Under the pieces are notes generated by a model, which saw only the letters and a list, made by a program, of their open reading frames with translations, was not told where the DNA came from and did not search any database. A stretch of DNA of 64,000 bases from assembly GCA_945888325.1 (NCBI GenBank), contig CAMDAC010000009.1, positions 1 to 64,000 on the forward strand, in the 5' to 3' direction. This document shows positions 1 to 64,000 of this stretch, in pieces. Numbering within the stretch: the first letter of the stretch is position 1; every line of letters starts with the position of its first letter. Both the position numbers and the translations under genes were made by a program. Origin of the DNA: Candidatus Sulfopaludibacter sp. SbA3. GTDB taxonomy: Bacteria > Pseudomonadota > Alphaproteobacteria > Caulobacterales > Hyphomonadaceae.

Positions 1-1
1 C

Positions 2-79
2 GCCCGATACATGACACTGGAAACGATCAGCCAAATGAGCGATGATCCGCTCGTCAGCCTGCCAATCGCGGCGCGCTGA
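2..79 (+). CDS. 3' end of an unidentified CDS cut by the window edge
   Basis: An open frame enters from the left edge and ends at TGA (77-79). It encodes about 25 residues, including the stretch MTLETISQMSDD. It is too short to assign. It lies inside the integrated element, so it is probably element cargo. It could also be chance open frame. Confidence 0.3.
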   Translation, partial: ARYMTLETISQMSDDPLVSLPIAAR

Positions 80-128
80 TCAATCCGGCCCCGCCGGCAA
101 CGCATGACCATGGCCGGTCAGTTACACC

Positions 129-419
129 ATGGGCTGGGACACGATCCGAGCGGCCGTCTGCGCGATCCTTGCCATCATGCAACCCGTCAGTGCCCAGCGT
201 ATCGAAAACGCCATCCGGATCGTCGCCCGGCTGATAGATGTGGACGGCGATGGATACTGGCCGATCCTAGAACGGCTAGAAGCCGAGCACGCCGCCCTTG
301 CCAACCGGGAGGAACGTCTCGCCCGCTACCTTGCGGGAGGTCGGCCTCAAGCCGCGCGGCGTTTGCTGCCGAAGCCGGCGCGCTCAATGCCGCGCGAGGA
401 TCGCGCGCCGCACGAATGA
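129..419 (+). CDS. Small hypothetical protein of the integrated element
   Basis: A 96-residue ORF convergent with the integrase, ending 14 bp before the integrase stop. The middle part (about residues 38-68) is predicted helical and rich in Glu, Arg and Ala, as in small coiled-coil or DNA-associated phage/island proteins. The C-terminus is basic and proline-rich. No family is recognised. Support comes from position, helix-like composition and the fit between neighbours. An alternative start is the Met at residue 17. Confidence 0.5.
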   Translation: MGWDTIRAAVCAILAIMQPVSAQRIENAIRIVARLIDVDGDGYWPILERLEAEHAALANREERLARYLAGGRPQAARRLLPKPARSMPREDRAPHE

Positions 420-433
420 CGGCTCAAGCTGCC

Positions 434-1720
434 TCAGAGCGCAATCTCCCGTACGAGCCGCGCCACGTGATCAAGCGAAGCGCCCTTGCCATACCGTTCC
501 CGGTCAAGCCGGTGGCCGAACAAATCGCGCCGGATGCGGTCATCGATGCCAGCTGCCAGCATCCGGTCCTCAAACGCATGGCGTAGCGAATAGAACGAGT
601 GCGCCGGTGTCTCGAGCAGGCCATTGGCCTTGAGGTACTTGTTGACCGTCGCGCTGAGCCCCGCGCTGCTCTCCCGGTAGCGCGGGAACCCGTCCGGGAA
701 CGCCTTGAACGCTTCCAGCGAGACGCCGGTCAGCGGGATCACACGCTTTGCATAGGCGCTCTTCAGCTGCCGCCCCTCAGGCTCGATGGCGATGTGCGGC
801 ACAGCGGCGTCGAGCCGGATCGTCCTCGCGGTGAGGCCTGCGCCTTCCGACGGCCGGTAGCCGGTATTGACCATGCCGAGCAGGAGGCCGCGCGCCTCAT
901 CGTTGAGGCCCGAGAGCGCGCCGGGCGCAAGCAACTTGTTCCGGATCCACTCGGGGCTGAACGGCGGGCGGGTGCGTGTTTCGCCTTCGCGGAACGAGAG
1001 CTCTCCAAGCGGCAGGGTAAGGCCGAGCCGCTTCATCGTGTTCACGGTCTTCAGGACGTCGCCGAGATGGATCAGGTCCTTGTTGGCCGAGTTGGGCGTC
1101 ACTTCGCCCGCTTCGATCCGCTCCAGCCAGTGCTCGCGGAAGTCCAGCATGTCGTCCCGCGTGATCGCCTCGATAGGTTTGTTGCCGACAATCTCCACGA
1201 AGTTGCGCACGGCTTTGACGCGCGGGTTCTTCCAGCGCCGGAGCTGGTCCATGCTCTTGCCGAGCGTCTTCTCCCGGGCAAGGCCCCAGTAGAGCTCCAG
1301 TGCCTTCTCCAGCGTCAGGGACGGCGCTGGGACCGTGCCGAGCAGGGCAGACGCCTCTACGGTGTCCGGCGCTGCCCGGCGCGCGCCGATCGCTTCCACG
1401 CGCGCCACAAGTTCGTCCACCGGCAGCCGGGCGATGAGACCCACATCAAGGTAGCGAAAGCCCCCGATGCGGGCGAGTTCATGCGCGGCGGCGTGGCGAG
1501 CTTCGGCGTCCTCGGTATCGCCCGCCAGCCGCGCCTCCCAGGCCTCAACCAGCTGACCCCAGGCGCGGTCTGCCTTGCTGCGGGCCACCGTCTCGGAGTC
1601 GGTATGCAGGCTGATCCAGACCACCGCGCGCGGCTCCACGCTGCGATACCTCTGCGGCACCCGGCGGCGGAGCTGAAAGGTGCTCCCACGCTTTACGATC
1701 GACACGCACACCTCCGTCAT
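434..1720 (-). CDS. Tyrosine recombinase / phage-type integrase
   Basis: A 428-residue site-specific recombinase that would catalyse integration and excision of the flanking element. The N-terminus (about 1-60) resembles the DUF6538 module of island integrases. A SAM-like core-binding domain spans about 134-230 and the catalytic domain about 255-425. Visible catalytic residues are Arg289 (TGYRPSE), Arg380 with His381 (YSLRH), His403 (LFGH) and the nucleophile Tyr410 (RERYG). Box II has Tyr377 where many family members have His, a common variant. The gene points away from the tRNA-Ser target, and its 5' side carries three 12-bp repeats that may bind the protein. It looks full-length and undamaged. 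Confidence 0.93.
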   Translation of the reverse strand: MTEVCVSIVKRGSTFQLRRRVPQRYRSVEPRAVVWISLHTDSETVARSKADRAWGQLVEAWEARLAGDTEDAEARHAAAHELARIGGFRYLDVGLIARLPVDELVARVEAIGARRAAPDTVEASALLGTVPAPSLTLEKALELYWGLAREKTLGKSMDQLRRWKNPRVKAVRNFVEIVGNKPIEAITRDDMLDFREHWLERIEAGEVTPNSANKDLIHLGDVLKTVNTMKRLGLTLPLGELSFREGETRTRPPFSPEWIRNKLLAPGALSGLNDEARGLLLGMVNTGYRPSEGAGLTARTIRLDAAVPHIAIEPEGRQLKSAYAKRVIPLTGVSLEAFKAFPDGFPRYRESSAGLSATVNKYLKANGLLETPAHSFYSLRHAFEDRMLAAGIDDRIRRDLFGHRLDRERYGKGASLDHVARLVREIAL

Positions 1721-1733
1721 ACTTAGCGGACTT

Positions 1734-1769
1734 TGTGCAGCGAAATGTGTAGCAGATTGTGTAGCAATT
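1734..1769. repeat. Three tandem 12-bp repeats between integrase and tRNA
   Basis: Three consecutive 12-bp units start at 1734, 1746 and 1758, each with the core TGTG(C/T)AGC. A further related CGTGCAGC occurs near 1782. They begin 14 bp upstream of the integrase start codon and lie between it and the attachment tRNA. Their placement fits arm-type integrase sites, or an operator by which the integrase or an excisionase controls int. The repeats are read directly; the function is inferred. Confidence 0.6.
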
Positions 1770-1856
1770 CAAGTTCGAGCGCGTGCAGCGTGGTGCAAAA
1801 CTGTGCAATAAAATCAATGTGATCAGCGGTTTATCATTGGAGATCTGATGTTTGGC

Positions 1857-1946
1857 TGGCGGAGAGGGAGGGATTCGAACCCTCGATACCCTTGCGAGTA
1901 TACCGGTTTTCGAGACCGGCGCGATCGACCACTCCGCCACCTCTCC
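1857..1946 (-). tRNA. tRNA-Ser (anticodon CGA)
   Basis: A 90-nt class II tRNA. The 7-bp acceptor stem (GGAGAGG/CCTCTCC) closes, the anticodon stem CCGGT/ACCGG holds loop CTCGAAA, a long variable arm is present, and the T-loop reads TTCGAAT. CCA is encoded. It decodes UCG and is the integration target of the neighbouring element. Confidence 0.96.
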
Positions 1947-2029
1947 GCGCCGGGGTCTTAGAAGGGCGGTCAACTATCCCGGACCGGGCCGGAGCGCAAG
2001 CGGCCTGACGGGGATTTCCCCCTCACCCG

Positions 2030-2596
2030 TCAACGCAGCGCCCTCAGCGTGAGTTCCGCCAGCGCCTGCAGCTGGGCCGCGCCCGCCCCGCCCCGGGCCG
2101 CAATCCGGATGCCCGGGATCGCCGCGGTCAGGAACGCCGCCGCCTCGCCCACATCGAGCCCCTCCGCCACGTCGCCCTCGTCCTGCGCCTCGCGCACCCG
2201 CGCCGCCAGTGCCCCCGCCAGCGCCCGCTCGCCCGCCGCCTGGACCTCCGCCAGCTCCGGCCGCGAGCGCCCGAACTCGCAGACCGCGCCGACAGCCAGG
2301 CATGGCTCCCCCGCCTTCGCGCGCACCCGCGCCAGCAGGATCTCCAGCCCGTCGATCGCCCGCGGCCCGGTGCTCAGCGCCGCCAGATGCGCCTCGGTCT
2401 CCAGCGCGGTGTAGCGCGCCAGCGCCGCCCGGTAGAGCGCGGCCTTGTCACCGAACGTGTCGTAGAGGCTCTGCCGGCCGATCCCCATCGCCCGCGTCAG
2501 GTCAGCCGCCGAGCTGCCGGCAAAGCCCTGCTCCCGGAACACCCGCGTGGCGGCGTCCAGCGCGGCGTCCTTGTCAAATTCCTTCGGTCTGGCCAT
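2030..2596 (-). CDS. TetR/AcrR-family transcriptional regulator
   Basis: A 188-residue regulator. The N-terminal helix-turn-helix (about 8-55) includes the typical sequence GIGRQSLYDTFGDK followed by ALYRAAL. The C-terminal ligand/dimer domain (about 75-185) is Ala-rich and resembles the TetR_C-type domains of AcrR-like regulators. It probably represses its own gene or a nearby efflux or oxidoreductase gene in response to a small molecule. No obvious target gene is adjacent: upstream lies the unrelated rplU promoter region, transcribed divergently. Confidence 0.9.
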   Translation of the reverse strand: MARPKEFDKDAALDAATRVFREQGFAGSSAADLTRAMGIGRQSLYDTFGDKAALYRAALARYTALETEAHLAALSTGPRAIDGLEILLARVRAKAGEPCLAVGAVCEFGRSRPELAEVQAAGERALAGALAARVREAQDEGDVAEGLDVGEAAAFLTAAIPGIRIAARGGAGAAQLQALAELTLRALR

Positions 2597-2738
2597 GCCG
2601 GTATGTGGAAATTCTGGAACGATCAGTCAATATCCCTGTGTTTTGCCGGTTTTCCGCGGCCTCCCCGCCGCCCACCAACACGCTGACCCTGTGGCCGTTG
2701 CTGGGATCTGGCCTGCCCGCCCGGCCTGAAGTTCGGAT

Positions 2739-2767
2739 TTGACACGTCCGCCGCGTTGGTGTTTACA
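2739..2767 (+). promoter_or_regulatory. Putative housekeeping promoter of rplU-rpmA
   Basis: A consensus -35 TTGACA (2739-2744) is followed after 17 bp by TTTACA (2762-2767), a moderate -10. The rplU start codon is 77 bp downstream. Assigned from sequence and position only. Confidence 0.4.
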
Positions 2768-2844
2768 CCGCGCTTCGGTCGCGGCACCTTCCCGGCGCAG
2801 CGGCTTCCCCGTTTCTAGACGCTATTTTCCGGAAGGTCCCGCCC

Positions 2845-3234
2845 ATGTTCGCGGTCATCAAGACAGGTGGCAAGCAGTACAAAGTGTCCGAAGGCGACAC
2901 GCTTGTCATCGAGAAACTGTCGGCTTCTGCCGGCGATACGGTCACCTTTGACCAGGTGCTGATGATCGGCGAAGGCGCCGGCATCACCATCGGCGCGCCC
3001 ACCGTTGCCGGCGCCCTGGTCACCGCTGAAGTGTCCGCCGATGTGCGCGGCCCGAAGCTGATCACCCGCAAGAAGCGCCAGCGCCAGACCTACCGCCGCA
3101 CCATCGGCCACCGTCAGGACCTGATGGAAATCAAGATCACCGGCATCAGCGCCGATGGCGAGAAGAAGAGAGCCGCACCGCGCAAGAAAGCTGCGCCGAA
3201 GGCTGACGCGGCCGAAGCCGCCCCAGAAGCATAA
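2845..3234 (+). CDS. rplU: 50S ribosomal protein L21
   Basis: A 129-residue L21 of the large ribosomal subunit. It starts [14 protein letters not shown], the conserved N-terminus, and carries the basic segment [16 protein letters not shown] that binds 23S rRNA. After about residue 105 there is a Lys/Ala-rich extension ([14 protein letters not shown]) common in alphaproteobacteria and beyond the core fold. It is followed 51 bp later by rpmA, the standard rplU-rpmA pair, with obgE further downstream as in many bacteria. Confidence 0.98.
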
Positions 3235-3285
3235 ATTTTCCCGGGGCCACGGCCTCAAGCGAGACACAGGTAAGAGGAGCGGACT

Positions 3286-3555
3286 ATGGCTCACAAGAAA
3301 TCAGGCGGCTCTTCGCGCAACGGCCGCGATTCGAACCCCAAGTATCTTGGCGTGAAGAAATACGGCGGCGAAACCGTCCAGCCGGGCATGATCATCGTGC
3401 GCCAGCGCGGCACCGTGAAGCGGCCGGGCAAAGGCGTCGGCATGGGCAAGGACCACACCCTCTTTGCGCTTAAAGGCGGCAAGGTCGAGTACGCCCACAA
3501 GTCGAACGGCCGAATTTTCGTGAACGTAGTCCCGATGGCGGACGCGGCAGAGTAG
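3286..3555 (+). CDS. rpmA: 50S ribosomal protein L27
   Basis: An 89-residue L27 beginning [16 protein letters not shown], the flexible N-terminus that reaches toward the peptidyl-transferase centre. There is no N-terminal cleavage extension of the Firmicutes type. The start follows a strong ribosome-binding site (AAGAGGAG, just upstream of the ATG). It is cotranscribed with rplU and ends in TAG before a hairpin. Confidence 0.98.
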
Positions 3556-3556
3556 C

Positions 3557-3584
3557 GGCCGGAAACAGCTTCCGGCCTCGTTTC
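3557..3584 (+). terminator. Hairpin after rpmA, probable terminator
   Basis: Perfect 8-bp arms GGCCGGAA (3557-3564) and TTCCGGCC (3570-3577) with a 5-nt loop, followed by a weak T-rich tail (TCGTTTC). It sits directly after the rpmA stop codon. The weak tail suggests partial termination. Confidence 0.6.
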
Positions 3585-3699
3585 AGACGAGTGGCCGGGT
3601 CGCTGTTTAAGACGACCAGTTTCCGGGGGGAGGCAGGCCACTGTCTCCCCCTTTTCGTTTGCCCTCCCCCACCCAAGGCAATTTCCCCGAGAGGCGGCC

Positions 3700-5299
<1,600 letters not shown>

Positions 5300-5314
5300 G
5301 ATTTCCTGTTCCCT

Positions 5315-5332
5315 TCTCCCGCTTGCGGGAGA
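5315..5332. terminator. Hairpin between convergent obgE and GST genes
   Basis: A palindrome TCTCCCGC-TT-GCGGGAGA lies between the two converging stop codons, flanked by pyrimidines and purines that lengthen it imperfectly. It could terminate both transcripts. Similar CTCCCGCTTGCGGGAG units occur as dispersed repeats in some alphaproteobacteria, so it may instead be such a copy. Confidence 0.4.
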
Positions 5333-5343
5333 GGGGCTCAATG

Positions 5344-5958
5344 CTAAGCCCCCGCACTCGGCCTAGCGCTCACGCGCCCATGCCAGGCCCGCAAGTTCCC
5401 CGCAGCCTCCGGCACCTTCAGCCCGATCCAGTCGGCAAAATCCACCGTGCTCAACGCGCAGATGTCCGCCATCGTGAACACGTCCCCCGCCACGAACTCG
5501 GTCTTCGCCAACTCCCCGTCCAGCCACATCAGCGCGCGTTCATACGCGCCCCGGTTCGCCTCACCAAACTCCTTGTACTGAGGATTGACCACGCGCGCCG
5601 TGAAAGGATGCGCATGCCGCCAGAAGTTCCCCGCTGGCCCCATCAGCTGGAACTCCACCCGCCGCACCCACATCTCCACCTGCGCTTCCTCCAGCGCACT
5701 CCGCCCGAACATCGCCGGCTCGGGATGCAATCGCTCCAGATACCGGCAGATCGCCACCGTCTCGCTGAGACACGTCCCGTCGTCCAGCTCCAGCACCGGC
5801 GTCTGGCCCAGCGAATTGCGCGCCACATGGTCCGCCGCCTTGTGCTCGCCTTTCTGCAGCGCAACATCCACCAGCGGAATCTCCACCCCCTTCTCCGCCA
5901 GGAATATCCGCACCCGTCTCGGATTCGGCGCCGGCATCGGCGTGTTGTAGAGTTTCAT
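5344..5958 (-). CDS. Glutathione S-transferase
   Basis: A 204-residue cytosolic GST. The thioredoxin-like N-terminal domain (1-80) includes MKLYNTPMPAPNPRRVRIFL and the glutathione-binding LGQTPVLELDDGTCLSET with cis-Pro and the ET(S)-type site. The C-terminal helical domain (about 90-200) contains the capping motif FTMADICALSTVDF. It probably conjugates or reduces electrophiles with glutathione. The start at 5958 was chosen for the AGGA ribosome-binding site and the usual GST N-terminus. An upstream Met would add 27 atypical residues. Confidence 0.93.
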   Translation of the reverse strand: MKLYNTPMPAPNPRRVRIFLAEKGVEIPLVDVALQKGEHKAADHVARNSLGQTPVLELDDGTCLSETVAICRYLERLHPEPAMFGRSALEEAQVEMWVRRVEFQLMGPAGNFWRHAHPFTARVVNPQYKEFGEANRGAYERALMWLDGELAKTEFVAGDVFTMADICALSTVDFADWIGLKVPEAAGNLRAWHGRVSARPSAGA

Positions 5959-6066
5959 GTCCTGCTCCCCATGCGCGGCGCCACAAATCCGAAAGGAACC
6001 TCCACCCGCCGCAGGCGTTGGTCCCCGGTAGTCCGACATTCCGTCGCTTCATGAAGGGAGCACACC

Positions 6067-6225
6067 ATGACGCCGAATGAAACGAAAGATACAGCCGAGA
6101 CAATTGAAACCGAGCGGGTCTCCGGCGGCCGCCGCGTCGGCCTCTGGAAAATCCTCGCCGCGTCCCTGATCATCGTCGTGATCGGCTTTGCCATCGTCGC
6201 CAGCTTCACCTCAAACCCCGTCTAA
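6067..6225 (+). CDS. Small single-pass membrane protein
   Basis: A 52-residue ORF with a good ribosome-binding site (AGGGAG about 6 nt before ATG). An acidic, hydrophilic N-terminus (about 1-25) is followed by KILAASLIIVVIGFAIVAS, one clear transmembrane helix (about 29-47), and a short tail ending in Pro-Val. It is divergent from the GST gene and 42 bp upstream of proB, so it may share the proB promoter. No family is recognised. Strong initiation signal, membrane helix and correct fit between genes argue that it is real. Confidence 0.65.
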   Translation: MTPNETKDTAETIETERVSGGRRVGLWKILAASLIIVVIGFAIVASFTSNPV

Positions 6226-6267
6226 TCCCCTCGCCAATCCCCTGCGCCGCGTGTATCTCCCGGCGCC

Positions 6268-7383
6268 ATGACCGCTGACACCCTCGCGCGCGCCAAACGC
6301 ATCGTCGTGAAAACCGGCTCGGCCCTGATCGCCGAGGCGGGCGCGCCGCGCCGCGAGTGGTTGGCGAACCTCGCCGCTGACATCGCAGCGCTGCGCCAGC
6401 GCTGCAAGGAAGTGATCCTCGTCTCGTCCGGCGCCGTCGCCCTCGGCCGCGCAGCCCTCGGCGCGCCGTACCAGGGCCGGCTCGAACAGAAACAGGCCGC
6501 CGCTGCCATCGGCCAGCCGCGCCTGATGGCCGCCCTCGCGGGGGCCCTCGCCCCGCACGGCCTCGCCTGCGGCCAGGCCCTCCTCACTCCCGGCGACACC
6601 GAAAACCGCCGCCGCTGGCTGAACGCCCGCGCCACCCTTGAAACCCTGCTCGAGGCCGGCGTCGTCCCCGTCATCAACGAGAACGACACAGTCGCCACCG
6701 AAGAGATCCGCTACGGCGACAATGACCGCCTCGCCGCCCGCGTCGCCCAGATGATGGCCGCCGACGTGCTGATCCTCCTGTCGGACATCGACGGCCTCTA
6801 CACCGCCGACCCGCGTGGTAATCCGAACGCCCGCCACATCCCCTTCCTCGAAGCGCTCAGCCCCGAGCACGACGCCATGGCCACCGGCTCCAACGCCGCC
6901 GCCGGCGTCGGCTCGGGCGGCATGATCACCAAGCTCGCCGCCGCCCGCATCGCGCATGCCGCCGGCTGCTCCACCCTGATCACCCTCGGCAACCGCCCGC
7001 ACCCCCTCGGCGCCATCGAGGCCGGCGAGCGCGCCACGCTGATCGCCGCGAAAATCTCCCCCGCCAAGGCCCGCGCCGCCTGGCTCGAAGGTCACCTCAA
7101 GCCCGAAGGCGAACTCACCATCGATGACGGCGCCGCCAAGGCGCTCGCGGGCGGCGCCAGCCTCCTTGCCGTCGGCGTGCGCGGCGTTACCGGCCAGTTC
7201 GAACGCGGCGCCGCCGTCGCCGTGCGGGACGCCTCCGGCCGCACCCTCGCCAAGGGCGTCACCGCCTACAGCGCCGAGGACATCCGCCGCATCGCGGGCC
7301 GCCGCACCGAAGACGCCGAAGCCCTCCTCGGCTACAAGGGCCGCCCCGCCATCATCCACCGGGACGACATGGTGCGCCTGTGA
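6268..7383 (+). CDS. proB: Glutamate 5-kinase
   Basis: A 371-residue enzyme phosphorylating glutamate to gamma-glutamyl phosphate, the first, proline-inhibited step of proline synthesis. An amino-acid-kinase domain (1-255) shows [28 protein letters not shown] and FGDND-like [16 protein letters not shown] domain follows at the C-terminus (about 275-355), the normal full-length architecture. Its stop overlaps the GTG start of the next GNAT gene, indicating translational coupling. proA is not adjacent. Confidence 0.96.
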
Positions 7384-7850
7384 CGGCCAAGAAGATTCGT
7401 CCGGCCAGCCTCGACGACCTTGCCGCCCTTTTGGAACTCGAAGGGTCGTTCCCCGAAGTGGACCGGTTCGACGCGCGCACCTGGCGCCGCCTACTCGCCG
7501 GCAAAGCCCTGACACTGGTTCACGAGACGCCGCGCGGCATCGACGCCGCTGCCGTGCTGCTGTTCCGGGCCAGATCATCCACGGCCCGCCTCTATTCGAT
7601 CTCCGTCGCCACCTCGGCGCGGGGCCAGGGAATCGGCGCCCGCCTGCTGGCCGTCTGCGAGCAGCACGCCCGGTCCCGCGGCGCGGAACGAATCCGGCTG
7701 GAAGTGCGTTGCACAAATAGTTCAGCACACCGGCTTTACGAGGCATCGGGTTATCGCGTAATTGCGGCCCTGGAGTCCTACTATCCGGATGGAGAAGCGG
7801 CGCACAGGATGGAGAAAGTTCTCATCGCGTCCTCAGATGGAGCCCCATGA
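7380..7850 (+). CDS. GNAT N-acetyltransferase coupled to a RimK-like ligase
   Basis: A 156-residue RimI-like acetyltransferase starting at GTG inside the proB stop (GTGA overlap). Acetyl-CoA motif A is visible in [17 protein letters not shown] (about 73-89), then [21 protein letters not shown], the motif B region. It overlaps the next gene by ATGA. GNAT genes linked to RLAN-domain ATP-grasp ligases recur in many bacteria and are thought to modify the amino group of the ligase product or substrate. Substrate unknown. It belongs to one proB-GNAT-ligase transcription unit. Confidence 0.9.
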
Positions 7851-9316
7851 CCGATTGGGTCGTGCTCGTCGAATCAGCGAGCGACATTTCGCAGGCCGAA
7901 ACACCGCACAAGGTGCTGCGTATCTCGGACTATATCTCGAAACCGGCCCTCTTCGCCGGACGCCGCCCCTACATCCTGAACCTCGCCCGCTCCTACGCCT
8001 ACCAGTCTGAAGGCTACTACGCGTCGCTCCTGGCCGAGGCCCGCGGCCACCGCGTCAGCCCCTCCGTCCAGACCATGGTCGAGCTCTCCAAGAAGACGCT
8101 CTACAACCACGCGCTGCCGGATCTCGGCGAAACCCTCCAGGAAGCACTCGCCAAGGGCGCGCCCAAGATCGAGAGCCTGTTCGTCGCCTTCTCGCGCTGC
8201 GAAATCCCCGCCTATGAGGAACTCGCCCGCGAGGCCATGGACTGGTACCGCACCCCCGCGCTCGAGATCGAGTTCGACCCAGAAGCGCCGCACGGCATCG
8301 CCCGCATCCGCGCCATGGCGCCCCACAAGCTCAAGGACGCCCGGCGCGCCTTCTTCCTCGACGCCATGGAGGCTTACACCAAGGGCCGGGTGAAGAGCGA
8401 AAAGGCGCGCACGCCGGCCAAGTGGGCCCTCGCGGTGCTGATTGATCCGAACGAGAAGACCGCGCCGTCCAAGCCCACCTCGCTGAAACGCTTCGCCGAT
8501 GTCGCCGAGAAGATGGGCGTCGAGGTCGAGCTGATCGACCCGACCGACCTGCCGAGCCTCGCCGAGTTCGACGCCCTCTTCATCCGTGCTACAACTTCCA
8601 TCGACAACTTCACCTACCGCTTCGCCCGCCGCGCCGAACAGGAAGGCATGCCCGTGATCGACGACACCCAGTCGATGATCCGCTGCACCAACAAGGTCTA
8701 CCTCAAGGAAATCCTCGAGAAGGCCGGCCTGCCCATTCCGCGTACGGAGATTGTTGACGAGAAGGCCGACCTCGCCGCCCTGTTCGACCGCCTCGGCTCG
8801 CCCGTAATTCTGAAGACGCCGGATGGCAGCTTCGGCATCAACATGGTCAAGGCCCACACGCTCGACGAGTTGAAGGAGGGCGCCAAGAAAATGTTCGAAG
8901 ACACCGCCCTCATCATCGCCCAGGAATTCCGCCCGACGAAATTCGACTGGCGCATTGGCGTCCTCAACGGCGAGCCGCTCTATGCCTGCCAGTACCGCAT
9001 GGCACGTGGCCACTGGCAGACGGTCAAATACGGCGAGAACGGCAAGTCCACCGAAGGCGGCTTCACCACGATGCCCGTGGAAGACGCGCCCCCGGAAGTC
9101 GTCAACGCCGCCGTCCGCGCCGCCAGCCTGATCGGCGAAGGCCTCTACGGCGTCGACCTGAAAGAGACCGAGCAGGGCGTGATCATCATCGAGATCAACG
9201 ACAACCCCTCGATCGACCACGATGTCGAAGGCCTGATCCTCAAGGACGAAATCTGGCGCCGCATCATCTCCTGGTTCTCCACGCGCCTCGAACGCCGGAT
9301 GAACCGGACGGGCTAA
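7847..9316 (+). CDS. RimK-like ATP-grasp ligase with RLAN N-terminal domain
   Basis: A 489-residue protein. Residues about 1-190 match the RLAN (RimK-like ATP-grasp N-terminal) domain, including YILNLARSYAYQSEGYYASLLAEARGH written across 43-69. Residues about 280-480 form an ATP-grasp ligase domain with VILKTPDGSFGINMVKA (nucleotide-binding loop), FDWRIGVLNG and the metal-binding end IIEINDNPSIDHDVEG. RimK-fold enzymes join an amino acid to a carboxylate through an acyl phosphate. The family is predicted to make a small peptide or modify a protein, with no defined product that I know of. It is coupled to the upstream GNAT gene and ends overlapping a convergent AraC gene by 4 bp. Confidence 0.9.
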   Translation: MTDWVVLVESASDISQAETPHKVLRISDYISKPALFAGRRPYILNLARSYAYQSEGYYASLLAEARGHRVSPSVQTMVELSKKTLYNHALPDLGETLQEALAKGAPKIESLFVAFSRCEIPAYEELAREAMDWYRTPALEIEFDPEAPHGIARIRAMAPHKLKDARRAFFLDAMEAYTKGRVKSEKARTPAKWALAVLIDPNEKTAPSKPTSLKRFADVAEKMGVEVELIDPTDLPSLAEFDALFIRATTSIDNFTYRFARRAEQEGMPVIDDTQSMIRCTNKVYLKEILEKAGLPIPRTEIVDEKADLAALFDRLGSPVILKTPDGSFGINMVKAHTLDELKEGAKKMFEDTALIIAQEFRPTKFDWRIGVLNGEPLYACQYRMARGHWQTVKYGENGKSTEGGFTTMPVEDAPPEVVNAAVRAASLIGEGLYGVDLKETEQGVIIIEINDNPSIDHDVEGLILKDEIWRRIISWFSTRLERRMNRTG

Positions 9317-10335
9317 CCCTTCCGTTCCCGGAGCTTCTCCCGGTACGCCCCCGGCGACACGCCGAACCAGCCCTTGAACGCCCGCATGAACGCCGTCTGG
9401 TCGCCGTAACCGAGCATTCCGGCGATCTCCGCCAGCGTCAGTTTTTCCTCATGGATGTAGACTTCCGCCGCCTCCTTGCGCGCCGCCGCCAACAGCTCGG
9501 AATAGGACAATCCCTCTTCCAGCAGCCGCCGCCGCAACGTGCGCCCGCTCATGCCCAGCAGCTTCGCGGTTTCCTCGAGGCTCGGCTTGCCGTTGCGGAT
9601 CTGCTTGTGCAGGCCGCTGATCACCAGCATCCGCAGCGAGCTGCCCGCCTCGAATGCGCCGAGGCGCGCATTCAGCCGCCCGGTCAGCAGCTGCACCAGC
9701 GCCGGATTGGCATTCGGCAGCGGCCGCGACACCAGCGCCGAATCGATCACCAGCATGTCTTCAGGCGCGCCGAAGCTCACCTCGTCCCCGAACAGCGCGC
9801 GGTAGAACGCGCAGGTCTCCGCCCTCGGCGGCGCGTGGCGGAACCGCACCTCCGCCACCGGCCGCTCCTGGTCCCAGAGCAGCCACCGCCCGATCGAGGA
9901 ATACCCCGCCAGGATCGCCTCGGTCACCCGGCGCATCGGCTCGGCGTCCGGAAATGAAGGCTCCAGAACGATCCGGGTCTCGGTTCGCGTCATCTCCAGC
10001 CGGGTGCGGGCCACTTCCTGCGTCAGCGGCTGGTAGCGGATGTTGATCTCCAGCGCCTCGCGGATCGTGGAGGCTGCCGCCAGCGCGTAGCCGACATCCA
10101 GGAAAGTCGCTGGCCGGAATTGCATGCCGACCCTGATCCCGACCGAATCCACCCCGGTCAGCTCCGCCGCCGCATTCAGCACCGTCGCCGTCAATTCCGC
10201 AGGAAACCGCGCATCCGGGTGGCTGAAGGCCGCTCTCCCGCCAGGCACGAGGGCGTAGAGCGCCTCTGCCGGCGCCCCGAGGGCGACCGAACTCTCAATA
10301 AAGTTCGACAAATAGGCGTTTGAAACTGTCGGCAC
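9313..10335 (-). CDS. AraC-family regulator with Arabinose_bd-type sensor domain
   Basis: A 340-residue regulator of the OruR/QuiR-like AraC subgroup. The N-terminal domain (about 20-205) is the PF12625-type ligand-binding region. The C-terminal double helix-turn-helix (about 240-335) shows KLLGMSGRTLRRRL and LAEIAGMLGYGDQTAFMRAFKGWFG written over two helices. Relatives often control lipid or amino-acid catabolic genes. No target gene is evident next door; the ~300-bp upstream spacer is free of other genes. Confidence 0.9.
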   Translation of the reverse strand: MPTVSNAYLSNFIESSVALGAPAEALYALVPGGRAAFSHPDARFPAELTATVLNAAAELTGVDSVGIRVGMQFRPATFLDVGYALAAASTIREALEINIRYQPLTQEVARTRLEMTRTETRIVLEPSFPDAEPMRRVTEAILAGYSSIGRWLLWDQERPVAEVRFRHAPPRAETCAFYRALFGDEVSFGAPEDMLVIDSALVSRPLPNANPALVQLLTGRLNARLGAFEAGSSLRMLVISGLHKQIRNGKPSLEETAKLLGMSGRTLRRRLLEEGLSYSELLAAARKEAAEVYIHEEKLTLAEIAGMLGYGDQTAFMRAFKGWFGVSPGAYREKLRERKG

Positions 10336-10639
10336 TGGGGGATAACGGGTCCGTTAATATTGTAGAGTGTGAGTAATGGGGGTCGTTTTTGCTTGTTCTG
10401 CCTCCGCGTTAACACGTATTGGCCCAAATTGACTGACGCTGTGGCCGAAAATGTCAAGACAGCAAAGTATCACAAAGTTTAACTGCAGGAACGGGACGCA
10501 CGCAGCAACCGGATGTTTCGGGGGAATGCTATCGGGTTGCGGTAACGTGTAGCGGCGCTGTCTGGGTGGCAGCGCCGCTTTCCGTTTGGCGCAGAGAAAA
10601 CAGCTTGCGCCCAGCCCTCATCTCATTACACCGGGACTC
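10336..10639. other. Gene-free spacer upstream of the AraC gene
   Basis: 304 bp with no credible coding frame. It should hold the AraC promoter (minus strand) and the tRNA-Pro promoter. A sequence TTGACT near 10428 could be a plus-strand -35, and a strong hairpin follows at 10551, so a short untranslated transcript on the plus strand is possible but unproven. Confidence 0.5.
10551..10587 (+). terminator. Terminator-like hairpin without an assigned gene
   Basis: Perfect 10-bp arms AGCGGCGCTG (10551-10560) and CAGCGCCGCT (10570-10579) with a 9-nt loop, then TTCCGTTT. It has the shape of an intrinsic terminator for plus-strand transcription, but no plus-strand gene lies upstream for more than 1 kb. 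It may end a small RNA or stop antisense transcription from entering the tRNA. Confidence 0.45.
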
Positions 10640-10716
<77 letters not shown>

Positions 10717-10751
10717 AAGTTTCAAATCGGGCTTGAGAGTCGATACAGGTC

Positions 10752-11060
10752 ATGGAAGCGCGGATCTACAAACCGGCAAAAAGCGCCATGCAATCAGGGC
10801 GCGGCAACACCAAGGACTGGGTGCTCGAGTTCGTCACCCCGGACGCCAAACGCCGGGTGGACCCGCTCATGGGCTGGACCGGCATCGACGACATGTCCGG
10901 CCAGGTCCGCCTCCACTTCGAAACCCGTGAGCAGGCGATCGCCTATGCCGAGCGCGAAGGCCTGACCTTCAGCGTCGAGGAAGCGCGCGAAAGAAAGCGC
11001 CTGATCAAATCCTACTCGGAAAACTTCTCGGCCTCGCGCAAACAGCCGTGGACACACTGA
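10752..11060 (+). CDS. NADH dehydrogenase accessory subunit, NDUFS4-like (ETC complex I subunit)
   Basis: A 102-residue protein of the ETC_C1_NDUFS4 family, an alphaproteobacterial/mitochondrial accessory subunit of respiratory complex I bound near the N-module. Recognisable segments are ARIYKPAKSAMQSG, WVLEF, DPLMGWTGIDDMSGQVRLHF and the EQAIAYAEREGLTF block. The C-terminus is the usual YSENFSASRKQPWTH. It sits between two tRNA genes, the typical solitary location away from the nuo operon. Its presence supports alphaproteobacterial origin. Confidence 0.95.
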   Translation: MEARIYKPAKSAMQSGRGNTKDWVLEFVTPDAKRRVDPLMGWTGIDDMSGQVRLHFETREQAIAYAEREGLTFSVEEARERKRLIKSYSENFSASRKQPWTH

Positions 11061-11086
11061 AGGCCCCCGCGCTACTCCGGGCCCAC

Positions 11087-11163
11087 GACTCCGTAGCTCA
11101 GCTGGATAGAGCGCTCGCCTTCTAAGCGAGTGGTCGCAGGTTCAAATCCTGCCGGGGTCGCCA
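11087..11163 (+). tRNA. tRNA-Arg (anticodon TCT)
   Basis: A 77-nt tRNA with acceptor GACTCCG/CGGGGTC (one G-T pair), anticodon stem CTCGC/GCGAG with loop CTTCTAA, T-loop TTCAAAT and encoded CCA. It decodes AGA and AGG. Confidence 0.97.
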
Positions 11164-11169
11164 CTCCCC

Positions 11170-12957
11170 TTAAAACTTGAAGCCCCCAGAGACCAACCGG
11201 TCATACCGCCCCTGTGTCATCGGGACATAGGTCGCCTCTTCGGGATCGAACATCCACAGCGGCTCGTTCACCTTGTCCGGATCGAACCCGTCCGCCACCA
11301 GCTCCACCTTGCGATACTTGAAGGTGCCAGTCGTCTCGGCTTCCGGCTGTACACGGATGAAAATCGGCACGGCATAGCTCGGCAGCTTGGCCGCGAGGGA
11401 CTTGTACAGCCCCGCAAAGTCCACCTCGCCCTCGGTCGTGATCGCCGCCATCCCGGCCTTGCCGTCCGTGCCCGGAATGGCCACGCCGTAGACGTTCGCC
11501 GTCTTGATCCCGTCCAGGCGCGACAAGGCCTCGCCGACTTCATTGGTCGAGACGTTCTCGCCCTTCCACCGGTACGTGTCGCCGATCCGGTCGACAAAAT
11601 AGATATACCCGTCCTTGTCCATGCGAAGCAGGTCGCCCGTGCGGAACCACAGGTCACCCTTGGTGAACACGTCGCGCAGCAGCTTCTTCTCGGTCGCCTT
11701 TTCGTCGTTATAGCCCTCGAACCGCTGGCGCACGTCGTCGCCGATCAGCCCCAGCGCCTCACCCGCCTCGTCCACAGCCGCCGGAATGCACAGCCCGTCC
11801 GGCCCGCGCACCGGTTGCTCGGTTTCGATGTCGAATTTCACGAAGGCAATATGCGCAAACTGTGATTTCAGCCAGCCCGGAATGCGCCCCACCGCGCCCA
11901 CCTTGCCGTCAAAGTTCAGGAAGCTGACATTGCCCTCGGTCGAACCATAGAACTCGCACAGGTGCGGAATGTTGAACCGGTCGAGGAACGCCTGCCACAC
12001 TTCCGGGCGAAGCCCGTTGCCAAACCCCGTCCGTATACGGTGCGCCCGCTCCTTAGGGTGCGGCGGCGAGTTCAGGAGATACCGGCACAGCTCGCCGATA
12101 TACACGATCGCCGTCGCCTTCTCGTTGACCGCATCATCCCAGAAAGCGCTCGCCGAGAACTTGCGCCGCACGATCGCCGTCGCCCCGGTCATCAGCGCCT
12201 GGCCGATCCCGCACAATCCGCCCGTGCCATGATATAGCGGCAGCGTGATGTAGATCTTGTCCTTTGGCGTGATCCGGCACGGCGCAATGAAGCTGCGCAT
12301 CATGCCCTGCGTGCGCGCCTGCGTCAGCCGCGCCGCCTTCGGCAGGCCCGTCGTGCCGGACGTGTAGACATACAGGCAGAGGTCCTTGCCCAGCATCCCC
12401 TTGCGCACCGACCGGTCCGGCCGCTTCTCCGAAAACGCCTCCAGCGCCCCGCCGAGGTCGGCGCCGAACTTGCCGCCCAGCGACCAGACCGGCGGCGAAC
12501 CCGAAATCAGCCCCATCGCCGCCCGGATCGGCGCGTCCTGGTCAGACCCGGTGACGACCAGCTTGGCGCTCGCAATGTTGACGCAGTGCGCCAGCCCCTC
12601 GCCTTCGAGGTTGTGATTGATCAGTGCCGTGACGAGTCCGGCCTTCGCAAAGCCCGCCCAGGCCGCCACGTATTCCGGCCGGTTCTCCATGTACAGGGCC
12701 ACGCAGTCCCCCGGCTTCAGCCCCTGCGCCATCGCCCAGTTGGCAAACCGGCTGGCCAGCGCATCGAACTCGCCATAGGTCGTCGACTTGCCCTCGAACC
12801 GGAACGCGATATTGCCCCGGTGCGCGTCCACCGCCCGTTCGAAATCATCCGCCACCAGGAAGTCGGAGTCCGGCGAAATGTCGCCCGTCCATTTTTTCAG
12901 GAGCTGCGCATCCTGAAAAAACTTGAACTCGCGCGAGAGTATGGCGATGGGGTTCAT
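11170..12957 (-). CDS. Long-chain/very-long-chain acyl-CoA synthetase (FATP-like)
   Basis: A 595-residue AMP-forming ligase activating fatty acids to acyl-CoA. It shows the P-loop YTSGTTGLPKAAR (198-210), the adenine motif region EFYGSTEGNVSFLNFDGKVG, and the late hinge segment DTYRWKGENVSTNEVGEAL characteristic of the fatty-acid-transport-protein/VLACS branch rather than FadD. Fatty-acid or sterol-type carboxylates are likely substrates. It is divergent from a TesB-type thioesterase (start 168 bp away), so the pair may set the acyl-CoA/free acid balance under a shared control region. Confidence 0.93.
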   Translation of the reverse strand: MNPIAILSREFKFFQDAQLLKKWTGDISPDSDFLVADDFERAVDAHRGNIAFRFEGKSTTYGEFDALASRFANWAMAQGLKPGDCVALYMENRPEYVAAWAGFAKAGLVTALINHNLEGEGLAHCVNIASAKLVVTGSDQDAPIRAAMGLISGSPPVWSLGGKFGADLGGALEAFSEKRPDRSVRKGMLGKDLCLYVYTSGTTGLPKAARLTQARTQGMMRSFIAPCRITPKDKIYITLPLYHGTGGLCGIGQALMTGATAIVRRKFSASAFWDDAVNEKATAIVYIGELCRYLLNSPPHPKERAHRIRTGFGNGLRPEVWQAFLDRFNIPHLCEFYGSTEGNVSFLNFDGKVGAVGRIPGWLKSQFAHIAFVKFDIETEQPVRGPDGLCIPAAVDEAGEALGLIGDDVRQRFEGYNDEKATEKKLLRDVFTKGDLWFRTGDLLRMDKDGYIYFVDRIGDTYRWKGENVSTNEVGEALSRLDGIKTANVYGVAIPGTDGKAGMAAITTEGEVDFAGLYKSLAAKLPSYAVPIFIRVQPEAETTGTFKYRKVELVADGFDPDKVNEPLWMFDPEEATYVPMTQGRYDRLVSGGFKF

Positions 12958-13125
12958 GAGCGGCGCCTCCGGCCTGAGAGGGTCGTTTGGATAAACGGGT
13001 TTGCGGTGGTTGAAGACAAGGGCGTTTCGCCCTTCTTGTCAAAGAAAACCGGCGTGATGACGCGATTGCTTTACCCGGCGTGACAGCATATTGCTGCGCC
13101 GCACAACAAGAAAGAGGAGCCGCAC

Positions 13126-14007
13126 ATGGCGACCGATCCCGTAGGCGACCTGCTGACCTTGCTCGACATCGAGCGCCTTGAACTGGACCTTTTCCGCGGC
13201 CAGAGCCCGGACGAGGAGGAAAGCCAGCGCGTGTTCGGCGGCCAGGTTATCGCCCAGGCCCTCGTCGCCGCCTACCGCACCGTGCCGGACGACCGCACCT
13301 GCCACTCCCTGCACGCCTATTTCATCCGCCCGGGCGACCCGAAAGTGCCGATCATCTACCAGGTCGACCATTCCCGCGATGGCGGCAGCTTCACCACCCG
13401 CCGTGTCGTCGCGATCCAGCACGGCAAGCAGATCTTCAACCTCGCCGCCAGCTTCCACGTCGCCGAGGAAGCCTGGCACCACCAGCACGAGATGCCGAAA
13501 GTGATCGGCCCGGACGAAGTCGAAGACCGCAGCGAATGGCGCAAACGCTTTGCCGAAAAACTGCCCGAGCGCCACCGCGGCCATTTCCTCCGCCCCCGTC
13601 CCATCGACATGCGCGAAATCGCCCCGCTGCACCCGACGCGCCCCGCCATCGCCAGCGACCAGCACGACCTCTGGTTCCGCGTCGCCCGCCCCATCGACGA
13701 GGCGCCCTGGCTGCACCACTGCCTCCTCGCCTACGCCTCCGACATGGCCCTCCTCGGAACCGGCAACCGCCCGCATGGCGTCTCCTGGATGACCGGCGAG
13801 CTGATGTCGGCCAGCCTCGACCACGCGATGTGGTTCCACGCCCCGCTGAAGTTCGACGACTGGCACCTCTACTCGATGGACAGCCCCTATGCCGGCGGCG
13901 GCCGCAGCTTCAACCGCGGCAAGGTCTTCGACGCAGCCGGCAACCTCGTCGCCTCCGTCGCCCAGGAAGGCCTGATGCGCAAGGTCGTCCGCAAACCGAA
14001 GGACTGA
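13126..14007 (+). CDS. tesB: Acyl-CoA thioesterase II
   Basis: A 293-residue double-hotdog thioesterase that hydrolyses medium- and long-chain acyl-CoA. The N-terminal hotdog has FGGQVIAQALVAAYRTV and SLHAYFIRPGD. The C-terminal hotdog has LLAYASDMALLGTG, whose Asp207 corresponds to the catalytic Asp of E. coli TesB, and SASLDHAMWFHAP. Length matches the family (about 285-290). A strong AGAGGAG ribosome-binding site precedes the ATG. It is divergent from the acyl-CoA synthetase gene. Confidence 0.96.
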   Translation: MATDPVGDLLTLLDIERLELDLFRGQSPDEEESQRVFGGQVIAQALVAAYRTVPDDRTCHSLHAYFIRPGDPKVPIIYQVDHSRDGGSFTTRRVVAIQHGKQIFNLAASFHVAEEAWHHQHEMPKVIGPDEVEDRSEWRKRFAEKLPERHRGHFLRPRPIDMREIAPLHPTRPAIASDQHDLWFRVARPIDEAPWLHHCLLAYASDMALLGTGNRPHGVSWMTGELMSASLDHAMWFHAPLKFDDWHLYSMDSPYAGGGRSFNRGKVFDAAGNLVASVAQEGLMRKVVRKPKD

Positions 14008-14412
14008 CCCTCTTCCCTTCTCACGGCGCACCCCCATGTGCCGTCATCCCGGGATTTGCAAAACAAATACCCGGGACCCAGGCTGCCTTGCGCGAAGGCG
14101 ATGACAAACCGCCACGGGATGAGAAAAAATCGATAAAAAATGAGAATCAATGAGAAAAATTCGACATCCCCTGTGCATTGACTGCATGCGGATGAAGCAA
14201 GTTTTCGAGGACGAGCGAGCTCAGCCCCCCGGACTTGCGCCTACAGGAAACGTACTTCCCAAAAAATAAAATCCATCCCGATCAAGCGCTTGTAAAATAC
14301 CCGGTAATTCCTTCCGCCACACCTCCGTGCACGGAGTTATACTCTGTGGATGGTCTCACCGAATACTTTCACAACAAAGCAAACCCCGCTGAGGCCTGCT
14401 GAGAACCTGGCC
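14008..14412. other. AT-rich gene-free spacer between convergent tesB and accessory module
   Basis: 405 bp without a credible gene. The central part (about 14100-14360) is clearly more AT-rich than the surroundings, with three short near-repeats ATGAGAA(AAA)T at 14119, 14140 and 14150. The tesB-proximal part holds an inverted repeat. The composition break suggests a module boundary or degraded insertion rather than regulatory DNA, since both flanking genes end here. Confidence 0.55.
14047..14076. repeat. Bulged inverted repeat downstream of tesB
   Basis: Arms TCCCGGGATTTG (14047-14058) and CAAATACCCGGGA (14064-14076) pair with a single-base bulge and a 5-nt loop. There is no T-tract, so it is a poor intrinsic terminator. 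It resembles short dispersed palindromes containing CCCGGGA seen in intergenic DNA of related genomes, but only this copy occurs here. Confidence 0.5.
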
Positions 14413-15186
14413 TCAGGTCACCGAGCCATACTCCGCGCCCGCCGCGCCGAACCAGTCGCGCCAGAACGCCTTCACTTCGCCCAGCGGCAACGCATACTCC
14501 TGACGCGGCACAATCCGCGCGACCACTTCGACGCCTTCCAGCCCCGCCCGCATGTCCGCGAGCGAAGACTCCGCCCAGACGTCCGCATCTACGCCGCTCT
14601 TGTACATCGAGAAGCCCGGCGAATGCTGCATCAGGTCGGACACGAGGATCAGCCGGCGCACCGGCACATGGCCCTGGAAGTCCGGACGGTCGGCCAGCGT
14701 ATACATCGCCTCCATCAGCGGCGAGCTCGGCGCCACGGTATCGCGCAGCGACTCGTCGGCCCGCAGCATCAGAGGCGCATGGAATCTCCGCTCCCAAGCC
14801 GCCGCGATCATCTTCGGGTTCTGGAAGATCGGATTGGATTCTGCCGTGCTCCCCGGCGAGCAACCGGTGAACACCTGCACCGGATCATACGGCGAAGCCG
14901 AGTTCGGCACGACCAGCGTCAGGCGCCCATGCCGCGGCAGGCTGCGCGCCTCCCCATCGAGCAGCGTGCGGACCCATTCGAGGTCCGTCGCGTTGAACGG
15001 ATCGGACTGGTCGACCAGAACGATCGTATGCACCGGATCCTCGCGGTCCAGCCGGCAGCTCGTCTCCTCGTCGGTGGAGGGCGGCTGATGGATGGCAGCG
15101 GCGGCAAACAGTCCGAATACGGAGGTCAGCATCAGCGCAATCGCGATGCGCCAAAACCAGGGGCCTTTTTCTCTACGACGCGGCAT
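14413..15186 (-). CDS. Membrane-anchored VWA-like protein, partner of the four-TM protein
   Basis: A 257-residue protein. A basic N-terminus and one transmembrane helix (about 12-32) anchor it with the rest probably outside the cytoplasm. The domain at about 50-240 resembles a von Willebrand A fold: first strand IVLVDQSDPFN with a degenerate DxSxS metal site (DQSDP), a central VAPSSPLMEAM stretch with the Thr/Ser expected opposite, and RLILVSDLMQHSPG, which matches the fourth strand with its Asp. Metal binding is uncertain. It follows the 523-residue membrane gene by 3 bp on the same strand, so the two are one operon. No exact family is recognised. Confidence 0.7.
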   Translation of the reverse strand: MPRRREKGPWFWRIAIALMLTSVFGLFAAAAIHQPPSTDEETSCRLDREDPVHTIVLVDQSDPFNATDLEWVRTLLDGEARSLPRHGRLTLVVPNSASPYDPVQVFTGCSPGSTAESNPIFQNPKMIAAAWERRFHAPLMLRADESLRDTVAPSSPLMEAMYTLADRPDFQGHVPVRRLILVSDLMQHSPGFSMYKSGVDADVWAESSLADMRAGLEGVEVVARIVPRQEYALPLGEVKAFWRDWFGAAGAEYGSVT

Positions 15187-15189
15187 GGT

Positions 15190-16761
15190 CTATCCTGTCC
15201 TCTTGGCTTCGCCAGAGGCTTTCACCTCCCGCACCCGGCCGATTTCTTCGGCCACTTTCTTCTCGATCGACGACAGACCCTGCTGCACCTGCTGGATATG
15301 CGTCTCCAGCCATTCGCGCGTCAGGTTCAGCGCCGTGATGTTCTGGTAGATCACCTTGATCGCTGCATTCGCCTGCGCGCGTTCCTTCGCATAATCCAAG
15401 GGCGGCAGTTGCGGCGTGATGATCTCGTCGAAATAGGCCGGGCATGCCGCCTGCTCGCCCAGCTTGTCGCGCAGGCTGTTGCGCGTGCGACGGTGCGCCT
15501 GGCGATAGGCGACCTTCAGGCCGCGCTCCTGGTCGGCCGCCTTGGCGGCAATCGAGACAGCAATATCGCGCCGCGATTCCAGCAGGTTCATCGCCTTCTC
15601 GATTTCCCGCTTCGCCATCGCATGGCGCGACAGCTGCGTCTCGAACCACATCCGGCTCGCCGAGAAATATCCGGAAAGATCCCCTCGCAAATCCTCGCGC
15701 AGTTGCTGGCGGTGCTCGTAGGCCTTGCGCTCCTTGCGCCACACCCGGCCATAACCCGGATAGGGATCGGAAATCCGGTCATAGCCCTCGTAGACCGCCA
15801 GCGCGAAAACCGTCAGTCCAAGGATCAGCAGCGCCAGAGCCACGAAGCTCTCGAAACCGATGATATTCGGGAACATGTCGCGCACGACCAGTCCCGGCGG
15901 GATCTGGAACATCGAGAACTCGGCCAGCGTCCCCGCCGCTTCGGCGGCGACAAGCCCCTCTTCCACCGCGTCGCGGAAGTGCGCAACGAAGAAGTTGAGG
16001 AAGATGCCGGTTAGGATGCAGATGCCCGCAATCACCCCGCCCGCCACCTTGGCCGGCATCGCCGGATGGTTGAGATAGCGCAGGCCGAAGAAGCCCGCCG
16101 TCACGCCGAACAAAACGTTGACCGCCGAAACGCCGAACGCAACCAGCAAACCGCCCAAGAGCCCGGCGCTCTGCGCGTCTTTGAACAGGAATGCGTTGAA
16201 CGCGCCTTCCACCAGCATGATGAAGACGAGGATGGCAATCGCCTGCTCCACGTTCTTCTTGATGTCCGGCGTCCGCTGGCCAATGCCCGCGCCGTGGCGT
16301 TCCTTGAACGATTGCAACTCGATGATCGCGGCGGAATGGCGCTCCTTCGCGTCATTGGAATCGTCGGTCTCATAGTGGCGGTATTCGTGCTCTTCGGCCT
16401 TGATCGCCTCGCGCAGCTGGTCGGGGTGAATGTCGGCCGGCGCGGTGTCGTGGATATAGTCGCGCACCCTGGCGGCGGTCGTCGACATCCAGGTCGTCAG
16501 GCCCCGGCGCACTTCCTCGGCGCGCTCGGCGATCAGCTGTTCGCGCTCGCTCCACTGGTCCTGGTTCATCGCTTCGGATGAAGGCAGCGCATCCTCTGCG
16601 TCACGCCGCGCGTCCTTGCGGGTCATGCCCCGGCTGAGGCCCAGCTCGCCCTTGGCGCGCTTGCCTTTCAGTCCGTGGTTTGACAATTCATTGCGGCCCT
16701 CGAGCGGTTTGATCTGCTTCGGGCATCCGATGTCCGTGCCCCAGCGCACAGTCTTCTTCAT
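15190..16761 (-). CDS. Four-TM protein with cytoplasmic coiled-coil flanks, function unknown
   Basis: A 523-residue protein. Residues 1-175 are hydrophilic with a long charged helix (about 70-170). Four hydrophobic segments follow at about 188-208, 214-242, 255-278 and 313-340. Residues about 345-520 are again long charged helices, including KREIEKAMNLLESRRDIAVS, and end in a basic tail. Even TM number puts both soluble parts on the same, probably cytoplasmic, side. It is the first gene of a two-gene operon with an anchored VWA-like protein. The layout recalls stator-like or mechanosensing membrane complexes, but no sequence motif proves that. The 275-bp upstream spacer should hold its promoter. 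Confidence 0.65.
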   Translation of the reverse strand: MKKTVRWGTDIGCPKQIKPLEGRNELSNHGLKGKRAKGELGLSRGMTRKDARRDAEDALPSSEAMNQDQWSEREQLIAERAEEVRRGLTTWMSTTAARVRDYIHDTAPADIHPDQLREAIKAEEHEYRHYETDDSNDAKERHSAAIIELQSFKERHGAGIGQRTPDIKKNVEQAIAILVFIMLVEGAFNAFLFKDAQSAGLLGGLLVAFGVSAVNVLFGVTAGFFGLRYLNHPAMPAKVAGGVIAGICILTGIFLNFFVAHFRDAVEEGLVAAEAAGTLAEFSMFQIPPGLVVRDMFPNIIGFESFVALALLILGLTVFALAVYEGYDRISDPYPGYGRVWRKERKAYEHRQQLREDLRGDLSGYFSASRMWFETQLSRHAMAKREIEKAMNLLESRRDIAVSIAAKAADQERGLKVAYRQAHRRTRNSLRDKLGEQAACPAYFDEIITPQLPPLDYAKERAQANAAIKVIYQNITALNLTREWLETHIQQVQQGLSSIEKKVAEEIGRVREVKASGEAKRTG

Positions 16762-17036
16762 CCTGTCTGTCCTTGTAGCGTTATCCGAAAGCCTCCCATC
16801 AGGGCCTGATGCGAAGCGTGGGCGCCGAGACTTGACAGAGTCTGAACGTGGAAGGCTCCTTCCAAAATGGTAATGTTCGTTAACTGAGCAATTTGTAATG
16901 CGCTGCAGGCACGCGCAATCCGAACGAATTCATCGGCTTAGGGGGCGGCTGTATCCACGAGGACACAGCAGGCGCAAATCTTGCGCGGTAAGGCTTTGCT
17001 AAGGCCTGTGTTCAAACGGAGGTCAAAGCGCCCGGA

Positions 17037-17978
17037 TCAGGCGCATTCGCGCAGCAACTCCAGCAGCGCGCCGCCGGACTGGTAAGCCGCGAAGATATCC
17101 CCGCTCGGCAGATAGCCGAAGGGGATCGCCACCCGCTTCGACTCCGCCTCGAAACCCGCCTTCCAGGTCTTGGTCGTCTCCGACCCTGACAGCGCAATCC
17201 CGCGCATTTTCGCAAACACGCCGTCGATCAGAAACGGATCATCGCTGAGCGAATAACGCATCTCGTCCCGGAACGTGTCCGAATGGATTGTGGAGCCGAT
17301 CGCCCAGGCCGCCTCGATATCGCGCACGAAGCTGCTCACGAATTGCATGTCGCCGGCGCTCTTCTGGGTCACGGTCTCATAGAACCGCCGCGCACCGATG
17401 CGCCGCGTAATCTGGCGCAGCGCCTCCAGCGAAACGCGCGCACCGGCAGGATTCTGGAGGGCCTGAACGAGGATCGGCCCGAACCATTGCGGGCGAAACT
17501 CCACCAGGATGTCCCGGTTGAACACGCAGTTCACATAGGCCGAATAGGTCACCCGCGGCGAAGCACTGGCGAGGCGGTAACCCACCGGGCACGCCGATCC
17601 GACCGAGACCAGCACGACATTCTCCAGCTTGGCCTCATTGAGGAAGTGTTCGAGCAGCGCCGCCTGTTCGTCCACCGCGCCGACCCGGTCCGACGCGCCG
17701 AAGCCCGGCCGGCGGACCGCGAAAGTGCCAAACCCGGCTTCCGCCGCATCGACGCAGAAGCCCCAGGCCGGACAGTTCGCGTATTCCAGGGAATGCAGGA
17801 AAATCAGCGGCCTCAGATGATCGGCGCCAAACTGCATGTATTCCAGCCGCCGCTTCGACGGCCCGACCCGCGCCGACTGCCACACCCGCAGCACACGCTT
17901 CTTGTCGCCGACTTCGTCGAGCGCATTTCCGCGCGGAGAATCCGCCGGCGCAGGAGAGAGAATCGAGACATTGGTCAT
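17037..17978 (-). CDS. Alpha/beta-hydrolase-fold protein lacking the catalytic Ser and His
   Basis: A 313-residue protein with the layout of an alpha/beta hydrolase: PLIFLHSLEY (oxyanion region), VRRPGFGASD (89-97), and a nucleophile-elbow region VLVSVGSACPVGYRLA. Aligned on the conserved Pro, the position of the nucleophile Ser is Gly127, and the usual GxSxG is absent. Near the C-terminus LPSGDIFAAYQSGGALLELL aligns with the loop that normally carries the catalytic His, but has Asp294. A binding or regulatory role is therefore more likely than hydrolysis. A damaged paralogue lies just upstream on the same strand. A shift of one residue that makes Ser128 the nucleophile cannot be excluded. 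Confidence 0.7.
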   Translation of the reverse strand: MTNVSILSPAPADSPRGNALDEVGDKKRVLRVWQSARVGPSKRRLEYMQFGADHLRPLIFLHSLEYANCPAWGFCVDAAEAGFGTFAVRRPGFGASDRVGAVDEQAALLEHFLNEAKLENVVLVSVGSACPVGYRLASASPRVTYSAYVNCVFNRDILVEFRPQWFGPILVQALQNPAGARVSLEALRQITRRIGARRFYETVTQKSAGDMQFVSSFVRDIEAAWAIGSTIHSDTFRDEMRYSLSDDPFLIDGVFAKMRGIALSGSETTKTWKAGFEAESKRVAIPFGYLPSGDIFAAYQSGGALLELLRECA

Positions 17979-18061
17979 GATTGATCAGCGCGGTACCTAA
18001 CCCGCCGGCACGTTTTGGCAACTAGCGTGCAGGAAGTGACGCAAAGTTGATGTTCGGCGCC

Positions 18062-18953
18062 TCAGGCGCGGTCTTCAATCAGCTGCAGAAGGGCGCCCGG
18101 ATTGTGGTAGAGCGCAAACAGGCTGCCCGTCGGCAGGATGGCGGTGGGGATTCCCAGCTCGGCCGATTTTTCCTCGAAACTGGTGCGCCATTCGGCCTGT
18201 GTATCAGCGCCGATGACCGCAATGCCGGGAAATCCAGCGAGTGCACCCGGTGTCAGGGACGGATCCGGCTCCAGGCCGCGCAGTTCGCGCTGGAAGGTCT
18301 CGAGCCTCAGCGCGCAGATACAGGCCCAGGCCTCGGCCAGGTCCCGCGTCTGGCTGTGGATGAATTGGGTATCACTCTCCACCTTCAGGAAATTCTCGTA
18401 CAGCGACAGATGGCCGGAACGGCGCCCGATCTGCGAAATCGCCGTCAGCGCCAGACGCGCACCTGCACTCGTCTGAACGGTCTGTATGAGCAGATCGCGA
18501 AACCAGGGCTCGATGCTGCCAAAGTTCGGCGCGGCATAGGCGGGCCGTGCCTTCGGCGATCAGCACGGCGTTCTCGAACTGCGCTTCCTCCAGGAAATCC
18601 TACAGCAAGCGAACTTCCTCGGAAATTGTCGAGACCGGGCTCGTCTCGCCAAATCCCGGGCGGCGCACAGAAACGATGCTGTAACCCTTGTCGGCGGCAT
18701 CGACGCACAGCCCCCAGGGCGGCGCCATCGGATAGTCGACCGAGTGCAGCCAGATCAGCGGACGCAGGTCCGCCTGACCGAACTGCATGAACTGGACGTG
18801 TTTGCCGAGTCCGCCGAGATAGGCCGTCAGCCAGACGCGCAGGATGCGTCTGCGGCTGCCCACCTTGTCCAGCTGGTTCGCATACGGATCGATCGCGCCG
18901 CCGCGCCCCAAATCTTCGGGTGGCTTTCCAAGGCTGGGTATTGACTTAGCCAT
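18062..18953 (-). pseudogene. Broken paralogue of the catalytically deficient alpha/beta-hydrolase-fold gene
   Basis: The N-terminal part from the ATG at 18953 (MAKSIPSLGK) reads through RRRILRVWLTAYLGG, FGQADLRPLIWLHSVDY and VRRPGFGETS, closely matching the intact neighbour. An in-frame TAG interrupts it at 18600-18602. After IAEGTAR the frame must shift near 18545 to continue as IEPWFRDLLIQTVQ, and so on to the stop at 18062. Relative to the paralogue about 20 residues around the nucleophile elbow are missing at that point. Two independent lesions make it a pseudogene. The loop that would hold the catalytic His has Ser here (LPTGSLF). Confidence 0.85.
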
Positions 18954-19199
18954 GAACGGTTCCGAAGCACTCAGTATTGTTACAGTGTAGCCTGTTTGCC
19001 GATTCTTGAGGAGTAAGGCAAGCAGGCAGACCGCTGGCTGCGGCATTGGCACGCGCGCCGGTTTCGCGTTTTGCAGGAAGATATGTCAATCGGAGTGATT
19101 GAACATGCAGACGAAGCGGCGAAGTTTGGCTTGCATACCGTGGCGGTAAAGGCGCAGCCTGCAGCCTTACAAGAAACCAGACCACCGGAGTGAAACGCG

Positions 19200-20150
19200 A
19201 TGCCCGATCCGACTATCATGAAGCGCCTGCATCCCGAGTTCGAGCCGTTGTTTGCGCAGTTCGCCGTAGTGCCGGAAACGCCGCCGACAATTCCCGAGAC
19301 GCGGGCGATGTACCGGATGCTGCAACCGATGGCACCGCAGCTGAAGGTCGGCGAGATCCGGGATGCCAGCTTCCCCGGCCCCGCTGGCCCGGTGAAGGTG
19401 CGCCACTATATCCCCGAGGGCAAAGGTCCCTTCCCGGTGATCGTCCATTTCCATGGCGGCGGCTTCATCATGGGCGATCTCGAGACGCATGACGCGCAAT
19501 GCCGCCTGCTGTGCCGCGAGAGTGGCTGTATCGTGACGGCAGTGGACTATCGTCTGGGCCCGGAACATCCCTATCCCGCCGGACACGAAGACAGCTTTGC
19601 CGCCCTGCGCTGGGCCGGGTCGAATGCCACCCAGTTCGGCGGCGATGCCAGCCGGCTCGGCGTGGCAGGCGACAGCGCCGGTGGGCACCTCGCGCTCTAC
19701 TGCGCGCTGCGCGCCAAGCGCAGCGGCGGCCCGTCGATCAAGGCCCTGCTCGCGATCGTGCCGGGCGTCGTGATGGGCCCTCCGCTGACGGACGAGATCA
19801 AGGCGGGGCGCGAGACGCGCAACAACAGCCTGCTCGGCACCGAAGGCATGGACAATTTCGTCGCCGCCTATTTCCAGCATCCTTCGGACCCTGCCGATCC
19901 AGCACTGAATTTCCTGGGCGCGGATGTCTCTGGCCTTCCGCCCTCGATCATCGCGCCTGCCGAAATTGACGTGCTGCATGATGAAGGCGTGGAGATGGCC
20001 AAACACCTTCAGGCCGCCGGCGTGCCCACCCAGCTGATGGTCGCTGAAGGCATGGTGCACATCTATTTCTCGGTGACGGAAGTTTTCCCGTCCGCGAAGC
20101 CCTGGGCAGTGAAGGCTGCGCAGGCGATGGGAAAACTGATGCGGGCTTAG
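19200..20150 (+). CDS. Alpha/beta hydrolase, hormone-sensitive-lipase-type esterase
   Basis: A 316-residue esterase of the HSL/bacterial family IV group. It has the oxyanion motif HGGGF (85-89), nucleophile motif GDSAGG (157-162, Ser159), acid region APAEIDVLHDEG and the C-terminal His in EGMVHIYF. It probably hydrolyses short-chain esters, possibly xenobiotic or lipid-derived. A GGAG ribosome-binding site lies before the ATG. It is convergent with the amidohydrolase gene at 7 bp distance and ends in TAG. Confidence 0.92.
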   Translation: MPDPTIMKRLHPEFEPLFAQFAVVPETPPTIPETRAMYRMLQPMAPQLKVGEIRDASFPGPAGPVKVRHYIPEGKGPFPVIVHFHGGGFIMGDLETHDAQCRLLCRESGCIVTAVDYRLGPEHPYPAGHEDSFAALRWAGSNATQFGGDASRLGVAGDSAGGHLALYCALRAKRSGGPSIKALLAIVPGVVMGPPLTDEIKAGRETRNNSLLGTEGMDNFVAAYFQHPSDPADPALNFLGADVSGLPPSIIAPAEIDVLHDEGVEMAKHLQAAGVPTQLMVAEGMVHIYFSVTEVFPSAKPWAVKAAQAMGKLMRA

Positions 20151-20157
20151 GCCCGCT

Positions 20158-22218
20158 TCACTCACCCGCGGGAGCCACCACCACCGGAACGTCCGTGAAC
20201 GGTTTGATGCCGAAGTGCGGATAGATCTCGCTCGGGAAATAGACGGTGTCGCCTTTCGAGACGAGCCGGATGGTCTTGATCGCCTTCAGGTCGTCCACCG
20301 GATTGCCGGGCACGAGGAAGAAGTCCGCCTTCTTGCCGGGCTCGATCGAGCCGAGTTCGCTGCCGAGACCCATATAGTCGGCGGCCTCGAAGGTGGCGCG
20401 GGCGAGGATTTCGGGCGCCGTGAATCCGGCCTTCTGGTAGAGTTCCAGTTCGCGGTGCAGCGTCAGCGCGCCGCCGAGGTCGGTGCCGAAGACGATGAAG
20501 ATGCCGCGATCCTTCATGCGTTTGATCGTGCCGGCCATCTGGTCGAAGGCGCCCTTGTAGGCCACGTCTTCCTCCGGGCTGCCGATGGCGGACCAGGCCT
20601 CCTTGGCCTGACGCTGCACGGCGACGGGCATGTTGGCGACATAGTCCGCCATACCGGCCTGCAGCTCGCCATTGCGCGAGAGCAGCAGCGCCTCGTGGAT
20701 CGCGAAGGTCGGGTCGATGGCGACGCCGTTCTCCACCATCAGGTCGAGCGTATGGGCGACCTGCTCGCCGCTGAGGTCGACCTTCGGCAGGCGTTGCAGC
20801 GCGGTGAGGCGCAGCAGCGTGCGGGTGTCTTCTTCCGGCGCCAGCACCCAGCCGAGCATCAACTGGTTGATATGCGTGATCTCGTCATAGCCGGCCTCGA
20901 TCATCGTGTTCGCATTCGTGAAGGCGGGCACGTGGCCGGAGACGCGCAGGCCGCGTTCCTTGGCCCGCTCGACCATCGCGGGCACCCATTCGGGGGTCAT
21001 CGAATTGTAGATCTTGATCTGCCAGAAATCACCCTGGTCGGCATACCAGTCCACGGCGGCGAGGGCCTCTTCCTCGGTACTGACGAGGATGCCGTTGTTG
21101 GAGCTGAACGGGCTCTTGCCTTCGATGAAGCCGGAGCGGACGACGCGGGGGCCGGCGAGCGTGCCGGCGTCGATCTTGGTGATCAGTTCACTGAGCACCG
21201 TATTGTCATTGCCCATGTCGCGGACCAGCGTCACGCCGGCGGCGATGTTCTTCAGTGCGTCGTCTTCACCCACATGGCCGTGCATCTCGGCGAGGCCGGG
21301 GATGAGCGAGCCGCCCTGCCCGTCCACCACATAGGCGCCGGCGGTATCCGCCGCGCCCGCCGTGACGGACTTGATGCGCCCGTCCTCGACGATAACGGTC
21401 GACGGCGCGGTCATCGCCTTTGCCTTCGGATCAAAGAGGCGGACATTGGTGATCGCCAGCGGCGCGTCGTACCGGTGCGCGGTCTCGGCCTGGATCGTCT
21501 CAAGGCGCTGCGTGGACAGACGGGTCGCCATGTCCTTCAGCTGGTCGTCGGCCTCTTCATAGCCTTCGCGCACGATGACGAAGCGCGGCGACATCAGGGC
21601 GAACAGACCGCCCGTTTCGTCCACCAGGAAATAGGTCGGGTCCGTATCGTCGCCGACGAGCGCGTAAGCGGCGGCCTCGACCGGGCCGCCCGAACCATCA
21701 ACGCGCACGGTGTCCAGCGGGCTCATCGACAGGCTGCCCGCAGGCCAGGCCGGCAGCGTGCGGTCGGCGTCCGCCAGCAGCGCCTTGGCGTAGACCGCCA
21801 GCGTGTACGGCGAGGCATTCTGCGGCACGTAGATCGTCGGCTCAGTCATCGCGGCAGTGGATGAGCCGGTCGTGTCGGTCCAGCTGGCGACGCCGTTTTC
21901 CAGCGCGAAGGTTTCGTGGATTTCGTTGCCGAACGTGGTTGCTCCGTCGATGGTCCAGCCGACCGGCAGGCCATCCGCGCCGAGCTTGATCGTCTCGGCG
22001 AGTGTCGGGCCGCGGCCGTTGTTGCGGTACTCGTAGTCGACCTTGACGGTGTCGCCTGTCGTGGTGGCGAAGAGTTGGCCGAGGGTCTGGTCGAACAGGC
22101 GGACGGAGAAGGTCTCGGTGGTCGCTTGCGGCTCTGCGAGCGGCGCCTTCGCCTCGTGCGCGCAGGCACCCAGTACGAACAGCGCCGCCAGCGCCGTGGA
22201 GCCAAACCGGTTGATCAT
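20158..22218 (-). CDS. Exported lipoprotein amidohydrolase
   Basis: A 686-residue metal-dependent hydrolase starting MINRFGSTALAALFVLGAC; Cys19 lies in a lipobox, so it should be a periplasm-facing lipoprotein. The N-terminal part (about 35-260) has no recognised function. The amidohydrolase barrel (about 265-670) shows the metal site EMHGHVGED, the Lys-containing WQIKIYN, His in SGHVPAF and ITHINQL, and the catalytic Asp in FGTDLGGA. The end PGKKADFFLVPGNPVDDL is typical of imidazolonepropionase/prolidase-like members. Substrate unknown; peptides or cyclic amides are plausible. An upstream Met at 22311 would destroy the signal peptide and was rejected. Confidence 0.9.
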   Translation of the reverse strand: MINRFGSTALAALFVLGACAHEAKAPLAEPQATTETFSVRLFDQTLGQLFATTTGDTVKVDYEYRNNGRGPTLAETIKLGADGLPVGWTIDGATTFGNEIHETFALENGVASWTDTTGSSTAAMTEPTIYVPQNASPYTLAVYAKALLADADRTLPAWPAGSLSMSPLDTVRVDGSGGPVEAAAYALVGDDTDPTYFLVDETGGLFALMSPRFVIVREGYEEADDQLKDMATRLSTQRLETIQAETAHRYDAPLAITNVRLFDPKAKAMTAPSTVIVEDGRIKSVTAGAADTAGAYVVDGQGGSLIPGLAEMHGHVGEDDALKNIAAGVTLVRDMGNDNTVLSELITKIDAGTLAGPRVVRSGFIEGKSPFSSNNGILVSTEEEALAAVDWYADQGDFWQIKIYNSMTPEWVPAMVERAKERGLRVSGHVPAFTNANTMIEAGYDEITHINQLMLGWVLAPEEDTRTLLRLTALQRLPKVDLSGEQVAHTLDLMVENGVAIDPTFAIHEALLLSRNGELQAGMADYVANMPVAVQRQAKEAWSAIGSPEEDVAYKGAFDQMAGTIKRMKDRGIFIVFGTDLGGALTLHRELELYQKAGFTAPEILARATFEAADYMGLGSELGSIEPGKKADFFLVPGNPVDDLKAIKTIRLVSKGDTVYFPSEIYPHFGIKPFTDVPVVVAPAGE

Positions 22219-22362
22219 GTCGGATACCCTTCCCGCCCGGGCCACTCGTGCAGCGGCCTTGTTGCGGGCATTGGTGGCATATTGCGGCGGGGGTGGGAAG
22301 GCGCGGCACAAACAGGCGGCGGAATTTCAGCCCAGCTCTACGACACCCGCCAAGCCACGCTA

Positions 22363-22442
22363 CTCATCCTGAGCGAAGTCGAAGGATGGGCAGCCGCACG
22401 CTTGCTCTGTTTGGCCCATCCTTCGACTTCGCTCAGGATGAG
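22363..22442. repeat. 29-bp perfect inverted repeat
   Basis: The arms 22363-22391 and 22414-22442 are exact reverse complements over 29 bp, with a 22-bp spacer. The arm core is CCTGAGCGAAGTCGAAGGAT. It lies between two minus-strand genes, after the carboxylase stop. It could end that transcript, but there is no T-tract; a dispersed palindromic repeat is more likely. Confidence 0.85.
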
Positions 22443-22465
22443 CTGCAGTGTTTTACGAACTTTTC

Positions 22466-23998
22466 CTAAAGCGGAATGTTGTCGTGCTTTTTCCAGGGGT
22501 TGGTGAGCTTCTTGTTCTTCAGCGTACGGAGCGCCTTTGACACGCGGCGGCGGGTGTTGTGGGGCATGATGATGTCATCGAGGTAGCCCTTCTTCGCGGC
22601 GACGTAGGGGTTCGCGAAGTTCTCTTCGTATTCCTTGGTGCGGGCGGCGAGTTTTTCCGGGTCGCCCGCTTCCTTGCGGAAGATGATCTCGACGGCGCCC
22701 TTGGCGCCCATCACGGCGATTTCGGCGGTCGGCCAGGCATAGTTGACGTCACCGCGCAGGTGTTTGGAGCTCATCACGTCATAGGCCCCGCCATAAGCCT
22801 TCCGTGTAATGACGGTGACTTTCGGCACGGTGGCTTCGGCATAGGCAAAGAGGAGCTTGGCGCCGTGCTTGATCAGGCCGCCGTATTCCTGCTTGGTGCC
22901 CGGCATGAAGCCCGGCACGTCCACGAAGGTGACCAGCGGGATGTTGAAACAGTCGCAGAAGCGCACGAAGCGCGCAGCCTTGCGGGAAGCGTCGATGTCG
23001 AGCACGCCGGCCAGCGTCATCGGCTGGTTCGCCACCACACCGACAGTGGAGCCTTCGATGCGGCCGAAGCCGCAGATGATGTTGCCGCCGAATTGCGGGC
23101 TGACCTCGAAGAAATCGCCCTCGTCGACCACCTTGGTGATCAGCTCCTTCATGTCGTAGGGCGTGTTCGGGTTCGGCGGGATGAGCGTGTCGAGGCTCAT
23201 TTCCTGACGGTCGAACACGTCATGCACGGGGCGGACAGGCGGCTGCTCGCGGTTCGAGGCGGGCAGGAAATCGATCAGGCGGCGCATCTGGATGAGCGCC
23301 TCGATGTCGTTCTCGAAGGCGCCATCGACGACGCCGGATTTCTTCGCATGCACCGACGCGCCGCCGAGGGTTTCGTGGGTCACTTCCTCGTTGGTGACGG
23401 TTTTCACAACGTCCGGACCGGTCACGTACATGTAGGACGTGTCCTTCACCATGAAGATGAAGTCGGTCATCGCGGGCGAGTAGACGTCGCCACCGGCGCA
23501 GGGGCCCATGATGACGGAGATCTGCGGGATGACGCCGGAGGAGAGGACGTTCTCCATGAAGATGTCCGCATACCCCGCAAGCGAGTCGACGCCTTCCTGG
23601 ATGCGCGCGCCGCCGGCATCGAAGAGGCCGATGACGGGCGCGCCGTTGCGCACGGCCATCTGCTGGATTTTCACGATCTTGGAGGCGTGCGCGAGGCTGA
23701 GCGAGCCGCCGAACACGGTGAAGTCCTTCGAGAAGACATAGACGAGGCGGCCGTTGATCGTGCCCTGGCCGGTGACGACACCGTCGCCGGGGATCTTCTG
23801 GTTCTGCATGTCGAAGTCCGAGCAGCGATGCTCGACGAACATGTCGTATTCCTCGAAGCTGCCCTCATCGAGGAGGACGGCGACGCGCTCGCGGGCGGTC
23901 AGCTTGCCCTTGGCGTGCTGGCTGTCGATGCGCGTTTGCCCGCCGCCCATCCTCGCCTGCTCGCGCTTGGCTTCCAGTGCCTCGATCAGTTTGTTCAT
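22466..23998 (-). CDS. Acyl-CoA carboxylase beta (carboxyltransferase) subunit, PccB-like
   Basis: A 510-residue carboxyltransferase transferring carboxyl from carboxybiotin to an acyl-CoA, probably propionyl- or acetyl-CoA. Typical segments are [60 protein letters not shown] (acyl-CoA/oxyanion site), and in the second half [19 protein letters not shown] and [15 protein letters not shown]. The start at 23998 is preferred because GAGGAG lies just upstream; the alternative Met is ten residues earlier. The biotin-carrying alpha subunit is not adjacent. Confidence 0.95.
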
Positions 23999-24104
23999 GC
24001 CCCGGCGCTCCTCAGGAAATCTGTTCAAAATCTGCCGGGAAGACTGATACCCCCTCGGGCGGGGTTGGCAAGCTAGAGCGCCGCGACAGTTGAGCCTGCC
24101 GTAA

Positions 24105-24141
24105 CGGAAAAGAAGCGCCCCGGATGTCCGGTCCGGGGCGC
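24105..24141 (-). terminator. Intrinsic terminator of the 24180-24674 gene
   Basis: On the minus strand, 10-bp arms GCGCCCCGGA/TCCGGGGCGC (24141-24132 and 24124-24115) with a 7-nt loop are followed by TTCTTTTC. It lies 39 bp after the stop of the small exported protein gene. Confidence 0.8.
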
Positions 24142-24179
24142 GGGTTGGAAGCTTCAGGGATTACGTTGCGTTACCAGCC

Positions 24180-24674
24180 TTAACGGGGCGGCTTGCCCTT
24201 GTAGGGGTACGGGATGCCCTCGACGCTGACGACGCTGCCCCGGCGGATTTCGCACGAGACGCGGGTTTCCACATCGCGGCGGCGGCCTTCGAACTCGACC
24301 TCGTCGAGGGTGACGAAGAAGCCGCGCGCACCGATCTGGCGGACCCGCTCGTCATCATCGATGTCGACATCGCGGTAGCCGAGCTGACGGGCTTCGTAGC
24401 GGACGGCCTGGCGGCAGGCCTGGACGGCGTCACGGGAGAGTTCACGCACCTCCCAGTCGGTCTGGCCATACTGGTTGAGGCCGCGGCGATAGCCGCTGCC
24501 GCGGTGGTAGTCGTCATAGCCCGAGCCGATGGCGAGCGTCAGCGTCGTGTCGCTGCCGAGCAGGGTTTCGATCTTGGCGACGCTGCGCGTATCCGCGGCG
24601 GCCGGGAGGGTGAAGAGCGCCGGCGCAGCAAGCGCAACGACGGCGGCTTCAAGGGACTTGACGGGTTTCATCAT
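24180..24674 (-). CDS. Exported hypothetical protein
   Basis: A 164-residue protein with a signal peptide: basic start MMKPVKS, hydrophobic AAVVALAAPALF, and cleavage likely after PAAA. The mature part has a Gly/Tyr/Arg-rich stretch (GSGYDDYHRGSGYRRG), then a compact region with ACRQAVRYEARQLGYRDVDID and SCEIRRGSVVSVEG, whose two Cys could pair. The family is not recognised. The chosen start gives a normal signal peptide; upstream Met at 24725 gives a longer atypical leader. An intrinsic terminator follows. Confidence 0.7.
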   Translation of the reverse strand: MMKPVKSLEAAVVALAAPALFTLPAAADTRSVAKIETLLGSDTTLTLAIGSGYDDYHRGSGYRRGLNQYGQTDWEVRELSRDAVQACRQAVRYEARQLGYRDVDIDDDERVRQIGARGFFVTLDEVEFEGRRRDVETRVSCEIRRGSVVSVEGIPYPYKGKPPR

Positions 24675-24859
24675 GGGGGCAGATTTGCACACCCCTGCCA
24701 AACCAGGGCTGAAGCGCCCGTTCATTCCCGGTTTCGTTCCGGTTCACCTTGCTTAGAGCTCCGGCACTCCGGAAAATTAGTGAGCGTTCGTTCGCATTGT
24801 CACATTTTTGCCGTATTTAGATGTGAGTGAATGTTTGTTTGCAAATATGGAGACCGAAC

Positions 24860-25039
24860 ATGACCGCCCGCCTGATGACCCCCTTCTGCTTTGCCTCGCT
24901 TCTGGCCGCTGCGCTGATCGCGGAGGGCGCCCTGGCCCCTTACATTCCTGCTGACACCGTCAAAGTGCAGCCGGCCGCCGACGACGACGCCACCTATGCG
25001 GATATCTACCGGCTGGAACTGTTGCACGACGAAGCTTGA
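24860..25039 (+). CDS. Small exported peptide
   Basis: A 59-residue ORF starting MTARLMTPFCFASLLAAAL, a clear signal sequence with probable cleavage after EGALA. The mature 30-odd residues are acidic (ADDDATYADIY). GGAG lies about 9 nt before the ATG. An upstream in-frame Met at 24827 lacks these features. No family is recognised. It is divergent from the exported protein gene at 24180-24674. Confidence 0.55.
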   Translation: MTARLMTPFCFASLLAAALIAEGALAPYIPADTVKVQPAADDDATYADIYRLELLHDEA

Positions 25040-25088
25040 TCGGCTCTCCAGTCGGCCTGCCCTCCCTTGGCGGTGGCAGGTGGCCGCA

Positions 25089-25616
25089 TCAAAGGAGCGA
25101 GAAGCCTCGGAGCGGGATCTTTTCGTCAAGGATGAACGACCGGAAGTCGGTCAGGGCCTGCGACCACTGGTAGCCTTCATCCAGGCCGAAACTGTTCTCG
25201 TCGTCCAGATAAACCCGCACCACCGTGCAGATGACGGGGCCGAGATCCTCGGTCTTGTCGATGGTCATCGTGCCGCCATAGCGGTTGAGGTTGAAGCGAT
25301 TGACGGCTTCCAGCAGGTCAGAGCGGTCGCTGGTCTCCGCAAGGGGAAGACAGGCCTTCAGGGCCACTTCCTCGCAGCGCTGGGAGTCGAGCACATCCCC
25401 CGCGCAGCGGCGCAGCCCTGCCACGAAGCCGAGGCCCTGCAACTCTGCCGACAGCATAGGCTGGCCGTAAAGGATTGCGGAGCGCGTTTTTTCGACACCC
25501 ACCGATTCCAGGGCGGCGCGGACCGAGGCGACACTCGCAGGCTCCGCGGCGGCGGCGCCGGACAGGGCCGCCAGCGCCAGCAAGGGCGCAGCAAGCCGAC
25601 AGAAAGAAACATGCAT
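25089..25616 (-). CDS. Exported YbjN-like domain protein
   Basis: A 175-residue protein with signal peptide MHVSFCRLAAPLLALAALS and cleavage after AAA. The C-terminal half (about 105-165), with SDLLEAVNRFNLNRYGGTM, VICTVVRVYLDDE and ALTDFRSFIL, resembles the YbjN fold, a domain also found in bacterial secretion-chaperone-like proteins. Four Cys in the middle (LRRCAGDVLDSQRCEEVALKACLP spread over 25 residues, and ICTV) could form disulfides. Function unknown. Convergent with the small exported peptide gene. Confidence 0.65.
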   Translation of the reverse strand: MHVSFCRLAAPLLALAALSGAAAAEPASVASVRAALESVGVEKTRSAILYGQPMLSAELQGLGFVAGLRRCAGDVLDSQRCEEVALKACLPLAETSDRSDLLEAVNRFNLNRYGGTMTIDKTEDLGPVICTVVRVYLDDENSFGLDEGYQWSQALTDFRSFILDEKIPLRGFSLL

Positions 25617-25810
25617 GGAAAAGACCTGAAGGAAACTCTGAAGCTGTTGCAACGATAGGGTTTCTACGCTGACCGACAAGCGCCCAGCCGCAGCGCGCAG
25701 GAACCTTTCAGACGTCTGCTCGTTTACGCTTCATTAGGGGGGAATGATGCATGCGTGCGCGCATATTGGACACTTCACATTCAACGTTGGAAACGCGGGC
25801 GCCGAAGGCG

Positions 25811-26236
25811 ATGCAGACCCTTAAAATCGAGATGGCCTTTGCCGGCGCCGCGCTGTTTGCGCTGGGCGCATTCTTTGGCACGCGCCCGTCTGGCGCAGAG
25901 GCAGACACCGTGGAAGCAGCGCCTGTCCGGGCGTTCACAGAAGCGGACTATGCCGTGTTCGACCGCGGCTTCATGCTCGACAATGAGCCGTGCACCGTCG
26001 GCCTCGAACGGCAGAACATCTGCTTCTCGCCCTCGCCGCTGGAAGCGCGCATTCATCCCGGCGCGGTCGTACCAATGGATGTGCCTCTGGTCGCGGCGGA
26101 ATTCCGCGTGATCGTCGAGACCGACCTGAAGGACCCTGCCCTGCGCACGGTGCGCTTCGGGCAGTCGCTGGCCCTGGTCGACCCCGAAACGCGCGTGGTC
26201 GTTGACTTGATGCGACTGGCGCCTTCCGCGAGCTAA
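25811..26236 (+). CDS. Hypothetical protein with N-terminal membrane anchor
   Basis: A 141-residue protein starting MQTLKIEMAFAGAALFALGAFFG, a membrane anchor or signal sequence. The mature part has two Cys close together (NEPCTVGLERQNICFS) and looks like a small beta-rich domain ending DPETRVVVDLMRL. The start at 25811 is preferred: GAAGG precedes it, and an upstream in-frame ATG at 25751 would add 20 residues with rare codons for this genome, although it has a G-rich stretch before it. No family recognised. It is 38 bp upstream of atp12 and may be cotranscribed. Confidence 0.6.
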   Translation: MQTLKIEMAFAGAALFALGAFFGTRPSGAEADTVEAAPVRAFTEADYAVFDRGFMLDNEPCTVGLERQNICFSPSPLEARIHPGAVVPMDVPLVAAEFRVIVETDLKDPALRTVRFGQSLALVDPETRVVVDLMRLAPSAS

Positions 26237-26274
26237 GGCTTGGCGCGGCAGCGGCTCCGGCGTAAGCGGGGCGG

Positions 26275-26985
26275 ATGACCGATCCCCGACCCAAACGTTT
26301 CTACAAGATCGCCGCCGCTGAACGTCTCGGCGACGGCTGGACCGTGGCGCTCGACGGGCGCACGATCAAGACGCCCGAACGCGCGGCCCTTGCCTTCCCC
26401 ACCCGAGGCCTTGCTGAAGCGATCGCGGCCGAGTGGGATGCGCAGGAAGAGTATATCGACCTGTTGAACCTGCACCTCACGCGCCTTGCGAACGTCGCCA
26501 TCGACCGGACGCCGGACGCGCGCGACGGGATGGCTGACGAGCTGGCCCGCTTCTGCGAGACCGACCTGATCTGCCACATCGCGGAGGAACCCGAAGACCT
26601 GATCGCGCTGGAGGAAGGCCACTGGGCCCCGGTGCGCGACTGGGCGGCGGATGCGCTGGGTGTCATCCTGGTGACGACCGAGGGCGTGCGCGCCACGCCG
26701 CAGCCGGATGCCTCGCTGGAAGCGGCGCGGGACTATGCGCTGAGCCTCGATGATTTCCGGCTTACGGGAGTGGTCTATGCGGCGGGGCTGTATGGCTCGG
26801 CGCTGCTGGCCATGGCGGTGTGCGAAGGTGTTCTGCCGGCGGAAGAAGCGTTCGAAATGTCGAAGCTGGACGAGGCCTGGCAGGCTTCGCGCTGGGGCGA
26901 GGACGAAGAGGCCGCCGCCGCGACCGAAGCGAAACGCGAGGAAGCGCGAGCGATCGGGCGTTGGTTCCGGGGGCTCGCGGGCTGA
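26275..26985 (+). CDS. ATP12-family F1-ATPase assembly chaperone
   Basis: A 236-residue homologue of mitochondrial Atp12, which binds the free F1 alpha subunit during ATP synthase assembly. Diagnostic segments are KRFYKIAAAE, LDGRTIKTPERAALAFPT, IAAEWDAQEEYIDLLNLHLTRLAN, and RFCETDLICHIAEEPEDL. Found almost only in alphaproteobacteria and mitochondria. In many relatives it neighbours crcB, rluC and the HAD gene, as here, though on the opposite strand and with an amidohydrolase gene between. Confidence 0.94.
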   Translation: MTDPRPKRFYKIAAAERLGDGWTVALDGRTIKTPERAALAFPTRGLAEAIAAEWDAQEEYIDLLNLHLTRLANVAIDRTPDARDGMADELARFCETDLICHIAEEPEDLIALEEGHWAPVRDWAADALGVILVTTEGVRATPQPDASLEAARDYALSLDDFRLTGVVYAAGLYGSALLAMAVCEGVLPAEEAFEMSKLDEAWQASRWGEDEEAAAATEAKREEARAIGRWFRGLAG

Positions 26986-27071
26986 AGACTTGACGCCGCG
27001 ACAGCGTTGGCAGGCCCCGCTTCGGTGTTATCCTCCCTCAAAGACCAGACGCAGACGGGAGGAAGTTTGCC

Positions 27072-28232
27072 ATGGCGGACGATATGCGTTTCGTTCTGGA
27101 AGTGCCCGGCCAGGCACACCAGCCGGTTTCGCCGCAGCGGACAGCTTCGGCCAAGACCCGCGACTGGCCGGCAGGCACAACGATCATCTCCGCCGACAGC
27201 CACATGCTCGAAACCGATTGCTGGGTCGACCGCTTTCCGGCGCACCTGAAAGACAAGGCGCCGCGGATGGAATTCCGTGACGGCGGTTGGCAATTTACCA
27301 TCGGCGGCAAGCCGATGATGCGCCCGCACGATATCGTGCCGCTGTGCGAGGCGATGGAATGCCACCCCGGCCTGACGAGCATCGAGGCGCGGCTGAAAGA
27401 TCTGGACACGGAGGGTGTCGACAAGGAGCTGATTTTCCCGCAGCGCCTGTTCGGCCTCTACATGATGACCGACATGGAGATGCGCGCGGAGATTTTCGGC
27501 GCGTATAACGAGTCGATTGCTGAGCAGTGCGCGAAGGGCCAGGGGCGGCTGTTTGCGGCGATGGTGCCGAACTATTGGGACATGAGCGAGGCGCGCGCTT
27601 CGGTGCAGCGCTGCAAGGAACTCGGCGCGCGGTGCCTTATGGTGCCGATCAATCCGCGCAAGGACCTCGATGGCAACCCGATCCTCTACAATGATCCGAA
27701 GATGGACACGCTGTGGGAAGCGATTGCCGACAGCGGCATTCCGCTGTGCTTCCATATCGGCGAGAACATTCCGACCGCAGCGCCGGGCGCGACGGGCACG
27801 TTCGTCCTGACACAGATGGGCGGCTTCCGGCAGAACTGGGGTATGCTGACCTTTGCCGGGGTGTTCGACCGGTTCCCCGCGCTGAAAGTGGTGTTCGTCG
27901 AGGCGGGTATCTCGTGGGTGGCGAGCATGATCCATGACGCCGACATGATCTACACGCACTTCCCGACACAGGTTCAGCCGAAGCTGAAGCATCCGCCGAG
28001 CTGGTATTGGCACAATCACTGCTACGCGACGTTCATGACCGATCCGGCGGGCCTTGAGCTGCTGCACCGCATCGGCGCAGACCGGGTGATGTGGTCGTCC
28101 GACTATCCGCATCAGGAGAGCACATTCGGCTATACGCGGGGCGCGATCCAGGCCGTGTTCGATGCGACCAGCGTCGAGAATGCGCAGCTGATCCTGGGCG
28201 GCACGGCGGAGCAGTTGTTCCGGATGTATTGA
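27072..28232 (+). CDS. Amidohydrolase-2 family metal-dependent hydrolase/decarboxylase
   Basis: A 386-residue TIM-barrel enzyme of the Amidohydro_2 (ACMSD-like) family. It has IISADSHMLET with the start-of-barrel metal ligands, LCFHIGENIPTA (barrel His), FVEAGISWV, and the C-terminal DRVMWSSDYPHQEST with the catalytic Asp. Members decarboxylate or hydrolyse aromatic and xenobiotic acids; the exact substrate is unknown. A GGAGG ribosome-binding site precedes the ATG. It separates atp12 from the HAD-rluC-crcB operon and ends 6 bp from the convergent HAD gene. Confidence 0.9.
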   Translation: MADDMRFVLEVPGQAHQPVSPQRTASAKTRDWPAGTTIISADSHMLETDCWVDRFPAHLKDKAPRMEFRDGGWQFTIGGKPMMRPHDIVPLCEAMECHPGLTSIEARLKDLDTEGVDKELIFPQRLFGLYMMTDMEMRAEIFGAYNESIAEQCAKGQGRLFAAMVPNYWDMSEARASVQRCKELGARCLMVPINPRKDLDGNPILYNDPKMDTLWEAIADSGIPLCFHIGENIPTAAPGATGTFVLTQMGGFRQNWGMLTFAGVFDRFPALKVVFVEAGISWVASMIHDADMIYTHFPTQVQPKLKHPPSWYWHNHCYATFMTDPAGLELLHRIGADRVMWSSDYPHQESTFGYTRGAIQAVFDATSVENAQLILGGTAEQLFRMY

Positions 28233-28238
28233 GGGATC

Positions 28239-28925
28239 TCAGGCGGGAGCGAACGCCTCAAGGCTCTCTGTCAGTGTTCGGAATTCGTGGTGCACTTCGT
28301 CGGCCCCGGCATCCTGCAGCTCATCCGCGCGGCCGAAGCCCCAGCTGACGCCGAGCGAGCGCACGCCGGCCGCGCGGCCCATGGCGATGTCGTGGATGGC
28401 GTCGCCGATCATCAGGGACTGGGCCGGGCCGCAGCCGAGGGCGCGCATGGATTGCTCGATCATGAAGGGATGCGGCTTGCCGGGGCCATCGTCAGCGCAC
28501 CAGACCGTGTCGAAATAGGACTTGATATCGTGCTTGGCGAAGAGCCCGTCGAGGCCGCGATGCGTCTTGCCGGTAGCGATGGCGAGCAGCCAGCCGTCCT
28601 GTTTCAGGCGGTCCAGCACTTCGCGGGCGCCGTCATACATCGGCTCGTGCAAGGCGGGATCGGCGCGCAGGCGCGTGAAGGTGTGGCGATAGGCATCGAC
28701 GAGGAATTCGAGGCGCGCGGCGCCCAGGTCAGGCGGGGCGAGCTGCGCAATGCCGGCGGCAAGGCTCAGGCCGACAATGCGGCGCGTGGCGTCATAGTCC
28801 GGGGGCGGAAGGCCTGTGTCGCGGAAGGCGGCCTCCATGCAAGCCTGGATGACCGCGCGGGAGTCGACGAGCGTGCCGTCCACATCCCAGATGGCGAGGC
28901 GCAAGTCGTTTGAAGTCTGCGGCAT
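28239..28925 (-). CDS. HAD-superfamily phosphatase, phosphoglycolate-phosphatase-like
   Basis: A 228-residue HAD hydrolase. Motif I is WDVDGTLVDSR (Asp14 nucleophile with Asp16), motif II lies in LLAIATGKTHRGLD, and motif III/IV in DDGPGKPHPFMI and MIGDAIHDIAMGRAAG. A helical cap lies between motifs I and II. It probably dephosphorylates a small metabolite. Its ATG overlaps the rluC stop (TGATG), so it is the last gene of crcB-rluC-HAD. Confidence 0.92.
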   Translation of the reverse strand: MPQTSNDLRLAIWDVDGTLVDSRAVIQACMEAAFRDTGLPPPDYDATRRIVGLSLAAGIAQLAPPDLGAARLEFLVDAYRHTFTRLRADPALHEPMYDGAREVLDRLKQDGWLLAIATGKTHRGLDGLFAKHDIKSYFDTVWCADDGPGKPHPFMIEQSMRALGCGPAQSLMIGDAIHDIAMGRAAGVRSLGVSWGFGRADELQDAGADEVHHEFRTLTESLEAFAPA

Positions 28926-29977
28926 CAGATGAAAGGCGCCAGCGGGTCCTTGCCCGCTTCCTGTTCGAGGAAGCCGAGCGTGGCAAAGGTTTCGACCATG
29001 TGCGGCGGCAGCGGCGCAATGATCGTCGTCGGCTTGCCGCGCTCCCGTGGAATTACCAGCGCGCGGGCGTGCAGGTGCATGCCTTCGGCCAGGCCCTGCG
29101 GGACTTCGCGGCGGGACTGGTACTTGTAGTCGCCGAGGATTGAGGTGTTCATCTCCAGCATGTGGAAACGCAGCTGGTGCATGCGGCCGGTTTCCGGACG
29201 CATCGCGACCCAGGCGACTTTGCCGCCGGCCTGCGAGATGACAGTATAATCCGTGATCGCGTGGCGGGCACCTTCGACGCCCTGCGCCGAGCGGATCATG
29301 CGCTCGCGGTCTACGTCGCGGCGCTTCGAAGTCGATTTAGGATCATAGGGCCGGTAGCCGGAGGGTTCGTCCGCATCCGGAATACCCTTGATCATCCAGC
29401 AGCGGATCTGGCCCATCGGCGGGTTGGGCACTCCGACCGTGACCGCCCAGTAGACCTTGTCCATCTCGCGGCCCTTGAACATGTCCGCAAGCTGGTGGGC
29501 GGCACGCGGGTGCTTGGCGATCAGGAGGACGCCGGACGTTTCCTTGTCGAGCCGGTGGACGAGGACAGGGCGGTGCTCTTCCTCGCCATAGACACCCATC
29601 AGCAGGCCGTCGATGTGGCGGCCCTGCCCCGAGCCGCCCTGCACGGCGATGCCAGCGGGCTTGTTCAGGGCCATCATGTAATCGTCTTCGTAAATGATGA
29701 TCGACTTCAGGAATTCCTTGTCCTCGGCGCTCGCGCGGGCTGTGTGGTGCGCCTTCGGCGCCATCGTCTCGGTGCTGAAGATCGGCAGGCGGACTTCATG
29801 GCCCGCCTCGAGGCGCGTGCTCGCTTTGGCGCGGGCACCGTTTACGCGGATCTGGCCGGTGCGCAGCATCTTCTCGATCTGGCCCTGGGTCAGCTGCGCG
29901 CGGCGCTTGATCCAGCGATCAAGGCGCGCGCCAGCTTCCTGGTGGGAGACGGTTTCGGTGATGATCTGGCCGCTCAT
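28925..29977 (-). CDS. rluC: 23S rRNA pseudouridine synthase, RluC/RluD family
   Basis: A 350-residue enzyme. An N-terminal S4 RNA-binding domain (about 14-75) contains LDRWIKRR and LTQGQIEKMLRTGQIRVNG. The catalytic domain has HRLDKETSGVLLIAKH with the nucleophilic Asp. The end GRMHQLRFHMLEMNTSILGDYKY is typical. RluC modifies three uridines in 23S rRNA; specificity is assigned by family. It overlaps crcB (ATGA) and the HAD gene, so all three are translationally coupled. Confidence 0.94.
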   Translation of the reverse strand: MSGQIITETVSHQEAGARLDRWIKRRAQLTQGQIEKMLRTGQIRVNGARAKASTRLEAGHEVRLPIFSTETMAPKAHHTARASAEDKEFLKSIIIYEDDYMMALNKPAGIAVQGGSGQGRHIDGLLMGVYGEEEHRPVLVHRLDKETSGVLLIAKHPRAAHQLADMFKGREMDKVYWAVTVGVPNPPMGQIRCWMIKGIPDADEPSGYRPYDPKSTSKRRDVDRERMIRSAQGVEGARHAITDYTVISQAGGKVAWVAMRPETGRMHQLRFHMLEMNTSILGDYKYQSRREVPQGLAEGMHLHARALVIPRERGKPTTIIAPLPPHMVETFATLGFLEQEAGKDPLAPFI

Positions 29978-30366
29978 GCGAAGGCCCGCCTTGCAACCCA
30001 GAGGCCGAGGCCGAGCGCGGCAACGCTGAGAATGACCGACAGCGCGGCATAGGCAAGCGCTTTGCCGGCCTCTCCGCTGCGGAGCATGTTCATGGTTTCC
30101 AGCGAAAAAGCCGAGAAAGTGGTGAAGCCGCCGAGGACGCCGGTGGCGAGGAAAAGGCGCAGGTCGTTGCCGCCTTCGGCGCCCTTGTAAGCGAACCAGC
30201 CGGCAGCGAGCCCCATGGCGAAGCCGCCAAGGAGGTTCACCGAAAAGGTGGCCCAGGGCCAGTTGGCCGGAAGATGGCGCACGCCGAGAAGACCGGCGCC
30301 GTGGCGCAGGGATGCGCCGATGGCCCCGCCTGCGGCGACGAGAAGAAAGCTGTTCATGGCGGGCAT
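29974..30366 (-). CDS. crcB: Fluoride exporter CrcB/Fluc
   Basis: A 130-residue four-helix inner-membrane fluoride channel that works as a dual-topology dimer. Diagnostic motifs are GGAIGASLRHG near the start, WATFSVNLLGGFAMG, and GGFTTFSAFSLE with the central Na+ site and the phenylalanine box. Length is normal. It is the first gene of crcB-rluC-HAD. The upstream region toward the tRNA is only about 80 bp and shows no obvious fluoride riboswitch. Confidence 0.95.
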   Translation of the reverse strand: MPAMNSFLLVAAGGAIGASLRHGAGLLGVRHLPANWPWATFSVNLLGGFAMGLAAGWFAYKGAEGGNDLRLFLATGVLGGFTTFSAFSLETMNMLRSGEAGKALAYAALSVILSVAALGLGLWVARRAFA

Positions 30367-30449
30367 TTACACGCGCGAAAGCCGCCGCGCCAGTGTGTAT
30401 TGGCGGGCCTTGCGCGGGGCCGCGTTACGGCTCAAATATCGGCATCAAA

Positions 30450-30523
30450 GCGGGTGTAGCTCAATGGTAGAGCAGCAGCTTCCCAAGCTGACGACGGGGG
30501 TTCGATTCCCCTCACCCGCTCCA
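30450..30523 (+). tRNA. tRNA-Gly (anticodon CCC)
   Basis: A 74-nt tRNA with acceptor GCGGGTG/CACCCGC, D-stem GCTC/GAGC, anticodon loop TTCCCAA, T-loop TTCGATT and encoded CCA. It decodes GGG. Confidence 0.96.
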
Positions 30524-30666
30524 GTCGCGTGCTTGCGCATTCTGCAAAGCGAATATATCCGATCTCGCTCTGCAATGATTCCCGCGTAGAAATTAAACAC
30601 CAGCAGCTAAAAAACCCACGGTTTTACGCTGCTTTTTGAACTCACCGCCTTACAAAGGAAACTGAA

Positions 30667-31095
30667 ATGGCCCTGAAACCGAAAACCGCAACGAAAGCTC
30701 CCGCCGCCAAGGCACCGGCCAAAAAGGCCCCTGCAAAGGCCAAAGCGCCCGTGAAAGCTGCAGCGAAAGCGCCTGCAAAAGCTGCTCCGAAGGCCGCTGC
30801 GAAGAAAGCTGCGCCGGACGTGATGACGATCAAGCACCTCGCCGCTGAGCTTTCGGAAGCCCACCAGATGCCGAAAAAGCAGGCCGAATCGGTGGTAAGC
30901 GACTTCATCGACCGCATGGGCGGCTACCTGAAAAAGGGCAAGAAACTGCGCATTTCCGGCCTCGGCATCCTGCAGGTACGCGCCCGCCCCGCCCGCAAGG
31001 GCCGCAACCCGGCCACCGGCGAAGCGATCAAGATCAAGGCCTCGAAGAAAGTGGCTTTCCGTCCGTCGAAAGACCTGAAAGACCGCGTGCTATAA
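30667..31095 (+). CDS. HU-family DNA-binding protein with Lys/Ala/Pro-rich N-terminal tail
   Basis: A 142-residue nucleoid protein. Residues 1-50 are a tail built almost only of Lys, Ala and Pro in repeats such as KAPAKKAPAKAKAP, like eukaryotic histone H1 tails. Residues 52-142 are an HU/IHF domain with MPKKQAESVVSDFIDRMGG, SGLGILQVRARPARKGRNP (beta-arm) and KKVAFRPSKDLKDRV. The tail should bind DNA non-specifically and could allow compaction or be acetylated. AAAGGAAA precedes the ATG, and an intrinsic terminator follows, so it is a single-gene unit. Confidence 0.93.
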   Translation: MALKPKTATKAPAAKAPAKKAPAKAKAPVKAAAKAPAKAAPKAAAKKAAPDVMTIKHLAAELSEAHQMPKKQAESVVSDFIDRMGGYLKKGKKLRISGLGILQVRARPARKGRNPATGEAIKIKASKKVAFRPSKDLKDRVL

Positions 31096-31118
31096 GCGCA
31101 AGCTTCAGAACGTTTCAG

Positions 31119-31157
31119 AACGCCCGGCCGCGATAAACTCGCCGCCGGGCGTTTTTT
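31119..31157 (+). terminator. Intrinsic terminator of the HU gene
   Basis: Perfect 10-bp arms AACGCCCGGC (31119-31128) and GCCGGGCGTT (31144-31153) are followed by a T-run to 31157. It lies 24 bp after the HU stop codon. It is the clearest terminator in the window. Confidence 0.92.
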
Positions 31158-31169
31158 GTTGGAGGCGCG

Positions 31170-33617
31170 ATGCTCAAAAACCAAGGCGTTGAACCTCCCG
31201 GCTGCACGATTCAGGGCGTTTCGTTACATTCCCCTCATACGGCAGCCACATCCGGAACGTTCGCGCCGGTGACCCGTTCTCTGTGCTCACCTCCTGAAAA
31301 GTGTGCGCTCATGCCAGCAACGTCCTTTCCCGTACGGCCCAATCTTGCCCGCCTCGAACAAGTGCCCTCGCTTCCGGTTGCGGCAGCTCGTGTGACTGTG
31401 CGCGTTGAGCCGGATACGCTCAGGCTGGCACTTGTGGGCGGCTACGCGCCGCGCCGGTGCGGGATTGCCACGTTCACCACCGACATTGCGGAGACGTTGC
31501 AGGCGTTCCGGCCGGGACTCGGACTCGATGTGTATGTGATCGGCGATCCCGCACAATCGATGCAATACGGCCGTGCAAACGGCGTGATCTCCGCGAACGA
31601 TCCAGCCTCGTACCGCGCCGCCGCGGAGCAGATCAACGACAGCGGTATCGACGCCGTCTGGATCCAGCACGAGTTCGGAATTGATGGCGGCGAGAGCGGC
31701 GAGATGATCTGCGATTTTGCCGATCAGATTGCCGCGCCGCTTGTGTTCACCTTTCATACGGTTCTGGCTGAACCGTCCGACGTGCAGCGCAGGATCATGC
31801 TGCACCTGATCGCGCGCGCGACGCGCATCATGGTGATGTCCAAACACTCCCGCGACATCCTTTCGCGCGTGTATGGAGCGCCTTCGACGGTGATCGACGT
31901 GATCGAGCACGGTGCACCCGACCGGCCGTTTGGACGGCAGGCAACCTTCAAGCAACGCTTTGACCTGGAAGGGCGGACGGTGCTGATGACGTTCGGATTG
32001 CTCGGCCCCGGCAAGGGGTTAGAGCATGCCATTGAAGCCCTGCCCGGCATCGTGCGCGATCATCCGGATGTGGTTTACAGGATCGTCGGCGCGCCCCATC
32101 CGAACCTCGTCGCCCGGGACGGCGAAGCCTACCGCGAAGGGCTGATGGCCTTGGCGGAGCGCCTCGGTGTGGACGCGCACATTCAGTGGGACAATCGTTT
32201 CCTCGATCTGCCGGACCTGCTCGACCAGCTGGAAGCTTGCGACATTTACCTGACGCCGTATCCGAACCTGCAACAATCCACCTCCGGCACGCTCAGCTAC
32301 GCCGTTGCGCTCGGCAAGGCCATCGTCTCGACGCCGTATGTGCATGCTAAGGAACTGCTCGCCGACGGCAACGGCGTTTTGATTGCGCCCGGCTCGCCGG
32401 CAGCCGTCACCGAAGGTGTGAACCGGCTGCTGGATCAGCGCAGTGAGCTCAAGGCGTTGCAACAGCGTGCTTACGAGCGCGGGCGCGCGACGATCTGGTC
32501 ACGCTTCGCCGACGCCACGGCCTCCATGCTGTCAAGCGCGGTGACGCCAGCGCCGGTGATCCGTTCGCCGCTGCGGGCGCCGGACCTTGGCGCCATGTTT
32601 GCGATGAGTGACGATACCGGGATGTTGCAACATGCCATCGGCGTGGTCCCCCACCGTGCGCACGGCTATTGCGTGGACGACAATGCACCGGCGCTGATGG
32701 TGACGACGCGCGCGTCGCGGCATGATCCATCCGTTTCGCGGGCGCGCCGGATTTATGCGGCCTTCGTTCAGGACGCTTGGAATCCGGACACCAAGCGGTT
32801 CCGCAATTTCATGTCCTTTTCCCGCCAGTGGCTTGAAACGGAAGGATCTGAAGACTCCAAGGGCCGCGCCTTGTGGGGCCTGGGGTGGACCATCCGCACT
32901 TGCCAGGAACAGGACATCCGTACGTGGGCGGAAGGTGTGTATGACTGCGCAGCGAGCCATATGATGGCGTTGGGCAGCCCGCGTGCCAAGGCCTTCACGA
33001 TGCTGGCGGCCGCCGAGAACCTTGCAGGGCGGCCCGGGCACGGCGTATCCCTCGACCTTATCGAAGCGGGCGCCGAGCGATTGAACGCCCTTCTTGCCAC
33101 AGCGACAAAGGACTAGCGCTGGTTCGAACCTGTTCTGGCCTATGACAATGCGCGCCTCTGCCAGGCGATGATCGAGGCTGGCGGTATCCTAGGCCGCCGC
33201 AATTTGGTGGAAAAAGGGCTGGACACGTTGTCCTGGCTATCGGCTCGGCTATTGTCCGCCAACGGAAATTTCCGCCCCGTCGGTTCCGAGAGTTTCGGTC
33301 GCGTGCAGGAGCAATGGCCGTTCGACCAGCAGCCGCTGGAAGCGTGGGCAGCGATTGATGCGGCTGCCGCAGCCTACCGCGCGACACGCAACCCGGCCTG
33401 GTTCGAATATGCGCAAACGGCGTGGCGCTGGTTTCTGGGCGACAATGATCGCGGCGCCGTCATCGCCAACCTCGATACGGGGAGATGCTGGGGCGGGCTG
33501 ACCCCGCGCGGGGTCAACCGCAACAGCGGAGCTGAACCAATACTTGCATTCCAGCTGGCTTACCATTCCATGAGCACGTTCGCGTCCCTGACCTCCCGCC
33601 GCGACACTGGAGCCTGA
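31170..33617 (+). pseudogene. GT4-type glycosyltransferase gene interrupted by one in-frame TAG
   Basis: One continuous frame runs from 31170 to TGA 33617 except for TAG at 33114-33116. The N-terminal half is a GT-B glycosyltransferase: GGYAPRRCGIATFTTDIAE, WIQHEFGIDGG, FTFHTVL, FGLLGPGKGLEHAIEAL (donor loop) and QQSTSGTLSYAVALGKAIVST. The second half is a helical domain like an alpha/alpha toroid. At the stop the protein would read KD-stop-RWFEPVLAYDNARL. Trp fits that position, so TGG to TAG is likely. No frameshift occurs. It starts either at 31170 (GGAGG ribosome-binding site) or at 31311. GH130 follows 1 bp later. Confidence 0.85.
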
Positions 33618-33618
33618 T

Positions 33619-34938
33619 TTGAAATCCAATCCCATCCTGCATCCCAACCAGATCAGGATATTCGACACACGGCTGAAGGCCAACCCTTCGAGGGTTGTGC
33701 TGCGGCCATTTCACCTCGGCTGGCAGGCGCAAAATGCTCCGGGCGGCCGCGCCATGAAGCTGGTCGAAGATATCAACGCATTGTCACCAGAGGACACAAG
33801 GGTGCAATACCGGCGCGTGCTGAAGGATTTCAAGGCGCGTCATTGGCAGACGGAGAAGATGTTCTCTGCCCGTTTCGAGGAGGTGGTGACTTCGCTGGAA
33901 CTCAAGGCGAGCAATTATTCGGATACAAAGCGCAAGCTAATTGGAGCCTATTTCTGCCACGAGTAGACCTATGCGGCTGCGGCGCTGATGAACCCCTCTA
34001 TCGTTCCACATCCGGATCAATCCGGCGTCAGCGAGGGTCACTGCCGTTTTGTAATGAGCCTGCGCGCTGTGGGCGAAGGGCATATCAGCACGATTGCGTT
34101 CCGGGAGGGTATTGCCAACCCGGACGGCAGCTTCTCGCTCTGGCCGGACGGTCCCTTCGCCACCTCCGCCGAACTTGATGATGCGACCCTGACAGATGAA
34201 ATGGGCGGGGTCATAGTACACCGCCACTGCGACAGCACCCTGTCCAATACGGTCATCTTTCCGATCACGGAGCAGCAACGCAACGGGCTAGAAGATCTTC
34301 GGCTTGTCCGCCTTGACCATGGCGGCGGCGACTATGAATGGGTTGGTACGTATACCGCCTATTCGGGATCGTCCATCCGATCAGAGCTGCTGCGGACGCG
34401 AGACTTCTTCACCTTTGACCTTGAGCCGGTCCGCGGCGAGGCCGGGCGCAACAAGGGCATGGCCCTGTTCCCGGAACGGATCAACGGCCTTTACACTATG
34501 ATCGGGCGGCAGGACGGGAAGAACCTTTTCCTGCTGCAATCCGACACCCTTTCGGAATGGAAACGCGAAGACACGCTGCTGATGGAGCCCAAGTATCCTT
34601 GGGAGTTCATCCAGATCGGTAATTGCGGGAGTCCGATACGGACGAGCGAAGGCTGGCTGCTGCTGACGCATGGCGTCGGCGCGATGCGCAAGTATGCATT
34701 GGGCTGCGCGCTGCTGGATCTGGACGACCCGTCGAAAGTGATCGCCCGTTCGCGCGAGCCGATCCTGACGGCGGAGAATGCCGACCGATCGGGCTATGTG
34801 CCTAACGTAGTATACACCTGCGGCGCGCTGCGCACCGGCGATCATCTCCTGATACCGTACGGCATCTCCGACAGTGCCATCGGGTTTGCGACGGCCCGCA
34901 TCGACGACCTTCTCAGCACGATGAAGTCCGGCGCCTAG
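33619..34938 (+). pseudogene. GH130 beta-mannoside phosphorylase gene interrupted by one in-frame TAG
   Basis: The frame begins with TTG at 33619 (GGAG 7 nt upstream) and ends at TAG 34938. It is open throughout except TAG 33964-33966. Family 130 features are VLRPFHLGWQAQN, RFEEVVTSLELKASNYS, NPSIVPHPDQSG, FVMSLRAVGEGHISTIAFREG, LEDLRLVRLD and TMIGRQDGKNLFLLQS. The break reads GAYFCHE-stop-TYAAAALMNPS; family members usually have Tyr there, so TAT/TAC to TAG is the simplest change. GH130 enzymes phosphorolyse beta-mannosides. It would encode 439 residues if read through. It converges with the ROK kinase gene by 4 bp. Confidence 0.85.
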
Positions 34939-35897
34939 GCGCTCCAGTTTCCTGCGGCGACGGCTTGGCGGGCCAGCGTGACGGCGCCGATCATCCCGGC
35001 GTCATCTCCGAGCGCCGGGCGCTGAATCAGCGTTTCGATATCCGCCTCGGAGAGTTCGAGATAGCCGTTCAGCAACTTCGCAAAGGCGGCGCGGATTTTC
35101 GGCATCAAGCCTTCGGCGAGCATGACCCCGCCGCCGAGCAGAATGCGCTCTGGCCGCGCGGTGAGCGTCAGCGCAAGACAAGCCTGCGCAAGGTAGAAGG
35201 CTTCGATGTCCCAGGCCGGATGGTTTCTGGGGAGCAGCGTGGGATCGCCGTAGCGGCGCGCGAGCGCGGTCGCGCTCGCAAGGCCTTCGAGACAGGCACC
35301 ATGGAAAGGGCACACGCCTTCGAAGGCGAGATCATCAGGATGTCGCTCAACGCGGATGTGGCCGAATTCCGGATGCGCAGGTTTTGACAGAAAGCCCCCC
35401 GGACCGAACAGGCCGGCACCGATGCCAGTGCCAATGGTAACGTAGGCGGCGGAGCGCATGCCCTTGGCCGCGCCAAGTTCGCGCTCGGCCGCCAAGGCGC
35501 CGTTGACGTCCGTATCCAGAACAACCGGGGCGCCGAGACCAGCGAAGAAGCGCTGCGTCAGGCGTGTGCGCGACCAGCCAGGTTTGGGCGTAGAGAGCAG
35601 CGTGCCATAGTCCGGAGAGGCGGGATCCACATCCACGGGCCCGAAGCTCGCGATGCCCAAACAAGCGAGTTTGGCGCCGCGCACAGTCAGCATCTCCCGG
35701 AAAAAACCGAGGCACCCGCCGATAGTTTCTTCCGGAGAGGTTACAGGGATACGCCGTGTGTCAAGGATATGGCCCGTCGCATCCGCGAGGGCGCACTTGA
35801 AGGTCGTACCGCCGGCATCGATGCCGCCGAGAAGGCGGACCGGAATCTGGGGCGCGGGGGTGTGCGACATGGTTACCGCTTTCTTGTCCGTCAACAT
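34935..35897 (-). CDS. ROK-family sugar kinase (fructokinase/glucokinase-like)
   Basis: A 320-residue ATP-dependent hexose kinase. The phosphate-1 loop is GGIDAGGTTFKCALAD. The catalytic Asp lies in VLDTDVNGALAAE, followed by YVTIGTGIGAGLF and EFGHIRVERHPDD. The zinc site is CPFHGACLEGLASATAL (with the preceding His). ROK members with this motif often act on fructose, mannose or glucose. The start at 35897 was chosen for the GGGAGG site 8 nt upstream. It is divergent from the alpha-galactosidase gene. In this locus it could phosphorylate the hexose freed alongside galactose. Confidence 0.9.
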   Translation of the reverse strand: MLTDKKAVTMSHTPAPQIPVRLLGGIDAGGTTFKCALADATGHILDTRRIPVTSPEETIGGCLGFFREMLTVRGAKLACLGIASFGPVDVDPASPDYGTLLSTPKPGWSRTRLTQRFFAGLGAPVVLDTDVNGALAAERELGAAKGMRSAAYVTIGTGIGAGLFGPGGFLSKPAHPEFGHIRVERHPDDLAFEGVCPFHGACLEGLASATALARRYGDPTLLPRNHPAWDIEAFYLAQACLALTLTARPERILLGGGVMLAEGLMPKIRAAFAKLLNGYLELSEADIETLIQRPALGDDAGMIGAVTLARQAVAAGNWSA

Positions 35898-36060
35898 GGC
35901 GAGACCTCCCGTTTGCACGATCTCATTCGTTCCACGGGCGGATTGCGAAAGATTTACACGAACCTGTGCAAATAGGCGGTCCCGTGAAGCATGAAGCAAC
36001 AGCTTGCCTTGCGGCGGGGTTGTGGGCAATCCGTGTGCATCGCGAACGGGTGGGAGTGGG

Positions 36061-38145
36061 ATGACAGTATTTCAGGCGCTGCACGGACGGGCCAGCTCGC
36101 TTGTGCTCGAGGTTGTGCCGGACGGCGCGCCGCTCTGGCGCTACTGGGGGCCACGACTACCGGAGGACGCTTGGCCAGAGGCGGCTCTGGCGGCGACGCG
36201 GCCGCTGCCAACGTTTGCGCTGGACAAGGATGTGGCGCTGAGTGTTTTCCCTCTGCTCGGCGAGGGCTGGTTCGCGCAGAGCGCGCTGCTGGCACACCGG
36301 GCGGGCGCAGACTGGGCGCAGGCGCTGACGGCGGCGGAAGTGACCCACGAGGGCGCCGCATTGGTGGTTCGGCTCGCGGACTCCGTTTCTGCCCTAGTGG
36401 CGGAGATTCGACTTTCGCTTGATCCGGAGACGGATGTTCTGACGGTCTCGACCAAGCTGACAAATGCCGGCAGCGCCGCCATGGACGTTCAATGGCTCGC
36501 CGCCGCGTCCCTGCCCTTGCCGCCGGAAACGCGGCGGATGCATTTTTACAACGGCCGGCATCAGGCGGAGTTTGGTCAGCAAATGCAGGACCTGACACGC
36601 AGTCTCTGGCGCCGGGAAAACCGGCGTGGGCTGACCTCGCATGATGCGCCGCCAACCGGCTTTGCGGAAACGGCTGAGGGGCATGTCTATGCGGCGCACC
36701 TCGCCTGGTCCGGCAATTCCGTGCAGCAGGCCGAGTGGCTGGATGATGGGCGTTATCTCTGGCAGTTCGGCGAGTGGCTGGCGCCCGGCGAAGTGCGCCT
36801 GGAGCCCGGCGAGACGCTGGAGACGCCTGAACTGATCGCGACCTTCTCGGCCCAAGGCCGCAATGGCGCCATGCAGAACTTCCATGCCGCGATCCGTAAA
36901 CGGATGACCTGGCCGGGTGGAGCGATGCGGCCGAGACCGGTGCAGATCAACACCTGGGAAGGCTTCTACTTCAATCACGACATGGCCGGCATGACGGCGC
37001 TCGCGGATGAGGCAGCGCGGCTCGGAATCGAGCGCTTCGTGCTGGACGATGGCTGGTTCGAAGGGCGCGGCAACGACAAGGCCGCGCTGGGCGACTGGAC
37101 GCCGGACCGGAAGAAGTATCCGGACGGGCTGGGGCCGCTGGCCGCGCATGTGACCGGGCTCGGCATGGAATTCGGGCTTTGGGTGGAGCCGGAGATGATC
37201 AATCCGGACAGCGACCTCGCGCGGGCGCATCCCGAATGGATCCTGACCGGCGCCGGGCGGCCGGTGCTCACCGGGCGTAACCAGATGGTCCTTGATCTGA
37301 CCCAGCCCGGCGTGACGGACTATTTATACGGCGTTCTGTCCGGCCTGCTGAGGTCCCTGCCGATTTCTTACCTCAAATGGGACCATAACCGCGAAATCGT
37401 GGCGGGCGGGCCCCGCGCAGTCTACCGGCGCCAGGTTCAAGCGACGTACGGGTTGATGGCGCGTTTGCGGGCGAATTTTCCGGAGGTCGAGATCGAGGCC
37501 TGCGCGGCGGGCGGCGGGAGGATCGACGCCGGAGTCCTTCAGTATACGCACCGGTTCTGGACCAGCGATTCTCTCGACGCCGTTCAGCGCATTGCCATGC
37601 AGCGGGAATTCCTGCGCGTGTTCCCGCCCGAAGTGATGGGATCGCATATCGGAACGGCGCCGGCGCACAGCACTCGGCGCCGCCAATCGCTAGATTTCCG
37701 GGCCGGCGTGGCGCTGGCGGGGCATTTCGGCGTGGAGCTTGATCCGATGAAGCTGGACGCAAAAGATAAAGCGCGGCTCGCAGACTGGATCGCTGAACAC
37801 AAGACGCTGCGGGACCGGCTGCATTCCGGGCGCGTGTGGCTCGGCGAGGCGGGCGACGGGGTCGTGTGGCAAGCACACGGCGACGCGCGTGACCTGATCC
37901 TGCTGCTCTACCGCGTCGAGCCGACCATGCAGCGGCACATGCCGCTGGTCCGGCTGCCCATGCTTGAGGATGGCGCCCACACCGTCACGCGGCTCGACCG
38001 TACGCGGACGAACCATACGTCCCCTTTCATCGAGGCTATGAAAGAGGGCGTTGAAGTATCCGGTACCTGGCTGCGGCAATCGGGACTGACGATGCCGACG
38101 ATCGCGGCGGAGACGGTTGCGATCTTCAGGCTTGTGGCGAAGTGA
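36061..38145 (+). CDS. Alpha-galactosidase, GH36
   Basis: A 694-residue family 36 glycosidase removing terminal alpha-galactose. An N-terminal beta-supersandwich (about 1-285) precedes the barrel. It has RFVLDDGWFEGR, FGLWVEPEMINPDSDL, YLKWDHNRE with nucleophile Asp441, EACAAGGGRID (a variant of the CxSGGGR loop) and FWTSDSLD with acid/base Asp503. No signal peptide, so it acts in the cytoplasm on imported oligosaccharides. Start at 36061 has GGGAG immediately upstream. It is convergent with the GH42 gene. Confidence 0.95.
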   Translation: MTVFQALHGRASSLVLEVVPDGAPLWRYWGPRLPEDAWPEAALAATRPLPTFALDKDVALSVFPLLGEGWFAQSALLAHRAGADWAQALTAAEVTHEGAALVVRLADSVSALVAEIRLSLDPETDVLTVSTKLTNAGSAAMDVQWLAAASLPLPPETRRMHFYNGRHQAEFGQQMQDLTRSLWRRENRRGLTSHDAPPTGFAETAEGHVYAAHLAWSGNSVQQAEWLDDGRYLWQFGEWLAPGEVRLEPGETLETPELIATFSAQGRNGAMQNFHAAIRKRMTWPGGAMRPRPVQINTWEGFYFNHDMAGMTALADEAARLGIERFVLDDGWFEGRGNDKAALGDWTPDRKKYPDGLGPLAAHVTGLGMEFGLWVEPEMINPDSDLARAHPEWILTGAGRPVLTGRNQMVLDLTQPGVTDYLYGVLSGLLRSLPISYLKWDHNREIVAGGPRAVYRRQVQATYGLMARLRANFPEVEIEACAAGGGRIDAGVLQYTHRFWTSDSLDAVQRIAMQREFLRVFPPEVMGSHIGTAPAHSTRRRQSLDFRAGVALAGHFGVELDPMKLDAKDKARLADWIAEHKTLRDRLHSGRVWLGEAGDGVVWQAHGDARDLILLLYRVEPTMQRHMPLVRLPMLEDGAHTVTRLDRTRTNHTSPFIEAMKEGVEVSGTWLRQSGLTMPTIAAETVAIFRLVAK

Positions 38146-38148
38146 GGG

Positions 38149-40095
38149 TCACACCGGCCAGGCCGCGACGCCGCCAAGACTGAGATGCGGGCCGCCGAGC
38201 TTGTAGGCGGCAGCCTCGGACGGGGCTCCCAAAGCTGTCAGGTCGACCGTGTTGGGTCCGTAGTTGAACGCAAACTGCAGCCCGCCCGCGCGGCGCAATC
38301 GGATATCCGGACCCGTGCGGCGGACCGCAAGACCCGCTTCGGCGCTCAAGGTTTCCAGGATATCGTCGAGCAGCTTTTCATCCGGCCATGTTGCGAGGTA
38401 ATGTGCAGGACCGTTGCTGGTCCACGCCGGGGCACCCGTATCGAAGGTGGCGCGCACCATCGCACCGGTATCGATTGTTTCGAGCCAGCGGCCAGACGTG
38501 TACATCATGCTGTCCGTTCGCACCTTCAGCGTTATGTGCGGCGCAAGGCTTTCGAACCGGATCATCCGCATCGGGAGGAGTTCGGGCAGCGGGCCGAGAT
38601 CAGGACGCGGCGGAAGATGGCCCTCTTGGGTGCGGCAGCCGGTGAGCGCGGTCGCGAGGACGACCGCGCCGCTCGCCTTGAGGCGTTTGTCGATACCTTC
38701 GGGCAAGATCGAAGGGCTGGGCAGAACAACAAGTTTGTATCCCGCAAAATCCGACGTGGCGGGAACAATGTCCACATCGAGGCCGAGCTTGCGCAGGCCC
38801 GTATAGAGCAGGCGGCAAAGGTCTATGGCGGCGCCGCGGCGGCCTTGCGGCTGGATTTCATGGTGCCAGAGGCTCGGATAGTCGAGAACAAGCGCGACGT
38901 CAGCGCGCCCATTCTCTACGTCCCCGAGCGCGTCAATTTCGGAGGCGACGGCGCGCACCTCATCCATGCCCGGCTGCGGCGCGCGGTCCCATCGCAGCAG
39001 GCCGGCATGCGTCTGTTCCTGCGCGACTGGCAGCTGGCGCCAGCGGAAATAGCTGACGAACCTGGCGCCGTGCGCGAAGGCTTCCCATGTCCAGAGACGC
39101 ACCATGCCAGGTGCGGGCGCGGCGTTGTGGCGGGCCCAGTTTACCGGGCCGGGCTGTTGCTCCATGATCGCCCAGGCGGGCGCCGTACCGCGGTAGACGT
39201 CATGGTTGAACGCCGCGAAATCGGGATGCCCCTGACGCAGCCAGCGCGACTTCTCGTCCGGCGTGAAGTGGCCTTCGCTGAGCAGGCCGATCGGATAGCT
39301 GTCCCAGGTTGCGATATCGAGGTGCCTGCCGATGTCGTGATGATTGAGGCGGATGAAGTCCCCGATGAAATTGTGCGTCACCGGACGATCTCGGCTATGA
39401 CGGCGGATGATCGCTTCCTGTCCGGCATGGAAGCTCACCATCTGATCGCTGTTGAAGCGGCGAAAATCGAGGATGTGGGAGGGGTTGGCTTCGGTGACCG
39501 TGGCGCCGGGGAGATCAACTTCTGAGAAGCTTCGATATTCCTGCGACCAGAAGACCGTGCCCCAGGCAGCGTTGAGCGCATCGACCGTGCCATACCGGCG
39601 CTCGAGCCATAGACGAAACGCGGCATGCGCGTCGGGCGAGAAGCTCTCGTCGCTGCCATGGTGGCCAAACTCGTTGTCGGTTTGCCACATGGCAATCGCG
39701 GGATGCAGGCCGTAGCGGCGAGCGAGCGCTTCGGTAATCCGCGCGCTTTCGCGCCGATAGGTCTGTGAGGAAAAGCAATAGTGGCGGCGGGAGCCGAAGC
39801 GGCGGGGGCGGCCATGCTCGTCATGCGGGAGGATATCCGGATGCAGATCCACCAGCCATTTCGGCGGCGTGGCAGTCGGCGTGCCGAGGATGACGCCCAG
39901 TCCTTCCGCATGAAGGGTTTCGATGGCGCGGTCCAGCCAGGCCCAGTCGAAGCGGCCGGGCTCCGGCTCGATCCGGGACCAGGCGAACTCGCCGATCCGC
40001 ACCAGGCTGAGCCCCAGGTCGCGCATCAAGCGGGCGTCTTCCGCCCAGTCGGCCTCCGGCCAGTGTTCGGGATAGTAGCAGACGCCGAGTTTCAT
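38149..40095 (-). CDS. Beta-galactosidase, GH42
   Basis: A 648-residue family 42 beta-galactosidase. It begins [13 protein letters not shown]. The barrel shows [23 protein letters not shown] with acid/base Glu142, and [11 protein letters not shown] with nucleophile Glu312. The trimerisation domain (about 375-580) and the C-terminal beta domain follow. There is no signal peptide, so it is cytoplasmic. The start at 40095 is the conserved one; the upstream Met at 40167 overlaps the galT promoter region. It is divergent from galT, with an 83-bp shared spacer. Confidence 0.95.
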
Positions 40096-40178
40096 GCCGC
40101 GAGAATCTCCATTCAAGGCCGCCTTTCTGGCACGGGCCGGGATGACTTGGAAAGAAAACGCTGCCAATCAGGCGAACG

Positions 40179-41252
40179 ATGACAGGCGATATCGTCAATA
40201 CCCCTCTCGAGGGCCGGGCGCGCGGCGTTTACCGGCGCGACCATGCCAAGGCTGACGGGCGCGCGCTGCGGATTTACGGATTTGCGCCGCATCTGGGCCT
40301 GCCGGGCGAGGAACTGCTGGCGTCCACGAGCGACCAGAGCGAGGTCCGGCGCGACCCGATGCGGGGGACATATTCGCTCTACGCGCCGCACCGGCAGACG
40401 CGCACCTTCAATCCCTCGGCCGCAGCCGATCCGCTGGCGCCGGCCGGCGGCGCGGTGACCGAGATTCCCTTTTCGGAATTTGAGCTGGCCATTTTCGACA
40501 ACCGCTTCCCCAGCCTGAAGCCGGGCGCGCCGGCCGGGGCGCTGACCGGGTGGGCGGAAGGTCCGGCCACCGGGCGGTGCGAAGTTGTCGTCTATACGAG
40601 CGCGGCAGAAGGCAGCCTGCACACGATCGGCCAAGACCGCCGCGTGCTGCTCCTCGAAGCCTTGATCGACCGGTACCAGGCGCTGCATGCCGACGGCGCA
40701 GCCTATGTGATGCCCTTTGAAAACCGGGGCGAGCAGGTCGGCGTCACCCTGCCCCATCCGCACGGCCAGATCTATTCCTTTCCTTTCGTGCCCGCCCCTC
40801 AGGCGGCAGCCGCCAGGGCCTTTGCGGAGGGATATGATCTGACGGCGGATCATGCTGGTTGGGGCGGGCGGTTTGATGTCGCCTCGGCAGGCGGCGTGGC
40901 GGCGTTCTGCCCACCGTTCGCGCGCTTCCCTTATGAAACCTGGATCACACCGACACGGCGCTGCCCCGGCCCCTGGGCGATGACCGGCGACGAGATCGAA
41001 GCGTTAGCGACGCTGCTTGGAGACGTGCCGAGGCGGCTGGACGCATTGTTCGGGGCGCCGATGCCCTACATGATGAGCTTCCAGGCCGCACCCGGCGGCG
41101 AGAGTGCGGGCTTTCAGTTCACGGTACAGTTCTATCCGATCCTACGGGATGCCGGGCGGCTGAAGTATCTGGCAAGCGTGGAGCAGTTCACGGGCGTGTT
41201 CACGGTGGATGTTGTACCGGAAGCGGCGGCAGAAAGGTTGCGGGCGCCATGA
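40179..41252 (+). CDS. galT: Galactose-1-phosphate uridylyltransferase
   Basis: A 357-residue Leloir enzyme exchanging UMP between UDP-glucose and galactose-1-phosphate. The active-site triad HPH lies in LPHPHGQIYSFPF (His193-Pro-His195; His195 corresponds to the covalent nucleophile). DNRFPSLK and PFARFPYETWI are also typical. It overlaps galK by ATGA, so the two are coupled, and galM follows. UDP-galactose 4-epimerase is not in the window. Confidence 0.95.
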   Translation: MTGDIVNTPLEGRARGVYRRDHAKADGRALRIYGFAPHLGLPGEELLASTSDQSEVRRDPMRGTYSLYAPHRQTRTFNPSAAADPLAPAGGAVTEIPFSEFELAIFDNRFPSLKPGAPAGALTGWAEGPATGRCEVVVYTSAAEGSLHTIGQDRRVLLLEALIDRYQALHADGAAYVMPFENRGEQVGVTLPHPHGQIYSFPFVPAPQAAAARAFAEGYDLTADHAGWGGRFDVASAGGVAAFCPPFARFPYETWITPTRRCPGPWAMTGDEIEALATLLGDVPRRLDALFGAPMPYMMSFQAAPGGESAGFQFTVQFYPILRDAGRLKYLASVEQFTGVFTVDVVPEAAAERLRAP

Positions 41253-42268
41253 GCGGAGAAACAATCGGCGTGCGGGTTCCGGGACGCGTCAACCTCATAG
41301 GCGAGTGGATCGACTTCAGCGGCGGCACAGTTTTGCCGATGCCGATCCGGAGTGAAATCCGTCTCACCCGTACGCCCAATGGGACAGATACGGACTATAT
41401 CCAGTCGGCCGAATTCAGCGACGAAGTGCAGATCGGCATCGATGCACCCGCTTCGCGGGACTGGACCGATGCCATTCGCGGCGCGCTGCAGGCCGCGCGG
41501 GCGATCGGCTGGATCCAGGGCGGGCAAGATGTAACTGTCCGCAGCGACATCCCCGTGGGCCAGGGTCTTTCATCGTCCGCCGCGACAATCGTGGCGACAC
41601 TGAAAGCCTGCAGGCCTGCGCACGAAAGCGATGATGTGGCATTGGCCCAGGCAGCGCGGCGGGTGGAAAACGAGTTCATGGGGGTGCCGTGCGGGATTAT
41701 GGACCAGATGGCCGTGGCGGTAGGGCGCCGCGGGCAGGTCCTGGCACTCGATACACGTGATTGCAGCTACGAGCTTGTTCCGATCCCGGAAGATTGGGAG
41801 ATCGTGGTGATCCAGTCCGGGGTGCGCCGGGAACTTGCAGACGGCAGCTACAAGGCGCGGCAGATGGAGTGCCAGCAAGCGATGGACGCACTCGGGACGG
41901 CGGACCTCTGCCAGGCTGACCCGGCGCAGTTTGCGGGACTGGACGGCGCGGTGGCAAAGCGTGTGCGGCATGTCTGGAGCGAAGGCCAGCGCAGCCTTGC
42001 GGCAGTGGCGGCGTTGAAAACGCGCGACCGGGCCGCGTTCGGCGCGCTCATGCAGGCGAGCCATGTTTCCCTGCGTGATGATATGGAAGTGTCGGTTCCG
42101 GTGATCGACCGGATTGTGGAAGACGCCGTTGCGCTGGGCGCGGCCGGCGCGCGTATCACCGGCGCAGGTTTTGGCGGCTGTGTTGTTGCGCTGGTTGCGC
42201 CAGACCACGTGGACACCTGGTGGGCGGCGCTGAAGACGCGCCATCCCCGGATCGAACGGGCCGACTGA
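41249..42268 (+). CDS. galK: Galactokinase (GHMP family)
   Basis: A 339-residue GHMP kinase phosphorylating galactose at C1. It has GRVNLIGEWIDFSGG (12-26), the ATP loop PVGQGLSSSAA (102-112), CGIMDQMAVAVG with the catalytic Asp, and GARITGAGFGGCVVAL near the end. The galactose-contact signature is normally GEHTDY; here Trp20 replaces His and Phe23 replaces Tyr, an unusual variant. Context (galT before, galM after) supports galactose as substrate. Confidence 0.9.
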   Translation: MSGETIGVRVPGRVNLIGEWIDFSGGTVLPMPIRSEIRLTRTPNGTDTDYIQSAEFSDEVQIGIDAPASRDWTDAIRGALQAARAIGWIQGGQDVTVRSDIPVGQGLSSSAATIVATLKACRPAHESDDVALAQAARRVENEFMGVPCGIMDQMAVAVGRRGQVLALDTRDCSYELVPIPEDWEIVVIQSGVRRELADGSYKARQMECQQAMDALGTADLCQADPAQFAGLDGAVAKRVRHVWSEGQRSLAAVAALKTRDRAAFGALMQASHVSLRDDMEVSVPVIDRIVEDAVALGAAGARITGAGFGGCVVALVAPDHVDTWWAALKTRHPRIERAD

Positions 42269-42271
42269 CCT

Positions 42272-43129
42272 GTGGAAGCTGGCTCGCTCACCCTGCGCGC
42301 GCATGATTGGGTGGTCGAACTGGACCCGGCCCATGGCGGACAGATCGTCCGCGCAGATTGGCAAGGGCTACCCGTGTTGGCGCGCGGGCAAACGGGACGG
42401 GCCGCGGCCGATCAACACGCGGGTTGTTTTCCGCTGGTGCCGTTCTCCAACAGGATACGGGGCGCTGCGTTCCGGTTCCTCGGCCGCGAGATACATCTTC
42501 CGCCTCCGGAGTATATGGAGCCGCATGCCTTGCATGGGACGGGGTGGCAAACCTCTTGGTCCGCGGAAGCGTCCGGACCTGGAAACGCAAGGATGTGGTT
42601 TGAGCATGCACGCGGGCCTTGGCCCTGGCGATACCGCGCCGAACAGGCGGTCAGCCTTGAAGCCGGCCAGTTGTACATCTCGTTGTCGATCCTGAACCTC
42701 GACAGCGAACCCATGCCGGCCGGTATTGGACTGCACCCCTATTTTGTCCGGCCGCAAGGCTTGTGGCTGAACGCACACACGGGCGGGCGATGGGCAACGC
42801 TTCCGGGAGAGACCGGCCTTCCGCACGCGCGAGAAGCTGCGCCAGAAGACCTCGGCGCCCCCGGCCACGACCATTGCTTCTTCGGTTGGAACCGGCAGGC
42901 GGAATTTGGCGGTGCGGACGGGCTTGCCGTGTCGATCACGGCGTCGCCTGCACTTGGAAATCTGGTCATCTACACTCCGCCGGGCAAGCCCTACTTCTGC
43001 ATCGAGCCGGTCTCGCATGTGAACAATGCGGTCAACATGGTTGAGCTTGCGAAGGCCGAGCAGATGGGAGTGCTCGCGCCCGGTGAACAACTGCAGGGCG
43101 CCGTGATGATTTCGGTCAGGCCAGCCTGA
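42272..43129 (+). CDS. galM: Aldose 1-epimerase (galactose mutarotase)
   Basis: A 285-residue beta-sandwich mutarotase that interconverts alpha and beta anomers so that galactokinase can use galactose released by GH42. Visible motifs are FPLVPFSNRIRG, the catalytic-His region PHALHGTGWQ, GIGLHPYF with the second His, and CIEPVSHVNNAVN with the catalytic Glu. The start is GTG, 3 bp after the galK stop; no strong ribosome-binding site is visible, which fits translational coupling. Confidence 0.9.
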   Translation: MEAGSLTLRAHDWVVELDPAHGGQIVRADWQGLPVLARGQTGRAAADQHAGCFPLVPFSNRIRGAAFRFLGREIHLPPPEYMEPHALHGTGWQTSWSAEASGPGNARMWFEHARGPWPWRYRAEQAVSLEAGQLYISLSILNLDSEPMPAGIGLHPYFVRPQGLWLNAHTGGRWATLPGETGLPHAREAAPEDLGAPGHDHCFFGWNRQAEFGGADGLAVSITASPALGNLVIYTPPGKPYFCIEPVSHVNNAVNMVELAKAEQMGVLAPGEQLQGAVMISVRPA

Positions 43130-43258
43130 ACCTTCCGATGGATTGACTTTGGGTCATGCGGCTTCGGGAGTTGGCCAGCCCCGGCTTTTCTGTCAGCTTG
43201 AACGAACAGAGACGGCCAATCTTTACCGGCACAGTCCGCGCAGCGGGGTATTGAAGCG

Positions 43259-44440
43259 ATGAACCTTGATCTGACAGCCCAGGATGTAGAGTTTCGCAAT
43301 GAAGTAAGGGCTTTCCTCGAAAAGAACCTCATACCGGATCTTGCCGCAGCCGGTCGGCTTGCGACCAGCGTGTTTATCGAGCCCGAGTTCACGCTGCCGT
43401 GGCAGCGCATCCTGCATGCGCGAGGGTGGGTTGCGCCGCACTGGCCAAAGGAATATGGCGGCACCGGTTGGGACGAGATGCAGCGCTATATCTTTGCCTC
43501 GGAATGTGCACGGGCGGGCGCGCCGGGGCTGTCACCCATGGGGCTTGGCATGGTCGGCCCGTGCATCATCGGCTACGGCACGCCCGAGCAAAAGGCGCAC
43601 TACCTTCCCCGCATTCTCTCGGGCGAAGACTACTGGTGCCAAGGATATTCCGAGCCCGGCTCGGGATCGGACCTCGCCTCGCTGCAGCTGAAAGCCGAGA
43701 GCGACGGCGACGACTACGTGCTCAATGGCACCAAGATCTGGACCACCCACGCGCATCACGCGAACAAGATGTTCTGCCTTGTACGGACGGATCCGGTGGC
43801 AAAGCCGCAGATGGGCATCACGTTCCTGCTGCTGGACATGAAAACACCTGGCATCAAGGTTGATCCGATCATCACCCTGGCGGGCGAGCACGAGCTCAAC
43901 CAGGTGTTCTTTGATGACGTGCGCGTGCCGAAATCGGGACGGTTGGGCGCCGAGAATGACGGCTGGTCGGTCGCGAAATACCTGCTCGAGTTTGAACGCG
44001 GCGGCGGATCTTCGGCAGGACTGGAAGCCGTGCTGGCCCGCTTGCAGAAACATGTCCACGCCGATTCCAATGCCGAAATGGCGCTGATCCGGCGCATCGG
44101 CGAACTCTCGATGCGGCTTGAGGCGATCAAGACGACCGAGCAGCGCATCCTCTCGGATCTGACGAGCGGCCAGCCTCCGGGTCCGGCCGGGTCAATGCTG
44201 AAAATCCAGCGGACGGAACTTATGCAGGCCATCGACGAGGCGGGCGTCAGTTCGCTCGGCGTCCATGCCGCGCCGTATCAGCCGGACGCTTGGCAGCCCG
44301 GCGCAAATGTAGCGATCCTCGGTCCGGACGCGCTGGTGACCGGCATGGCGCGCTATCTGAACAACCGCGCCGGGTCCATCTATGGCGGGTCGAATGAAGT
44401 TCAGCGCAACATCATGGCGAAAGCCGTCCTTGGGCTTTGA
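43259..44440 (+). CDS. Acyl-CoA dehydrogenase
   Basis: A 393-residue flavoprotein oxidising an acyl-CoA at the alpha-beta bond. It shows the FAD/substrate loop YSEPGSGSDLAS, KIWTTHAHHANKM and C-terminal IYGGSNEVQRNIMAKAVLG. The position that carries the catalytic Glu in short/medium-chain enzymes (YEGTxEIQ) is Gly here, as in many subunits of hetero-oligomeric or sterol-side-chain dehydrogenases. Its partner or substrate is unknown. It stands alone, 129 bp after galM and with its own promoter space. Confidence 0.92.
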   Translation: MNLDLTAQDVEFRNEVRAFLEKNLIPDLAAAGRLATSVFIEPEFTLPWQRILHARGWVAPHWPKEYGGTGWDEMQRYIFASECARAGAPGLSPMGLGMVGPCIIGYGTPEQKAHYLPRILSGEDYWCQGYSEPGSGSDLASLQLKAESDGDDYVLNGTKIWTTHAHHANKMFCLVRTDPVAKPQMGITFLLLDMKTPGIKVDPIITLAGEHELNQVFFDDVRVPKSGRLGAENDGWSVAKYLLEFERGGGSSAGLEAVLARLQKHVHADSNAEMALIRRIGELSMRLEAIKTTEQRILSDLTSGQPPGPAGSMLKIQRTELMQAIDEAGVSSLGVHAAPYQPDAWQPGANVAILGPDALVTGMARYLNNRAGSIYGGSNEVQRNIMAKAVLGL

Positions 44441-44593
44441 GACCTGCTGCGGCGGGTCATTCGGGCCATCCAAGGGCAGGCTTCCGGCGAAACTCAGGAC
44501 CAAGGTCGGTGTGCGAAAAAAAACTCGCCTGCAAGGCGAGCGGCAGGCATTTTGCAACAGGGCGGTCAGACCTGCGTTCGGAGACCCTTGTCC

Positions 44594-45643
44594 ATGTTGC
44601 GCCACCTCTTGCCTGCAGCCGCCCTGATCGGCGCGGCCCTGATCACCGCCTGCGCCCAGACGGGGGGCATTCCGGCCACAACATTTGCTGTGCCGGCTGA
44701 ACCGGAAGCCGGCTGGCGCCCTTTCTCGGCTGACAGCCCCTGGAACACGAAGATCCCGGCGGACGCCAAGATTGACCCGAAATCGGACGTTCTGGTCGCC
44801 GATGTCGGCGCCGCCGGTTCGTTCTATGTGAACATGCCGGAATGGTCGGTTCTGGTTAAGTATATTGACTCGTCGCAGGCTCCGAACCTGCCGGTGCGCG
44901 CCCTTTATGAAGGCCGCTATGGTCCAGGCTTCGAACCGGGAAAACGGGTGCCTCTGCCCGCCGACACGGTGCCTGCAGACACCACGTCTGCGCAGCGTTA
45001 CTACATCGCGTTGGTGGACCCGGCGCGCAACCTTGCCTGGGATACGCGCCAGCTAGGCCGCACCGAGGAAGGCGAATGGTTCGCCGGCTTCGGCGCCGTC
45101 GTAGATCTCTCCGGCACGGGCGTCGCGATGCCTTGGATGAAAGCCGAACGCGCGGATCTCTCCGGCGGAGCTCGTCCGTCAGGCGCACCACTGATGGCCG
45201 GACTGCTCCGGGTTGACGAAGTAAAGGCCGGCCGCATCGATCATGCGCTCGCCTTCGCTTATCCGCTGGCACAAACCGGCAAGTTCCTGCCGCCTGCCAG
45301 CATGGCGCTCGACGCGCCGGACAAGGCCAGCGAACGCCCGATCGGCCTGCCCATGGGCGCGCGCATTCAGCTCGACCCTGCATATGATATCGACAACACC
45401 CTGCTTTCGCCCGGCGCCAGGGCCGTAGCCAAAGCGCTGCAAGAGTATGGCGCGATCCTCGTCGATACGGCTGGTGCAACCGTGCTTTACGCCGAGGGCG
45501 GGCCGGAACAGCTGGCAAAGTGGGAGGGCGTGCTTGCGCCCGGCGATCTTCAGTCGCTGTTCACGAGCGATTTCATCGCCACGCACTTCCGCATCATCGA
45601 TACCGGCGAGCCCCTGCCGGGCGTTCCGCGCCCGGTAAAGTAG
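44594..45643 (+). CDS. Predicted lipoprotein of unknown function
   Basis: A 349-residue protein with lipoprotein signal MLRHLLPAAALIGAALITAC (Cys20). The mature part begins with a recognisable WRPFSADSPWNTKIPADAKI segment shared by a group of secreted uncharacterised proteins, and continues as a compact beta-rich domain with many Gly and Pro residues. Enzymatic residues cannot be assigned. It converges with apaG, 4 bp away. The start at 44594 gives the signal peptide; an upstream Met at 44552 does not. Confidence 0.8.
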   Translation: MLRHLLPAAALIGAALITACAQTGGIPATTFAVPAEPEAGWRPFSADSPWNTKIPADAKIDPKSDVLVADVGAAGSFYVNMPEWSVLVKYIDSSQAPNLPVRALYEGRYGPGFEPGKRVPLPADTVPADTTSAQRYYIALVDPARNLAWDTRQLGRTEEGEWFAGFGAVVDLSGTGVAMPWMKAERADLSGGARPSGAPLMAGLLRVDEVKAGRIDHALAFAYPLAQTGKFLPPASMALDAPDKASERPIGLPMGARIQLDPAYDIDNTLLSPGARAVAKALQEYGAILVDTAGATVLYAEGGPEQLAKWEGVLAPGDLQSLFTSDFIATHFRIIDTGEPLPGVPRPVK

Positions 45644-45647
45644 GCCG

Positions 45648-46064
45648 TCAGCTCGGCCGCGAGGTATCGTAGGGACTGTCGAGCGAGAAGGTCGGGATCA
45701 CCGCGACCATCTCCTCGCCGTTCTCATCAATCAGGTCATAGGTCCCACTCATGATGCCGGACGGCGTCGCGAGCGGTGTGCCCGAGGAGTAGGCGAAGCA
45801 TTGTCCGGGCGCGAGCGTCGGTGTCTGCCCGACGACTCCCTCACCATCGACCGCCAGCATTCTCCCCGCCATGTCGACGATCCGCCAATGGCGGCGCGCG
45901 ATGGTCCAGGTCCGGTCACTCTCGTTCTCCACATCCACCGTGTACGACCACATGAAACGGCTGCGGCCGGGTTCGGACTCGTCATGCAGGAAGCGCGTGC
46001 GCACCCGGATGCGCACGCCGTCGGTGACCGCTTCATATTGCGGAGGCGGGGCGCGCCTGGCCAT
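45648..46064 (-). CDS. apaG: ApaG-family protein
   Basis: A 138-residue single-domain ApaG protein with the fibronectin-III-like fold. Diagnostic parts are RIRVRTRFLHDESEP, FMWSYTVDVENES, RRHWRIVDMAGR, GEGVVGQTPTLAPGQCFAYSSGTPLATPSGIMSGTY. Named for a link to cobalt resistance and Mg2+ efflux in enterobacteria; its exact biochemical role is unsettled. It lies 22 bp after metZ on the same strand, so they may be cotranscribed. Confidence 0.95.
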   Translation of the reverse strand: MARRAPPPQYEAVTDGVRIRVRTRFLHDESEPGRSRFMWSYTVDVENESDRTWTIARRHWRIVDMAGRMLAVDGEGVVGQTPTLAPGQCFAYSSGTPLATPSGIMSGTYDLIDENGEEMVAVIPTFSLDSPYDTSRPS

Positions 46065-46086
46065 CCCTTGAGGCACCTTTTCGAAT

Positions 46087-47289
46087 CTACACTGCGCTCA
46101 GGGCGCCGAGAAAGTCTGCCTCAAGATCATCCCCGTCCTCAAGCCCGACCGACACGCGCACCCAGCTGCGGTCGAGTCCCATGGCGGCCTGCTCCGCGTC
46201 TGACAGCGCTCGGTGCGTGGTGGTTGAAGGATGGCAGGCCAGCGTCTTGGTATCCCCGAGATTGTTGCAGATATCGGCAATTTTCAGCCCGTTGAGGAAG
46301 CGGAAGGCTTCCGCCTGACCGCCCTTCAGCGACATCGCCAGAAGCGTGCCGCCGGACTTCATCTGCTTCTTATGTATTTCGTAATGTGGGTGATCCTTGC
46401 GGTGCGGATAGCGCACAGCAGCGACCGCTGGATGTGCTGCGATCGCATCCGCAAGCCGCGCGGCAGTGCGGCTCTGCGCCTCGACGCGCAGCTGCATGGT
46501 CTCAAGACCCTTCAGCACGACCCACGCGTTAAACGGCGAACAGGCAGGACCGACATGTCGCAGCCAGGGGTCGTAGACTTCGGACATGTACTTCTCAGTC
46601 GCCAGGATCGCGCCGGCGAGGACGCGGCCCTGTCCGTCCATGTGCTTCGTAGCGGAATACGCGATCACGTCCGCGCCGAGTTCCAACGGGCGTTGGAGCA
46701 CCGGCGTGGCGAATACGTTGTCGACCACGAGCAGAGCGCCGGCCTGCTTGCAGAGCTTTGCCACCGCTGCGATATCGACGCCGTCGAGCAGCGGATTGGC
46801 CGGGCTCTCGATCAGGACGAGCTGGCAGCCCTTGCCGATCTCGCGCTCCCAGGCCGCCATGTCGGCGCCGTCCACGAACACCGCTTCGATGCCGAACTTC
46901 GGCATCTGGTTGGCAAGGATCCAGCGGCACGAGCCGAACAGCGCGGTCGCGGCCACAACACGGTCCCCTGCCTTCAGCGGAGCGAGAATGGCCGAGGAGA
47001 TGGCGCCCATGCCGGAGCCGGTGACGCGGCATGCCTCGGCGCCCTCGATCAGGCAGAGGCGCTGCTGCAGCATCTCGGCGGTCGGGCTGCCATAACGGGA
47101 ATAGACGAAGCCCTCTTCCCTGCCGGCCATGCGGGCTTCGGCCTGCTCGGCCGAATCGTAGGCGTAGCCGGAGGTCAGGAAGATCGCCTCGGAAATCTCG
47201 CCAAACTGTGAGCGCATAAGGCCGCCGCGCACCGCCTGGGTCGCGGGCTTCCAGCCCTTGGGGTCATCACCGCCGGGTGCGTCAGCCAT
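46087..47289 (-). CDS. metZ: O-succinylhomoserine (or O-acetylhomoserine) sulfhydrylase
   Basis: A 400-residue PLP enzyme of the Cys/Met metabolism family that makes homocysteine directly from an activated homoserine and sulfide. It shows FVYSRYGSPT, CRVTGSGMGAISSAI, VFVDGADMAAWE, VVDNVFATPVLQRPLELGAD written across two lines, and PLP-Lys215 in YSATKHMDGQGR. The start MADAPGGDDP (47289) fits the family; a longer upstream reading has a low-quality leader. It is divergent from dcd. Confidence 0.93.
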   Translation of the reverse strand: MADAPGGDDPKGWKPATQAVRGGLMRSQFGEISEAIFLTSGYAYDSAEQAEARMAGREEGFVYSRYGSPTAEMLQQRLCLIEGAEACRVTGSGMGAISSAILAPLKAGDRVVAATALFGSCRWILANQMPKFGIEAVFVDGADMAAWEREIGKGCQLVLIESPANPLLDGVDIAAVAKLCKQAGALLVVDNVFATPVLQRPLELGADVIAYSATKHMDGQGRVLAGAILATEKYMSEVYDPWLRHVGPACSPFNAWVVLKGLETMQLRVEAQSRTAARLADAIAAHPAVAAVRYPHRKDHPHYEIHKKQMKSGGTLLAMSLKGGQAEAFRFLNGLKIADICNNLGDTKTLACHPSTTTHRALSDAEQAAMGLDRSWVRVSVGLEDGDDLEADFLGALSAV

Positions 47290-47354
47290 GTCAGCGCTCG
47301 TCCTTGTGTTTCCGGGAGAGGGACTTATGCCTGATGACCTATGGGGTGCAAGTG

Positions 47355-48371
47355 ATGGCGGATTCGGCGGGCGTCTTGCCCGACTTCGAAATTGAAGCGT
47401 TGGTGGCCAGCGGAGCGATCCGCAGCACGCTGGCGCTTGAGCCGGGACAGGTGCAGCCAGCCAGCCTCGACCTGCGCCTCGCCGAAGATGCCTATAGGTT
47501 GCGTGCAAGCTTCCTGCCCGGCAAGGACCGCGCCGTGGCCGACCTGCTGCAGGACCCCGGCATCCGGCTCCACCGTATCGACCTGACCGAAAAGGGCGCC
47601 GTGCTGGAAACCGGCTGCGTCTATCTCGTGCCCCTGCAGGAATCGCTGCGTTTGCCTGCGGGCTTGGCAGCCCGGGCGAACCCCAAGAGCTCCACCGGCC
47701 GGATCGACGTTTTTACGCGGCTCGTCACCAATCGCGGCAAAGCCTTTGACGAAGTGCCGACAGCCTATTCCGGCCCGCTCTATCTGGAAGTCAGCCCCCG
47801 CACGTTCCCGATCATGGTGCGCCCCGGCGACCGGCTGGCGCAGCTGCGCTTCAAGCGGAAAAAGCCGGAAACGCTGAAGGAAAAGGTCGTCTCGATCGAT
47901 CTGGAACCACCCACGGGTCAGCCAGCTGGGTACCGCGCCAAGCCGCATTCGGGCGTCGTTGACCTGCGTGGGATCGGCGCCCACGAAGTCAGCCAGTTCT
48001 GGGAGCCCGTTTATCCCAAGAACGGCCGCATCGTCCTGAACCCCGAAGAATTCTACATCCTCGTCAGCCGTGAAACCGTGAAGGTGGCGCCGGACGAGGC
48101 CGCCGAAATGGCGCCGATTGCCCCGGAACTCGGCGAGTTCCGCGCCCACTATGCGGGCTTTTTCGATCCAGGATTCGGCATGAACAAAGACGGCAGCCGC
48201 GCCGTTCTGGAAGTGCGCTCCCGCGATGTGCCGTTCATTCTCGAGCACGGCCAACCCGTGGCGAAGTTGATCTATGAGCCGATGTCGGCGCGCCCGAAGG
48301 CGCTCTATGGCGGACAGGGCTCGAACTATCAGGGTCAGGGACTGAAACTGTCCAAACATTTCGGATCTTGA
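47355..48371 (+). CDS. dcd: dCTP deaminase, double-length alphaproteobacterial type
   Basis: A 338-residue enzyme that deaminates dCTP to dUTP for thymidylate synthesis. The first half carries QPASLDLRLAEDAYR and ARANPKSSTGRIDVF (phosphate/substrate loop), the second half GFFDPGFGMNKDGSRAVLEV. Usual Dcd proteins are about 190 residues, so this one looks like two dUTPase-fold units in tandem, as in other alphaproteobacteria. The start at 47355 follows a GGGGTG stretch; ATG 47334 is an alternative. Confidence 0.9.
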   Translation: MADSAGVLPDFEIEALVASGAIRSTLALEPGQVQPASLDLRLAEDAYRLRASFLPGKDRAVADLLQDPGIRLHRIDLTEKGAVLETGCVYLVPLQESLRLPAGLAARANPKSSTGRIDVFTRLVTNRGKAFDEVPTAYSGPLYLEVSPRTFPIMVRPGDRLAQLRFKRKKPETLKEKVVSIDLEPPTGQPAGYRAKPHSGVVDLRGIGAHEVSQFWEPVYPKNGRIVLNPEEFYILVSRETVKVAPDEAAEMAPIAPELGEFRAHYAGFFDPGFGMNKDGSRAVLEVRSRDVPFILEHGQPVAKLIYEPMSARPKALYGGQGSNYQGQGLKLSKHFGS

Positions 48372-48517
48372 CCAGGAACCTTGCCCGGGTTCATGCGTTT
48401 CAATCTCGACTGCGCCCATAAGCGGTCACCAGATTTCCCCAACTCAAGGCCCGAAAAAACCGGCGTCACTTTGGCTTGCGGGGCTTCTGATCAGAGCAAC
48501 CGAAGAGGACGACCCCC

Positions 48518-48835
48518 ATGAAAATTCGTATTCCTGCAGCCATCGCCGCCGCATTTGCCGTCTCGCAAGTCGCTGCCCCGTTCGCGTTTGCTGAAGCCCC
48601 TGCCGCCCAGTTCCGCAGCGTCGAAGCGCAGCCGTTCAGCAGCGCCGACCTGCAATCCTACGGCCTGTCTTCGGAAGATGCCGCAACGGTTGTGGCCTAC
48701 CAGGAGCAGGGCTATTCGGTCCAACTCCTGACCGCCGAAGAAGCTGAAGCCTACAACGCCGGCATGTCCACCAAAAACGTGCTCGCCATCGTTGGCCTCG
48801 TCGTCATCGTGCTCGTGGTCGCTTCCGCGATCTGA
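48518..48835 (+). CDS. Small exported protein with C-terminal transmembrane helix
   Basis: A 105-residue protein. It has a signal peptide with cleavage after PFAFA (residue 25), an acidic 60-residue middle with SSADLQSYGLSSEDAATVVAYQE written over 41-63, and a C-terminal helix VLAIVGLVVIVLVVASAI (about 88-105) with no tail beyond it. The gene has a GAGGA-rich leader. It is followed after 3 bp by a lipoprotein C39-like peptidase gene, so the peptide could be its substrate, inhibitor or anchor. Family not recognised. Confidence 0.75.
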   Translation: MKIRIPAAIAAAFAVSQVAAPFAFAEAPAAQFRSVEAQPFSSADLQSYGLSSEDAATVVAYQEQGYSVQLLTAEEAEAYNAGMSTKNVLAIVGLVVIVLVVASAI

Positions 48836-48838
48836 TCG

Positions 48839-49546
48839 ATGTTGAGAACGGCAGCTGCGGCGCTGGCGTTCGGGGTCAGCGCTTGCGCCACCACCCCGAG
48901 CGCCAGCCCCGACGCTTTCGCGGAGCGAAGCGCGGCCAACAGCTTTGAGTTCTTTGATCGGGTCGTCGATCCGCCTTCAACGCTCCTCTTGCCGGTCGTG
49001 CACGATCGCCAGACCAACGGCATTTCCTGCGGCGCACATGCGCTGGCAAGTGTCACGAACTACTGGCTCGGCCCCGGCCATGTTTCCGGCACCGATATCT
49101 TCGCCGCCACCCCTCCCGCTAACATGCAGACCGGCTATTCCATGGCCGAGATTCTGAACCTGGCGGGCGAGCAAGGCTTGCTGGCGAGCGCGGTGCGTTT
49201 GCAGCCGGACGGCATCCTGCGCGAACTCGAAGCGGGCCGCCCCGTCCTCGTCCCAGTGCGCGTGCCGTCCGTCTTTGTGCAGGGCTGGCAGCTGCCCGGC
49301 GCCAATATTCCCGTCCTCGGATTTCCCGCCGCGCTGGTGATCTCACGCAGCGCCCAGCTCTCGGAAATGACCGGACAGGGCATGCTCAACCACTATGTCC
49401 TCGTCGCCGGCTATGATGGCGACACGTTCGTGATCCTCGAGCCCGTCATGGGCCTGCGCACCATCAGCGCTAAACGGCTGGCCCGCTACCGCGAGGCCTT
49501 CGGCAACGCGGCAATCGTCTTCAGCCCGGCCCCCGGCGCCACCTGA
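48839..49546 (+). CDS. Lipoprotein C39-like cysteine peptidase
   Basis: A 235-residue protein. A lipobox ends at Cys16 (ALAFGVSAC). The papain-like C39 domain (about 45-225) shows DRQTNGISCGAHALAS with oxyanion Gln58 and catalytic Cys64, then LNHYVLVAGYDGD with His185, and FVILEP with Glu201 in the position usually held by Asp. C39 enzymes cleave leader peptides at double glycine; this one is a stand-alone extracytoplasmic member without an ABC transporter. It is cotranscribed with the small membrane peptide gene before it. Confidence 0.85.
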   Translation: MLRTAAAALAFGVSACATTPSASPDAFAERSAANSFEFFDRVVDPPSTLLLPVVHDRQTNGISCGAHALASVTNYWLGPGHVSGTDIFAATPPANMQTGYSMAEILNLAGEQGLLASAVRLQPDGILRELEAGRPVLVPVRVPSVFVQGWQLPGANIPVLGFPAALVISRSAQLSEMTGQGMLNHYVLVAGYDGDTFVILEPVMGLRTISAKRLARYREAFGNAAIVFSPAPGAT

Positions 49547-49557
49547 CCCCGAATACA

Positions 49558-49583
49558 ATTTCGCCGGCTTGCGCCGGCGAAAT
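49558..49583. terminator. Bidirectional terminator-like hairpin
   Basis: Perfect 11-bp arms ATTTCGCCGGC (49558-49568) and GCCGGCGAAAT (49573-49583) with loop TTGC, between the convergent C39 peptidase and permease genes. A and T bases at both ends fit action in both directions. Confidence 0.75.
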
Positions 49584-49591
49584 CTCGGGAT

Positions 49592-51178
49592 CTAGTCCTT
49601 GATGGGCGGCACGGCCTGGGGCGGCGCATCCGCATCCAGTTCATGCACTTCCGTCAAACCGCGGCCGACATGGCTGTGTCCCCGGCTGTAGAGGAAGTAA
49701 ATCGCAAGCCCCACAGACCCCCAGATGGGCAGGACCAGCTTCGCCACCAGCGGCAGGTTCAGGTAAAGACCGAGGCAGCCGGCCGCGGCGAGCGGTGCAA
49801 CCACCCACACCAGCGGCGTACGGAACGGACGGTGACGCCCCGGATCCTTGATGCGCAGCAACAGCACTGCAATCGCCACCATGAAGAAGGCGAACAGCGT
49901 TCCGGAGTTCGAAACGTCGGCCAACTGACCAACCGGGAAGAATGCCCCAGCCGTGGCGACGACGATGCCCGTAACGATCGTCATTTTCCAGGGCGTGCGG
50001 TACTTCGGGTGAACGTCAGCAAGTTTTTCCGGCAGCAGACCGTCACGCGCCATCACGAAGAAGATGCGCGTCTGGCCGTAGATCATCATCAGGATCACCG
50101 ATGGCAGGGCGATTGAGGCGGCAAGGCCAACAAGGTCGCCCACCAGGCCGAAATTCATCAGGCGAAGCGTTTCTGCAAGCGCTTCCTTGGAACAGGCAAT
50201 CGGCGTTTCACCGAGCGCTTTCAGTTCAGCGCAGCGCAGGGCGAAAGCTGCGCCGTCCGGCGAAAGGACCACGCCGGCCGCATCCCGGATTGGCTGGGCG
50301 CCAACCGTGCCAACGACTCCGGCTGCAACGAGCAGGTAGAAGATGGTGCAGATACCCAGCGATCCGATCAGGCCGATGGGGACGTTGCGCTGCGGATTCT
50401 TGGTTTCTTCCGCCGCCGTTGAGACGGCATCGAAGCCGACATAGGCGAAGAAGATCGACGCCGCCGCGCCGACCACGCCAAGACCGCCTTCGCCAAAGAA
50501 ACCGTTCGGCATGAGCGGCGTGAAGTTCTCGCCCTTCAGGATCGGCAGGCTGAGCACGATGAACGCGGTGAGCGCGACGACCTTCACGGCGACGAGAACG
50601 GCGTTGACGTTCGCGCTTTCGCTGGTGCCGAGCACGAGCAGCCAGGTCACGAGGCCCGCAACGATGATGGCCGGAAGGTTGATCACCCCGACGCTGAAAT
50701 CCACGGTCGGCAACATGCCTTCCCAGCCCCAGGCCGGACCACTACTGAGGAAATCGGGCAAGGCGAGGCCTGTGGTACTCTGCACCAGCCCCATGACATA
50801 ACCGGACCAGCCGACGCACACGGCCGAAGCGGCCACGGCGTATTCGAGGATCAGGGCCCAGCCCACCATCCAGGCCATCAGCTCGCCCATGACCGCGTAG
50901 GTGTAGGTGTAAGCAGAGCCGGAGACGGGCACCATCGAGGCAAGTTCGGAATAGCAGAGCGCCGCCACGGCGCAGACAAATCCGGCAATCATGAACGAGA
51001 ACATCATGCCCGGCCCGGCCTTCTGGGCCGCAGCGGCCGTCAGAACGAAAATCCCGGTGCCGATGATGGCGCCAATACCCAGCATGGTGAGCTGGAAGGC
51101 CCCCAGCGAACGATGAAGCGATTTCTTTTCAGCCGTCGCAAGAATCGCGTCGAGCGATTTTACCCGATCAAAGATCAT
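49592..51178 (-). CDS. APC-superfamily amino-acid permease (CAT-like)
   Basis: A 528-residue inner-membrane transporter with 12 or more hydrophobic helices. It begins with LGAFQLTMLGIGAIIGTGIF, the TM1 signature of the APC family, then CYSELASMVPVSGSAYTYTY (TM3 region) and FFAYVGFDAVSTAAEETKNPQ (TM6), all matching the cationic amino-acid transporter branch. It imports amino acids by proton symport or exchange; the substrate is not determined. The start at 51178 is the conserved MIFDRVKSLDAIL. It is 127 bp from the Anbu gene and on the same strand. Confidence 0.92.
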   Translation of the reverse strand: MIFDRVKSLDAILATAEKKSLHRSLGAFQLTMLGIGAIIGTGIFVLTAAAAQKAGPGMMFSFMIAGFVCAVAALCYSELASMVPVSGSAYTYTYAVMGELMAWMVGWALILEYAVAASAVCVGWSGYVMGLVQSTTGLALPDFLSSGPAWGWEGMLPTVDFSVGVINLPAIIVAGLVTWLLVLGTSESANVNAVLVAVKVVALTAFIVLSLPILKGENFTPLMPNGFFGEGGLGVVGAAASIFFAYVGFDAVSTAAEETKNPQRNVPIGLIGSLGICTIFYLLVAAGVVGTVGAQPIRDAAGVVLSPDGAAFALRCAELKALGETPIACSKEALAETLRLMNFGLVGDLVGLAASIALPSVILMMIYGQTRIFFVMARDGLLPEKLADVHPKYRTPWKMTIVTGIVVATAGAFFPVGQLADVSNSGTLFAFFMVAIAVLLLRIKDPGRHRPFRTPLVWVVAPLAAAGCLGLYLNLPLVAKLVLPIWGSVGLAIYFLYSRGHSHVGRGLTEVHELDADAPPQAVPPIKD

Positions 51179-51304
51179 ACGTTTGAATCCTGATTGTTGG
51201 CGTTCGTGCCGTGCGCGTTGCCTCGGCCCCCTGAACCGGTCAGCCTTAGCCAAACGGCTGCCACGTTCAAGGCTGATCACGCAAAATCATGCCACCGGGG
51301 GGGC

Positions 51305-52036
51305 CTAGAACGAGAACCCGGGCAGCGAATCGAACGCTTTCTTGAGCGCTTCGCCCCAGCCGTTCGATATCGTCTGGTAGTAGGGGTCTTCGCCCTCGAT
51401 CCGCTTGGACATGCCGAGACGGAAGGCATCCCGGTCAATGACCTGCAGGTCCAGCGGCAGCCCAACCGAGAGGTTGGCTTTCACCGTAGAGTCGAAAGAA
51501 ACGAGAAGGAGTTTCGCCGCGTCTTCGAAGCTCATCGCCTTGTTGTAGGCCCGCACGAGGATCGGCCGGCCATACTTCGTCTCGCCGATCTGGAAGAACG
51601 GTGTGTCATCGCTGGCCTCAATGAAGTTCCCTTCCGGGTAGATCATGAACAGGCGCGGCTCCATGCCCTTCACCTGCCCGCCCAGGATGATCGTCGAGTT
51701 GAACGCCGAGTCCGCCTTTTGCCCGGTGGCCGAATTGGAATGGATCACATCCCGCAGCGTTTCGCCCACATACCGCGCGATCTGGAACATAGTCGGCATC
51801 TCGAGGATCGACGGCCTGCGCTCGGACGGCGCCTTGGTGCGCTCTTCGAGGATGCTGACAACCGACTGCGTGGTCGCCAGGTTGCCCGCCGTCATCAACG
51901 CCAGCGCCCGCTCCCCCGGCACCTGCCAGGTGAACAGCTTGCGAAAGCGCGAGACATTGTCGACCCCGGCATTGGTCCGGGTATCGGACATGAAAACGAG
52001 GCCGCGATTGAGCTTTAGACCGACACAGTAAGTCAT
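51305..52036 (-). CDS. Anbu (proteasome-type protease, ancestral beta subunit)
   Basis: A 243-residue Ntn hydrolase of the Anbu/BPH family, related to HslV and proteasome beta subunits. It starts MTYCVGLKLNRGLVFMSDTR, so Thr2 becomes the N-terminal nucleophile after Met removal; Asp18 and Arg20 follow at the usual positions. TAGNLATTQSVVSIL is another family motif. It assembles into helical or ring oligomers of unknown substrate. It is the last gene of the conserved four-gene operon with ATP-grasp, alpha-E and transglutaminase genes. Confidence 0.95.
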   Translation of the reverse strand: MTYCVGLKLNRGLVFMSDTRTNAGVDNVSRFRKLFTWQVPGERALALMTAGNLATTQSVVSILEERTKAPSERRPSILEMPTMFQIARYVGETLRDVIHSNSATGQKADSAFNSTIILGGQVKGMEPRLFMIYPEGNFIEASDDTPFFQIGETKYGRPILVRAYNKAMSFEDAAKLLLVSFDSTVKANLSVGLPLDLQVIDRDAFRLGMSKRIEGEDPYYQTISNGWGEALKKAFDSLPGFSF

Positions 52037-52063
52037 GGGGCGAAGAACCGATAGGCGGGTTTC

Positions 52064-52867
52064 TTATTGTTGTTGCACCTGTATCGACACATCGAGCGAT
52101 TCGCTCGCGGCGCCGAACCGCATGCCAGAAACGGGTGCGGCCTCCCGGTAGTCAAGTCCTGTCGCTACGCGAACGTAGCGGCTGTCAGGCGAAATAGCAT
52201 TCGAGATGTCGAAACCAACCCAGCCGATGCTGTCGACATGAACCTCTGCCCAGGCATGGCCGGCATCCTGCTGGATCCGGTCGTTCATCATCAGGTAGCC
52301 GCCGGCATAGCGCGCCGGATAGCCGAGCAGCCGGGCCGCCGCGATGAATACGTGCGCGTGGTCCTGGCAGACGCCATGCCCCTTCTCGAGCGCGTCTTCG
52401 GCCTTGGTGTCGGCGTCCGTCCAACCGGGTTCATACCGGATCGCGCCGCGCACCTGCTCCGCAATCGCGTGCAGGCGCGCAAGATCGCCCTGCGAACCGT
52501 CGGGCGCCGCCTTCGCCAGCTTGCGCAGCAGCGGCCCGGGCCGTGTCAGCGCTGTTGACCGTTTGAACAGCCAGAGCGGCGTGAACCCGCGGTGCTGGCC
52601 GATCACGCCCGCCCGGTCTTCCACCTCGACTTCGCCCTCGCTCGCAATCGTCAGCGCCTTGGCGCCGGGATCCAGGCTGATCAGCTGAACCCAGTTGGCA
52701 TTGTGATCTTCGTATTCCGCCTCGATCCGCCCGCCTTCGATGACGTGCTTCCACCGCAGCACCGTCTGGCCGACGCGTGACTTCGGCGTCTGGCGCAGCT
52801 GAAGCAGGCCATACGAGACAGGGCTCGTATAGCTGTAGTTGGAAGCATGGTTGATTTTCAGACGCAT
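52064..52867 (-). CDS. Transglutaminase-like cysteine protease of the Anbu operon
   Basis: A 267-residue protein. The N-terminal beta domain (1-110) of the bacterial transglutaminase N type includes MRLKINHASNYSYTSPV. The core domain has GHGVCQDHAHVFIAAARLLG with the catalytic Cys, GHAWAEVHV with the His and GFDISN with the Asp. It could cleave or cross-link peptide bonds formed by the ATP-grasp partner. It is 27 bp from the Anbu gene and 10 bp from the alpha-E gene on the same strand. Confidence 0.94.
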   Translation of the reverse strand: MRLKINHASNYSYTSPVSYGLLQLRQTPKSRVGQTVLRWKHVIEGGRIEAEYEDHNANWVQLISLDPGAKALTIASEGEVEVEDRAGVIGQHRGFTPLWLFKRSTALTRPGPLLRKLAKAAPDGSQGDLARLHAIAEQVRGAIRYEPGWTDADTKAEDALEKGHGVCQDHAHVFIAAARLLGYPARYAGGYLMMNDRIQQDAGHAWAEVHVDSIGWVGFDISNAISPDSRYVRVATGLDYREAAPVSGMRFGAASESLDVSIQVQQQ

Positions 52868-52877
52868 CGATCTTTCC

Positions 52878-53819
52878 TCATCTGTTGAATCGGAAGTCTT
52901 CCTCGACGTGGGCGGCGAGGGCGTTGTTGGACTGGATGAACTTGGTCAGGAATTCGTGCAGGCCGCGTTCCATCACCTGGTCGATGGTCAGCTCCTCCAG
53001 CTCGTCGCGCAGGCTCAGCGCATAATCGAGGCTCGGCCGCCGCACACCGTAATCCGCACACAGATGACCCAGGTTGCCGGCAATCTTGCGCAGGCAGTAG
53101 AGCAGCGAGCGCGGCATGCGCCGGTCCAGGATCAGGAAATCCGCGATCGTCAGCGGACGCGTCTCGCCGCCGTACAGCCACCGGAACGAGCGCTCTGCCG
53201 ACGCCGCGCGCAGGATCGTCTCCCACTGGACATTGTCGAGCGTCGTGCCGACCAGCTGCACCGATGGCAGCAGGACATAATATTTCACGTCAAGGATCCG
53301 GGCGATGTTGTCGGACCGTTCGACGAAAGTGCCCACCCGCGCGAAATTGTAAATGTCGTTGCGCAGCATCGTGCCGACCGTTGCGCCCCGCACCAAGGCG
53401 CTCTGGTTGCGGATGAGGGTCAGCACATCCGGCAGGTCCGTCTCGCGGACCGGCCGTGCCAGCGCCGCCTTCAAGGTTATCCAGGTCTCGTTGACCGCTT
53501 CCCACACTTCCCGCGTCAGCGCCGTGCGCACCAGGCGCGCATTGTTGCGGGCGGCTTCAGTCACCGAAATCACGCTGGAGCGGTTGGCCGGATCGCGTAG
53601 CAGGAAATTGATCACGCTCGGGCCGTCAAACTTGCCGCCGGCGTCGAGAAACGCCTTGCGCGCCGAGGCCGTGTCGATGATCGAAGCCCACTCGTCCTCG
53701 GCATGGTCGGAACGTGTCAGCGCGATGCGGAACCCCGCATCCGCCAGACGCGCGGTGTTCTCCGCGCGCTCGAGATAGCGGTACATCCAGAACAGGCCGC
53801 CTGCGGTTTTGCCCAGCAT
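52878..53819 (-). CDS. Alpha-E domain protein of the Anbu operon
   Basis: A 313-residue all-helical protein of the alpha-E family. It begins MLGKTAGGLFWMYRYLERAENTARLADAGF, the family signature (residues 1-30). Conserved are ARLVRTALTREVWEAVNE, the block RVGTFVERSDNIARILDVKY, and SAERSFRWLYGGE. It regularly pairs with circularly permuted ATP-grasp proteins. Biochemical role unknown; a scaffold or second catalytic unit has been proposed. The start at 53819 is chosen from the conserved N-terminus; it lies 5 bp after the ATP-grasp stop. Confidence 0.95.
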   Translation of the reverse strand: MLGKTAGGLFWMYRYLERAENTARLADAGFRIALTRSDHAEDEWASIIDTASARKAFLDAGGKFDGPSVINFLLRDPANRSSVISVTEAARNNARLVRTALTREVWEAVNETWITLKAALARPVRETDLPDVLTLIRNQSALVRGATVGTMLRNDIYNFARVGTFVERSDNIARILDVKYYVLLPSVQLVGTTLDNVQWETILRAASAERSFRWLYGGETRPLTIADFLILDRRMPRSLLYCLRKIAGNLGHLCADYGVRRPSLDYALSLRDELEELTIDQVMERGLHEFLTKFIQSNNALAAHVEEDFRFNR

Positions 53820-53824
53820 TGCGC

Positions 53825-55252
53825 CTAGTCCTCCAGAACCCAGGTGTCTTTGGTGCCGCCGCCCTGGCTCGAGTTCACGACGAGCGACCCCTTTTTCAGC
53901 GCCACGCGTGTCAGCCCGCCCGGCGTGATCTCGATCCCGTCCGGCGACATCAGCACGAACGGGCGCAGGTCCACATGCCGCGGCGCGAGACCGGCGCGCG
54001 TCAGGATCGGAACGGTCGACAGCGCAAGGGTCGGCTGCGCAATATAGTTGGAAGGCTTCGCCGTGAGCTTCGCGCGGAACGCTTCCAGTTCTTTCTTCGA
54101 CGCTGCAGGCCCCACCAGCATGCCGTAGCCGCCGGAGCCATGCACTTCCTTGACGACCAACTCGGCAAGGTGATCGAGCACATAGGCAAGCGAAGACGGC
54201 TCCGAACACCGCCAGGTCGGCACGTTCTTCAGGATCGGTTTCTCGCCGGTGTAGAACTGCACGATGTCCGGCATGTAGGAGTAGATCGCCTTGTCATCGG
54301 CGATTCCGGTCCCGGGCGCGTTGGCAATCGTGATGCCGCCGGACCGGTAAATGTCCAGGATGCCCGGCACGCCCAGGAACGAATCCGGGCGGAAGTTCAG
54401 CGGATCAAGATAGTCATCATCGACGCGGCGGTAGAGCACATCGATCGGCGTGTAGCCGAGCGTCGTGCGCATCGCGATCCGGCCATCGACAACACGCAGG
54501 TCATGCCCCTCGACGAGCTCAGCGCCCATCTGGTCGGCCAGAAAGGCATGCTCGTAATAGGCCGAGTTGTGGATGCCGGGCGTCAACACCGCAACGACGG
54601 GCTTGCCCTTGCAGGCGGGCGGCGCGCAGGCCGACAGCGACCGGCGCAGCATCTTGGGATAATCCGAGACCGGCCGTACACGGATCTTCGTGAACAGCTC
54701 GGGAAACATCTGCAGCATCGTTTCCCGGTTCTCCAGCATATAGGAGACACCGGACGGCGTGCGGGCATTGTCCTCCAGCACGAAGAACTCGTTCTCGCCG
54801 GTGCGCACCAGGTCCACCCCGACGATATGGGTGAAAACCCCGCCCGGCGGCGAGACGCCCAGCATCTTCGGCAGGAAGGCGTCGTTGTTCTCGATCAGCG
54901 CTGCCGGCACGCGGCCCGCCCGCAGGATTTCCTGGCGGTGATAGATATCGTGCAGGAAGGCGTTGATCGCGCGCACGCGCTGCTCGATGCCCTTGGTAAG
55001 CCGCGCCCACTCCTTGGCCGAAATGATGCGCGGCACGATGTCGAACGGGATCAGCCGCTCGTCGGCGTCCGCCGCACCATAAACGTTGAAGGTGATTCCG
55101 GTACGCCGGAAGAAGCTTTCCGCTTCCCGGGCCTTGCGCCGCAAGCGTTCGGGCGGCTCGCCCGCAAACCAGTCACCATACCGGGCGTAAGGCGCGCGAG
55201 GCCGTTCGCCGCCCCCGTCCATCTCATTGAAAAACGTCGGAGTTTCTCCCAT
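53825..55252 (-). CDS. Circularly permuted ATP-grasp ligase of the Anbu operon
   Basis: A 475-residue protein of the circularly permuted ATP-grasp type 2 group. The N-terminal third has FFRRTGITFNVYGAADADERLIPFDIVPRII spread over 43-73. FVLEDNARTPSGVSYMLENR carries the metal-binding residues, and LVVKEVHGSGGYGMLVGP is the nucleotide-binding loop placed late because of the permutation. It probably activates a carboxylate with ATP and forms an amide. The start at 55252 has AAGGTGG just upstream; a GTG at 55261 is the alternative. First gene of the Anbu operon. Confidence 0.93.
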   Translation of the reverse strand: MGETPTFFNEMDGGGERPRAPYARYGDWFAGEPPERLRRKAREAESFFRRTGITFNVYGAADADERLIPFDIVPRIISAKEWARLTKGIEQRVRAINAFLHDIYHRQEILRAGRVPAALIENNDAFLPKMLGVSPPGGVFTHIVGVDLVRTGENEFFVLEDNARTPSGVSYMLENRETMLQMFPELFTKIRVRPVSDYPKMLRRSLSACAPPACKGKPVVAVLTPGIHNSAYYEHAFLADQMGAELVEGHDLRVVDGRIAMRTTLGYTPIDVLYRRVDDDYLDPLNFRPDSFLGVPGILDIYRSGGITIANAPGTGIADDKAIYSYMPDIVQFYTGEKPILKNVPTWRCSEPSSLAYVLDHLAELVVKEVHGSGGYGMLVGPAASKKELEAFRAKLTAKPSNYIAQPTLALSTVPILTRAGLAPRHVDLRPFVLMSPDGIEITPGGLTRVALKKGSLVVNSSQGGGTKDTWVLED

Positions 55253-55376
55253 GCGGGCCACCTTACTGGGGATTCACGGCTGCTCAACGGCCTTCGCCTG
55301 CGAGGCACAGTCGAGGCGACCGTGCCCCATCGCCGGGCAAAGCACCAGAAAGTGTGCCCGAAAATGTGGCAACACC

Positions 55377-57203
55377 TTAAGGCGCGACCGGAACGAGCGG
55401 CCAGAAGATCGGAATCACGAAGGCGGCCACCACCACGAAGATCCAGTTGAGCGGCGATCCGAACCGCACGAAATCCATGAAGGTGTACCCGCCGGCACGG
55501 TAGACCAGCGTGTTCGTCTGGTAGCCGATGGGCGTCGCGAAGCTCGCGCTGGCAGCGAACATCACCGCCACGACGAACGGCCTTGGATCGATGCCGATGC
55601 CTTCGGCAAGGCCGATGGCAAGCGGCGTGATCAGGATCGCGGCTGCGTTGTTGCTCATCACCTCCGTCACGACGGACGTGAACGCGTAGACGATAACGAG
55701 CAGAACCAGCGGCCCGAAGCCTGACGAAACCATGCCGAGGAAACCAACCACAAGATCAGCCGTCCCGGTCTTCTCCAGCGCGATGCCGAGCGCCAGCATG
55801 CCGAAGATCAGCATCAGGATATCCCACTGGATCGACTGATACGCCTCCTGGTGATCGAGGCATCCGAACGCCACGACCGCCGTGGCGGCGATCAGGGCCA
55901 GACCGGCGATGGGCATCAGCTCGAACGCGGCAAGCCCCATGACGAGCAGCACAGCCCCGACCGCAATCGGCGCCTTGTCCCGGCGGATCGCCCGCTCGGT
56001 GCTTTCCGTCAGGTTGTTGAGCACGCCGTCCTCGAACATCTGGCGCATCCCGCTGGGCGGCCCCTCGATCAGCACCGTGTCGCCGATCTCGAAGCGCAGC
56101 TCGTCAATCTGGCGCGCCATGTTCTCGCCGCGGCGATGGATGGCGAGGACGTAGACACCATAGAGACGCGCAAGACCAAGCCCCGCGAGACGGCGGCCGA
56201 CGAGGCGCGACTGCGGCCCGATCACGCCTTCCATCACTACCGTTTCGGTCGTCTGCACGGGCTCGAACGAGGCTGGCGCATTCGCCTGCGCGCCCAGCGC
56301 CACATTGCCCGCTTCCTTGAGCGTCAGCATCTCGGACACCGGCGAGCGCAACACCATCCGGTCGCCCGCCCGCAACACGATGGCCTTCAGGTCGTTGCGA
56401 AGCGACAGCCCCTCACGGAACACGTCGATGACCGTGAAACCCTTCTCCACCGTGAAGCCCGTCTCTGCGACGGTCTTGCCGATCAGGTCAGAGTTCAGCG
56501 GGATCAGGATCTGCGCCACGAACCGGCGCTCCTTCTGGTCCGGCAACATTGAGGACAGCGACTCACGGTTCGGCAGAAGGAACGGGCCAAGGATCGCCGT
56601 GTAGAGAATGCCCACCCCGGCGAACATCAGCCCTGCCAGCGTGATCTCGAACATGCCGAACGGCGCCATGCCCTGCTGCTGCGCCACGCCGTCCACGATG
56701 ATGTTGGTGGAAGTGCCGATCAGCGTCGTCGTCCCCCCAAAAATCGCCGCGAAGGAAAGAGGGATAAGCAGCTTCGAAGGCGAAATATTGATCGCCCGTG
56801 CGAGACGGATTGCGACCGGGATGAGAATGATCACCACAGGAGTGTTGTTGATAAATGCGGAAAGCAGCACCACGCCGAGCATCAGCGCAATCACTGCCAG
56901 CGTCGGCGAGCCCTTCTGCGCAAGTGTCGCCACCTTTCGCCCGACCCAGTCGATCACACCGGTACGTTCGAGCGCCGCCGAGAGCACGAACATCGCCCCC
57001 ACGGTGATGGGGGCTGCATTCGAGAAGACAGACAGGGTATCGCTGACGGTCAGGATACCCGTCAGCATCAGCGCGCCCATGGCCAGCAAGGCCACCACGT
57101 CCGACGGCACTTTCTCGCGCACGAATCCAAAGAAGACGAGAACGACAAGCACCAGCACAAAGCCGATCTGGAAGGCCGAGCTTTCGAGAATCGGTGCGAG
57201 CAT
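55377..57203 (-). CDS. SLC13/DASS-type anion transporter with two TrkA-C (RCK_C) domains
   Basis: A 608-residue membrane protein. About six transmembrane helices at each end flank a cytoplasmic central part (about 195-400) with two RCK_C modules (LNSDLIGKTVAETGFTVEKG; EGVIGPQSRLVGRRLAGLGL). Transport motifs are FINNTPVVIILIPVA (first half) and VTEVMSNNAAAILITPLAIG (second half), the paired SNT-like motifs of the family. Likely substrates are sulfate, citrate-like dicarboxylates or other anions, Na+-coupled. The start at 57203 is preferred; upstream residues are not membrane-like. Divergent from a methyltransferase gene. Confidence 0.92.
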   Translation of the reverse strand: MLAPILESSAFQIGFVLVLVVLVFFGFVREKVPSDVVALLAMGALMLTGILTVSDTLSVFSNAAPITVGAMFVLSAALERTGVIDWVGRKVATLAQKGSPTLAVIALMLGVVLLSAFINNTPVVIILIPVAIRLARAINISPSKLLIPLSFAAIFGGTTTLIGTSTNIIVDGVAQQQGMAPFGMFEITLAGLMFAGVGILYTAILGPFLLPNRESLSSMLPDQKERRFVAQILIPLNSDLIGKTVAETGFTVEKGFTVIDVFREGLSLRNDLKAIVLRAGDRMVLRSPVSEMLTLKEAGNVALGAQANAPASFEPVQTTETVVMEGVIGPQSRLVGRRLAGLGLARLYGVYVLAIHRRGENMARQIDELRFEIGDTVLIEGPPSGMRQMFEDGVLNNLTESTERAIRRDKAPIAVGAVLLVMGLAAFELMPIAGLALIAATAVVAFGCLDHQEAYQSIQWDILMLIFGMLALGIALEKTGTADLVVGFLGMVSSGFGPLVLLVIVYAFTSVVTEVMSNNAAAILITPLAIGLAEGIGIDPRPFVVAVMFAASASFATPIGYQTNTLVYRAGGYTFMDFVRFGSPLNWIFVVVAAFVIPIFWPLVPVAP

Positions 57204-57313
57204 GAGGAGTCCGGATGCCGTTGAAGCAGCCGCCACAGAACCCCGAACCGCGCCGCAGTGCAACTGGTTCAGACTTCTGCGATATGCGCCTGCGTATACG
57301 CAAAGGAGTCCGG

Positions 57314-58021
57314 ATGCAGCCCCAAGATGAGGAATGTCAGTTGCGCCTCTCCCCTGACCTGCAGCGGATGATGGATTTCGTGCGGGCGAACACTCGTCTG
57401 ATGGACGTACCCGGCCTGTTTCTGCCCCATGCCGGCGTGCCGCGTCCGCTGCGACTTTGGCTGGCCGACGAGATCACGCCGATCTGGACCGCGACCGAAG
57501 CCGGCCTGGAATCAACCGGCATCGATCCCCCCTTCTGGGCTTTCCCCTGGGCGGGCGGTCAGGCCGTCGCCCGGCTCGTGCTGGAAAGGCCCGAGATCAT
57601 TCGCGGCCAACGCGTGCTCGATATCGCTACCGGCAGCGGCATGATTGCCATCGCCGCCGCCAGCGTGGGCGCCGCGCACGTCCTTGCCAACGACATCGAT
57701 CCGCTCTGCGAAGCGGCCCTTGCGCTGAACACGCACGCAAACGAAGTGAATGCCGGATGGCTTGGCGGAAATCTGCTCGACCACGCCCTACCGGACGTGG
57801 ACGTCATCCTCGCCGGCGACATCTTTTACCAGAAACAGATGGCCGATCAGTTTCTCGCCTGGCTCGGCAAAGCGGTTGAGCAAGGCATCAGCGTCTACGC
57901 CGGCGATCCCGGCCGCGCCTATGCGCCGGACGGCACCGCGCCCCTCGCCGAATACGACATCGACACCACCTTCGACCTTGAAGGCGTCGCCTCGCGGCGC
58001 GCGCGCGTCTGGAAACTCTGA
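57314..58021 (+). CDS. Class I SAM-dependent methyltransferase, ETF-beta-lysine-methyltransferase-like
   Basis: A 235-residue methyltransferase. Motif I is VLDIATGSGMIAIAAA. The post-I segment VLANDIDPLCEAALALN binds SAM, and DVILAGDIFYQKQMA carries the (D/N)xx(Y/F)-like loop typical of METTL20-type protein-lysine methyltransferases and PrmA relatives. WAFPWAGGQAVARLVLE before motif I supports that subgroup. It could methylate a lysine of electron-transfer flavoprotein beta. An AAAGGAG ribosome-binding site precedes the start at 57314. Confidence 0.87.
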   Translation: MQPQDEECQLRLSPDLQRMMDFVRANTRLMDVPGLFLPHAGVPRPLRLWLADEITPIWTATEAGLESTGIDPPFWAFPWAGGQAVARLVLERPEIIRGQRVLDIATGSGMIAIAAASVGAAHVLANDIDPLCEAALALNTHANEVNAGWLGGNLLDHALPDVDVILAGDIFYQKQMADQFLAWLGKAVEQGISVYAGDPGRAYAPDGTAPLAEYDIDTTFDLEGVASRRARVWKL

Positions 58022-58047
58022 AGCGCTGCGTTCCGCCGCGCCGCGAC

Positions 58048-58413
58048 TCACTCTTCGTCGACCTCGGCGCCCATGCAGCGGCGCACCAGCGTCCCGCTGG
58101 CCTCTCCGTTGCCGGAAAAATCGACGGTCCATGCGTCCGCGCAAGCGCCGTCCATCACCGCGCGTGTGCAATAGGCATTCGCCTCGTCACAGCTGAAGCC
58201 CTGCGAGACGAGGTCCTGCATGATCTGCGCGGCCGGCATGCCGCCTGCGTAACGCGCCGCAACCGAACGCGAGAAGTCGGTATTGTCGCCGTCGCCGCTG
58301 GTCTTGCCCTTCTCCGAAAGGTCGAGCGCAGGTTTCGCCCCTTCCGTGAGGGCTTCCCCGGCTGCGCAAGCTGCCAGTACCAATGAAAGACAAGCTATCG
58401 CGATCCGTTTCAT
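58048..58413 (-). CDS. Small predicted lipoprotein
   Basis: A 121-residue protein with lipobox MKRIAIACLSLVLAAC (Cys16). The mature part has four further Cys residues (FSCDEANAYCTRAVMDGACAD and RRCMG), probably two disulfides. It ends acidic (AEVDEE). No family is recognised. It converges with the methyltransferase gene, 27 bp away. Confidence 0.75.
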   Translation of the reverse strand: MKRIAIACLSLVLAACAAGEALTEGAKPALDLSEKGKTSGDGDNTDFSRSVAARYAGGMPAAQIMQDLVSQGFSCDEANAYCTRAVMDGACADAWTVDFSGNGEASGTLVRRCMGAEVDEE

Positions 58414-58510
58414 TACAAAGTCCCCTACAGTCAGCGCGGCGACTGTGCTGTGCGCGCTCCCCCGATGTCTACAGCTTATCGCAGGGTGAGATATTCGGTG
58501 GTCGGGTCAT

Positions 58511-58584
58511 TGGAGCGGGTACACGGGATCGAACCGAGATAGCTAGCTTGGAAGGCTAGTGCATTACCATTATGCTATACCCGC
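58511..58584 (-). tRNA. tRNA-Gly (anticodon TCC)
   Basis: A 74-nt tRNA with acceptor GCGGGTA/TACCCGC, anticodon stem CTAGC/GCTAG with loop CTTCCAA, T-loop TTCGATC and encoded CCA. It lies 37 bp after tRNA-Tyr on the same strand and is probably cotranscribed. Confidence 0.97.
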
Positions 58585-58621
58585 CCGGCTGGGCCACGTT
58601 GCGCTGGCGGCGCTGGCGGGG

Positions 58622-58706
58622 TGGTGGAGGGAGCTGGATTCGAACCAGCGTACGCTAGGCGACCAGATTTACAGTCTGGCGGATTTAACCACTCTCCCAT
58701 CCCTCC
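58622..58706 (-). tRNA. tRNA-Tyr (anticodon GTA)
   Basis: An 85-nt class II tRNA with acceptor GGAGGGA/TCCCTCC, anticodon stem CCAGA/TCTGG with loop CTGTAAA, a long variable arm, T-loop TTCGAAT and encoded CCA. The tyrT-glyT order is common in bacteria. Confidence 0.97.
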
Positions 58707-58801
58707 ACGGGACCCGCGCCAACGCCGTTTGACGCCGCCGCGCCAGCGCTTCAAAAGGGCTTTTCCAAACCCCGATCCACGCCGGAAGCGGCCTTATAAG
58801 G

Positions 58802-59626
58802 ATGAACCTCATGGCGCGCAACCATGCAAAACGGCCCGGCAACCGGCCTCCAGGCCCTCCGGGCGCGCGGCCCGGCCCCGCTAATTTCGCCCGTCCCGAG
58901 CGCGAAAAGGAAGGCGGGCCCGTCTGGCTGTGGGGCACACATGCCGTGCTGGCCGCCCTCGCCAACCCAGACCGGCAGTTCCTGCAATTCCTCGCCACAG
59001 AGAACGCGGCGGAGCGCCTGCCCAAGCTGCCGCTCTCCCCGCAGATCATCACCGGCAAGGAACTCGACCAGCGCTTGCCACCTGGCGCCGTGCACCAGGG
59101 TATCGCCATCAAGGCCGAGCCGCTCGAGGCCCTCGCTCTCGAAGACCTGATCGCCGAAGGCGCCACGCGCGTCGCGGTGCTCGACCAGGTCTCCGATCCC
59201 CACAATCTCGGCGCGGTCTTCCGGTCTGCCGCAGCCTTCGGCTTTACCGGCCTCGTCCTGCAGACCCGGCATGCCCCGCCGATCTCGGGCGTCGTCGCGA
59301 AAAGCGCCGCTGGCGCCGTCGAAACCGTCATCGAAGTGCGTACCGTCAATATCGCCCGCGCGCTGGAACAGCTGGGTGAGGCCGGCTTCCACACCGTGGG
59401 CCTCGCCGGCGAGAGCACACGGCCGCTGGACCTGGCGGTGAAAGGCGCGGCGAAAGTCGCCATCGTCCTCGGCGCCGAAGGCTCAGGGCTGCGCCCAGCC
59501 GTTTCAAACGCCTGCGCGGAACTTGCGCGCATCCCCATCGCGGCAGCGATGGAAAGCCTCAACGTGTCAAATGCTGCCGCAATTGCCTTCTATGAGGCGA
59601 GCCGCGGCAGTTTTCCCGCCGCCTGA
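58802..59626 (+). CDS. rlmB: 23S rRNA (guanosine-2'-O-)-methyltransferase, TrmH/SpoU family
   Basis: A 274-residue SPOUT methyltransferase. A basic, Pro-rich leader (1-38) precedes a substrate-binding domain with VWLWGTHAVLAALANP. The SPOUT knot carries DQVSDPHNLGAVFRSAAAFG (motif 1, spread over 134-153), VLGAEGSGLRP (motif 2) and IPIAAAMESLNVSNAAAIAFYE (motif 3). RlmB methylates G2251 in 23S rRNA; TrmH-type tRNA specificity is possible. ATG at 58811 is an alternative start. It is divergent from the two tRNA genes. Confidence 0.93.
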   Translation: MNLMARNHAKRPGNRPPGPPGARPGPANFARPEREKEGGPVWLWGTHAVLAALANPDRQFLQFLATENAAERLPKLPLSPQIITGKELDQRLPPGAVHQGIAIKAEPLEALALEDLIAEGATRVAVLDQVSDPHNLGAVFRSAAAFGFTGLVLQTRHAPPISGVVAKSAAGAVETVIEVRTVNIARALEQLGEAGFHTVGLAGESTRPLDLAVKGAAKVAIVLGAEGSGLRPAVSNACAELARIPIAAAMESLNVSNAAAIAFYEASRGSFPAA

Positions 59627-59666
59627 ACGTCTGCTAGACTGAACGCCATTGCCGGGGAGACCAACC

Positions 59667-60599
59667 ATGCTGCGCATCCTGTCCGTACTGCTAGTTATCG
59701 TGGGTCTTGTCGTTGCCGGATTTGGCGGCGCGGCGTTGCTGGAACGCTATGCGCCGCAGGAAGAACTTGCTGCAGCGTCCGCCCCCGCTGAAGAGGTCAG
59801 CGCCGCCTCGGCCCCAACCGAGGAACCGGCGTTCGAGGTCGCCTCGGCAGAAGCCCCCATCAACGAGGTCGCCCCCCCGCCGGAAGCGAGCGCCAAGAGC
59901 GTTCCCGAAGCCGCCGCCGGAACGCGCGAAGCCGGCGAACCCGCCATTTCGGAAGAAGAATCGCAGTTCAACTTCCAGACCGAAATGGAGCCCTCCCCGA
60001 TGGCTCGCTCCGCTGCGCCGGAGGCGAGCGAGAGCTTCGAAGCGATGCCGGAAATCTCGGCAATGTCCGCCCCCGCCTCCGCAGAGCCTTCGTTTGAAGA
60101 TACGCTGAGAACCGTCCCCGTCGCCCACGAGACACCGCGCTCGGCGGAATACAAGCGCGCCTTCGATGTCACCTTCGCGATCGACGCCACCGGCGACACG
60201 TCCGCCGCCGACGCCCTGCCCGGCCGAGGCGTGATCGAGGAAAGCGAAGCGAAAGTGTCCGAGCGCGTCGAGGTCCGCGTCTCCGGCGCAGCGTTCAACA
60301 TAGTCGCCGCCTCGCCGCCGGTGCAGACACTTTCTCCGATGACGGAGAATACCTGGCGCTGGTCAGTGACCCCTCTGACAGCGGGTGACCATGACCTTGT
60401 GTTCGAAGTCTTCGCCATCGATTCCGACGCGGTCACCCCGCTGCGCACTTTCGAGGACACGGTGACCGTCAAGGTCTCTGGCCTCAACCGCGCGATCGCG
60501 TTTGCCGATCAGGCAAACCCCCTCTTCGTCCTCCTCGGCGGCCTCGGTTCAGCCCTCGCCGGCCTCTTCGCCGCCTTCCGGTTTTTCGGGAACAAGTAG
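59667..60599 (+). CDS. Two-TM protein with acidic Ala/Pro/Glu-rich linker and extracytoplasmic domain
   Basis: A 310-residue protein. TM helix 1 is LSVLLVIVGLVVAGFGGAAL (about 5-24). Residues about 30-165 are low-complexity Ala/Glu/Pro/Ser. A beta-rich domain (about 170-275) has AFDVTFAID, VRVSGAAFNIV and WRWSVTPLTAGDHDLVFEVF written across the fold. A second TM helix, LFVLLGGLGSALAGLFAAF, is followed by only FRFFGNK. The folded part should be periplasmic between the anchors. No enzymatic motif. GGGGAGA precedes the ATG at 59667. Confidence 0.75.
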   Translation: MLRILSVLLVIVGLVVAGFGGAALLERYAPQEELAAASAPAEEVSAASAPTEEPAFEVASAEAPINEVAPPPEASAKSVPEAAAGTREAGEPAISEEESQFNFQTEMEPSPMARSAAPEASESFEAMPEISAMSAPASAEPSFEDTLRTVPVAHETPRSAEYKRAFDVTFAIDATGDTSAADALPGRGVIEESEAKVSERVEVRVSGAAFNIVAASPPVQTLSPMTENTWRWSVTPLTAGDHDLVFEVFAIDSDAVTPLRTFEDTVTVKVSGLNRAIAFADQANPLFVLLGGLGSALAGLFAAFRFFGNK

Positions 60600-60600
60600 A

Positions 60601-61773
60601 TCAATAGCTCTTCGGCAGGCCCAGTACGCGCTCGGCGATGAAGTTCAGGATCATCTCGCGGCTTACCGGCGCGATCCGCGCCAGCATCGCCTCGCGCATC
60701 ATCCGCTCGACATGGTATTCGCGGGCATAACCCATGCCGCCATGCGTCAGCACCGCTGTCTCGCACGCGGTGAAGCCCGCTTCCGTTCCGAGATATTTCG
60801 CGGCGTTCGCTTCGGCGCCGCAATCCTGCCCGGCGTCAAAGAGCGCCGCCGCCTTGTAGGCGAGCAGCTCGGCCGCCGAAAGCTCCGCCCACGAACGGGC
60901 CAGCGGATGCTGGATGCCCTGGTTCTGGCCAATCGGCCGGCCGAACACGACGCGCTCATTGGCATAGCGCGCCGCGCGTTCCAGCGCCGAAAATCCGAGC
61001 CCGACGCTCTCGACCGCAAACAGCACCCGCTCCGGGTTCAGCCCCTGCAGCAGGTACTTGAAGCCCGCGCCTTCTTCTCCGATCAGATGTTCCTTCGGCA
61101 CTTCCAGCCCGTCGATGAACAGCGTGTTGCACTCGACAGCCTTGCGGCCCATTTTCGGGATCGGGTTGGCTTCGATCTTGTTGCGATTGAGATCGGTATA
61201 AAACAGCGACAGGCCGAGGTGCGGCTTGGCACACTGGTCCTTTGGCGTTGTGCGCGCGATAATCAGGATCTTGTCCGCACGCTGAGCACCTGTTGTCCAG
61301 ATCTTGCGGCCGTGGATCACATAGCCGTTGTTGGTGCGCTCTGCCTTCGTCTCAAGGCTCGACGTATCGAGACCCGAGTTCGGCTCAGTCACCGCAAAGC
61401 ACATCTTCTCCTGCCCGGAGATGATCTTCGGAAGGTTCTCGCGCTTCTGTTCCTCGGTGCCGAACTTCTCCAGCGGCTTGGGCCCGAAGATGTTGAGGTG
61501 GATCGCCGACGCGCCGGAATAGCCCGCGCCGGTGCGCGTCACCGTCTGCATCATCAGCGCCGCTTCCGTCAGCCCGAGACCGGACCCGCCATACTCCTCC
61601 GGAAAAGCAATCCCGAGCCAGCCGCCCTTCGCCATCGCCTGGCAGAACTCCTCCGGCCAGTCGCCCGTCTCGTCGGTCTTCAGCCAGTAGGCATCATCGA
61701 AGGGCGCCAGCGTTTTCGCCACCGCATCGCGGATAGCGGCCTGGTCCTCGGTCATCGGCTGGATCACATGCAT
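60601..61773 (-). CDS. Acyl-CoA dehydrogenase
   Basis: A 390-residue flavoprotein. Visible are FPEEYGGSGLGLTEAALMM, CFAVTEPNSGLDTSSLETKA (FAD/substrate loop), GRKIWTTGAQRADKILII and the end THGGMGYAREYHVERMMREA followed by IAPVSREMILNFIAE. It oxidises an acyl-CoA in beta-oxidation or branched-acid breakdown; the substrate is unknown. It converges with the two-TM protein gene almost without spacer. RidA lies upstream in the same direction, about 90 bp away. Confidence 0.93.
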   Translation of the reverse strand: MHVIQPMTEDQAAIRDAVAKTLAPFDDAYWLKTDETGDWPEEFCQAMAKGGWLGIAFPEEYGGSGLGLTEAALMMQTVTRTGAGYSGASAIHLNIFGPKPLEKFGTEEQKRENLPKIISGQEKMCFAVTEPNSGLDTSSLETKAERTNNGYVIHGRKIWTTGAQRADKILIIARTTPKDQCAKPHLGLSLFYTDLNRNKIEANPIPKMGRKAVECNTLFIDGLEVPKEHLIGEEGAGFKYLLQGLNPERVLFAVESVGLGFSALERAARYANERVVFGRPIGQNQGIQHPLARSWAELSAAELLAYKAAALFDAGQDCGAEANAAKYLGTEAGFTACETAVLTHGGMGYAREYHVERMMREAMLARIAPVSREMILNFIAERVLGLPKSY

Positions 61774-61864
61774 GCCCGTAACTCCCTTTGGCGCCGAGAC
61801 TTAAGGCGGCCCTCACCGCTCGTCCAGCGTCAGGGCGTCGCGGCCTGCACTCCCCCGAGGGGCG

Positions 61865-62257
61865 TCACGGCAGAAGCGCGACGGCGTCGATCTCGATCTT
61901 CCACGATGGATCGACGAGCCGGGAGACGAACACGGCGGTCGAGGCGGGCCGATGCTCGCCGAGATGCTTCGCGCGCGCCCGGCGCACGCAGTCGGTGCCA
62001 TCATCGTCTTCTGTCAGGAAGGTGGTCAGCTTTATGATGCTGGACGGCAAGGCGCCCAGCGAGGCGAGGATTGCCGTGATGTTGGCGTAAACCTGGTCCG
62101 CCTGCCCGGCCAGCGTTTCGGGGACTTGCCCGTCCAACGCGACCGGCACCTGCCCGGACAGGAAGACCATGCGCCGGCCCGCCGGCACCTCAACGGCATG
62201 GGTGTATCGACCCAAGGGGGCGGAAACGGAGTCGGGATTGTGAAATACAAGGTCCAT
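61865..62257 (-). CDS. RidA/YjgF-family enamine/imine deaminase
   Basis: A 130-residue RidA-fold protein. It has FLSGQVPVALDGQVPE, ANITAILASLGALPSSIIKLTTFL and the active-site HRPASTAVFVSRLVDPSWKIEIDAVA with Arg and Glu. These trimeric proteins hydrolyse reactive 2-imino acids made by PLP enzymes or flavin oxidases. It is 17 bp after a ThiO-like FAD oxidase gene on the same strand, a producer of imines, so they very likely act together. Confidence 0.93.
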   Translation of the reverse strand: MDLVFHNPDSVSAPLGRYTHAVEVPAGRRMVFLSGQVPVALDGQVPETLAGQADQVYANITAILASLGALPSSIIKLTTFLTEDDDGTDCVRRARAKHLGEHRPASTAVFVSRLVDPSWKIEIDAVALLP

Positions 62258-62274
62258 ATTTTCTCCTCAAAGCA

Positions 62275-63444
62275 TCAGTGGGCGGAGGATAAGGTAACGG
62301 GGCCAGCGAACTGCCTCCGGGGCGAAAAGGCCTCGATCAGATCGCTGCGTTTACCATCAAGAATGAGGTCGGCCAGGAAGCGCGCCGTGACCGGCGCCAG
62401 AAGGATGCCGTTGCGGTAATGCCCTGCCGCCACGAACAGGTCCGGCGTGATCGTCTCGCCGATGAACGGCGCCTGATCCGGCGTCCCCGGTCGCACGCCC
62501 GCCCAGCTTTCCGCCACCGGCGCATCCGCAAGTCCTGGACACAGCCGCACGCCCTCCAGCCGCAGCGCCTCGATGACCTCCGCCTCCGGCGCATCGATCA
62601 CCCGGGCCGGCTCGACCGTTGCCCCGATCACCACCTGCCCGCCGCGCGGCACCAAATACACATGCCCCGCGCGCACCACGCGCCCCGGCGCCCCCTCGGC
62701 CGCCACCACCGAAAGCATCTGACCGCCATGGCAATCGATATCGTCCAGCGCCGTATCCCAGTTCACGAGGCTGAACAGCGCGCCGTGCTCCTCCACCTTG
62801 ACGACCGCCGTCTCCCAGCCCGCCGCCACCAGTACCGCGTCATGCCCCTCAAGCGTGAGTGTCCCGCCCGCCGACTTCAGCGGCGCCGCCCCCTCGACGA
62901 ACGTTACGTTCGGACTCGCCCGCAGCGCTGCCAACAAGGCCGTCACTGTCTGCCGGTTGTGCACCCGGAAATCACTCGGCAGCTCCAGCCCGCTCAGAAC
63001 CGCCGGGTTGATCGCAGGCTCCAGGCGCAGAATGTCCGCCGCTGCGAGCGCCGTGTGAGCCACGCCCGCCGCTGACAACACTGCTGCAATACAGCTCAGC
63101 CGCTCAGCCTCGCCGCCGTCCAGAGCCGCCGCCAGTGAAGGCGTCCGGTCAAACCCCAAATCGACACCCGACCGCGCCGCCAGCTCTCCCGCAAACTCAG
63201 GCCAGAGCGCCGCGCTCGCCAGGCACAGCTCGAACAATCGCGGATGCACGCCGGGCTCCGCGGCCGCCTCGAACGCGGGCGCCAGCATCCCTGCCGCCGC
63301 CCAGCTCGCCCCCCGCCCGGGTGGCCGCACATCAAAGATCGTCACACGCGCGCCGCGCCGCACGGCCAGCTCATACGCTGCCGACAGGCCGATGATGCCT
63401 GCGCCGATGACGGCAATACGAGGACGGGGAGAGAAAAATGCCAT
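62275..63444 (-). CDS. FAD-dependent amino-acid/glycine oxidase, ThiO-like
   Basis: A 389-residue DAO-superfamily flavoenzyme. The Rossmann FAD motif is VIGAGIIGLSAAYELA (12-27), followed by TIFDVRPPGRGASWAAAGMLAP (typical of ThiO/DadA). The C-terminal AESWAGVRPGTPDQAPFIGE and GHYRNGILLAPVTARFLADL close the family pattern of ThiO. ThiO makes iminoglycine for thiazole synthesis, but no thiS/thiG are adjacent, so a broader amine or D-amino-acid oxidase role is possible. The start at 63444 gives the usual short leader. Confidence 0.9.
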   Translation of the reverse strand: MAFFSPRPRIAVIGAGIIGLSAAYELAVRRGARVTIFDVRPPGRGASWAAAGMLAPAFEAAAEPGVHPRLFELCLASAALWPEFAGELAARSGVDLGFDRTPSLAAALDGGEAERLSCIAAVLSAAGVAHTALAAADILRLEPAINPAVLSGLELPSDFRVHNRQTVTALLAALRASPNVTFVEGAAPLKSAGGTLTLEGHDAVLVAAGWETAVVKVEEHGALFSLVNWDTALDDIDCHGGQMLSVVAAEGAPGRVVRAGHVYLVPRGGQVVIGATVEPARVIDAPEAEVIEALRLEGVRLCPGLADAPVAESWAGVRPGTPDQAPFIGETITPDLFVAAGHYRNGILLAPVTARFLADLILDGKRSDLIEAFSPRRQFAGPVTLSSAH

Positions 63445-63508
63445 GTCGGATATGCCTCTGCGCGGGTCTAGGGGCCCGGCGGGCGACATTCAACGGGGTG
63501 CGTCAGCC

Positions 63509-63754
63509 TCAGTTAAGGCCGCGAAATGCGGCCCAGAAAGAATTGAAGGCGTGCGCAAGGTCATTCTGCTGGAAGACAATCTGTTTCAGCCGCTCGCCGC
63601 CGGGGCCCAGAACAGTACGCACCATAAGGTCAAGGTCGAACGCATCACCCCGAAAACCGGATTCATGCATGCTGACAAAGGAATCAATCGCTGCCGACAG
63701 GCGGACATCCTCGTCCTCGCTGCTCAGTTCGACATCCAGAACGAAGTCCGTCAT
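63509..63754 (-). CDS. Small acidic hypothetical protein behind a CtrA box
   Basis: An 81-residue acidic protein starting MTDFVLDVELSSEDEDVRLSA, with a GGAG about 8 nt before ATG. Two predicted helices (SAAIDSFVSMHESG; HAFNSFWAAFRG) flank a strand region (VRTVLGPGGERLKQIVF). No signal peptide, no recognised family. A full-consensus CtrA site lies 17 bp upstream, so it is probably expressed in a cell-cycle-dependent way. Start and coding quality are good. Confidence 0.7.
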   Translation of the reverse strand: MTDFVLDVELSSEDEDVRLSAAIDSFVSMHESGFRGDAFDLDLMVRTVLGPGGERLKQIVFQQNDLAHAFNSFWAAFRGLN

Positions 63755-63770
63755 CGCGCCACTCCACCAG

Positions 63771-63786
63771 TTAACAACAAGTTAAC
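63771..63786. promoter_or_regulatory. CtrA-binding box (TTAA-N7-TTAAC)
   Basis: TTAA at 63771-63774, seven bases, then TTAAC at 63782-63786, an exact match to the CtrA consensus of alphaproteobacteria. It lies 17 bp upstream of the 81-residue minus-strand gene and about 200 bp from the plus-strand start at the window edge. Its closeness to the minus-strand start fits a promoter role there. Confidence 0.65.
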
Positions 63787-63982
63787 AGACAATCCGCCCA
63801 AACAGAAACGTTTTCGCAGCTGCAACATATTTTTGCGACTGTGGCTCGCCTGCCAGGCGAGCCGATGATGCAAGAACCGGGCTAGTCTTCCAGCAACCAA
63901 GTCACAACGGTCGCAGCTGCGATTAGTTCCTATTTGCAAGCAAGTGTGATTGGGATGATATAAAGCTAACAAGGATCCTCTC

Positions 63983-64000
63983 ATGTTCAGACTCTCCCTA
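63983..64000 (+). CDS. Possible 5' end of a gene at the window edge
   Basis: ATG at 63983 opens MFRLSL and runs off the end. AAGGA lies 7 nt upstream. The residues would suit the start of a signal peptide. Too short for assignment. Confidence 0.35.

Follow-up and report, generated by a model that had tools for sequence, protein, structure and literature searches.

Why do two adjacent glycan genes in one genome each carry a single in-frame TAG at a conserved residue? The question arose from a sequence-only reading of the window, that is, the whole stretch of 64,000 nucleotides analysed here, which left three options for a glycosyltransferase (GT) gene and a GH130 gene: the recent death of both genes in the same pathway, an amber suppressor or readthrough, or sequence errors. 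In-frame stops occur widely among bacterial genes and as a rule do not last long, according to a survey (PMC7918605) whose account of gene function gives no major trend except an excess in mobile elements, with many cases also in carbohydrate metabolism. From dN/dS values below 1, its authors infer frequent readthrough. Premature stops have also been described as adaptive, reversible losses of function, transient over short timescales (PMC11379459). Among the literature matches listed, nothing dealt with the GT–GH130 pair or with stop codons in Hyphomonas. Our comparison of the locus with its relatives indicates that both TAGs are probably real and recent nonsense mutations, by which a dispensable GT–GH130 pair lost, or started to lose, its function. 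The most likely reading is an ordinary, very recent and successive loss of an optional two-gene module, not a new reading of the genetic code.

Two frames with one internal stop each

Translation of the two frames confirmed that each is open from end to end except for one TAG. The GT4-type glycosyltransferase frame (31,170–33,617, plus strand) has its only internal stop at 33,114–33,116, at residue 649 of the frame. Its likely start is the ATG at 31,311, given that the one-base gaps that separate it from its nearest relatives, near 31,218 and 31,309, sit just ahead of this codon. Pfam glycosyltransferase families, including PF00534 (2.1e-15), match the protein at residues 98–437 only, upstream of the stop, and the helical part that follows has no Pfam match at E values up to 0.001. 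The structure model of the intact GT, built from the closely related locus L077 (pLDDT 85.8), comprises a GT-B-like part of about residues 1–393 and a helical C-terminal domain; the listed matches with solved structures are GT-B enzymes, MshA and PimA among them. In this model, the site of the Trp-to-TAG change lies between the helices at residues 561–581 and 596–610. This Trp (W585 in alignment A1, 32 sequences) is invariant, as are many residues in the C-terminal part cut off by the TAG. By the model, the stop would remove five predicted helices of that domain. Normal termination at 33,114 would be expected to leave a GT of about 600 amino acids, counted from ATG 31,311, whose helical domain lacks its final portion.

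The GH130 frame (33,619–34,938, plus strand), arranged head to tail with that of the GT, begins with TTG, 6 bases downstream of a GGAG, and ends at a natural TAG terminator; its one internal stop is the TAG at 33,964–33,966, at residue 116. Membership of the family is clear from Pfam PF04041 (113.2 bits against a gathering score of 26; E = 1.6e-32). The affected Tyr116 is invariant in alignment A2 (32 sequences). In the model of the intact protein, built from the second close locus, L078 (pLDDT 77.0), N-terminal helices extend up to residue 111 and the first propeller strand starts at residue 124, so that Tyr116 falls in a low-confidence stretch between the two, just ahead of the beta-propeller. 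The nearest solved structures are beta-1,2-mannoside phosphorylases. With such enzymes as Teth514_1788 and Lin0857 (PDB 9fj8, 5b0p), the window protein has the catalytic propeller in common by both sequence and fold; it differs from them in that its propeller is preceded by some 120 residues of N-terminal helical sequence, and in that its scores fall far below the curated NCBIfam cut-offs. The equivalog models for beta-1,2-mannobiose phosphorylase returned only 152.4 of the 450 and 144.8 of the 550 bits needed, so that beta-1,2-mannoside phosphorolysis is no more than a candidate reaction for this protein. Normal termination at 33,964 would be expected to yield a stub of 115 amino acids that lacks the catalytic propeller. 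An in-frame ATG lies 21 bases past the TAG and opens a frame of 316 amino acids over the predicted propeller (33,988–34,938, plus strand); a search for a Shine–Dalgarno match before this ATG found none.

The two sites in relatives

A scan with one genome per species returned 80 related loci, 77 of which hold both positions. The GT site is Trp and the GH130 site is Tyr in all 77, which bears out the residues that had been expected from the window alone. In each of these loci the two genes are adjacent, with 2 to 173 bases between the matched ends. The nearest two relatives, both metagenome-assembled genomes (MAGs), are L077 (genome G061, contig LNFC01000009.1) and L078 (genome G062, Hyphomonas sp. 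RI_47, contig WGNP01000021.1); two further hits, L176 and L177, were left out as they lie on the wrong contig of G062. Both genes are intact in L077 and L078, with TGG and TAC at the two sites, and both coding frames align with the window without indels, the sole exceptions being the single-base gaps near 31,218 and 31,309. Neither TAG occurs in any of the 77 loci; among the loci examined, the stops were found in the window genome only. Stops that are private to one lineage and replaced by sense codons in close relatives form the pattern of a recent nonsense pseudogene, whereas a programmed readthrough stop should be conserved among relatives. A shared programmed stop was therefore rejected.

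Stops inside the matches at other loci lie either near the N-terminus (query positions 23–46) or at the C-terminal end (position 437), with the exception of L155. This locus is one of the three without both positions and is discussed below. In the second, L156, the frame changes near GT residue 422, and the sequence ends with the contig. The third, L150, is on a 4,995-base Novosphingobium contig (NZ_JAPCZF010000018.1, 251–1,577), where the GT match reaches only residue 457 and the frame stays open for only about 150 bases beyond the match end; there is neither a helical domain nor a GH130 gene on the contig, though the contig continues. L150 is either a shorter GT or a rearrangement, and a GT without the helical domain may thus exist elsewhere. 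More distant adjacent GT–GH130 pairs are present in four others of 61 genomes, the window's own being counted in the 61 (G001, G014, G021 and G054); the Trp is kept in all four and the Tyr in three, with Asn in G001.

Two of the loci, L077 and L155 (CALGEF010000282.1), carry Acidobacteria labels, yet they share about 89–94% DNA identity with the window in the same order. The Hyphomonas MAG L078 likewise aligns with the window, at 88% DNA identity, and the Acidobacteria labels look wrong since both loci align with the window as this MAG does.

Selection and age of the stops

Comparison of the window with G061 gave dN/dS values of 0.09 for the GT and 0.03 for GH130, and comparison with G062 gave 0.09 and 0.06, respectively. 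The check proposed earlier, dN/dS downstream of each stop, returned similarly low values (0.10 for the GT and 0.02 for GH130 against G061; 0.10 and 0.05 against G062), so purifying selection is still visible there. Control regions ranged from 0.01 to 0.22 between the window and G061; 18 of 19 were valid, region '46087' being dropped for a wrong frame (dN/dS near 6).

Changes were also assigned to branches. With the stops excluded, the changes private to the window in both genes are 23 nonsynonymous and 97 synonymous (N/S 0.24), against 15.5/130.5 (0.12) on the G061 branch and 67.5/184.5 (0.37) on the G062 branch, or 83/315 for these two together. The window ratio is about twice that of G061 and below that of G062, with a neutral expectation near 2.4, and shows no clear relaxation. 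Downstream of the stops, the counts are 11/49 on the window branch and 27/120 on the other two branches together. A neutral phase occupies at most 3.4% of the window branch (one-sided 95% bound; 9.5% with G061 alone as reference), or at most 6.7% when only the parts downstream of the stops are considered (13.2% with G061 alone). From 33,500 to 34,500, identity of the window to G062 (0.900 and 0.916) exceeds that to G061 (0.872 and 0.878), the reverse of most flanks. Judging from these identities, recombination has probably touched the 33.5–34.5-kb stretch within the broken pair, which is a caveat for the branch-wise figures.

Given purifying selection on the window branch, downstream of the stops as well, the stops are young, at most about 3–13% of the branch. 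Past the likely GT start there is no other stop or frameshift in either gene. A recent pseudogene should show few further lesions and lack a long neutral phase, and both hold here. However, with stops private to one genome, the low dN/dS is mostly pre-stop history and cannot separate recent loss from readthrough; a low value downstream of a private stop is not by itself readable as readthrough.

Other lesions on the contig

A comparison of 62 G061 genes from the same contig gave three that we counted as broken in the window genome, and the GT–GH130 pair accounts for two of them. The screen had flagged ten; seven were set aside by eye, as the window frame was open or the stop fell early in an ORF that was too long. 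The TAG of the GT was not printed in this screen, where a one-base indel before the start put the gene out of frame, and was seen in the other comparison. In the reverse direction eight genes were flagged, and none was judged a clear break, by overall judgement and not gene by gene.

The third broken gene (18,062–18,953, minus strand) is intact in G061. The in-frame TAG noticed earlier at 18,600 is real on that strand (TCG in G061), but it is not comparable with the other two: 65 bases are missing near 18,552, and this deletion shifts the frame. We accordingly rejected grouping it with the GT and GH130 stops. A paralogue of this gene lies at 17,037–17,978, and the paralogue query was unmatched in G011 and G062.

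TAG as a stop codon in the window genome

The suppressor option found no support. None of the 37 tRNAs detected in the 65-contig draft genome has the anticodon CTA. The first tRNA search missed selC, the selenocysteine tRNA; a search of this kind can thus miss unusual tRNAs, and a draft may lack some tRNA genes. Release factor 1 is present and intact (prfA model, 472.3 bits against a cut-off of 423.25), and the best PylS score, 31.6 bits, is far below its cut-off of 178.15. As in amber suppression or pyrrolysine decoding, TAG lies inside conserved genes here; unlike in those systems, no CTA tRNA was found, PylS stays under its cut-off, RF1 is present and TAG is an ordinary terminator. Suppression, pyrrolysine and loss of RF1 were rejected on these grounds. 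On contig 11 of the window genome (66,335–68,323; L164, L178), the selenocysteine tRNA stands beside a selB match over the cut-off, so UGA can apparently be decoded as selenocysteine in this genome. This machinery was rejected as a decoder of TAG, as its tRNA (anticodon TCA) reads TGA.

Of 34 listed genes, 10 have TAG as their terminator, among them GH130 and the neighbouring ROK gene, and 7 of these 10 end in TAG in G061 too; the 34 come from a hand-picked ORF list, some of which may not be genes. The earlier assignment of TAG as a true stop holds for the esterase (19,200–20,150) and obgE (4,118–5,299). Neither mark of recoding, loss of RF1 or avoidance of TAG as a terminator, was seen in the window genome. 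With the window's codon usage and nine mutation spectra, TAG makes up 55–61% of random nonsense mutations. The chance that two of two stops are TAG is about 0.30–0.37, and that for four of four (the two here, 18,600 and one in the remnant of sister species G011) is about 0.09–0.14. A TAG-specific excess or cause was rejected, TAG being already the likeliest nonsense outcome here.

The same locus in sister species

In sister species G011, whose contig appears from its match to be that of L155, window positions 32,095–34,891 have no counterpart, a loss of about 2.8 kb that held most of the GT–GH130 pair. Its alignment runs up to window position 32,094 and resumes at 34,892, with an 8-base overlap at the join. 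The GT remnant carries a TAC-to-TAG change at the equivalent of 31,611, plus a frame change. Its dN/dS against G062 is 0.39, compared with 0.09 between G062 and the window over the same stretch. The pair has decayed independently in this sister species. The more distant congeners G022 and G010 have no GT, GH130 or ROK gene between the HU and GH36 genes, which are spaced by about 320 bases in G022 and 1,190 in G010. Since the block is absent in these two, it was either gained in a small clade or lost outside that clade.

Probable recent loss and its alternatives

The recent death of both genes in the same pathway, one of the options raised from the window alone, gives the best fit to the intact relatives, the lack of other lesions, the selection data and the decay in the sister species; the last of these makes recent loss well supported. 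Relaxed selection, lesions in sister strains and the lack of a suppressor tRNA had been named together as a sign of such loss. The lesions, in a sister species, and the lack of a suppressor were found; clear relaxation on the window branch was not, as expected if the stops are young. In the course we propose, one gene of the pair would have been lost first, its partner, then useless, would have taken the second stop, and too little time would have passed since the stops for further lesions to appear. The ribosome would be expected to stop normally at both TAGs. Against recent loss, the selection data fit readthrough or sequence error equally, all four in-frame stops discussed are TAG, and reinitiation could still make the GH130 propeller.

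Sequence error ranks second and is unlikely. One or both TAGs would then be a mistake in the sequence or its consensus, or a minority allele that entered a mixed assembly, and the organism itself would have intact genes; such genes would be free of other lesions and under purifying selection on the window branch, as observed, and the genome is a draft of 65 contigs. Yet it would be improbable for two substitution errors to arise independently within some 850 bases of each other on an otherwise clean contig, the 59 of 62 compared genes that are unbroken by our own reading argue against a generally error-ridden assembly, and the same pair is lost in the sister species. More doubtful than an error is that both genes function despite the TAGs, either by low-level UAG readthrough on both or as shortened GT-B and reinitiated propeller enzymes; if true, a two-gene pathway would be throttled, not killed, by matching stop codons.

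Taken separately, both routes to function are unlikely. Readthrough, be it by a near-cognate tRNA, through weak termination or by a suppressor that escaped the search, would keep both proteins at a low and possibly regulated level, and is very improbable: selection downstream of both stops, the otherwise open frames and the survey's argument that many bacterial in-frame stops keep dN/dS below 1 (PMC7918605) are in its favour, but no CTA tRNA was detected, RF1 is intact, PylS is under its cut-off, no relative has either TAG, and TAG ends nearly a third of the listed genes, GH130 and the adjoining ROK gene among them. Less probable still is that the pieces work as they are, the truncated GT with its GT-B domain and the GH130 propeller remade by reinitiation at ATG 33,988. 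The GT-B part and the family matches do precede the stop, the modelled propeller strands lie within the 316-residue frame, and L150 hints at a GT without the helical domain; the missing Shine–Dalgarno match, the five predicted helices lost along with many invariant residues, the retention of both sites in side-by-side genes at 77 of 80 loci, and a sister remnant without most of both genes all speak against it.

Recent loss of the pair thus remains the preferred reading, and is otherwise ordinary genome decay. It resembles the short-lived stops of the survey (PMC7918605) in that each lies in an otherwise intact, conserved gene with low dN/dS; it differs in that two neighbouring partner genes are hit by private stops, whereas the paper focuses on stops found in at least two species. 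It is also like the reversible adaptive losses described elsewhere (PMC11379459), where loss-of-function stops are transient alleles, and an adaptive, transient loss of the window pair is possible. Either way, the locus offers a clean snapshot of pathway loss, with two partner genes hit before other decay, and related species hold the same locus in intact, deleted and absent states.

Neighbouring genes

The ROK-family gene (34,935–36,029, minus strand) is intact in the window and joins the GT and GH130 genes as the third part of the block that G022 and G010 lack; the GT, GH130 and ROK genes (31,160–36,047) may form one present-or-absent block. Further on lie galactose genes (GH36, GH42, GalT, GalK and an epimerase), none with a lesion counted as real. 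Just before a tRNA-Gly gene (ccc), at 30,393–30,450, G061 is about 1.8 kb longer than the window; a gap of comparable size interrupts the G022 alignment at this join, while the alignments of G062 and G011 continue across it without a break. The difference resembles an indel next to a tRNA gene.
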